Shown in pieces: positions 1-37,749 of a DNA stretch of 37,749 bases. The DNA lies in contig CALZJE010000031.1 in NCBI GenBank assembly GCA_945787715.1, positions 1-37,749 on the forward strand. Direction: 5' to 3'. This DNA is from an uncultured Ectothiorhodospiraceae bacterium. GTDB lineage: Bacteria; Pseudomonadota; Gammaproteobacteria; S012-40. The notes beneath the pieces are model-generated. The model was not told the origin of the DNA. It ran no database searches and was given only the letters and a program-made list of their open reading frames with translations. Positions within the stretch are counted from its first letter, which is position 1, and each line of letters starts with the position of its first letter. A program made the position numbers and the translations under genes.

Positions 1-233
1 GTATGCATCCTGAAGTACTTAGGCGCTGGGCTAGGTCCGGTGAAGTTCCGGCGTCAAAAATTGGAAGGAAATGGAAATTTATCGATTCCGATTTAATTGA
101 ATATATTCGTAGTAAGAGGGTGGAGAAAAAAGCGTGTCCATTTATCGACGTGGAAAAATCTGGTGGGCGAGATTTACCGCGCCCAATGGAAAGCGAATAT
201 TTAAGTCTACTAGGACTGAAGATAAAAAATTAG
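1..233 (+). CDS. Excisionase/AlpA-like helix-turn-helix protein, 5' truncated by window edge
   Basis: The readable part carries the second half of a MerR/excisionase-type helix-turn-helix: LRRWARSGEVPASKIGRKWK followed by a short hydrophobic helix (DLIEYIRSK). Family members normally have about 10-20 residues before this point (a VxExAxxLGV-type helix), so the ATG at base 3 is almost certainly internal and the true start lies left of the window. Proteins of this kind act as recombination directionality factors or small DNA-binding regulators and often sit just upstream of a tyrosine integrase, as here. The C-terminal tail of about 35 residues overlaps the integrase start by 100 bases and looks unlike the conserved domain. 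Either the overlap is genuine or the conserved protein ends early relative to relatives. The domain call is firm; an excisionase role is inferred from context. Confidence 0.7.
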   Translation, partial: MHPEVLRRWARSGEVPASKIGRKWKFIDSDLIEYIRSKRVEKKACPFIDVEKSGGRDLPRPMESEYLSLLGLKIKN

Positions 234-1150
234 CACAGGAATTTCATGATAAACTTAAATTTGATTATTGGCGATACTGTCAGCTTGATGAGCGACCGGT
301 GTATACTTGGCAGCAGGCTGTTGTGCGTTGGATAACAGAACAGAGTCATAAAAAATCACTCAGAGATGATAAGGGCCACCTGCGAAAATTAAATTCATAT
401 TTATGCAATAAAACATTAGTGCAGATAGAACGAGTTTTAATAGATGAGATAACATTATCTCGGTTAGAAGATGGTGTAAAGGATTCTACAGTGAATCGGA
501 TGTTGGAAGTTTTAAGAGCAATATTAAAAAGAGCCGAGCTTCAATGGGATTGGTTAGATCGTGCACCGCATGTTCGAATGTTATCAGAGCCAAAAAGGCG
601 TATACGTTGGATTACGCGTGAGGAGTCGGGGAGATTAATACGAGAGTTACCCGAGCACTTGGCGGATATGGTGGTATTTACGTTGGCGAGTGGACTTAGA
701 GAGACGAATGTCACCAGGCTGAAGTGGGAACAGGTTGATTTGCAGCGTCGAGTAGCATGGATTTATGCAGATCAAGCGAAAGCTGGTAGAGACATAACAA
801 TACCACTAAATAATGATGCAATTATGATTTTGCAAAAGCAGATTAGTAAGCATGATATTTATGTTTTTACTTACCAAGGTCGTCCAGTGTTGCGGGCAAA
901 TAATCATGCGTGGAGAAAAGCGTTAAACCGTGCAGGTATTGAAAATTTTAGATTTCACGATCTTCGTCATACCTGGGCAAGTTGGCATGTGCAGGCTGGG
1001 ACTCCAATTCATGTTTTGCAAGAGTTGGGAGGGTGGGAATCAGTGGAAATGGTTAGGCGGTATGCCCATTTATCAGCTGGTCATTTAGCTGAATATGCAG
1101 GGAATGTTTCACGCTCTTTGGTGTTAACTGATACAAAATTGAAACAATAA
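134..1150 (+). CDS. Tyrosine recombinase / site-specific integrase
   Basis: This 338-residue phage-type integrase should catalyse site-specific insertion and excision of a mobile element. The N-terminal part (about 1-150) is the arm/core-binding region, starting MSIYRRGKIWWARF. The catalytic domain follows with the full set of active residues visible: R189 in ASGLRE, K216, H275 and R278 in FHDLRHTWASW, W301 in GGWES and the nucleophile Y310 in RRYAH. The start is GTG at 134, preceded by GGAG at a good distance (bases 122-125). The gene ends 63 bases from the 3' end of a tRNA-Arg gene, the classical target of such enzymes, so the element it belongs to extends leftwards. Nothing suggests truncation. 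A recombinase of another role (shufflon, XerC-like) is unlikely given the HTH partner and tRNA context. Confidence 0.93.
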   Translation: MSIYRRGKIWWARFTAPNGKRIFKSTRTEDKKLAQEFHDKLKFDYWRYCQLDERPVYTWQQAVVRWITEQSHKKSLRDDKGHLRKLNSYLCNKTLVQIERVLIDEITLSRLEDGVKDSTVNRMLEVLRAILKRAELQWDWLDRAPHVRMLSEPKRRIRWITREESGRLIRELPEHLADMVVFTLASGLRETNVTRLKWEQVDLQRRVAWIYADQAKAGRDITIPLNNDAIMILQKQISKHDIYVFTYQGRPVLRANNHAWRKALNRAGIENFRFHDLRHTWASWHVQAGTPIHVLQELGGWESVEMVRRYAHLSAGHLAEYAGNVSRSLVLTDTKLKQ

Positions 1151-1213
1151 GGATGATGAAAGAAATGATTAAGAAAAGATATGTCGGTAAGTTATTGAAA
1201 TACATAGTAAATG

Positions 1214-1260
1214 TGGTGCGCCTGGAGGGATTCGAACCCCCGACCAACTGGTTCGAAGCC
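1214..1260. other. Inferred attachment site (att) at the 3' half of tRNA-Arg
   Basis: Phage-type integrases commonly recombine within the anticodon-to-3'-end half of a tRNA gene, and this integrase ends 63 bases from the tRNA 3' end with the tRNA intact. I therefore infer that the att core lies within these bases. The matching direct repeat would lie at the far end of the element, left of the window, so it cannot be seen here and the exact core is not resolved. Confidence 0.5.
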
Positions 1261-1290
1261 AGTTACTCTATCCAGCTGAGCTACAGGCGC
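1214..1290 (-). tRNA. tRNA-Arg (anticodon TCG)
   Basis: On the minus strand a complete cloverleaf folds. The acceptor stem GCGCCTG pairs with CAGGCGC. The D arm is GCTC/GAGT with a G-U pair. The anticodon arm ACTGG-CTTCGAA-CCAGT gives anticodon TCG, and the T arm GGGGG-TTCGAAT-CCCTC is intact. The discriminator is A and the CCA is encoded (1214-1216). It reads arginine CGA codons. It lies 93 bases downstream of rep on the same strand and next to an integrase on the other side. The encoded CCA and intact 3' half are compatible with an integrative element having restored the tRNA on insertion. Confidence 0.97.
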
Positions 1291-1383
1291 GTGTTTGACA
1301 TTGAGCATTAAATACTCAATCTTTACGCTGAAAACAAATATTTTAATGCTTTCAAGTGCTGTTAAGCAAGGCTGGAGATTCTA

Positions 1384-3405
1384 TCAGGAATTCCCCAATA
1401 AGTCTTTTAAATTTGCTAAATGAGCTTGGCCGCGTTGTTTTTGCTCTTCTGGATTAGCAGTTTCACCAGCGCCTTCTCGCTGCAAATCATCTTGAGGTAG
1501 TTCATCAACAAAACGACTGACTTCGCACTCCATCTTTTCGCCATAACGTTTTCTAATTCTCGTATAGCTCAATGTGAGGTTTTGTTGTGCTCGTGTAATT
1601 CCCACATAGGCTAACCGACGCTCTTCTTCAATATTACCTTCATCCATACTCACCCGATGCGGGAGTATTTCTTCTTCCATACCGATGATGAACACATAGG
1701 GAAACTCCAGTCCTTTCGACGCGTGGAGCGTAAGTAGATTGACACAATCACTTTCATTCTCATTATCTTCCTGGCGCTCAAGAATATTCATTAAGGTCAT
1801 ATAGGAGACAATATCGGAAAGTGAAGAACCGCTTTCTGCTTGGTCGTAGACACGTTCGATCCAGGTAAGCAGTTCATTGACGTTTTCCATACGCTTTTCT
1901 GCAGTATTTAAGTCTTTGCAAGTGTCTTCTAAATAACCTTGATAGCCAATCTCTTTCACCATGTCACGTATCGCCGACATAAAATCGCCACGTTCCGCAC
2001 GCTCAGTAATACGAGATAACCATTCAACAAATGTCTTTAAATTATTAAGTGCTCGATCGGGCAAATGTTGCGACAACCCGATCTCATGACATGCACCATA
2101 TAAGCTACACTTTCTTTGCTGGGCATAATTGCCTAGTTTTTCCAATGTGCTGGGGCCAATTTCCCGTTTTGGTGTATTAACCACACGCAAGAATGCTGCA
2201 TCATCATCAGAGTTAGCCATGATACGTAAATAAGCCATAATATCTTTGACTTCCGCTTTTTCGAAAAAAGATTGCCCACCTGTCAGGTAGTAAGGAACAC
2301 GATGCTCGCGCAAGGCTTTCTCAATAATACGTGATTGATGATTTCCTCGATATAACACGGCATAATCAGAGAAATTGCTACGCTTTTGAAATTTGTGACT
2401 CAGTATTTCGCTCACAACTCTTTCAGCTTCGTGCTCATCATTTTTACAGCGCAACACTTTAATAGGGTCGCCAAAGCCTTTATCACTCCACAATGCTTTT
2501 TCAAACACATGAGGATTATTTTCGATTAAGGTATTCGCCGCTTTTAAAATTCTTCCCATCGAGCGATAATTTTGTTCAAGCTTTATAACGTGAAGACTAG
2601 GGTAATCAACTTTAAGCTGATTGAGATTTTCTGGATTTGCACCACGCCAAGCATAAATCGATTGATCGTCGTCGCCAACCACGGTAAGGCTTGTTCGACC
2701 ACCGACAAGCAATTTTACTAACTCATACTGACAGCCATTGGTATCCTGATACTCATCAACCAACATATAATGGATTCTTGTCTGCCATTTATCCAGAATC
2801 TCGCGATTCTTTTGGAAAAGCTTCACAGGCTCGTATATTAGATCATCAAAATCAATGGCGTTGTAAGCACGTAATGTTTGCTGATATCGCTTATAGACAC
2901 TGGCACACAGCTCATCAAATTTATCTTCTGTATAGAGATCTGCCTGGGCAGGATCAATTAAATTATTTTTCCAAGCAGATATTTTCCACTGCAGTTGTTG
3001 CACCTGGTCAGAGTCGGCACCGCCATCAGCAAGAACAATATCTTTTATAACACCGGCAACATCTTGAGAATCAAAAATTGAAAACCCTGACTTTAAGCCA
3101 ATATGCTTGTACTCTTTGCGGAGAATATTCAAACCCAAAGTATGAAAAGTTGAAACTTTTAAACCACGTGATTTTGACTTATCGAGAATTTGAGAAATAC
3201 GCTCTTTCATTTCTCGTGATGCTTTATTGGTAAAAGTCACCGCGGCAATATTACCTGCCTTTACGCCACACTCTTCAACTAAATAAGCAATTTTTTGTGT
3301 AATAACACGCGTTTTACCACTACCAGCTCCTGCTAAAACAAGCAGTGGTGAGTCAATATATTTAACCGCAGCTTTCTGCCGGGGATTTAATTGCTCAAGA
3401 CTCAT
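1384..3405 (-). CDS. rep: ATP-dependent DNA helicase Rep (UvrD/Rep superfamily 1A)
   Basis: At 673 residues it matches the usual length of Rep. The superfamily 1 helicase motifs are all present in order: motif I GAGSGKT (26-32), Ia AVTFTNKA, II DEYQDT (217-222), III VVGDDDQSIYAWRGA (about 242-256), IV QNYRS, V LTLHASKGLEF and VI VGITRA. The opening LNPRQKAAV and the IAAVTFTNKASREMKERI stretch resemble Rep more than UvrD or PcrA, and the protein lacks the longer UvrD C-terminus. Rep is a 3'-5' helicase that clears protein blocks, including transcribing RNA polymerase, ahead of replication forks. It starts 27 bases after hda on the same strand, so the two replication genes are probably co-transcribed. 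The acidic, Gln-rich C-terminal tail fits the flexible tail that binds DnaB in the family. Confidence 0.93.
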   Translation of the reverse strand: MSLEQLNPRQKAAVKYIDSPLLVLAGAGSGKTRVITQKIAYLVEECGVKAGNIAAVTFTNKASREMKERISQILDKSKSRGLKVSTFHTLGLNILRKEYKHIGLKSGFSIFDSQDVAGVIKDIVLADGGADSDQVQQLQWKISAWKNNLIDPAQADLYTEDKFDELCASVYKRYQQTLRAYNAIDFDDLIYEPVKLFQKNREILDKWQTRIHYMLVDEYQDTNGCQYELVKLLVGGRTSLTVVGDDDQSIYAWRGANPENLNQLKVDYPSLHVIKLEQNYRSMGRILKAANTLIENNPHVFEKALWSDKGFGDPIKVLRCKNDEHEAERVVSEILSHKFQKRSNFSDYAVLYRGNHQSRIIEKALREHRVPYYLTGGQSFFEKAEVKDIMAYLRIMANSDDDAAFLRVVNTPKREIGPSTLEKLGNYAQQRKCSLYGACHEIGLSQHLPDRALNNLKTFVEWLSRITERAERGDFMSAIRDMVKEIGYQGYLEDTCKDLNTAEKRMENVNELLTWIERVYDQAESGSSLSDIVSYMTLMNILERQEDNENESDCVNLLTLHASKGLEFPYVFIIGMEEEILPHRVSMDEGNIEEERRLAYVGITRAQQNLTLSYTRIRKRYGEKMECEVSRFVDELPQDDLQREGAGETANPEEQKQRGQAHLANLKDLLGNS

Positions 3406-3432
3406 AGACGAATTAAACTCTTAAAAGGGATG

Positions 3433-4164
3433 TTAGCTGTGCAAAAAATTTTCTTTATCATCAAACCATTGCTTCACAAAAGGGACTGTCAGTTTACGCT
3501 TCGCGGTTAAGCTGGCTTTATCCAGCTCTTCTAATAAGCCAAAAAGCGCGCTCATGTCTCGAGGAAATCGACGTAATAAATAATTCACAACCTTGTCTGG
3601 CAGATCGAATCCTCGTAAGCGTGCTCGCAACTGTAGTGCAGCTGCTTTATCGTCATCAGATAGTGCTTGTATATGAAACACGAAGCCCCATCCCAAGCGC
3701 GACACTAAATCAGCGAGTGCGATATTTGAATCTTTTACATTTTGCGTGGCAGAAAAAATCATTTGCGCACCACGCTCATAAGCTCGGTTGTAGAGATAAA
3801 ACAGCGCTTGCTCCCATACATCTTGCCCGGCAATGGTATCAACATCATCTATACAGATTAGATGGCATGTCTCTAAGTTATCTAATATGGAGGTTTTAAA
3901 ATCTTGCGAATATTTCAGTGGCACATACGCCGCAGATAAATTTAGTTTTGCAGCACTTTGACAAACGGCTTCAAGCAAATGCGTTTTACCAGCACTCTCT
4001 GCCCCCCAAAGATAGATAGAACCTTCACTGATATCAGCAATAACACTTTTTTCAATTTGTGCAATCACACCTTTGTTAATTATTGATGCATAAAAATTTT
4101 CGAAACTTGCATCATCACGTAATGAAAGAGACAAAGGAAGTTGAAGTGTCACAGCATCACTCAT
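3433..4164 (-). CDS. hda: DnaA regulatory inactivator Hda
   Basis: A DnaA-like AAA+ protein of 243 residues. In family members, Hda bound to the DNA-loaded sliding clamp stimulates ATP hydrolysis by DnaA after initiation. The N-terminus has the clamp-binding segment LQLPLSL (residues 6-12, counterpart of QLSLPL). Walker A is GAESAGKTH (54-62), Walker B is LICIDDVD (about 102-109), and the C-terminal end DKASLTAKRKLTVPFVKQW matches the family. A longer open frame extends 37 codons upstream, but homology and the clamp motif favour the ATG at 4164, read from the ATGAGTGA overlap with the upstream permease stop (8-base overlap), which suggests translational coupling. The Walker A is better preserved than in E. 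coli Hda (GKT rather than GRS). The call is confident. Confidence 0.93.
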   Translation of the reverse strand: MSDAVTLQLPLSLSLRDDASFENFYASIINKGVIAQIEKSVIADISEGSIYLWGAESAGKTHLLEAVCQSAAKLNLSAAYVPLKYSQDFKTSILDNLETCHLICIDDVDTIAGQDVWEQALFYLYNRAYERGAQMIFSATQNVKDSNIALADLVSRLGWGFVFHIQALSDDDKAAALQLRARLRGFDLPDKVVNYLLRRFPRDMSALFGLLEELDKASLTAKRKLTVPFVKQWFDDKENFLHS

Positions 4165-5206
4165 TGTAAAACTCGCTATCTCTGTAGCTCTCATGCGCAT
4201 GACGTAACATGACCATAATAATTGCCGCGACTGGTAGTGCAAGCAAAATACCGAGAAAGCCAAAAAGCTGACCACCCGCTAACACTGCAAAAATTACCGC
4301 AACGGGATGCAAACCGATTTTATCGCCCACTAATAGCGGGGTAAGAATAAAACTTTCGAAAACCTGCCCGACACCAAAAACAATGAGAACGGGGACAAGC
4401 ATAAACACATCCTGAAATTGCACAACCACTGCAATACCGGCGACGGTGACGCCAACAATTACGCCAAGATAAGGAACAAAACTCACAATACCTGCAAGCA
4501 TGCCTATCAACAATGAGAAGTCTAATCCAACCAGCCACAAGCCAACACTATAGATTGTACCCAATACAACCATAACCATTAACTGACCGCGAAGAAAGGC
4601 ACTGAGTACTGAATCAGATTCTTTTGCCAGACGCACAATCCCTGACTCATAGCGACGAGGAATCAACTCTCCAATTCTGCCTACTAAAATATCCCAATCT
4701 CTTAACAGATAAAATGTCAGCACGGGAATTAATAAAAGATTTGCCATCCAACCAACAATAGCCAAGCCAGATTTAGAAACTGTTGAAATTAGGCCAGTAG
4801 CCACGCCACTCACGTTAGAAAAATGCTCTTTTACTTGAGCTTTTAGACTATCGAGATCAAATCCAATCTCTGCAACCCCTAAATGACTCATAAGCCAGGG
4901 AAGTATGGTTGTTTGAAACCAATCGATATAGCGAGGAATAGCCTGAATGAATTGTGTTAGTTGGCGTTCAATCATTGGCAAAAGAACAAAGGTTAATGCC
5001 AGTACGACGGTGCTTAACAAGACAAAAACAACGGTGACAGATACAGCGCGAGGCGTTTTTTTATCGAGCTGATCAACAAGTGGATCTCCCATATAGGCGA
5101 GAAAAATTGCCACCAAAAAAGGCGTAAGCACAGGCGAAAGCAGATAAATTAAACTTCCGCCGAGAATCAGGCCAGCAATTAAGAACCAGCGATTTGAATC
5201 AGTCAT
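4157..5206 (-). CDS. perM: AI-2E family transporter / PerM-like permease
   Basis: A 349-residue polytopic membrane protein of the AI-2E/PerM (UPF0118) family, with around eight hydrophobic segments: a pair at the N-terminus, one near residue 60, then a soluble loop (about 90-150) rich in charged and amphipathic residues, and the rest in the C-terminal half. The FVPYLGVIVG stretch and the ALPVAAIIMVMLRH end are typical of the family. Transported substrates are poorly defined: peptides, autoinducer-2 or Na+/H+ have been proposed for different members. The start is put at ATG 5206 rather than the TTG one codon upstream. It overlaps the preceding phosphatidyltransferase by 8 bases and the following hda by 8 bases. 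A permease of this family next to hda is a recurring arrangement in gammaproteobacteria. Confidence 0.88.
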   Translation of the reverse strand: MTDSNRWFLIAGLILGGSLIYLLSPVLTPFLVAIFLAYMGDPLVDQLDKKTPRAVSVTVVFVLLSTVVLALTFVLLPMIERQLTQFIQAIPRYIDWFQTTILPWLMSHLGVAEIGFDLDSLKAQVKEHFSNVSGVATGLISTVSKSGLAIVGWMANLLLIPVLTFYLLRDWDILVGRIGELIPRRYESGIVRLAKESDSVLSAFLRGQLMVMVVLGTIYSVGLWLVGLDFSLLIGMLAGIVSFVPYLGVIVGVTVAGIAVVVQFQDVFMLVPVLIVFGVGQVFESFILTPLLVGDKIGLHPVAVIFAVLAGGQLFGFLGILLALPVAAIIMVMLRHAHESYRDSEFYNE

Positions 5207-5762
5207 CAATATTATGCTTGCGAGTTAACTGACGCGCTTTTCGACCCCAAATAATCGAGTAGCTTAAGCCGCTGAGAAAAATGGTCATTATCGTTATAAT
5301 TACAATCCAGTCAATCACCCATAATGGAATCTGAGTTATCTGTAAACTAAGAACAGCAACCACTAAAAGGATTTGCATAAAGGTGTTGAATTTACTGATA
5401 TAACTGGGTGCCAAATCGAATTTCCCAATATAGATATGAAATATCAAAGCGCCACCAACAATTATCAAATCCCTGATTATTGCTGCAATGACTAACCAGA
5501 TAGAAATCAAACCAACCTGACTCAGTGATACAAATGTAGCAATCAATAACAACTTATCTGCAATAGGATCTAGAATAGAGCCCAAGCGTGACTGCCAGCC
5601 AAAGTGCCTTGCCAGGTAACCATCGATACCATCTGAAATACCAGCAATAACAAAGAGCAAAAGAGCAGCGAGATAGTCGCCGTGCAGAATCAGCGCAACA
5701 ACAGGTGCAACTAGTAAGATACGGATGGCGCTGATTAGGTTAGGTATATCTCTAAACTTCAT
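5199..5762 (-). CDS. CDP-alcohol phosphatidyltransferase family protein (PgsA-like)
   Basis: An integral membrane enzyme of 187 residues with the complete CDP-alcohol phosphotransferase signature, D-G-x2-A-R-x8-G-x3-D-x3-D: D47, G48, A51, R52, G61, D65 and D69. Such enzymes displace CMP from CDP-diacylglycerol using an alcohol. Length and the opening KFRDIPNLISAIRILL fit the phosphatidylglycerophosphate synthase group, so the likely acceptor is glycerol-3-phosphate, but a second PgsA elsewhere (usually next to uvrC) is common and this could be a paralogue with another acceptor. Six hydrophobic helices are visible. It overlaps the DUF2066 gene upstream by 4 bases (ATGA) and the permease downstream. 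I leave the symbol empty because substrate cannot be read from sequence. Confidence 0.86.
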   Translation of the reverse strand: MKFRDIPNLISAIRILLVAPVVALILHGDYLAALLLFVIAGISDGIDGYLARHFGWQSRLGSILDPIADKLLLIATFVSLSQVGLISIWLVIAAIIRDLIIVGGALIFHIYIGKFDLAPSYISKFNTFMQILLVVAVLSLQITQIPLWVIDWIVIITIMTIFLSGLSYSIIWGRKARQLTRKHNIDD

Positions 5763-6919
5763 GGCATTAGTCGGTAATTGAAACGACTCTCCGGCAAATC
5801 GATAGCAAATGGGTCTTCAACTTCAACTAAAACCTTGCTTAATGAGATAGCTTGCTTAAGCGCGTTTTTACTTCCCCGCAAATCTAGTTGATAGATTACT
5901 TCATTCATCTGAACTTGAGAAACAAATACTTTTTTAATTGCTGATAGTGAAGAAAGGTAACGACTGACTTTGTCATAATCCGCTAGATTATTCACATCGG
6001 ATATGGTGATTAATGTGCTGTTTTCATTGCCGCTTGTAGGAACGTGAGCGTAGTGTTCAGCTAATTTATCAGCGAGATAATCAATACCTTCTTGTATCGC
6101 AGTATCCTGATCAGGAGCGCTACTACGCCATTGCAACTCCTCACTATCTTGATAAAAACTCCAACGACTCTCCCAAATACCAAATGGATCCTGATATAAA
6201 CGCGCAGCAACAATGGCTTCCGGCTGATAGCGCTCTGATGCACTAATAACAGAGTCTTTAAAACCGCCCCAAACGTCTGTCACATTTAGGTTAATTTGAT
6301 CTTCCAAATCCAATAATGGATAGACAATAGGTACGCCTCGCTTGTAAGCATATTTACTCATGTATTCTAAAAGCGGCAGTGATTCAGATGAATCTATCAA
6401 ACGTCTTGAATTTTGATCTTGTACCGCAAGCCATACTAAAGTCGCTGGTCGAGTTTTACCCCACACAGGCAGTTTGCTTCTCCACAAACTATTTTTCACT
6501 GCTTTTTCATCAAATGATATGATTAAATTCTGTTCAGGCTGAGGCTCTTCCGCTTCTATGGCAACTGACACCGCAGGCATATTTTTAATTTCGGTATCAA
6601 AACCCTGCTCATCTACAGCTCCCACTGCATCCGATTCCAGGTTTTCAGTCGTTTTTTTCTCAATCGCTTCATACCGAAAACTTCGAATATATCTATGTGA
6701 TTTTTTGAGAAGTGCTTGTCCCTCTTCTAACTCCCCAATGTCTTTTTTACCTGTCACTTTGATCAAGAGTTCTTCAAATGCTTTTGTAATTGCTTCTTTT
6801 CGCTCTTTGCTACTTTGAGAATATACCGGGATAGAAATCTCATAGAGCTTTTTCACGGTCGTGCCGAAAGCCGACGAACAAATCATTATTAATATGATTG
6901 AAAATAGAAATTTATTCAT
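5759..6919 (-). CDS. DUF2066 domain-containing exported protein
   Basis: The start at 6919 gives a 386-residue protein that begins with a clean signal peptide (MNKFLFSIILIMICSSAFG) followed by TTVKKLYEISIPVYSQSSKER. The lysine-rich segment with FEELLIKVTGKKDIGEL is characteristic of DUF2066, a family of unknown function, predicted periplasmic, usually encoded beside purM. An in-frame ATG 20 codons upstream would place extra polar residues before the signal peptide, so I reject it; no convincing ribosome binding site decides the matter. A region around residues 70-100 is Glu/Asp-rich and probably disordered. It is the first gene of the minus-strand cluster reaching rep and diverges from purM across about 370 bases. 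No biochemical role is known to me. Confidence 0.85.
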   Translation of the reverse strand: MNKFLFSIILIMICSSAFGTTVKKLYEISIPVYSQSSKERKEAITKAFEELLIKVTGKKDIGELEEGQALLKKSHRYIRSFRYEAIEKKTTENLESDAVGAVDEQGFDTEIKNMPAVSVAIEAEEPQPEQNLIISFDEKAVKNSLWRSKLPVWGKTRPATLVWLAVQDQNSRRLIDSSESLPLLEYMSKYAYKRGVPIVYPLLDLEDQINLNVTDVWGGFKDSVISASERYQPEAIVAARLYQDPFGIWESRWSFYQDSEELQWRSSAPDQDTAIQEGIDYLADKLAEHYAHVPTSGNENSTLITISDVNNLADYDKVSRYLSSLSAIKKVFVSQVQMNEVIYQLDLRGSKNALKQAISLSKVLVEVEDPFAIDLPESRFNYRLMP

Positions 6920-7288
6920 AATGCTAGATTGGCTATTAAACATCCTATTGACTGTCATTCCATGGTTTAAGCCTGTCATTTGGCCTGAAAACCGCTAAAT
7001 TTCGAATTATTGCTGATCCTATCGCCAACTCACTGTGAAGCGGAAACGAAGCTTGAAGTACGTTGAAGTACAAAGCTTATTATCATAGCAAAATTCGTAC
7101 TGACTCGTAATCGTTCAATGCAATTCTTTGAGTCCCACATCAATTCAGATAGTGTTGCTATGAGTACACCAAGATAATGTATAATGCCTGATTAACTTAT
7201 CAGTAAATGCTGGCGATACCACCAAGAACCGCTGAAGCGCTTAAATTGGTCATCACCACATACTTTCTTTAAAGAGAATCCATAAACC
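6920..7288. promoter_or_regulatory. Divergent intergenic region between DUF2066 gene and purM
   Basis: About 370 bases without a credible gene. It must contain the start signals for both the minus-strand cluster and purM. Visible elements are a perfect -10 hexamer TATAAT at 7180-7185 on the purM side, and two copies of TTGAAGTAC ten bases apart (7053-7061, 7063-7071) enclosed by AAGCTT on both sides (7049-7054, 7073-7078). I do not see a PurR-type palindrome. Confidence 0.5.
7155..7185 (+). promoter_or_regulatory. Candidate sigma70 promoter for purM
   Basis: TTGCTA at 7155-7160 and a perfect TATAAT at 7180-7185. The 19-base spacing is longer than the ideal 17, which lowers confidence. It would give a leader of about 95 bases before the GTG start of purM. 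Confidence 0.35.
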
Positions 7289-8323
7289 GTGAAAAGTTCA
7301 TCGCTAAATTACCGTGATGCTGGTGTAAATATTGACGCTGGCAATGAATTAGTTGAAAAAATCAAACCTCTAACTGCAAAAACTAAACGCCCTGGCGTAC
7401 TTTCTGGCCTAGGAGGCTTTGGTGCGCTGTTTGAGATTCCAACTGATAAGTATAAAAAACCTGTTTTAGTTTCTGGGACCGATGGTGTAGGAACAAAACT
7501 ACGTTTAGCACTCGATCTCAAAAAGCATGACACCATTGGTATTGATTTAGTAGGCATGTGCGTCAACGATATTATTGTCACTGGAGCAGAACCTCTCTAC
7601 TTCCTTGATTATTTTGCCACTGGCAAACTTGATATTGATGTTGCGGCAAGCGTGGTTAGTGGTATTGCAGCGGGTTGTGAGTTAGCCGGAGCAGCATTAA
7701 CAGGTGGTGAAACTGCCGAAATGCCAGGAATGTACAACAATGATGATTACGACGTTGCAGGATTTAGTGTTGGCATTGTTGAAAAAGATGAAATTATTGA
7801 TGGCAGTAGCGTTCAAGTGGGTGATGTATTAATTGGTATGGCATCATCTGGTCCTCACTCAAATGGTTATTCACTCATTAGAAAAATAATTTCCCATGTA
7901 AATGCTGATTTGACCCAAGCAATGGGAGCATCAACATTGGGCGAACATTTGCTTGAGCCAACGCGTATTTATGTAAAATCGATTCTCTCACTGAAAGATC
8001 AAGTTTCCATTAAAGCAATAGCCCATATTACCGGCGGCGGCTTGTTGGAAAATATCCCTCGTGTTTTACCCGATTTCACACAAGCTGAAATTAATAGCAA
8101 CAGCTGGACAATGCCTGAAATTTTTCAATGGCTTCAAGAGAATGGCAATATCGAGCAACAAGAAATGTATCGCACCTTTAACTGCGGCATAGGCATGGTT
8201 GTATGTGTTGCGGCAGAAGATAAAGAGAAAACACTTGAAGCACTAAAAGCAACTGGTGAAGAGGCATTTGTTATTGGCGACATTAAAACCGCTGACGAGA
8301 AAACACCTAAAGTTATCATTTAA
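7289..8323 (+). CDS. purM: Phosphoribosylformylglycinamidine cyclo-ligase (AIR synthetase)
   Basis: PurM converts FGAM and ATP to aminoimidazole ribonucleotide in purine synthesis. The 344 residues match the family length. Hallmarks seen are [11 protein letters not shown] at the N-terminus, [10 protein letters not shown], the ATP/phosphate-binding stretch [11 protein letters not shown] (about 61-71), [45 protein letters not shown] and [16 protein letters not shown]. Translation starts at GTG 7289, the only start that yields the standard N-terminus; AAAGAGA about 12 bases upstream is the best ribosome binding site. purN follows after 15 bases, so they form the usual purMN operon, here extended by two PAP2 phosphatases and a DUF3108 gene. 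Confidence 0.97.
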
Positions 8324-8338
8324 ATCCAGGTTTTTTAC

Positions 8339-8989
8339 GTGCATAATTCTGACACATGCCGGATTGTCGTTCTTATCTCCGGCAATGGAAGCAATCTTCA
8401 GGCAATTATTGATCAAATTGACACCGGCACTATACCCGCCGAAATAGTTGCCGTAATCAGCAATAATGAGACTGCTCATGGATTAGAGCGTGCAAAAAAA
8501 TCTCACATATCAACTGCAGTTGTCAACAACAAGCAGTTCGACAATCGCGAAGAATATGATAAAGCGCTCGCTGATTGTATTGATCAATATCAACCCGATT
8601 TAGTGGTGCTTGCGGGTTTTATGAGAATATTAACGCCGGAATTTGTGAATCATTATCTTGGCCGAATGATCAACATCCACCCTTCACTTCTGCCAAAATT
8701 TCGCGGGTTAAATACACATCAACGTGCTATCGATGCAGGCGAAATAAAACACGGTGTTAGTGTACACTTCGTGACCCCTGAGCTAGACAATGGACCGGTA
8801 ATTGTTCAGAGCGTGGTGCAAATCCAGAAAAATGACTCAGTTCAATCACTCGCAGACAAAGTTCACAAAGAAGAACATAAAATTTACCCCCTGGCCATTT
8901 CCTGGTTTGCCATGGGCAGAATTAAATTTGACCAAGAAAAGCTGACATTCGATGAAAAAGAACTAGCACAACCAATAGTATTAGAGTGA
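8339..8989 (+). CDS. purN: Phosphoribosylglycinamide formyltransferase (GAR transformylase)
   Basis: PurN transfers a formyl group from 10-formyl-tetrahydrofolate to GAR. The protein is 216 residues, usual size. The phosphate-binding SGNGSNLQAI motif lies at 14-23. The catalytic triad equivalents are N112 and H114 in NIHPSLLP, and D150 in PELDNGPVI, inside the folate-binding segment HGVSVHFVTPELD. The start is GTG at 8339; the few residues before RIVVLISG are compatible with relatives. The stop overlaps the GTG start of the next PAP2 gene by 4 bases, which suggests coupling. A Gly/Pro change in the flexible loop (KFRGLNTH instead of KYPGLHTH) is a mild variation that leaves the active site intact. 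Confidence 0.97.
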   Translation: MHNSDTCRIVVLISGNGSNLQAIIDQIDTGTIPAEIVAVISNNETAHGLERAKKSHISTAVVNNKQFDNREEYDKALADCIDQYQPDLVVLAGFMRILTPEFVNHYLGRMINIHPSLLPKFRGLNTHQRAIDAGEIKHGVSVHFVTPELDNGPVIVQSVVQIQKNDSVQSLADKVHKEEHKIYPLAISWFAMGRIKFDQEKLTFDEKELAQPIVLE

Positions 8990-9753
8990 ACAATCTTAAC
9001 GCGATAAAATCCACACTGTTCATCCCTGCGTTGGGGCTCATATCGCTTGTGCTCGTCTTTAGCACAGACTCAAATCTGGCAGTGTTTCTGTTTATCAACA
9101 ATATTAGCCAATATACTGGCGAGACCATTTGGGCCTATATCACTTTGTTTGGTGATCCTTTTGTTATTCTGTGTCTTGCCTTGATACTTATTAACCAATT
9201 TCCTCGTGTTGCATTAACAATAATTCCAGCAGTGATTATTGGAAGCCTGTTAGTTTTCCCGCTGAAAAATTCGATCAATGCATTAAGGCCTGAGTTTGTA
9301 ATACTCGCGCTAGAGTTTCATACAATAGGCAACCCGCCATCTTCTCCTGCATTTCCATCTGGACATACAGCTGGCATATTCGCACTAGCAACATTATTTA
9401 TACTCAACATCAACAAACTTTCTTTTACCCTGCTAATCAGTTTTTTAGCATTTATCGTGGGATCGGCGAGAATTGTCGTCGGGGCTCATTGGCCAATTGA
9501 TATTTGCGGGGGAATTATCGTAGGCTGGTTTAGCGCTGTTATTGCGTTTTATATAACTAAGAACTGGGACATGACACCAGCTCACCGCTATGTGCTAATT
9601 TCTATTCTGCTGGTTGCATCTATCGCGTTAATATTCAGAAACACTGGCTATCCTCAAGCCCAGTTGATGCAGTGGATAGTAGTATTGTTGGGAATATTGG
9701 TTACGATTAAGCACATTATCGCCTACCAATATTCAATCATAAAGTCCGATTAA
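8986..9753 (+). CDS. PAP2-family membrane phosphatase (first of two)
   Basis: A 255-residue membrane protein with all three parts of the phosphatidic-acid-phosphatase type 2 signature: K94-x6-R101-P102, P124-S125-G126-H127, and R162-x5-H168-x3-D172 (in SARIVVGAHWPID). H168 would be the nucleophile and H127 the general acid. Family members remove phosphate from lipid phosphates or pyrophosphates such as phosphatidic acid, PGP, undecaprenyl pyrophosphate or lipid A, on the periplasmic side. At least six membrane helices are evident, including two beyond the catalytic domain at the C-terminus. It starts with GTG and overlaps purN by 4 bases, a location also seen in other gammaproteobacterial purMN operons. 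Exact substrate cannot be assigned. Confidence 0.85.
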   Translation: MNNLNAIKSTLFIPALGLISLVLVFSTDSNLAVFLFINNISQYTGETIWAYITLFGDPFVILCLALILINQFPRVALTIIPAVIIGSLLVFPLKNSINALRPEFVILALEFHTIGNPPSSPAFPSGHTAGIFALATLFILNINKLSFTLLISFLAFIVGSARIVVGAHWPIDICGGIIVGWFSAVIAFYITKNWDMTPAHRYVLISILLVASIALIFRNTGYPQAQLMQWIVVLLGILVTIKHIIAYQYSIIKSD

Positions 9754-9758
9754 AACAA

Positions 9759-10343
9759 ATGGAAACCACTTTAGATTTAAACGAAACAATATTGCTCTGG
9801 GTGAATCAAGGTTGGGCAAACTCCATCTTCGATGCTTTTTTTTATTGGATTTCTGAAAAATACACGTTCTCATTTCCACTTCTGGCGCTGATATGGATAA
9901 CTTTGGGATTAAAATTCGGTAAAAAGGGATGGTTGCTTGGTGGACTAATGATTCTAGTTACAGCAACCGGAGATGCTGTTGGCAATGCACTAAAGCATTA
10001 TTTTCAACATCCGAGGCCGTGTCTTTTGTTGTCTGATGTCATCCGTATGCATTACAGTGAAAGCACTCAATGCCTCACCAGTACCACAGGCATGCCCTCA
10101 AATCACGCGCTTAATTTTTTTGCTACATTCTGTTTTATTTCATTCTTTATTCGTGTACGTTGGGTAATTATTTGCAGTATTTTGTTGTCTACTTTGGTAG
10201 CAATATCTCGTGTCTATCTTGCGCAGCACTATCCTGCGCAAATTCTTGCCGGTACAGTTATTGGTTGTATTTATGGACTAAGTATCGCTTACTTATGTCG
10301 ATTCTACTTTAAAAAACACTTACCATATGTGACAAAACCATGA
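9759..10343 (+). CDS. PAP2-family membrane phosphatase (second), variant third motif
   Basis: A 194-residue, about six-helix PAP2 protein directly after the first. It has K79-x6-R86-P87 (KHYFQHPRP), P113-S114-N115-H116 in place of PSGH, and S150-R151-x5-H157-x3-Q161 (SRVYLAQHYPAQ). The final motif residue, usually Asp, is Gln here. The two catalytic histidines are kept, so activity is plausible, but the charge relay that the Asp provides to the nucleophile is altered. N for G in the second motif and Q/S at the third are seen in some undecaprenyl-pyrophosphate or lipid-phosphate phosphatase relatives. It follows the first PAP2 gene by 5 bases and overlaps the DUF3108 gene by 4. A lipid phosphatase role is likely; the substrate is unknown. 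Confidence 0.83.
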   Translation: METTLDLNETILLWVNQGWANSIFDAFFYWISEKYTFSFPLLALIWITLGLKFGKKGWLLGGLMILVTATGDAVGNALKHYFQHPRPCLLLSDVIRMHYSESTQCLTSTTGMPSNHALNFFATFCFISFFIRVRWVIICSILLSTLVAISRVYLAQHYPAQILAGTVIGCIYGLSIAYLCRFYFKKHLPYVTKP

Positions 10344-11029
10344 AAAAAATTTTCACAGGCTTCCTATTAATACTCATCGCGAGCATTAGCTCAGCGGCTA
10401 CTCTCCCACCACCATTCTCAGCAAAATATGAAATTAAAAAAGGATTTATGAGTATTGGGTATGCAAAACGATCATTCTTCACAAAGGCAGAAGAACTCTA
10501 TTACGTTTCTGATTCAAAGACCGCCGGTGTTATCGCGGCTTTTTTTAAAGAACGTATCGTTCAGACCACACAGTTCCAATTTGAAAACGATGTCGTAAAA
10601 CCACTAACTTATGATTACGACAGAAATAAAGGCAAAAAGACGGTAAAACAAAATTATAATTGGGATAAAGGCCAGGTATTTAGTCAGAGGGATGATAAAG
10701 CGTCTGAGTATGAAATTCCTCTTGGGGCTCAGGACCAAAGTAGTTATCAATTAGCCTTAATGATCGACCTTGCTATGGGGAAACGAAATTTCACTTATCA
10801 TATCGCAGAGAATGTGCGTTTAATGGACTATGACGTTCAACATATTGGGGATAAAAAGGTATCAACAATTCGAGGAAAACTCGATACGATAGTGGTTCGA
10901 GTTAAAACCAAGAAAGGCAAGATTACCATCTGGTGTGCACCCAAGCTCCACTATTTGCCGGTAAAAATTGAACATGATGAAGATGGGACATCGTTTATTG
11001 CAGAATTGATTTCTTTAACAGGAATTTAG
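10340..11029 (+). CDS. DUF3108 periplasmic protein
   Basis: A 229-residue exported protein of the DUF3108 family. A signal peptide (about 1-19, MKKIFTGFLLILIASISSA) is followed by the family opening PFSAKYEIKKGFMSIGYAKR, then beta-rich sequence with DQSSYQLALMIDLAMGK and a C-terminal IWCAPKLHYLPVKIEHDEDG stretch. The biochemical function is not established. The gene is recurrently the neighbour of purN in gammaproteobacteria, and here it ends the purMN-PAP2-PAP2 operon with an ATGA overlap to the preceding gene. It converges with lysA, 70 bases away. Confidence 0.87.
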   Translation: MKKIFTGFLLILIASISSAATLPPPFSAKYEIKKGFMSIGYAKRSFFTKAEELYYVSDSKTAGVIAAFFKERIVQTTQFQFENDVVKPLTYDYDRNKGKKTVKQNYNWDKGQVFSQRDDKASEYEIPLGAQDQSSYQLALMIDLAMGKRNFTYHIAENVRLMDYDVQHIGDKKVSTIRGKLDTIVVRVKTKKGKITIWCAPKLHYLPVKIEHDEDGTSFIAELISLTGI

Positions 11030-11044
11030 TCAGCAAGATTCATA

Positions 11045-11094
11045 AAACTCAATTTTGTGAGTTTGAGCTTCAGAAGACACAAATCATCTGAAGC
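11045..11094. terminator. Two stem-loops between convergent DUF3108 gene and lysA
   Basis: A 7-bp stem AAACTCA/TGAGTTT (11045-11064) and an 8-bp stem GCTTCAGA/TCTGAAGC (11067-11094) fill the gap between the two convergent genes. Neither has a long U tract, so rho-independent termination is plausible but not strong. Confidence 0.45.
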
Positions 11095-11099
11095 ACGCC

Positions 11100-12353
11100 T
11101 CATTTACCCGGTAAAATAGATTCACCACGAATCAGATCATCAAAAGTTTCTCGCTCACGTACCACGTAAAACTGATCACCATCTACCATTATCTCAGCAA
11201 CACGAGGGCGAGAATTGTAGTTAGAGCTCATCGTAAAACCATAAGCCCCCGAAGATCTCACCGCTAACAAATCACCAGGCTTAATGGTTAAATCTCGAGA
11301 TTTACCCAGGAAATCACCCGTTTCACAGACCGGACCAACAATATCGTAATTCGCCTGCTTGCCCTCAGTATTCTGTTGAACAGGCACAATCGCTTGCCAC
11401 GCGCTATACAGTGAAGGCCTAAGTAGATCATTCATCGCTGCATCAACAACAGCAAAATTTTTCTGCTCAGTCTCTTTAATAAAGTCCACAGTAGTCACTA
11501 AAATACCGGCGTTACCTGCAATGGCACGGCCTGGCTCCAAATGCAATGGGATTTTTATATCACCCAAACGCTCTACAATTGCTTTTGCGTAGTCAGAGGG
11601 CAAAGGTGGATTTTCATCTTTGTAACGAATCCCTAAGCCTCCACCAATATCTAAATGGTGAAGAGTAATACCCTCGCCTGCTAGCTGTTTAACCAGGGCA
11701 ATAACTCGATCCAGCGCATCCAGAAAAGGCGAAACCTCCGTCAATTGAGAACCGATATGACAAGCAACACCGCGAATACTAATATTAGGCAACTTTGCCG
11801 CCTGGAGATAAAATTTATGGGCGATTTCAATATCGATTCCAAATTTATTCTCTTTCATCCCTGTTGAAATATAGGGATGTGTGCCAGCATCGACATCAGG
11901 ATTTACCCGTAGCGCAATCGGTGCTTTGACACCCATGTGGCCAGCAACTTCATTAATTAAATCGAGTTCGGAATCTGACTCAACATTAAAGCAGTGAATT
12001 CTATTTTCTAATGCTAGCTGAATCTCTTCTCGCTTTTTACCGACACCAGAGAAGACCACTTTTGATGTATCACCACCCGCCTTAATAACGCGCAATAATT
12101 CGCCGGCAGAAACAATATCAAAACCGGAACCCATACGAGCAAACAGATTAAGGACCGCTAGATTTGAATTTGCTTTTACCGCGTAACAAATCAAATGCTC
12201 GTGGGAACCCAAGCTCTCATCAAAGGCTTTCCAATGCCGTTCAAGTGTGGCTCGTGAATAGATATAACAGGGTGACCCCACTTTCTCGACGATGGTACTC
12301 ACAGCAACGTCTTCGGCAAATAGAGCTCCGTCACGATAATTAAAATAATCCAT
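11100..12353 (-). CDS. lysA: Diaminopimelate decarboxylase
   Basis: LysA decarboxylates meso-diaminopimelate to L-lysine using pyridoxal phosphate. The 417-residue protein has the fold III (alanine-racemase-like) decarboxylase features: PLP-binding K60 in CYAVKAN, HIGSQ (about 199-203), the phosphate-binding GGGLG (237-241), EPGRAI (273-278), and C343 in PVCETGDF contributed from the partner subunit. Start at 12353 gives the normal N-terminus (MDYFNYRDGALFAEDV). It lies 3 bases downstream of the lptM lipoprotein gene, the arrangement known from Pseudomonas and many other gammaproteobacteria, but dapF does not follow; the next gene is convergent. Assignment is secure. Confidence 0.97.
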   Translation of the reverse strand: MDYFNYRDGALFAEDVAVSTIVEKVGSPCYIYSRATLERHWKAFDESLGSHEHLICYAVKANSNLAVLNLFARMGSGFDIVSAGELLRVIKAGGDTSKVVFSGVGKKREEIQLALENRIHCFNVESDSELDLINEVAGHMGVKAPIALRVNPDVDAGTHPYISTGMKENKFGIDIEIAHKFYLQAAKLPNISIRGVACHIGSQLTEVSPFLDALDRVIALVKQLAGEGITLHHLDIGGGLGIRYKDENPPLPSDYAKAIVERLGDIKIPLHLEPGRAIAGNAGILVTTVDFIKETEQKNFAVVDAAMNDLLRPSLYSAWQAIVPVQQNTEGKQANYDIVGPVCETGDFLGKSRDLTIKPGDLLAVRSSGAYGFTMSSNYNSRPRVAEIMVDGDQFYVVRERETFDDLIRGESILPGK

Positions 12354-12356
12354 AAC

Positions 12357-12518
12357 TTACTTATTCTCTTTTTTCTTTTCTGATTTTTTATCCAAAACAA
12401 CCTGCTCGCCACTTTCCGGCTCAGATAGATAGAGATCCCCTTTCTGTCCGCAAGATACAACGAGGAACACGATAATTAGCAAAAGACTGACGGGAGTCCA
12501 TATTTCTCTTTCTTTCAC
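12357..12518 (-). CDS. lptM: LptM/YifL (LppL)-type small outer-membrane lipoprotein
   Basis: A 53-residue gene reads KEREIWTPVSLLLIIVFLVV followed by the lipobox end SC and then GQKGDLYLSE, the hallmark of the YifL/LppL family now called LptM. In E. coli LptM binds the LptDE translocon and promotes correct disulphide formation in LptD. The cysteine (residue 23) would be the acylated residue, after lipobox VVSC. The C-terminal tail is short and Lys/Glu-rich. GTG at 12518, preceded by GAGTGAG, is the chosen start; no in-frame ATG exists near it. It is immediately upstream of lysA, the conserved position for this family, and downstream of cyaA by 111 bases. Confidence 0.87.
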   Translation of the reverse strand: MKEREIWTPVSLLLIIVFLVVSCGQKGDLYLSEPESGEQVVLDKKSEKKKENK

Positions 12519-12629
12519 AAGCTCACTCTATTCAACATCAGCACAATTAGACCATCGTTTATCAACAGGCAGATATTAGCATTTCATGAGCAGGAATAGT
12601 ACATCACATCAACAAGATTTGGAGAGGGA

Positions 12630-15467
12630 TTAAAGACGTGCTAGCGCCTTGTTTAAGCTATCTTCCAGGCGTTTCTTGTATTTCATGTATTCATGGGTAG
12701 GGATAATATTTGACCCTTTACTGTTAATGACTTCCGGTGCCAGTTTCAAATCCGCAATATAGATATAATATTTTTCTTTATTTTTTCGTTTGCCAACCAC
12801 GTACTGAGCGATTTCAGTAAAGATCTTACTACCCCACTCCGCTGAGTTAAATTCAGTATTATCACAGTAAAAAGTGAATACAGCTCTATTTTCAACGACT
12901 TCACCAATCACCTGAATACCATACTTTTTCGACACATCAATTTCGGGTAATTTTAGAAGTTTTGTGCCGTACACAAAACCACTCTTAGTGAGTTTATAGG
13001 CTTCCAATTGACAATTTATTTGCTCCACATATATTTCAGTATCCACAAGCTCCTCATGTAGTACTGTGCGCTGCTCAAGTAATGTAGAAAAGAACATCAA
13101 CAAGTGTCCTAAAATTTTATCAGAACTATCGAGTGGGAATTTTTGAAGAAATAACGCACCCATCTCATCTATGACAAAAGTATGTATTCCATCTTTTTCA
13201 GCAAAAAAGAATATTTGAATAATCCCTGCTTTGTTTGCTGAATAAATTGTGGGATATGGTGATGTTTGCAAGACGTAAGGATCAAATTCCACCGTGCGAA
13301 AATAGCCCACCGATGCTCCCAAGCTATCCAGCATCTCCTTTTGGGTACTAAACAATTCAAACTGAAACCGGTGATCGACATAAGAAATTACAAAATATTG
13401 GCGAAATGCCTCAAAAACGTAACAAGATTCATAGGCCTGACTAGTGGTAAAACAGTGCAAAGATGATTTAAACAACTTAGTAAGCCGCTTACTTAGAACA
13501 TGAGACATTTGATTGTCAAAGCTCACCACTTCAGGCTGATCTATTGCTGTTTTTTTATTAAGTTTGTGTGCCGGTACATATGTATCCAATAAAGCACACA
13601 ACCACTGAGCGATACCACTCCCACCCACATATTTGAAAACAAAAATTTCTTTCCAACTAGTAATGAAAAAATGCTCCAGTGATCGGATAGCACCATCGCC
13701 CTCACTACCATAGTTAAGTACGTCAATTTCGCCGGATACAAGTTGCTTGCTCAATGTTCCTGTTAAATCCACATTGCTTCCACGCCCAATATTCAGAAAT
13801 ACGATACTACGTTGCAGAAATGCGGGATCCATCAAATCCTGACTCTCTGGTGAAAATACATTGAAACCTTCAGTTAATTCAGAAAACTTATCCAAAATAC
13901 TATTGAGTTCGCTATTTCCTACATCTGAACCCGGTGCATAAAGGAGCTTTTGAGTATTATGACCAAACAACTGATTGAAATAAGCCCATGCAATTAACTC
14001 GATAAGGCCATAAGCCATTTTCAGTGGCTTTCTATTTTTAAACTGCTCACCGACTACCTTTCCTCGGTAGAGTCGCCAATGCTCTTTTTTGTCTTGGCTA
14101 CGCAATAACATTACCGTAACGCTATCTTCTGCGAGCGAGTCTACAATACCGCGATTAAAAATTTCGATCTTCCCTGCTTTTCGATCAAATACTGAGTATA
14201 ATTTTCGCCCTAGTGTGCTTAAATCTCGCTGTTTGATTAACTGCCTTGTGGCATTTTCCTTTCCAAAACGAGAGATAACCCCATAGCTTTTTGTTAAATA
14301 CATAACCAGTAAATTTCGCTCTTGGGCGACATCTTCAAGCTTCCAGTTTTTTATATTATCTAGATGGGCAATTTGTAGCGACTCCCATTTCCAAGTGTCG
14401 ACGAGTGTCCTAATGCATTCCTTTCTCCAGTTTTCAGGCTCGTTTTTATTGCTTAGTGGCAAATCAAGCTTAAGATAAAAGCATCGCCGTATAACTTCCA
14501 AACGTTGTTCATCTTCACGTGATTTTAAATAGCGTTCAATACGTTTGAGCATCAAGAGATAGGGATCTAATAACTCAGGATCAAGAATGTCATCATAAAT
14601 TTTCTGTTTGAATTCTGCGGATAAAGGAATACTTTCAGGATGCTTATCAGCATAAGCCTCCATCAAAGTAATTTTCAATGCTGATTTGTGAGGCGAGTCG
14701 ATACCTTTATAAATCTGCCATACTGCCGCGCCAAAAAACTCTCCATTGGGAATGTCAGGCAAGGCACCGAAGTCGACCACTTCAGACTTCAAAACAACTT
14801 CTGATTTTATCAGCTTTTTTCGAACACTTTCATACGAGGCCTCTTGAGCGGGTGGCACATACCACCAAAAAGGGATTTTACCTGCCACCCAAACACTAGT
14901 GCGATAAAATTCATCGAGCAAGAGTAGATGCTGGGCAGTACCACTACTCTCCTTAGACAGTTTAGAAACTTTACCTTGTTTGAAAGCGACTGCATTCATC
15001 AGAAAAAAGTGGACTTCCATTCCCATACTATCAAACCAACGTTCGATACGAATCGCTTTTTTTTGTAATCTCTTTAATTTTTCACGCTCAAGCTTAGGGG
15101 AGTAACAAAGCCAAATATCGAAGTCACTTTTTTTATTAAAAGCCACTGTTCCACAGCTACCCATGAGAAACATAGCCTCGATTTCGGTGTTCTTCACCCC
15201 TAATCGCTGAAAATCAAATCCTCGCCACAATGTTTTTGCGTAATTGATAATGGAGTCTGGAGGGATATACCCAAACACTCCAGATGCTGTTTGATCATCC
15301 ACATAACCCGGCAATATGGAATTGTTAACATGAAACAATAACGGCAAAACATCGAGCAAATCTTTGTTTTTGCTCGGCATTAGTTTTTGAGTGCGTTCAA
15401 GTCGTTCTTTATTGACACGTAAGAAGCGCTCTCTAATAATATCTGTTTGTAAGCTCTCTTTAACCAT
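12630..15467 (-). CDS. cyaA: Class I adenylate cyclase
   Basis: CyaA makes cAMP from ATP. This 945-residue protein shows the enterobacterial class I architecture: an N-terminal catalytic nucleotidyltransferase-type domain (about 1-530) and a C-terminal regulatory region. Catalytic-site features are G103-S104 and the metal-binding pair D115/D117 in the segment LMGSCGTVAF to KKSDFDIWL. Later PFWWYVPP and GEFFGAAVWQIYKGIDSPHKSALKI are strongly conserved class I segments. It is about 100 residues longer than E. coli CyaA, closer to Pseudomonas-type enzymes. The C-terminal half does not show a clear histidine phosphorylation motif that I can name. Transcription presumably starts in the 290-base gap it shares with the divergent GGDEF gene. 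No CRP-like palindrome is obvious there. Confidence 0.94.
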   Translation of the reverse strand: MVKESLQTDIIRERFLRVNKERLERTQKLMPSKNKDLLDVLPLLFHVNNSILPGYVDDQTASGVFGYIPPDSIINYAKTLWRGFDFQRLGVKNTEIEAMFLMGSCGTVAFNKKSDFDIWLCYSPKLEREKLKRLQKKAIRIERWFDSMGMEVHFFLMNAVAFKQGKVSKLSKESSGTAQHLLLLDEFYRTSVWVAGKIPFWWYVPPAQEASYESVRKKLIKSEVVLKSEVVDFGALPDIPNGEFFGAAVWQIYKGIDSPHKSALKITLMEAYADKHPESIPLSAEFKQKIYDDILDPELLDPYLLMLKRIERYLKSREDEQRLEVIRRCFYLKLDLPLSNKNEPENWRKECIRTLVDTWKWESLQIAHLDNIKNWKLEDVAQERNLLVMYLTKSYGVISRFGKENATRQLIKQRDLSTLGRKLYSVFDRKAGKIEIFNRGIVDSLAEDSVTVMLLRSQDKKEHWRLYRGKVVGEQFKNRKPLKMAYGLIELIAWAYFNQLFGHNTQKLLYAPGSDVGNSELNSILDKFSELTEGFNVFSPESQDLMDPAFLQRSIVFLNIGRGSNVDLTGTLSKQLVSGEIDVLNYGSEGDGAIRSLEHFFITSWKEIFVFKYVGGSGIAQWLCALLDTYVPAHKLNKKTAIDQPEVVSFDNQMSHVLSKRLTKLFKSSLHCFTTSQAYESCYVFEAFRQYFVISYVDHRFQFELFSTQKEMLDSLGASVGYFRTVEFDPYVLQTSPYPTIYSANKAGIIQIFFFAEKDGIHTFVIDEMGALFLQKFPLDSSDKILGHLLMFFSTLLEQRTVLHEELVDTEIYVEQINCQLEAYKLTKSGFVYGTKLLKLPEIDVSKKYGIQVIGEVVENRAVFTFYCDNTEFNSAEWGSKIFTEIAQYVVGKRKNKEKYYIYIADLKLAPEVINSKGSNIIPTHEYMKYKKRLEDSLNKALARL

Positions 15468-15757
15468 ACGATAAGAAATGAATCATTAGCAATATATTTT
15501 AGCCGTAATATCAGTTCTATTATCAACGGCATTATCTCTTTATTACTTGATTATTAGAAAAGCTCCAAAATCATCGCCTGGCATCAAATATGTATTAGCT
15601 TATCAACTAAAAACTAACGTAAGAGACTATGCCTTTAACAAGTCTTTTCAACGAGGGGATACTTAATATTGGACAGATATATGCTCCATTTGAAAAACCT
15701 CCCGTAAGTTTTTAAGATGCTAACGCTATTTAGTCCACGTCCAGAGATCAAAATATT

Positions 15758-16603
15758 ATGCAAAATTTAAATATAGAACTTGCTACATCAGCGCTGGATA
15801 TGTCTCCTGTGGGAGTACTGATATTCGATAAAGAAAACGTCATTCAGTGGACAAACCCCACCATGTGTGAATTTCTTGGCGCCCCAAGCCCCGAAATCAT
15901 CAATTTAAGTTTCACAGATCTAACGACCCGATATTTAGATGGCTTTTCAGATCATCCTGATTTATGGAAGGTATCGAATGTTATCGATAGACAAACTCGC
16001 TGGCTAATTACTGTCGATAATCCAAAAACTGATTCCAAGGGCAATACAATCCGTTATTTTTCCGATGTTTCTGAAATCATGAAATTAAAAACCGAATGTA
16101 GAAACTTAAAAGATCAATTAGATAACGTGAGTACCGCAGACACACTTACTGGCCTGCTAAACAAACGCTCATTAATGCAAGCATTAGAACCTCAAGTATC
16201 TCGTAGCCGACGATACAGTAATCCGCTATCCATCATTGTCATGCAGATCGATAACTTCAAAGCCCATGCAAAAAATGTCACACCGGTCACTGATCAAGTT
16301 TTAACGTCTGTCAGTTTTTATCTTCGAGATCAAATGCGCTGGGTGGATTTGGTAGGGCGAACAGGGGATAGTGAGTTTACGCTGATACTGCCTGAAACCA
16401 GTGAAGAAGATGCTAAAAAGCTCGCTTCTAAAATTGAAGCACGTTTACAAAATTTAAGTTTGCCAGACTCGCCCGAGGTCATGATCTCTGTAAACGCCAA
16501 ATACGGCATTGCAGCGTGGGAAAAAGGTGATGACACCAGCATGTTACTTAAGAAAGTGAAAGAAGACATGACTGAATCATCGAGTAACGTCGCTGTTGGC
16601 TAA
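15758..16603 (+). CDS. PAS-GGDEF protein with degenerate catalytic site
   Basis: A soluble 281-residue protein: a PAS-like sensor (about 8-105; LDMSPVGVLIFDKENVIQWT, then SDVSEI), a short coiled linker (about 107-125) and a GGDEF fold starting at D128 (DTLTGLLNKR). In the GGDEF domain IDNFK is present, but the usual NDxxGHxxGD segment reads KNVTPVTDQ and the signature is G203-D204-S205-E206-F207 instead of GG(D/E)EF, so the metal-binding acidic residue is Ser and the second Gly is Asp. Diguanylate cyclase activity is therefore doubtful. In contrast the RxxD product-binding motif is intact (R194-W-V-D197), five residues before the signature, the standard spacing. It is better read as a possible c-di-GMP receptor or scaffold. 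It diverges from cyaA and converges with argH across a strong terminator. Confidence 0.82.
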   Translation: MQNLNIELATSALDMSPVGVLIFDKENVIQWTNPTMCEFLGAPSPEIINLSFTDLTTRYLDGFSDHPDLWKVSNVIDRQTRWLITVDNPKTDSKGNTIRYFSDVSEIMKLKTECRNLKDQLDNVSTADTLTGLLNKRSLMQALEPQVSRSRRYSNPLSIIVMQIDNFKAHAKNVTPVTDQVLTSVSFYLRDQMRWVDLVGRTGDSEFTLILPETSEEDAKKLASKIEARLQNLSLPDSPEVMISVNAKYGIAAWEKGDDTSMLLKKVKEDMTESSSNVAVG

Positions 16604-16621
16604 TGTAACAATGAAAAAGCA

Positions 16622-16662
16622 TAGCTCGTAGAATCGCTTTTTAATTCTACGAGCTACTTTTT
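16622..16662. terminator. Bidirectional rho-independent terminator between GGDEF gene and argH
   Basis: A 13-bp perfect stem (TAGCTCGTAGAAT / ATTCTACGAGCTA, loop 9 bases) is followed by CTTTTT on the plus strand and, on the minus strand, by GCTTTTTC. The T run on the plus side reaches the argH stop codon. It can serve both convergent genes. Confidence 0.85.
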
Positions 16663-18049
16663 AAGCTATACGCTGGCGTGCTCTGCTTATCGCTTGCTCG
16701 ACTTGATTCGGCGCTGTTCCACCAAAATGATCACGTGCCGCACAGGATCCTTCCGGTGTAAGTACAAGATAGATATCCTCTTCTATAATTGCTGAAAACT
16801 GTTGCAACTCACCGAGTGACATCTCCCCAAGGTCTTTCTCATTATCTATTCCATAGCGCACTGCTTTTCCGACAATTTCGTGTGAATCTCGAAAGGGAAT
16901 TCCTTTCTTCACTAAATAATCCGCTAAATCAGTTGCCGTAGAAAAACCTTTCATGGCCGCAGCCCGCATGTTTTCTCGCTTAACTTTCACGGTTGGTATC
17001 ATGTCCGCAAATACTCTTAGCGAAGCCTTCAAGGTATCAATGCTATCGAATAAGGGTTCTTTGTCTTCTTGATTATCTTTGTTATAAGCAAACGGCTGGG
17101 ATTTCATCAATGTTAGCATCGCAACCAGGTTGCCATTGGTTCGCCCTGCTTTACCTCGAATCAGTTCTGGTACGTCTGGATTTTTCTTTTGCGGCATTAT
17201 TGAAGAGCCAGTGCAGAAACTATCGCCCATTTCTATGAAATCAAACTGTTGAGAAACCCATAAAACGAGCTCTTCTGAATATCGTGACAAATGTGTCATC
17301 ACTTGCGCCGCAACAAAACAGAACTCCAAAATAAAATCACGATCACTCACCGCATCTAGCGAATTTTCCGCTACTTTTTCAAATTCCAATAATTTTGCAG
17401 TAAAATGTCGATCAATAGGATAAGTGGTTCCGGCTAATGCTGCTGCACCAAGTGGTAAAACATTGACACGTTTACGGCAATCTTGCAGTCGTTCTGCATC
17501 TCTTTGCAGGTTTTCAAACCATGCAAGCATATGATGACCAAAGCTAATAGGCTGAGCAACTTGTAAATGTGTGAAACCAGGAAGGATGGTATTAACTTCT
17601 CGTTCAGCCAAATCAATCAATGCGTTTTGTAATCTCTTCAGCTCTATCGCTATTTCATCAATTTCATCACGCAGATAAAGTCGCATATCGGTTGCAACTT
17701 GATCATTTCTTGATCGCCCTGTATGAAGTTTCTTCCCAGCATCACCAATTTTTTTCGTCAAGCGCGATTCGATATTCATATGAATATCTTCAAGCGCAAT
17801 TGACCATTCAAACTCACCGGCTTCGATTTCCGCTTGAACTTGATCCAATCCTTGGATTATGGAATTCTTCTCATCATCCGTCAGCACTCCCACTTTGCTC
17901 AACATAGTCGCATGAGCAATTGAACCACGAATATCTTGTTTATACATTCGTCGATCAAATTCAACTGACGCGGTGAAGGCTTCAACAAAAACATCTGTCG
18001 CTTCGGTGAAACGACCACCCCAGGGTTTTACAACACTTTTATCATTCAT
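16661..18049 (-). CDS. argH: Argininosuccinate lyase
   Basis: ArgH splits argininosuccinate into arginine and fumarate. The 462 residues include the fumarase/aspartase superfamily signature [12 protein letters not shown] (about residues 282-293), the substrate-binding [14 protein letters not shown] and the [15 protein letters not shown] motif. N-terminal [23 protein letters not shown] is typical. Start at ATG 18049; no Shine-Dalgarno sequence is visible and the predicted promoter leaves a leader of only about 15 bases. It is divergent from hemC, an arrangement shared with Pseudomonas except that the algZ/algR pair found there is absent here. Confidence 0.97.
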
Positions 18050-18064
18050 CTATTTAAACCAAAT

Positions 18065-18073
18065 GTGACTATT
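18065..18073 (+). promoter_or_regulatory. Candidate extended -10 promoter for hemC
   Basis: Note on position: the element proper is TGATATATT at 18165-18173 (TG at 18165-18166, hexamer TATATT at 18168-18173), about 100 bases to the right of the coordinates entered here. It is an extended -10 with only a weak -35 upstream. It would give a leader of about 115 bases to the hemC ATG. Confidence 0.2.
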
Positions 18074-18099
18074 ATAAATTGCCGCTACTATAGCGTAAA
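18071..18099 (-). promoter_or_regulatory. Sigma70-type promoter for argH
   Basis: On the minus strand TTTACG (18094-18099) and a perfect TATAAT (18071-18076) are separated by exactly 17 bases. Transcription would begin near 18064, leaving a leader of roughly 15 bases before the argH ATG. Confidence 0.65.
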
Positions 18100-18296
18100 T
18101 TAGCCCCTATTTTTATAATTTTCAGAGAGGCCCAGTAAACAAGTTAGGTAATACTGTGTTAATTTGATATATTCGATGTCCGCACTTGAAACAAGTCTAT
18201 TGATATAGAGCAGTGATAAGCGACACAAAAAGTCTAAAAAAGAAAAAATATAATCGACTTGGACTAGTAACCAATTAAAAACAATAGAGATTTAAA

Positions 18297-19232
18297 ATGT
18301 CAGACAATATTGTCAGAATCGCAACAAGAAAAAGTCCACTTGCTCTTTGGCAAGCAGAGTTCGTAAAAGCTGAACTGTTAAAACACCATCCTGATCTTCA
18401 AATTGAACTCGTAAAAATGGTTACACAGGGAGATAAAATCCTCGATACACCATTAGCAAAAGTTGGGGGGAAAGGCCTTTTTGTTAAAGAACTGGAAGTT
18501 GGAATGTTAGACGGTGATGCTGATATTGCTGTTCATTCGATGAAAGATGTCCCTGTAGAATTTCCAGAAGGATTACATTTAGCAGTTATCTGTGAACGAG
18601 AAGACCCTCGTGATGCCTTTGTTTCTAACACCTACGATTCAATCGATGACTTACCCCATGGTGCAAAAGTTGGGACTTCCAGTATGCGTCGTGAGTGTCA
18701 ATTACGCTCTCATCGTCCAGATTTAAAGATTCTGAGTTTGCGAGGCAATGTAAACACGCGTTTGAGAAAACTCGATGAAGGTGAATATGACGCAATTATC
18801 CTCGCCGCTGCCGGGCTGATTCGCCTCGGCTTTGAAGAGAGAATCAAACATGCCATCGATCCACTATTCAGCTTGCCTGCCATTGGCCAAGGCGCTGTTG
18901 GGATTGAATGTCGCTCGAATGACAAACGAATTAATGACTTAATTGCCCCACTTAATCATTCAGAAACAGCCATTCGTGTTCGCGCTGAACGGGCAATGAA
19001 TAACCGATTAGAAGGTGGCTGTCAGGTTCCCATTGGTGGATTTGCAGTATTAGATAGCGGTAAAATCTTATTGCGAGGCCTAGTTGGCAAGCCTGATGGA
19101 ACCGAGATCGTTCGTGGTGATATCACTGGTAAGGTCGAAGATGCAGAAACTCTCGGCACAACGTTAGCTGACGATTTATTGTCACGTGGTGCAAAAGAAA
19201 TTCTGCAAGAAGTCTATGGATCAATTAACTAA
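18297..19232 (+). CDS. hemC: Hydroxymethylbilane synthase (porphobilinogen deaminase)
   Basis: HemC polymerises four porphobilinogen molecules to hydroxymethylbilane in haem and sirohaem synthesis. The 311-residue protein has the conserved opening [14 protein letters not shown], the catalytic-Asp segment [15 protein letters not shown], the arginine cluster [11 protein letters not shown] and [12 protein letters not shown], and C242 in [10 protein letters not shown], which carries the dipyrromethane cofactor. It begins the hemC-hemD-hemX-hemY operon and overlaps hemD by 17 bases. Assignment is secure. Confidence 0.97.
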
Positions 19233-20007
19233 CGCGTTAAGAAAAATTACAGTTCTTGTTACCAGACCAGAACATCAAGCTGAAAAGCTTTGCCATTTAA
19301 TCGAAAACAGTGGGGGAAATGCAATTCGCTTCCCCACTATTGAAATAGTAGACGTTGTTGAAGAAAAAAAGCTTAATACATTAATTGATCAGCTCAATAC
19401 GTTTGATATAGCAATATTCATCAGTGCTAACGCGGTTAAATTCGGTATTAAACATATTCGATCGAGAGGAAAATGGCCTAAGTCCTTAAAAATTGCTGCT
19501 GTGGGGAAATCAAGCGTTAAAGCACTTGACAGTTTGGGGCTAATCGCTGATATTTTTCCTATTGAGCAATATAATAGTGAAGCATTGCTTTCGCTGAAAG
19601 AAATGCAAAATGTTGATGGAAAAAAAATCATCATCTTTCGTGGTGATGGTGGCAGGGAGCTTTTAGCAGAAACACTTAGAAACCGGGGAGCAATTGTAAA
19701 ATATGCTAATTGTTATCAGCGCTCAGTACCCGAAACTGATCCATCACCTCTCTATAAACTTTGGGAACGTGGTGAATTAGATGTAATCGTTACAACAAGT
19801 AACGAGGGATTACAGAATCTGTATGACATGGTTGGCGAGCAAGGTAGACCCTGGCTACTATGCACTAAAATAATAGTTGTCAGTGAACGTGCTGTAGATC
19901 TAGCAAAAAGACTTGGCTTCAAATCCAAGCCTATTGTATCTGCTCAAGCGAGTGATGAAGCAATTTTAAACTCACTCATTGCATGGAACTCAATGCAAAA
20001 TACTTGA
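19216..20007 (+). CDS. hemD: Uroporphyrinogen-III synthase
   Basis: HemD cyclises hydroxymethylbilane to uroporphyrinogen III with inversion of ring D. It is a poorly conserved family, recognised here by [13 protein letters not shown] at the N-terminus, [13 protein letters not shown] (about 65-77), [22 protein letters not shown], and the C-terminal [16 protein letters not shown]. At 263 residues it has the expected bilobed size. ATG 19216 is chosen because it places the VTRP motif close to the N-terminus; an in-frame GTG ten codons upstream would add KKFCKK inside hemC. Position directly after hemC supports the call. A 189-base gap follows before hemX. Confidence 0.93.
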
Positions 20008-20024
20008 CTATACAACAAGGCTAT

Positions 20025-20063
20025 GGAGTAATAAGCCTAATTTTTAGCTTATTTAAAAACTCC
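20025..20063. other. Stem-loop between hemD and hemX
   Basis: AATAAGC (20030-20036) pairs with GCTTATT (20047-20053), and an outer GGAGT (20025-20029) can pair with ACTCC (20059-20063) across a small bulge. There is no T tract afterwards, so it may be an mRNA processing or stability element rather than a terminator. The remaining bases up to 20196 are AT-rich and hold no other clear signal. Confidence 0.35.
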
Positions 20064-20196
20064 GGGGAATCAATAAAAAAACAAAAAGCCGAAAAAAATG
20101 AGTCTGTCTGATTGAGGCACTTGAATAAACTTTGTCTCGTCGATCGACTTAATCAAACATGTAGTTAGTCATCAATTAGGGAGATGAAAGAGAATC

Positions 20197-21546
20197 ATGC
20201 CACCGAAAAACGACAAACCAAACAATCAGAATGCTAAGATTGAGAACCCTGAAGCGAGAAAAGCAAACAAAACAACTGATATTGCGCCTCAGCCTAAAGC
20301 GGCTGAACAGCAAAAATCAGGCGCTGGACTCGCGACAACCATTGCTGTGCTTGCTTTTATTTTAAGCGCCTCTGCAAGTTACGGGATCTACTGGAACTGG
20401 CAACAGATGCAAGACGAAAAAAATGCATCTGCAGCAACAATTGCTTCTCTTCAGCAACAACTGAAGTCAGAACTAACAAAAAGCCAGGCAGCATTAAAAA
20501 GCGAACTTAATCAGTCTACCGAGTCGATTAAAAGCGAGTTTTCACAAACTCAACAAACAATTCAAAGCGAGTTAGCAAGCAAGTCACAAGCGCTAGAAAC
20601 ACTTGCACAGACTATCGAATCATCTACTACCGAAAAGATTGCTGCTGCTGAAGCAAATTTAACAACCGCCCAAGCAGAACTAGGCAAAGCCAATTCAGGC
20701 ATTAAGGAAACTCAAAAACGTCAAGAGTCATTAGAAGTAAGTATCGACGGTATATACAACCGCATGGGTAATACTTCTCGTGACTGGGTGATTGCTGAAG
20801 CAGATTACCTGTTGAAAGTCGCCAATCACCGCTTACAACTTGAACAAGACGTAACGACTTCAATCCAAGCTTTAACTCTGGCAGACAAGCGCATTAACTC
20901 TCTGGATGAACCTGCGCTCAACGAAGTTCGCAATGTTATTGCACAAGAGCTTATCGCATTAGAGACACTTGCTATACCCGATCAAGCTGGTGTTTCAATG
21001 CAGTTAACCGAATTACAGACACAAGTCGATCAATTACCTTTAAGTGCCCGTACTCTACCTGCAAAAAGCGAAACGCCAGAATTTGAAGCTGACGATGCTA
21101 TGGCAGTCGATAAATGGGAAGCGTTACCTGTAGCTATTCTTGACGTACTTAAAGGGCTTGTATCTGTCACACATCTTGATGAGCCTCTCGGACCAACAAT
21201 GTCTCCAGAGCAAATTAAAAACCTGCATGAAAATCTGAAGCTCAAACTTGAACAAGCTCGCATGGTTTTACTGCGCGGAGATCAAGCGCTTTATGACTCT
21301 AACATGCAGCTTGCTATCAGCTGGACTGAACAGTTCTTCAATACCGAAGAAGTACCAACGAAAAAATTCATAGACACACTGAATTATTTAAAAGCCAAAC
21401 CAGTTGCTTTAAAAGCACCCGATATTTCGTCATCATTGCGCGCACTACGTAAAGTGGCAAAACGCTTGGAAATGAATATACCTAGCTTGGAAAAAAACGC
21501 CCAAAATGAGCTTGTTAAAAATAGCTCTGATTTAGCAATGAACTAA
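20197..21546 (+). CDS. hemX: HemX family membrane-anchored protein
   Basis: This 449-residue protein fits HemX, although the family is often mislabelled uroporphyrin-III C-methyltransferase: it contains no SAM-methyltransferase motifs. The N-terminus is a Lys/Asn/Pro-rich cytoplasmic tail (about 1-42), then one membrane helix (about 43-66, LATTIAVLAFILSASASYGI), then a long alpha-helical coiled coil (about 75-180) and a C-terminal domain with DWVIAEADYLLKVANHRLQLE, the best conserved segment. The coiled coil contains four consecutive 11-residue repeats (see separate entry). It lies between hemD and hemY, 12 bases before the latter. A structural or complex-organising role in haem synthesis is inferred from position; no enzymatic role is demonstrated by sequence. 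Confidence 0.9.
   Translation: MPPKNDKPNNQNAKIENPEARKANKTTDIAPQPKAAEQQKSGAGLATTIAVLAFILSASASYGIYWNWQQMQDEKNASAATIASLQQQLKSELTKSQAALKSELNQSTESIKSEFSQTQQTIQSELASKSQALETLAQTIESSTTEKIAAAEANLTTAQAELGKANSGIKETQKRQESLEVSIDGIYNRMGNTSRDWVIAEADYLLKVANHRLQLEQDVTTSIQALTLADKRINSLDEPALNEVRNVIAQELIALETLAIPDQAGVSMQLTELQTQVDQLPLSARTLPAKSETPEFEADDAMAVDKWEALPVAILDVLKGLVSVTHLDEPLGPTMSPEQIKNLHENLKLKLEQARMVLLRGDQALYDSNMQLAISWTEQFFNTEEVPTKKFIDTLNYLKAKPVALKAPDISSSLRALRKVAKRLEMNIPSLEKNAQNELVKNSSDLAMN
20461..20592 (+). repeat. Four 33-base (11-residue) repeats in the HemX coiled coil
   Basis: HemX residues 89-132 form four tandem 11-residue units: LKSELTKSQAA, LKSELNQSTES, IKSEFSQTQQT, IQSELASKSQA, with a degenerate fifth unit following. 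Hydrophobic residues fall at positions 1 and 5 with SE conserved at 3-4, a hendecad pattern. The DNA units have diverged, so the repeat is old or under selection at protein level. Confidence 0.85.
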
Positions 21547-21558
21547 AGCGGAGAGATC

Positions 21559-22896
21559 ATGAAATTACTTATCCAAATCATCTTAATAATTTGCATTGGT
21601 GTCGCTTTAGCCTTTTTTGTGCGTGAAGATCCCGGCTCTGCAACCTTTGTCTGGCATAATTATGTTATTGAATCCTCTATGGCTATATTTGCAGTCATCA
21701 GTATTGCTGTAATTTTCCTCTCATATTTCTTGTTCCGACTATTGGGCTCAGTGCTTTTTGCACCATCACGAGTCCGTAAATGGCAAAATCGCCGTCGTGA
21801 TAGAGTCGCTAACACCGCGCTGACACGTGGCTTATTGGCACAAGCAGAAGGTAAATGGCGGCTATCAGAAAAAGCTTTGCTGACTTATGCGAAGAAAACT
21901 GAAAGTGCAGTCAATTATCTTGCAGCAGCAAAATCTGCTCAAGCTCAAGGCGCTAATGCTCGTATGAATCAATATTTAGATATGGCCCAGGCCACCGATC
22001 CAAACGCAAGCACAGCAATTCGGCTTACCCAAGCTGAGTTATTAATCGATAGCGGACAATATGATAGAGCTGGTGCTGCACTAGAAAGAATTAGAGCTGA
22101 CGACCCCAAAAATCTTCGTGCAATGCTGCTAATGACAAAGCTTTATAAAACTAGCAATAATTGGAACAAGCTTTCGGAATTGCTTTACGACATTAAACGA
22201 AACCGTGTTATTCAACATCAAGAATATAATGAACTTGAAAAAACTGTCTACACTGAGCTTTTAAAAGTAGCCTGTGAATCAGATAGTATGCGTAAAGTTA
22301 GAAATTGCTGGAGCATCATTCCTAAACATTTACAGAAAGACGCAGAGCTTATTTCTATCTTTGTTCAAAAATTACTTCAAGAAGATGAGCACGATGAAGC
22401 TGTACCCATTCTTCGCAATGCAATTAGACAACACTGGAACGACCAGCTTGTTTACCTATATGGCTTGGTCTATACCGACAATCCATATGGTGAACTCAGC
22501 GCGGCAGAAAAGTGGTATAAGCAACATCAAGACAACCCAATTCTTTTATTAACTCTTGGCCGCTTAAGTAGCAGAAGTGAGTTATGGGGTAAAGCACGTT
22601 CATATTTAGAAACAAGTGTTGAGAATGGTGGAGGCCCAGAAGCCTACCATGCCCTAGCACAAGTTCTTGAACATATTGACGAGCCCGAGCTAGCTGCGAA
22701 TTCGTATCGCAAAGGTCTAGAAATAGCATCAGGAAAAGGTCTACCTGAACTGGCTGCGCTAACAGCCAAAAAGAAAGCCCGTCAAACTGCACTTGCTAAA
22801 AAAGATTCTCAACGAACTGCAGCAATTGAAGCTGAAGATGCAAAAAAACTTGAAGCAGAGAAAGAGGTTAAAGAAGAAAGTATCGTTGCAGCATAA
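21559..22896 (+). CDS. hemY: HemY family TPR membrane protein
   Basis: A 445-residue protein with the HemY N-terminal domain: two membrane helices (about 3-20 and 40-66) and the conserved LGSVLFAPSRVRKWQNRRR to ALTRGLLAQAEGKW segment, followed by tetratricopeptide-like helical repeats (about 95-400). Typical TPR-like pieces are RLTQAELLIDSGQYDRAGAA and YHALAQVLEHIDEPELAANS. The C-terminus is a Lys/Glu/Ala-rich tail. Despite the shared symbol it is unrelated to Bacillus protoporphyrinogen oxidase HemY. GGAGAG five bases before the ATG is a good ribosome binding site. It is the last gene of the hem operon and is closed by the terminator that follows. Confidence 0.93.
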   Translation: MKLLIQIILIICIGVALAFFVREDPGSATFVWHNYVIESSMAIFAVISIAVIFLSYFLFRLLGSVLFAPSRVRKWQNRRRDRVANTALTRGLLAQAEGKWRLSEKALLTYAKKTESAVNYLAAAKSAQAQGANARMNQYLDMAQATDPNASTAIRLTQAELLIDSGQYDRAGAALERIRADDPKNLRAMLLMTKLYKTSNNWNKLSELLYDIKRNRVIQHQEYNELEKTVYTELLKVACESDSMRKVRNCWSIIPKHLQKDAELISIFVQKLLQEDEHDEAVPILRNAIRQHWNDQLVYLYGLVYTDNPYGELSAAEKWYKQHQDNPILLLTLGRLSSRSELWGKARSYLETSVENGGGPEAYHALAQVLEHIDEPELAANSYRKGLEIASGKGLPELAALTAKKKARQTALAKKDSQRTAAIEAEDAKKLEAEKEVKEESIVAA

Positions 22897-22914
22897 ATTT
22901 CAACACTAAGCTTT

Positions 22915-22944
22915 AAAAAAACGCGGCTCATGCCGCGTTTTTTT
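22915..22944. terminator. Strong bidirectional rho-independent terminator
   Basis: Seven A residues, a stem CGCGGC/GCCGCG with loop TCAT, then seven T residues. The symmetric A/T flanks allow it to end both the hem operon (plus) and the ferredoxin-reductase gene (minus), whose stop lies 22 bases away. Confidence 0.93.
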
Positions 22945-22965
22945 ATCCCACAAATCCTTAGAGCA

Positions 22966-23982
22966 TTAGTCTTTTGCAAATTCAAAAGAGTCAAAATAAA
23001 AGCATTCTTTATCGAGCCCTTTTTCAGCAAATGTATCACGAACTGCATCAATCATAGCGGGTGGCCCACTTGCATAAATCTCAAATTCATTTAACCTATC
23101 AAAATCTGCTAGTACCGCTTCGTGCACAAATCCCTCTCTACCGCTCCAGCTATCACTGGCTGCAGGATCGGATAAAACAGGAATGAACTTAAAATTATCG
23201 TGTTCACTCATCCATTTTTCTGGCAGCCCTGAAAGATAAAGAGATTCAACATCTCTTACGCCCCAGTATAAAGTCATAGGGCGTTTTATTTCTTCCGTAA
23301 AAGCATGTTCTAGCATTCCTTTTATAGGAGCGAAACCCGTTCCGCCTGCTATAAAAAGAATCGGTTTTTCCGATTCTTCATTAAAATAAAAAGTCCCCAG
23401 CGGACCTTCAATTCTCATTAAATCTTTTTCTTCCATTTTTTCAAACACATGAGATGTAAATTCACCACCTTCAACTTTACGTATATGTAGCTCTAAAAAT
23501 TCATCATCATGTGGGGCATTAGCAAGAGAGAAACTTCGTCTGCGGCCATCTTTTAGTAAAATATCAATATATTGTCCTGCAAGAAACTGTAATCGCTCAA
23601 CCATTGGCAACGTTAAGTATAAACGCATTACATCTGGCGCCAGCTTTTCCATTTTAGAAACTCTTGTCGGCAAGGTCTTAATTTCAATCTCTTTCGATGA
23701 AGTAATTTCTTTTACCTCTAGCGCCATATCAGACGACGGATACGCCTGACAGAAAACACACATACCTGCCTTGGATTCTTGCGATGAAAGAGAGATAGGA
23801 TCTTCATCATCTTCGTAGTGAAATTGACCGCTAATTACTTTACCTTTACATGCTCCACATGCTCCAGCACGACATCCATAGGTAAAAGCATAACCATGAC
23901 GTAAAGCGCCATCTAAAATCGTCTCTTCCTTCTCAATTTCAAACTCGTGGCCGCTGGGCTGTAAAATTATTTTAAAACTCAT
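22966..23982 (-). CDS. 2Fe-2S ferredoxin / NAD(P)H flavin oxidoreductase
   Basis: A 338-residue fused electron-transfer protein. Residues 1-90 are a plant-type ferredoxin with C37-x4-C42-x2-C45-x29-C75 binding a 2Fe-2S cluster. Residues about 100-200 are an FAD domain (GRRRSFSLAN is the flavin-binding RxxS-type motif), and the rest is an NAD(P)-binding domain beginning with FIAGGTGFAPI and ending YASGPPAMIDAVRDTF. This layout is shared by aromatic-ring oxygenase reductases, phenol/methane monooxygenase reductases and the enzyme often named CDP-6-deoxy-3,4-glucoseen reductase. No oxygenase partner lies nearby, so I give no specific name; the automatic glucoseen label would be unreliable. It diverges from the epimerase-like gene with 69 bases between. 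The partner acceptor is unknown. Confidence 0.88.
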   Translation of the reverse strand: MSFKIILQPSGHEFEIEKEETILDGALRHGYAFTYGCRAGACGACKGKVISGQFHYEDDEDPISLSSQESKAGMCVFCQAYPSSDMALEVKEITSSKEIEIKTLPTRVSKMEKLAPDVMRLYLTLPMVERLQFLAGQYIDILLKDGRRRSFSLANAPHDDEFLELHIRKVEGGEFTSHVFEKMEEKDLMRIEGPLGTFYFNEESEKPILFIAGGTGFAPIKGMLEHAFTEEIKRPMTLYWGVRDVESLYLSGLPEKWMSEHDNFKFIPVLSDPAASDSWSGREGFVHEAVLADFDRLNEFEIYASGPPAMIDAVRDTFAEKGLDKECFYFDSFEFAKD

Positions 23983-24051
23983 ATCGTTACTATCTCTTTA
24001 TTGGTAACATTTCAGGAATATTTTTCCTGTTAAATCTAACCCGGATAATTC

Positions 24052-24954
24052 ATGAAAACATCAAATATCATAATCGGTTGTGGTGAAGTTGGAAAACGCA
24101 TCGCCCAAATTCTTATTCAGAAAGGTGAGGTCCTCACCGCACTGAGTCATCAAAAATCCTCTCAAATGACACTAAAACAGCAAGGCATAAATTATATATC
24201 CGCCAACCTTGATAATCCAGATTCACTTCTTGACATAGATTTCCAGCATTCCGATATATACTATTTAGCACCACCGCCAAATGCAGGTGAAACTGACACG
24301 CGGATGCAAAATCTTATTAGCGCAATTTCGCAACACAAACCTCCTCATCGCATCGTTTACATCAGCACTACCGGTGTCTACGGTGATGCTTCAGGAGAAT
24401 GGGTGACAGAAAACAACCCTCCAGCTCCGCAAGCCAGTCGCTCAAAACGCCGCCTGGATGCTGAAACTTGCTTAACACGTTATTGTCAACAATCCGGTTG
24501 TGAATATAATATTTTACGAGTTAGTGGTATTTATTGCCTTTCCAAACTGCCGCTTGATCGATTAAAAGCTGGGGTATTAGCACTAGATATTGCAATCGCC
24601 CCCTCTTCCAACCGAATTCATGCTGATGATCTTGCTAACATCTGTATTGCAGCAATGACTCACGAAACTAGCAATCAAATATTCAATGTTGCAGATGGTA
24701 ATCCTACGAGCATTACTGATTACTTCATGCAAGTTTCAAAAGCGTTCGACTTACCACCACCAACACAAATTTCATGGCAAGAAGCACAATCTCAGATTTC
24801 TGAAGCTATGCTCTCCTATTTAGCCGAATCTAAAAAAATATCTATCGAAAAACTAAAAAACACGCTTGAAATATCATTGCAATTTCCTGATTTAGAAACA
24901 GGATTGAAGCAATGCGTTGCAGAATACCAATTAGCTCACCAGCAAAGCTTATGA
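24052..24954 (+). CDS. NAD(P)-binding epimerase/dehydratase-like protein (YeeZ type)
   Basis: A 300-residue Rossmann-fold protein of the atypical short-chain dehydrogenase group that includes YeeZ. The dinucleotide-binding glycines are G9-x-G11-x2-G14 (IIIGCGEVGKRIA). Later ISTTGVYGDASGEWVTENNPP occupies the place of the SDR active-site segment, and a YxxxK catalytic pair is not evident. HADDLANICIAAM and FNVADGNPTSITDYF match extended SDRs. Its substrate is unknown. It converges with mreB with only 3 bases between their stops, and diverges from the ferredoxin-reductase gene. Function as a sugar epimerase is not supported by context. Confidence 0.8.
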   Translation: MKTSNIIIGCGEVGKRIAQILIQKGEVLTALSHQKSSQMTLKQQGINYISANLDNPDSLLDIDFQHSDIYYLAPPPNAGETDTRMQNLISAISQHKPPHRIVYISTTGVYGDASGEWVTENNPPAPQASRSKRRLDAETCLTRYCQQSGCEYNILRVSGIYCLSKLPLDRLKAGVLALDIAIAPSSNRIHADDLANICIAAMTHETSNQIFNVADGNPTSITDYFMQVSKAFDLPPPTQISWQEAQSQISEAMLSYLAESKKISIEKLKNTLEISLQFPDLETGLKQCVAEYQLAHQQSL

Positions 24955-24957
24955 GAC

Positions 24958-26599
<1,642 letters not shown>

Positions 26600-28234
26600 A
26601 TGGGAAGTTACGAACTACAATTTAAATTCAACGACGATAAGACTTCGTTGCTTGTTGCATTTAAAAAAGAAAACGCAGAAAGCCTAGCTATTAGTGCAAA
26701 CTGGATTATTGAGCAATTAAACGAAAAGGGATATGGCAAACTACAAGTTGAAGAAAAGGGAATTGAAAAGCTTGTTGCTAAACTTAATGCCGCGTCAGCC
26801 AATGCAGACTCAATTTGCATCGCAAAGAAGAAAGATGCTGAAGTAGAAATTTTTGTCCCTCGCGATAAAATGTCCGCCCATCTAACGATTACTCCGCCTA
26901 AAGGGGGTAAACCAGCCTCGCTAGAAATAGTAAAGCAAAAACTCACTGAAAAAGGTATACGTTACGGCTTCATTACTTCTGCAATAAAAGCCGCAATAAT
27001 CGAGGGAAAAGCAGATAATCTGATGATTGCCGAGGGTGAACCCGTCATAAATGGTAAAAACTCTCAATTCATCTGCACCGTTCCAGAAATGAAAATCCGC
27101 ACTCCTCAAGTAGCAGAAAATGGTAATGTGGACTACAGAGACTTAGGTGAAATTACCATAGTCCATACTGATGATGAACTAATGAAGCGAAAACCAGCAA
27201 CTCCTGGTAAAGCATCAAAAAATGTTTTTGGTGAAATCGTTAATCCAAAACCCGGTAAAGACATCCCATTCGCGTCTGGACTCAACGGAGTGAAGCCATC
27301 ACCTGAAGATCCGAATATTCTTATCGCAACTGAAACAGGCCAACCTATCATTGTCGAAAATGGTGTTAGTGTTGAAAATACAATGTCAGTACCTCAGGTA
27401 AACTTAAAGTCTGGAAATATTGTTTTTGATGGCTCAGTTGTTATCGAGGGTGATGTAGAAAACGGCATGAAAGTGAATGCCACGGGCGATATCAATGTTC
27501 AAGGTATGGTTGAAGGCGCGTTGCTCGACGCCGGTGGTGATATTGTAATTGATGGAGCTGTAATAGGTAGGGGAGATGTTCGCGACAAAAATGGCAAACT
27601 TAATGAAGAGACTGCTAAACTTAATGCAAAAGGATCTATCTCAGCAAAGTTTGTAGAAAACGCCTGCTTAAAGGCAGGAAATAGCATTTTTATCCAAGAT
27701 TGGGTAATAAAGTCTGAATTGGAGGCATACAACGAAATCATTGTTGGCAAGAAAGATTCAAAAAAAGGCCAAATTATCGGCGGCTCCACCAAATCAGGCA
27801 TCTTAATCAAGGCGATGAATATTGGTAGCCATGCCGGAGTCCCCACTTTAATCCAAGTCGGTGGAACATCAACAGTTAATCCACCCAATGATCAATTAAG
27901 AAGAGAGATAAACGAGTTAACAGTTTCTCTAAAACAAATTCATAAAACACTGGCCGGGTTACGCAACAACCCTATAAAACAAGCCAAAGAGATGCATGAA
28001 AAAGCGCTGCGTAGTAAAAATCAGATGGAAGATGACCTGAAAGGCTTGAAACTTAAATACATCTCAATTGTAAAAGATAAAAAACGTGCGGAGAATGTGC
28101 GCATCGTCGTTGAAAAAACAATTTTCGCTGCATCAACCGTCTCTGTAGGCGTGGCAGAGAAAAAGATAATGGAAGATTTGGGCGCAAGATCTTTTATCTT
28201 GCGCGAAGGGAAACTCGTTCAAGTCTCGGAATAA
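26600..28234 (+). CDS. FapA family protein (DUF342)
   Basis: A 544-residue soluble protein of the FapA/DUF342 family (unrelated to the amyloid FapA of Pseudomonas). An N-terminal alpha/beta region (about 1-150) is followed by the conserved PGKASKNVFGEIVNPKPGKD segment and a parallel beta-helix with regularly spaced Gly, Asn and Asp: GNIVFDGSVVIEGDVENGMK, VNATGDINVQGMVEGALLDA, GGDIVIDGAVIGRGDV. The C-terminal third (about 425-510) is a Lys-rich coiled coil (LRREINELTVSLKQIHKTLAG). Members are linked to surface polysaccharide or polar/motility functions in various bacteria, but no enzymatic activity is established. The start at ATG 26600 has only a weak ribosome binding site. It appears monocistronic; a 9-bp perfect inverted repeat lies at its 3' end. 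Confidence 0.85.
   Translation: MGSYELQFKFNDDKTSLLVAFKKENAESLAISANWIIEQLNEKGYGKLQVEEKGIEKLVAKLNAASANADSICIAKKKDAEVEIFVPRDKMSAHLTITPPKGGKPASLEIVKQKLTEKGIRYGFITSAIKAAIIEGKADNLMIAEGEPVINGKNSQFICTVPEMKIRTPQVAENGNVDYRDLGEITIVHTDDELMKRKPATPGKASKNVFGEIVNPKPGKDIPFASGLNGVKPSPEDPNILIATETGQPIIVENGVSVENTMSVPQVNLKSGNIVFDGSVVIEGDVENGMKVNATGDINVQGMVEGALLDAGGDIVIDGAVIGRGDVRDKNGKLNEETAKLNAKGSISAKFVENACLKAGNSIFIQDWVIKSELEAYNEIIVGKKDSKKGQIIGGSTKSGILIKAMNIGSHAGVPTLIQVGGTSTVNPPNDQLRREINELTVSLKQIHKTLAGLRNNPIKQAKEMHEKALRSKNQMEDDLKGLKLKYISIVKDKKRAENVRIVVEKTIFAASTVSVGVAEKKIMEDLGARSFILREGKLVQVSE
28182..28204. repeat. 9-bp perfect inverted repeat at the fapA 3' end
   Basis: GCGCAAGAT (28182-28190) and ATCTTGCGC (28196-28204) are separated by CTTTT. 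It lies about 30 bases before the stop codon, inside coding sequence. It may stabilise the mRNA 3' end or be chance; no T tract follows. Confidence 0.6.
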
Positions 28235-28279
28235 CTGCCTGCCTGCTCTAGAACAATTAACTGAGCCTATATTAATTAG

Positions 28280-28522
28280 CTATTGACTAACTCCCTCGAC
28301 TTCATCAAGAAATTTTTCGATATCAACATGTATCAATTGCTCAGGAATAAGATTATCCTCTACTTTTGAAGCGGGGCAGTTGGAAACATATGAGAGACTC
28401 TCATTATATTCTAACGCTGGGTGATCAATGAGCTTATCGTTATTGCTCTCGTGCTTAACACTAGTGACAGTGGCATCTTCACTAAATACATCACCGGTAA
28501 CCATATCCAAAATAAATCCCAT
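28280..28522 (-). CDS. Unrecognised 80-residue acidic protein
   Basis: I do not recognise this family. The protein is acidic (many Asp/Glu), has no membrane segment or signal peptide, and contains a single Cys (SNCPASKVEDNL). The N-terminus GFILDMVTGDVFSED is the most structured-looking part; the end (HVDIEKFLDEVEG) looks helical. Evidence that it is a real gene: AGGAGGAGGT, one of the best ribosome binding sites in the window, lies five bases before the ATG, and codon use looks ordinary. It sits alone on the minus strand between fapA and dcd with 301 bases upstream, so it is probably separately transcribed. A regulatory or adaptor role would be speculation. Confidence 0.68.
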   Translation of the reverse strand: MGFILDMVTGDVFSEDATVTSVKHESNNDKLIDHPALEYNESLSYVSNCPASKVEDNLIPEQLIHVDIEKFLDEVEGVSQ

Positions 28523-28823
28523 GACTACCTCCTCCTATAAATGCAGTTGTACATCTAATATCGGATAGAATACTTTAAAATCCAACTATCTATTGTGTTT
28601 TAAATCTCATTTGGTCCTGATTTAAATTAATCTAAACAACATTACAGCTGTTGCAAATATTAATCCAGTAAAACGAACCCACTTCACACATTAGAATTCT
28701 CGTAGAACTGTGCAACCACTGTTTTTAGAGTATCGTTCTAAGCATCCAAAGGCAAGAAAAGAAAACATCCCATCTCAAATACTCAAATACTCAAATACTC
28801 AAATACTCAAACGTTATAACATA
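28523..28823. other. Intergenic region upstream of the 80-residue gene, downstream of dcd
   Basis: About 300 AT-rich bases. It contains the octamer tandem repeat (28774-28811) immediately after the dcd stop and, nearer the small gene, a weak minus-strand pair TTGGAT / GATATT 17 bases apart (28562-28590 region) that could be its promoter. No strong terminator for dcd is visible. Confidence 0.5.
28774..28811. repeat. Octamer tandem repeat (CTCAAATA)n
   Basis: Four perfect copies of CTCAAATA plus a partial fifth (CTCAAA), 38 bases in all, 12 bases beyond the dcd stop. The unit length is not a multiple of three and the tract is non-coding, so it behaves as a simple-sequence repeat that can slip in replication. 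Confidence 0.95.
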
Positions 28824-29390
28824 TTAGGTTTGAGGAAGTGTCACTCCTGTTTGACCTTGATATTTTCCGGCACGATCCTTATAAGATGTTTCACACACCT
28901 CATCAGATTCAAAGAACAACATCTGCGCTACACCTTCATTAGCGTATATCTTGGCGGGTAAGGGTGTTGTATTTGAAAATTCTAGCGTTACATGGCCTTC
29001 CCACTCAGGCTCAAGCGGAGTCACATTTACAATAATCCCACAGCGAGCGTAAGTTGACTTACCTAAACAAACAGTTAGCACGCTTCGAGGAATTTTGAAA
29101 TATTCGACAGTCCGCGCCAGAGCAAAAGAATTTGGTGGAATAATGCACACATCTGCCTTCACATCCACAAAGCTGTTGTCATCGAAATCTTTAGGATCAA
29201 CAATTGCTGAATTAATGTTTGTAAATATTTTGAACTCGTCGGCGCATCGAACATCATAGCCATAACTCGATGTTCCATAAGAGATTATCCTTCCACTCTC
29301 ATTTTGTTTTACCTGTGATGGTTCAAAAGGAGAAATCATCTCTTGTCCCTGAGCCATCCTGCAAATCCACTTATCTGATTTAATACTCAT
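28824..29390 (-). CDS. dcd: dCTP deaminase
   Basis: Dcd converts dCTP to dUTP, feeding thymidylate synthesis. The 188-residue protein belongs to the dUTPase/Dcd trimer family: [13 protein letters not shown] near residue 41, [11 protein letters not shown] (about 109-119), the conserved [16 protein letters not shown] block with E137 corresponding to the catalytic glutamate, and the C-terminal [12 protein letters not shown] that closes the active site. It is the 188-residue type also found in Pseudomonas rather than the 193-residue E. coli type. It follows apbC by 11 bases on the minus strand, an arrangement common in gammaproteobacteria, so they are likely co-transcribed. Confidence 0.96.
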
Positions 29391-29401
29391 GCTCTTTATT
29401 C

Positions 29402-30496
29402 TTATGAATTTTGAATAATAATATTAGGGAATTTAGACGAATAGTCTTTACCCTGCAATGATAGTTTTGCCGTAACTTTACGACCAATCTCTCGGTAGAT
29501 CTCTGTAATTCGAGAATCAGGCATCGCGACTACAGTCGGATTTCCGTTATCAACTTGCTCCCGAATATCAATATCCAACGGCAAGGAGCCCAAAAAATCT
29601 ACATTGTAGTCGCCAGACATTTTTTGACCGCCACCGCTGCCAAAAATATGCTCTTCATGACCACACTCACTACAAATATGAATGCTCATGTTTTCAACAA
29701 TACCCAAAACAGGCACGTTTACTTTTTCAAACATTTTTAATCCTTTGCGAGCATCGAGCAGAGCAATATCTTGAGGAGTTGTAACGATAACTGCACCACT
29801 CACAGGAATTTTTTGAGACATTGTCAACTGGATATCGCCCGTTCCGGGCGGTAAATCGATAATCAAGTAATCCAGATCTTTCCAATTCGTGTCATTGATC
29901 AATTGATCAAGCGCTTGAGTTGCCATTGGGCCGCGCCAAATCATTGGCGATTCATCATCCACCAGGTAGCCAATAGACATAGATTGGACGCCATGATTTA
30001 CCATGGGCTCCATACTCTTTCCGTCATGCGATTGAGGCTGACCAGATATTCCTAACATTCGCGGTTGGCTTGGCCCATAGATATCAGCGTCCATGATTCC
30101 CACTCGACCACCTTCAGCAACAATTGCAAGCGCAAGATTGACTGCCGTTGTTGACTTGCCAACCCCGCCTTTGCCGGATGCAACAGCTATTATATTCTTA
30201 ATATTTTCAATGGGTTTTACACCATGCTGAACGGCATGACTTAACACTTTAAAGCTCACATCAATATCAACACTGCCAATACCGGGCAGTGTTGATATTT
30301 TTTCAGCGAGTTGTTGTTTGACGGTTTCAGCATAAATATCGATGGGAAAACCAAATTCGATGTTAATGCGAACTGCACCATTTTTATCGATCGAAATATT
30401 TTTTACTGCGTTTGCTGAAACCAAGTCCGAACCCAAACTTGGATCTATATACTCTTTAATTTTTGACTCTACTTGAGCTTGAGATATCTCACTCAT
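29402..30496 (-). CDS. apbC: Iron-sulfur cluster carrier protein ApbC/Mrp
   Basis: A P-loop ATPase of 364 residues that carries and delivers 4Fe-4S clusters. An N-terminal MIP18/DUF59-like domain (about 1-85; ending in [13 protein letters not shown]) precedes the deviant Walker [10 protein letters not shown] (108-116), [12 protein letters not shown] (switch/Walker region), IDLPPGTGD and the C275-x2-C278 pair (CSECGH) that binds the cluster between subunits. ATG 30496 is chosen by homology ([13 protein letters not shown]); earlier in-frame ATGs would add residues absent from relatives. GGAGG lies 14 bases upstream, farther than ideal. It is divergent from metG and followed by dcd. A long palindrome lies within its N-terminal coding region. 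Confidence 0.95.
30263..30303 (+). terminator. Perfect 15-bp stem-loop plus T tract, antisense within apbC
   Basis: AATATCAACACTGCC (30263-30277) and its exact reverse complement (30285-30299) are separated by a seven-base loop AATACCG, and the plus strand continues into a run of T (30298-30303). This is a textbook rho-independent terminator shape, but it lies inside apbC and points opposite to it. On the sense strand the hairpin forms with an A tract before it and no T tract after it. The call as an operating terminator is inference. Confidence 0.5.
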
Positions 30497-30661
30497 AATT
30501 TGAACAACAACCTCCGTATTAAAAATTTTCATCAAAAAGAAATTGATCAAAAATTTAACATTAGTTTTATCTCGGGAACGGATATATTCCGCCGTGTATT
30601 TATATATCTGTATATTTTATAACATATGACTTCATTAGTCTGAATTAATTATTTGTTTGTC

Positions 30662-30670
30662 TGCTATAAT
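30662..30670 (+). promoter_or_regulatory. Extended -10 promoter for metG
   Basis: TGCTATAAT: an extended -10 TG motif followed by a perfect TATAAT (30665-30670). No good -35 is needed for this type. Transcription would start near 30677, giving a leader of about 34 bases to the metG ATG. Confidence 0.6.
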
Positions 30671-30710
30671 TGTTCGCTTTTATGACGAAAATGATTGACC
30701 TGTTTTTTCT

Positions 30711-32759
30711 ATGACAACAAAACGAAACATCCTGGTTACCAGTGCACTACCCTACGCTAATGGCCCAATACACATGGGACATATGGTTGAATATATTCAA
30801 ACCGACATTTGGGTTCGATTCCAAAAACTCAAGGGCAATACCTGCTATTACGTCTGTGCAGACGACGCACATGGAACGCCTATCATGCTGCATGCAGAAA
30901 AACGTGGCATCACACCAGAGCAACTCATAGAAGAGATTTCTATTGATCACAAAGCGGATTTTGCAGATTTTTTAATCGACTTCGATAATTACTATTCAAC
31001 TCACTCCGCTGAGAATCAAACTTTCGCGGAATCAATTTACCTGCGGCTAAAAGCAGCTGGGCATATCGTAAGTAAGACAATTAAGCAGGCATATGATCCC
31101 GAGAAAAATATGTTCCTGCCAGATCGCTATGTAAAAGGCGAATGCCCTAAGTGCGGAACAAAAGACCAATACGGCGATAACTGTGAAGCATGCGGTGCGA
31201 CTTATTCACCAACAGACCTAAAAAATCCCGTTTCCGCTGTTTCTGGCGCAACGCCCATCGAAAAAGAATCAGAGCACATGTTTTTCAAACTGAGTAACTT
31301 TGAAAACATGCTGCACGAATGGACAAGCAATACAGATAATCCAAATGGACATCAAACTGTACAGACAGAAGTCAGCCATAAACTTAAAGAGTGGTTTGAT
31401 GTTGGCTTAATGGACTGGGATATCACACGCGATGCGCCCTATTTCGGATTCAACATCCCCGAAACTGACAACAAGTTTTTTTATGTTTGGATGGATGCCC
31501 CTATGGGCTATCTCGCCAGCTTTAGTAATTTGTGTGATGCAAAAGGCATTGACTTTGATGACTATTGGAACCCAAACAGCAAAGCAGAGGTTTATCACTT
31601 TATTGGCAAAGATATCATCAATTTTCACACTTTGTTTTGGCCAGCCGTATTAGAAGGGGCGGGATACCGTAAACCTAGCGCTGTTTTTGCTCATGGCTTT
31701 TTAACGGTTAATGGACAAAAGATGTCTAAATCTAGAGGCACTTTCATCAAAGCGAGAACTTTCCTCGATCATTTGAATCCTGAATACCTACGCTACTATT
31801 TCGCGGCACGTTTAAATAATCGCATTGATGATCTAGATCTCAATTTTGAAGACTTTGCACAGCGCGTAAACTCCGACCTTGTGGGCAAAGTTGTCAATAT
31901 CGCTAGTCGTTGCGCTGGTTTTATCGTTAAACGTTTTGATAAAACATTAGCTAGTGAAATTAGCGAACCCGAGCTCTACAACAAGTTTGTGAACGCCGGC
32001 GAAAGCATTGCTGCCCATTACGAAAATCGTGAATATCATGCAGCAATGCGTGAAATCATGGAACTGGCAGATACTGCCAATCAGTATATCGACGAAAAAG
32101 AGCCTTGGGTTGTTGCTAAGCAAGTAAATAATGACAAAGAACTCCAAAACATTTGTAGCACTGGCATCAACCTATTCAGAGTTCTCATCACCTATCTAAA
32201 ACCTATTCTGCCAGCTACAGCAGAAAAAGCTGAAACATTTTTAAACTGCGGATCACTAGATTGGGAAGCCATTAATACACCACTTAGCAATCACAGCATC
32301 AACAAATTTAAAGCGCTAATGACAAGAGTAGACATAGACAAAATCGATAGCATGATAGAAGCAAGTAAAGAGACAGCAGCAACAGAAGAAGATAAGCTAG
32401 TCAGCGGACCATTAGCTGATGACCCGATCAGGGACACTATTGAATACGATGACTTCGCGAAAATTGATCTTCGCATTGCGTTAATTGCAAACGCAGAGCA
32501 TGTGGAAAAAGCAGACAAACTATTGAAACTGACACTTGATCTTGGCGGCGAAATACGTCAGGTCTTTGCCGGTATAAAATCAGCGTATGCTCCTGAAGAC
32601 TTAGTAGGCAAACACACCGTTATGGTTGCTAACCTCGCGCCACGAAAAATGCGCTTCGGTCTATCAGAAGGTATGGTTTTAGCAGCTGGTCCTGGCGGAA
32701 AAGACCTTTGGATTTTAGAGCCTCAAAAAGGTGCGCTACCAGGTATGCGCGTTAAATAA
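30711..32759 (+). CDS. metG: Methionyl-tRNA synthetase
   Basis: MetG charges tRNA-Met and initiator tRNA. The 682 residues carry the class I signature HMGH (21-24, in [12 protein letters not shown]), a zinc knuckle with paired Cys ([20 protein letters not shown]), KMSKS in [12 protein letters not shown] (about 336-341), an anticodon-binding helical domain with [19 protein letters not shown], and a C-terminal EMAP/Trbp111-type tRNA-binding domain (about 575-682, [20 protein letters not shown]) that dimerises the enzyme. It is divergent from apbC, the same pairing as in E. coli, and 200 bases upstream of rsxA. Confidence 0.98.
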
Positions 32760-32806
32760 TTAACAACCCAGATAATTCATGAATCTTACGTTATCTCAAT
32801 TATCCT

Positions 32807-32838
32807 ATGGCTTTATAAATGGCTTTATAAATGGCTTT
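32807..32838 (+). repeat. 12-base tandem repeat upstream of rsxA
   Basis: ATGGCTTTATAA occurs twice in perfect tandem (32807-32818, 32819-32830) with a partial third copy (ATGGCTTT). The tract lies in the metG-rsxA gap. It falls inside a 49-codon open frame (32779-32928) in which it would encode GFIN-GFIN-GF, but that frame has no ribosome binding site and I do not treat it as a gene. Confidence 0.85.
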
Positions 32839-32898
32839 TTGATTGAGTGCCGAATTGGTGTATCCAATAAAATGAAGAATTACATTTATAACGTCAAT

Positions 32899-32926
32899 TT
32901 GCTAAATGAGAAAAGCACAATATCAT
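32899..32926 (+). promoter_or_regulatory. Candidate sigma70 promoter for the rsx operon
   Basis: TTGCTA (32899-32904) and TATCAT (32921-32926) with a 16-base spacer. Transcription would start near 32933, about 27 bases before the rsxA ATG. Confidence 0.45.
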
Positions 32927-32959
32927 GAAATTTCCGGGTCAAAATAAGTTGTTAATGGA

Positions 32960-33541
32960 ATGACAGAATTCGCATTAATTTTAATAAGCACAGTATTAGT
33001 CAATAATTTCGTACTCGTTAAGTTTCTTGGTTTGTGCCCATTTATGGGCGTATCTCGCAAGCTCGAAACTGCAATCGGCATGGCGTTAGCGACAACTTTT
33101 GTACTTACACTTTCGTCCATTTGCAGCTATTTAGTTAACACCTATCTTCTTGCGCCATTTGAACTTGAATATCTAAGAACGATCACTTTTATTCTCGTTA
33201 TCGCAGCAGTTGTACAAGTCACCGAAATGGTTGTCCACAAAACCAGCCCACTGCTCTATCAGGTTCTTGGGATCTACCTTCCACTTATCACCACAAACTG
33301 CGCAGTGCTCGGCGTTGCTTTACTTAATGTTCAGCAAGAGTATGATTTTTTTCAGTCGGCCGCTTACGGATTTGGCGCATCCATTGGTTTTTCCATGGTG
33401 CTAATCCTATTCGCTGCATTACGGGAACGCATAACTGTTGCCGATGTTCCTATTCCCTTTCAAGGTGCAGCAATCGCATTAATTACCGCAGGATTGATGT
33501 CTATGGCATTTATGGGCTTCTCTGGTTTGGTAAAAGGGTAA
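32960..33541 (+). CDS. rsxA: Electron transport complex subunit RsxA/RnfA
   Basis: A 193-residue membrane subunit with six helices, highly similar throughout to E. coli Rsx[56 protein letters not shown] and [21 protein letters not shown]. RsxA and its homologue RsxE form the membrane core of the Rsx/Rnf complex, which couples NADH and ferredoxin oxidoreduction to ion movement in Rnf, and reduces SoxR in E. coli. Conserved cysteines in CPF and TNC coordinate an intramembrane iron-sulfur site in structural studies of Rnf. It opens an operon ABCDGE in the standard order; rsxB starts 9 bases later. Confidence 0.97.
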
Positions 33542-33550
33542 ACGGCAAAT

Positions 33551-34102
33551 ATGTTTTCTGCGATTATTGTATTAGGTCTGCTGGCGCTTACTTTTGGACT
33601 GTTACTCGGTTTTATTGCCATCAAGTTTAAAGTAGAAGGCGATCCACTAGTTGAAAAGATCGATGCAGTTTTACCTCAAACACAATGTGGCCAATGCGGC
33701 TACCCTGGATGTAAGCCCTATGCACAGGCGATCGCCAATGAAACAGCGGATATCAACCAGTGCCCTCCTGGTGGTGAAACAACAATTATTGCACTCGCTG
33801 ATCTACTCGACAGAGAACCTAAACCACTCAACCCGGAGAACGGTGAAGAGTCCGGGAAAACTGTGGTTTATATTGATGAGCAAACCTGTATCGGATGCAC
33901 CCTTTGCATCCAAGCCTGCCCCATCGATGCCATTGCTGGTGCAGCTAAACAAATGCATACCGTTATAGAAAGTGAATGCACCGGTTGCAATCTTTGCATT
34001 CCACCCTGCCCTGTTGATTGCATTATTATCAAGCCTGTTAATGAGACAATTGATAGCTGGCAATGGGATAAGCCCAACGCAATTGCGGAGGCTAAATCTT
34101 GA
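33551..34102 (+). CDS. rsxB: Electron transport complex subunit RsxB/RnfB
   Basis: A 183-residue ferredoxin-like subunit with an N-terminal membrane anchor (about 3-25, [20 protein letters not shown]), a four-Cys Fe-S domain ([20 protein letters not shown], with a later Cys in INQCPPGG) and two classic 4Fe-4S clusters of CxxCxxCxxxCP type ([12 protein letters not shown] and [12 protein letters not shown]). It passes electrons between the soluble donor and the membrane subunits. The stop codon overlaps the rsxC start by 4 bases (TTGA). Confidence 0.97.
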
Positions 34103-35796
34103 TAAAAAACTTATTTAAATTCCCGGGTGGCGTTCATGTGTCACAATTTAAAGACCTCTCAATACATGAAAAAGTTGAGCCAGCCAAACTGCCATCAAAA
34201 CTTGTGCTGCCACTACACCAACACATTGGAGCCGCCGCAGAGCCTTGTGTCGAAATTGGGGAACTCGTTTTAAAAGGGCAGAAGATTGCGAGTGCTAATG
34301 GCTATGTCTCTGCACCTATTCACGCTCCCACATCGGGCACTATTGAAGATATCGGGGATTACCCTATTGCACACCCCTCAGGAATGTCTGCTCCCTGCAT
34401 TGTTATCAAACCCGATGGTGACGACAAATGGATTGAGCTTGAAAGCCATGCAAGCGACTACAGCTCTATTGACCCTAGTCACTTACGGAATATCATTCGT
34501 CGCGCAGGAATTGTTGGTTTGGGTGGAGCTGGTTTTCCGACATATATCAAACACAATCCAGGGCCGGACGGGTCAGTCGATACTCTCATAATCAACGGCT
34601 CAGAATGCGAACCGTACATTACTTGCGATGACAGCTTAATGCGCGATCGCCCTGATGAAATCGTTTGTGGTATACGCATAATAAAGCATGCATTGAATGC
34701 GAAACACGTAGTCGTTGCAATCGAAGACAACAAACCTGAAGCTTTCCAGGCTATCAAAAAAGCGCTTGCTGATTTTGATGACGAAAGTATTGAAGCGGTT
34801 CAAATCCCTACCATATATCCTGCTGGCAGTGAGAAACAACTTATTTATACCGTGACGGGAAAAGAGGTTCCGCAAAATTCGCTACCGATTAACATCAGCA
34901 TTGTGTGTCAAAATATAGGAACAACCGCTGCAGTATATCGCGCTATAAATCATGGTGAACCACTAATATCACGATACGTCACTGTTACCGGCGATATACA
35001 TCAACCCAAAAACCTCGAAGTTCTGTTTGGGACTCCAATAAACGAGCTTGTTGATCAATGTGGCGGAGTAAAAGGCAGCGTGCGCAGACTTATTATCGGC
35101 GGCCCGATGATGGGCTTTGCCATGCATCAGCTTAACTTACCTGTTATCAAAACAACTAACTGTGTTCTGATCGATGCCAAAGAGAGCAAAGCTTTCAAAA
35201 CTCGAGACTTTGCTATGCCCTGCATTCGGTGTGGCAGCTGCGCCGAAGCTTGTCCAGCTGGCCTAATACCTCAACAACTTTACTGGTACTCAAAATCGCA
35301 GGAATTTGATAAAGCACAAGACTATAATCTGTATGACTGCATCGAATGCGGTTGTTGTGACTATGTCTGCCCAAGCAAAATCCCTTTAGTGCAATATTAT
35401 CGATTCGCGAAAGCCGAAATATGGAAGCGTGAATTAGAAATGCAAAAATCGAATACTGCACGCCAGCGTCATGAGTTCCACCAGTTTAGAGTTGAGCGCG
35501 AAAAAGCAGAAAAGGCAGAAAAACATCGTCAGAAAAAAGCCGCGTTGCAAGCAAAAGAAAATGCAAACAAAGATGATATTAAAACAGGTAAAGAAGCTGA
35601 CCCCAAAAAAGCCGCAATTCTTGCTGCGATGGAACGAGCAAAAGCAAAAAAAGCAGAACCTAAAAATACGGATAATTTAACAGAAGCACAAAAGAAACTC
35701 ATTGCAGAAATTGATGCGAAGCGTGCCAAACAACGCAATGCCGCATCGCAAGCGAAACCCACAAATGAAGACTCCAAGGATAGTAATAATTCATGA
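34099..35796 (+). CDS. rsxC: Electron transport complex subunit RsxC/RnfC
   Basis: A 565-residue NADH/FMN-binding subunit. [18 protein letters not shown] and HAPTSGT are the N-terminal family motifs; GVGGAGFPT-like [12 protein letters not shown] (about 147-158) binds flavin and nucleotide; [16 protein letters not shown] follows. Two 4Fe-4S motifs are C375/C378/C381/C385 and C414/C417/C420/C424. The C-terminal about 110 residues are Lys/Ala/Glu-rich, coiled-coil-like and low in conservation, a variable tail known for RsxC and shorter than in E. coli. Translation starts at TTG 34099, supported by GGAGG 7-8 bases upstream and by overlap with rsxB. It overlaps rsxD by 4 bases. Confidence 0.96.
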
Positions 35797-36824
35797 GCCT
35801 ATACACACCTAGCTCGCCACATTTCCACGCGAACAACAGTGTTACTCAAATAATGCTGAAGGTTGTGTATGCATTAATTCCGGGAATATTGCTCTATGTA
35901 TTATTCTTCGGCTTCGGCATTGTTATGAATTTGCTCATCGCGGTTGTCACAGCTTTAACTTGTGAAGCTTTGATATTGAAGCTTCGAAAACGACCAATAA
36001 TACCGTTTCTCACCGATGGCAGCGCATTAGTGACAGCCGTGTTGCTCGCGCTTTCCGTCCCCAGTATCGCCCCTTGGTGGATAATATTTATCGGTACTGC
36101 ATTTGCGATAATTATTGCAAAACATCTTTATGGAGGCTTGGGCTACAACCCCTTTAATCCTGCAATGGTAGCCTATGCCATGCTGCTTATATCTTTCCCA
36201 TTACAGATGACTACTTGGCCACTTCCGCTAAGCAACAGCAACGATTATCTGGGATTAGTGGACAGCTTTGTTATTAGCTTTTTCGATACTGCATCAGCTG
36301 GGTTTGCGATCGATGCTATTTCTGGTGCAACACCATTAGACTACTTAAAAAGTCAGTTAGGCCTTGAGCAATCGGTTTCACAAATTATGCAAAGTAGTGC
36401 TAATTTTGGGTTGCTCGGCGGCTCGGGATTTGAATGGGTGAATATTGCATTTCTGGCAGGTGGCATCTGGTTGATGAAAAAAAAAATCATCAGCTGGCAT
36501 ATCCCTGTTGCCACTATAAGCAGCCTTATCATTCTTGCATTTATTTTTTATATCTATAATTCTGAGCAATATGCGTCTCCATTTTTTCATCTATTCACTG
36601 GCGCCACAATTTTATGCGCTTTTTTCATCGCAACAGACCCAGTGAGTGCAGCCACAACGCCGCGTGGTAAAATATTTTACGGAGTGGGTATCGGCATTTT
36701 AATATTCGTTATACGTAACTGGGGTGGCTACCCAGATGCAGTAGCATTTGCAGTGCTTATAATGAATATGTGCGCACCGACTATCGACTACTATACAAAA
36801 CCCAAACCCTATGGCCATCGATAA
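35793..36824 (+). CDS. rsxD: Electron transport complex subunit RsxD/RnfD
   Basis: A 343-residue membrane flavoprotein of the RnfD/NqrB family with about nine helices. SPHFHANNSVTQIMLKVVYALIPG, LTDGSALVTAVLLALSVPS, GGLGYNPFNPAMVAYAMLL and ATDPVSAATTPRGKI are conserved motifs. FMN is covalently linked through a threonine, here T180 in SGATPLD. It sits between rsxC and rsxG, overlapping them by 4 and 14 bases. Confidence 0.96.
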   Translation: MSLYTPSSPHFHANNSVTQIMLKVVYALIPGILLYVLFFGFGIVMNLLIAVVTALTCEALILKLRKRPIIPFLTDGSALVTAVLLALSVPSIAPWWIIFIGTAFAIIIAKHLYGGLGYNPFNPAMVAYAMLLISFPLQMTTWPLPLSNSNDYLGLVDSFVISFFDTASAGFAIDAISGATPLDYLKSQLGLEQSVSQIMQSSANFGLLGGSGFEWVNIAFLAGGIWLMKKKIISWHIPVATISSLIILAFIFYIYNSEQYASPFFHLFTGATILCAFFIATDPVSAATTPRGKIFYGVGIGILIFVIRNWGGYPDAVAFAVLIMNMCAPTIDYYTKPKPYGHR

Positions 36825-37467
36825 ATTAGATTTAAAGAAAAATGTACTTAGTGCAGGTAAGTCGCTGGCTGTTTTCGCCATTGTGGCCAGTGCACTTGTT
36901 GGCCTTACGTTTATTAGCACAAAAACAACAATTGAAGACAATGAGCGTGAAACTTTACTGAAAAGCCTCAACGCTCTAGTGCCAGTTGGGTATTACAACA
37001 ACGATCTTTATAAAGATAGTATCCCATTGGATACCCCGGCATTGAATTATAGAAAAAAACCCATAACAATTTACAGGGCAAGGCTTGACAATAACCCTGT
37101 GGCAGCCATCTTTAGCGTCACTGCACCAGACGGTTATAACGGTGCCATTAATATGCTTATCGCTATTAGAGCTAACGAAACTTTATCCGGTGTTCGTGTT
37201 GTTTCTCATAAAGAAACCCCCGGATTAGGCGATGCTATAGAAATTGAAAAATCCTATTGGATTAAATCATTCGACGATAAATCATTAAGCAATCCCGTCG
37301 AAAAAAAATGGCGCGTGAAAAAAGATGGTGGCGAGTTTGACCAACTAACAGGGGCGACGATAACCCCCCGGGCAATCGTCAAAATAACCAAGAAGTCACT
37401 CTTATACTTCATGGAAAATAAAGATCAAATATTTGGGGATACTAAAAATGTCACAAGTGGATTATAA
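36811..37467 (+). CDS. rsxG: Electron transport complex subunit RsxG/RnfG
   Basis: A 218-residue protein with one N-terminal membrane helix (about 16-36) and a periplasmic FMN-binding domain. [10 protein letters not shown] and the covalent FMN site T183 in [12 protein letters not shown] identify it as RnfG/NqrC type. The start at 36811 overlaps rsxD by 14 bases and its end overlaps rsxE by 20 bases, which indicates tight translational coupling of the membrane subunits. Confidence 0.96.
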
Positions 37468-37749
37468 AAAAATCACGGCGGATGGTTTTTGGAAAAACAA
37501 CCCTATATTCATCCAATTGCTAGGTTTATGCCCGCTACTTGCTGTTTCATCTACATTTATTAATGCACTCGGGCTCGGTATTGCTACGACGTTGGTCATG
37601 ATTGGCTCCAATGTGACTGTCTCATTAATTAGAGACCAGGTTAAACAGGAGTTGCGCATTCCCATCTTCGTCCTTGTGATTGCATCATTTGTTACCATTG
37701 TTGAGCTATCAATGAATGCATTTCTTCATGAGCTTTACCTTATCCTCGG
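37448..37749 (+). CDS. rsxE: Electron transport complex subunit RsxE/RnfE, 3' truncated by window edge
   Basis: The first 100 codons are visible, from ATG 37448. [20 protein letters not shown], then [20 protein letters not shown], then [20 protein letters not shown] match RsxE, the membrane homologue of RsxA. The frame is open at the end of the window; about half the expected length of around 230 residues is present. It overlaps rsxG by 20 bases. Confidence 0.95.

Follow-up and report, generated by a model that had tools for sequence, protein, structure and literature searches.

By analogy, the nearest mechanistic precedent for the gene considered here is PopA of Caulobacter crescentus, which the available excerpts of PMC12564702 describe as a GGDEF protein whose active site is degenerate and whose RxxD motif is retained, and which acts as a c-di-GMP effector and not as a cyclase. 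The GGDEF fold, the lost catalytic signature and the retained RxxD are what it shares with the group of proteins described below, here called the RWxD family. In those excerpts PopA is a PleD-paralogous response regulator of cell-cycle control, whereas RWxD family members have a PAS input, are linked to cyaA or crp, and are predicted to bind c-di-GMP. The fold and the inhibitory-site residues are likewise common to the family and to PleD and DgcR, but the latter two, according to the portions available of PMC7288161 and PMC8041772, are active, product-inhibited cyclases with receiver domains, and in the family the metal and guanine residues are lost along with GG(D/E)EF. SiaD (NF038266) is the best NCBIfam match of the protein, at 97.1 bits far below the cut-off of 290, and no named NCBIfam equivalog in the scan matched the protein at its cut-off; SiaD is also the best PDB match of the family profile (7e6g), with its signature intact in the alignment. 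YybT/GdpP-type degenerate GGDEF proteins carry a DHH-type phosphodiesterase domain. Unlike them, the present protein has no DHH-type domain detectable by Pfam scan, and its match to PAS_GdpP, at 26.3 bits, is below the cut-off of 27; its Pfam matches are to PAS and GGDEF only. The lack of an EAL domain sets it apart also from the CC3396 kind of GTP-sensing degenerate GGDEF protein, in which, in the portion available of PMC7288161, GTP activates a neighbouring EAL domain.

Two described systems join c-di-GMP to cAMP. In P. putida, as excerpts of PMC8125075 have it, c-di-GMP lowers cAMP via FleQ on the cyaA promoter, so that the same two messengers meet at cyaA transcription; the present case differs in having a distinct receptor-like protein, whose gene lies by cyaA or close to crp. 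Bd1971, a cAMP-sensing phosphodiesterase, involves the same messengers in the direction from cAMP to c-di-GMP (PMC6717892, in the part available). While dead-GGDEF receptors are already known, the RWxD family and its linkage to cyaA and crp appear undescribed: no description of the family, its hallmark or this linkage was found among the papers listed by full-text searches of the open PMC literature, which lacks most subscription papers. The reading favoured here, from sequence comparison, is that the gene encodes a cyclase-dead c-di-GMP receptor whose output lies in cAMP signalling, and taken as a whole it is moderately probable.

The window, as the whole 37,749-nucleotide stretch of DNA analysed is called here, carries the gene on its forward strand at 15758..16603, an ORF with an ATG start that encodes a PAS-GGDEF protein of 281 amino acids and for which orthologues were found. 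A PAS-like domain takes up approximately residues 11-103 (15788..16066, forward strand); the Pfam matches PAS_8 (25.6 bits against a cut-off of 21.8) and PAS (23.1 against 22.6), which are barely above threshold, begin at residues 11-13, and the strands and helices of an AlphaFold2 model that drew on the window protein plus 79 relatives (mean pLDDT 92.2) cover residues 18-103. A linker helix follows in the model at residues 105-124 (16070..16129, forward strand), and then a degenerate GGDEF domain at residues 126-274 (16133..16579, forward strand), which matches PF00990 with 92.4 bits against a cut-off of 23.8. The best structural match of this C-terminal domain among the matches listed is PleD, 2v0n, with a Z score of 20.4 and an rmsd of 2.8 for 151 residues, over residues 124-278. 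On the other side of a 290 bp intergenic region (15468..15757) is the divergent reverse-strand ORF 12630..15467, which we take to be cyaA, the class I adenylate cyclase gene, from its sequence and from a PF01295 match of 365.3 bits; the preliminary description had rightly placed the two opposite each other. Downstream the convergent ORF at 16661..18049, reverse strand, is presumably argH, a name assigned by reading its sequence, and many loci keep it adjacent to the gene. Between the two is a hairpin of 15 pairs (16621..16657, reverse strand), terminator-like on the argH strand; the scan for terminator-like sites gave four, against 1.1 expected. A promoter scan gave four sites where 4.2 were expected, and a CRP-box search of the window gave 11 matches where 19 were expected, with none in 15468-15757.

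The signature of the GGDEF domain reads G203-D-S-E-F207 (16364..16378, forward strand) in place of GG(D/E)EF, the NDxxGHxxGD segment is missing, and five residues ahead of the signature is R194-W-V-D197 (16337..16348, forward strand), the RxxD of the primary inhibitory site with a tryptophan that is invariant in the family. These features, from which the preliminary description started, are all borne out in the ORF. On alignment to DgcR (6zxm), Q163 stands at the first Asp of DID, A171 at the Asn of ND and S205 at the first Glu of GGEEF; D165, D179, R194 and D197 are retained and E206 is also present. The protein is predicted to be unable to make c-di-GMP. As to the inhibitory site, the portion available of PMC7288161 gives the PleD residues as R359, D362 and R390 together with R313 from a neighbour, and the c-di-GMP contacts of DgcR, as excerpts of PMC8041772 report them, align with the inhibitory-site residues of the family. 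The phmmer alignment to 6zxm pairs R194 and D197 with DgcR R206 and D209 and, within the R149-S-R-R152-Y153 stretch that holds the putative arginines of the secondary half-site (16202..16216, forward strand), R152 with R163; by eye it also pairs K225 (16430..16432, forward strand) with R237. The structural match to PleD gives ends only, and its numbering was counted onward by hand from the start of the match, where residue 124 is PleD 288; with one inserted residue, R149, R194, D197 and K225 fall on PleD 313, 359, 362 and 390. From the DgcR alignment and the PleD numbering together, both inhibitory half-sites appear to survive.

How much this says about a lone protein was judged against the other GGDEF domains of the same genome, for which the background consists of those 30 of its 40 GGDEF matches that have loci. 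RxxD is present in 27 of the 30, an Arg at position 149 in 13 and a Lys or Arg at position 225 in 21, with all of these jointly in 10. RxxD in one protein was consequently rejected as evidence; it is unremarkable, the preliminary description had leaned on it too heavily, and orthologues were needed as the test.

Loci found through motif patterns ([QLE]VSRSRRYxN or DQ[LM]RW[VA]Dx[IV], the best 80 of 187) make conservation counts partly circular, and so a set found by profile was used instead. The profile, built from an alignment of 22 relatives (A1), was searched against 369 genomes belonging to the same class, and 81 of these had a match of at least 150 bits. One of the matching proteins, L180, has a canonical GGEEF and was not counted, so that the family numbers 81 members, from 80 genomes with 38 gammaproteobacterial family codes. 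Besides L180, the rows kept out of the count were L160 and L162, which duplicate L171 and L181, and L225 and L226, which score below 150 bits and both retain RWAD. Although A1 itself also rewards the motifs, the members score from approximately 150 to 385 bits, a range in which a member lacking one motif should still be picked up.

Neither GG(D/E)EF nor ND..G[HN]..GD occurs in any of the 81 members, while R194, W195, D197 and R152 are each present in all 81, R149 in 79, and a Lys (76) or Arg (3) at position 225 in 79; the five inhibitory-site residues occur jointly in 77. By weighted entropy over the 81 members the inhibitory-site columns rank 2, 4, 6, 11 and 16 of 164 in conservation and the metal, guanine and GGDE columns 81-161, the exception among active-site columns being the signature Phe (F207; 68 of 81, rank 22). 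An RxxD that is invariant amid dissolved active-site columns is not what the background looks like, and by these sequence criteria the inhibitory site is kept by selection and the active site let go. The preliminary description had asked whether a lost cyclase site and a retained RxxD are conserved together in orthologues, which they are across the family, and an intact GGDEF in most relatives, which would have counted against its reading, is found in none of the 81, with only the canonical L180 having passed the score. Residual, weak diguanylate cyclase activity, or GTP sensing through the active-site side, would be in keeping with the D165, D179 and E206 of the window protein and with the frequent signature Phe, yet the variation at the metal and guanine positions, the uniform absence of GG(D/E)EF and the lack of an EAL domain for GTP to regulate make it highly improbable.

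W195 is found in none of the 30 other GGDEF domains of the window's genome, and RWxD is in that sense the hallmark of the family. LPET, R151, Y153 and W254 are as fixed as the inhibitory site, and these residues, like W195, have no known role in c-di-GMP binding. They could instead mean that the fixed Arg/Trp/Asp face is a surface for binding protein, or a pocket for another nucleotide, and not a c-di-GMP site. A mere protein surface does not predict that both PleD/DgcR half-sites would be kept jointly in 77 of 81 members, and this alternative is quite unlikely; that the RWxD family proteins are c-di-GMP receptors is an interpretation held with good confidence. The W254-E-K-G-D-D259 motif (16517..16534, forward strand), with W254 and G257 invariant in alignments A1 and A2, belongs to a WxKGDD turn that, with the LPET strand, is conserved family-wide, and the two are a candidate partner-binding surface. 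For the PAS domain the preliminary description had proposed sensing of a small molecule or a redox signal; the PAS positions conserved in at least 80% of 90 relatives include neither His nor Cys, the proposal finds no backing there, and no other observation pointed to a ligand. The extracted translation of one locus, L065, contains a stop codon; this locus was excluded from A2 but retained among the loci used for the PAS positions and for the neighbour count of the pattern scan given below.

Class I adenylate cyclase was searched for as PF01295 in the same 369 genomes, with presence set at 200 bits or more. It is present in 70 of the 81 profile-positive genomes (that of L180 included) as against 32 of the 288 others, in raw counts that ignore phylogeny; by family code, cyaA-bearing codes are 35 of 38 against 14 of approximately 140, where the codes were entered by hand and 178, the highest code seen, is taken as their total. 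The gene is within 4 kb of cyaA in 56 of the 71 genomes that have both, a number that includes G098, whose cyaA scores 102 bits and where approximately 45 bp separate the gene (L196) from the first ATG of the cyaA frame. In 40 of the 56 it is divergent from cyaA and in 16 it is upstream on the same strand. The independent motif-pattern scan of named genomes, again for the best 80 of 187 loci, nearly all of them titled as MAGs from Gammaproteobacteria or from unplaced Proteobacteria, gave a cyaA neighbour in 67 of 80. In 64 of these cyaA is upstream and divergent with a median gap of 279 bp and a largest of 1,090, and in three it follows on the same strand with estimated gaps of 48-67 bp; the remaining 13 loci have no cyaA within the stretch examined, some of them ending at contig ends.

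Among the 15 unlinked genomes, 10 have a CRP/Vfr relative one gene away, 58-100% identical to the protein at L189, and a convergent osmC-like gene between it and the PAS-GGDEF gene; crp, vfr and osmC are what we take these genes to be from their sequences. Loci of one clade with the gene by crp/vfr and an osmC-like gene are L184-L188, L189-L191, L193, L181 and L073. In a quick tree with some long branches the ten rows form one clade (SH-aLRT 97) beside the window's own group, so the linkage counts as one event, apparently a single transfer of the gene from the side of one cAMP gene to that of another. The other five genomes are G045, with no cyaA in the 5 kb upstream and a contig end just downstream; G002, with cyaA approximately 16 kb distant on the same contig; G272, with a contig end approximately 0.4 kb downstream of the gene; and G085 and G207, with cyaA located elsewhere. 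The window's genome itself encodes two CRP/Vfr-like proteins, which are 61% and 52% identical to the one at L188, and, besides the class I cyaA, five class III cyclase domains, these seven being on contigs C14, C81, C111, C26, C67, C74 and C50.

PF01295 was not found in nine of the 80 member genomes, and the gene is therefore not confined to genomes bearing cyaA. All nine have CRP/Vfr relatives (a partial one in G160) and class III cyclase domains, from which a cAMP pathway may still be present, keeping in mind that the class III domains are unspecific; in six of the nine the gene is still near argH. Conversely 32 genomes have cyaA without a member above 150 bits, though two of them, G013 and G261, hold weaker members near it. 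No member is beside cyaA in the 20 of these 32 that were read, G013 and G261 being outside the 20, and in eight of the 20 argH and cyaA lie within 0.9 kb of each other with no such gene beside them. As the argH-cyaA block persists without the gene, its proximity to cyaA may be partly passive, and this, the six genomes just mentioned and the single-clade origin of the crp linkage are the points in favour of a c-di-GMP receptor with an output unrelated to cAMP, held in an argH-cyaA-lysA block that is rarely broken and moved next to crp by chance. That account is unlikely: the gene is beside cyaA in both orientations, in L041, L091, L096, L098 and L106 it remains by cyaA even with argH 2-4 kb off, and its sole clear relocation ended by crp. 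For the favoured reading, that the output lies in the cAMP pathway is reasonably probable; the earlier suggestion of an effect on cAMP gains support from the linkage to cyaA and, in one clade, to crp, the effect itself being what we infer from it.

A mechanism can be proposed on the model of PleD and DgcR. The soluble PAS-GGDEF protein probably binds c-di-GMP at the former product-inhibition site. The PAS domain and linker helix would hold a dimer, with its two GGDEF domains freed from the catalytic orientation, and a c-di-GMP dimer would bridge the RxxD and K225 of one GGDEF domain to the VSRSRRY arginines of another, locking the inhibitory faces together and clamping the dimer in one state. 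The clamp would alter a surface that meets CyaA or another component of cAMP signalling, the simplest version being contact with the adjacent CyaA; such direct contact is plausible, with confidence short of that for a cAMP output in general. Damping, with high c-di-GMP giving less cAMP, is a guess at the sign of the effect, made because c-di-GMP lowers cAMP in P. putida through FleQ. Glucose-PTS EIIA sets CyaA activity in E. coli. A more tentative version still makes the protein a regulatory subunit dedicated to class I adenylate cyclase and responsive to c-di-GMP, so that c-di-GMP would act on cAMP directly and post-translationally in bacteria that have no glucose-PTS EIIA; if true, class I adenylate cyclases would have a control input where EIIA-Glc is lacking. 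EIIA (PF00358) reaches its cut-off in seven of the 369 genomes and in none of the 80 member genomes (G186 has a partial match below cut-off), but it is too rare in the sample for its absence from members to be evidence by itself. A receptor-like family in 38 family codes, mostly by cyaA and in one clade close to crp, would make a direct protein-level link between c-di-GMP and cAMP testable, and it is also a clear natural case of selection acting on the inhibitory site of a GGDEF domain and not on its active site.

Several individual loci have features of their own. Two members, L200 and L223, are present in G166, with only L223 near cyaA. The stretch of L189-L191 also holds genes that resemble, as we take it, trpG, trpD and trpC. 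In L176, L178 and L179 (G354, G160 and G266) argH and lysA flank the gene and no cyaA is present there, a Cys replaces W254 (THCQKND and similar) and LPET reads LQET. The L180 protein of G226 (ORF 4416-5840), with its canonical GGEEF, has READ instead of RWxD and scores 153 bits against the family profile; it may be near the active ancestor of the RWxD family.
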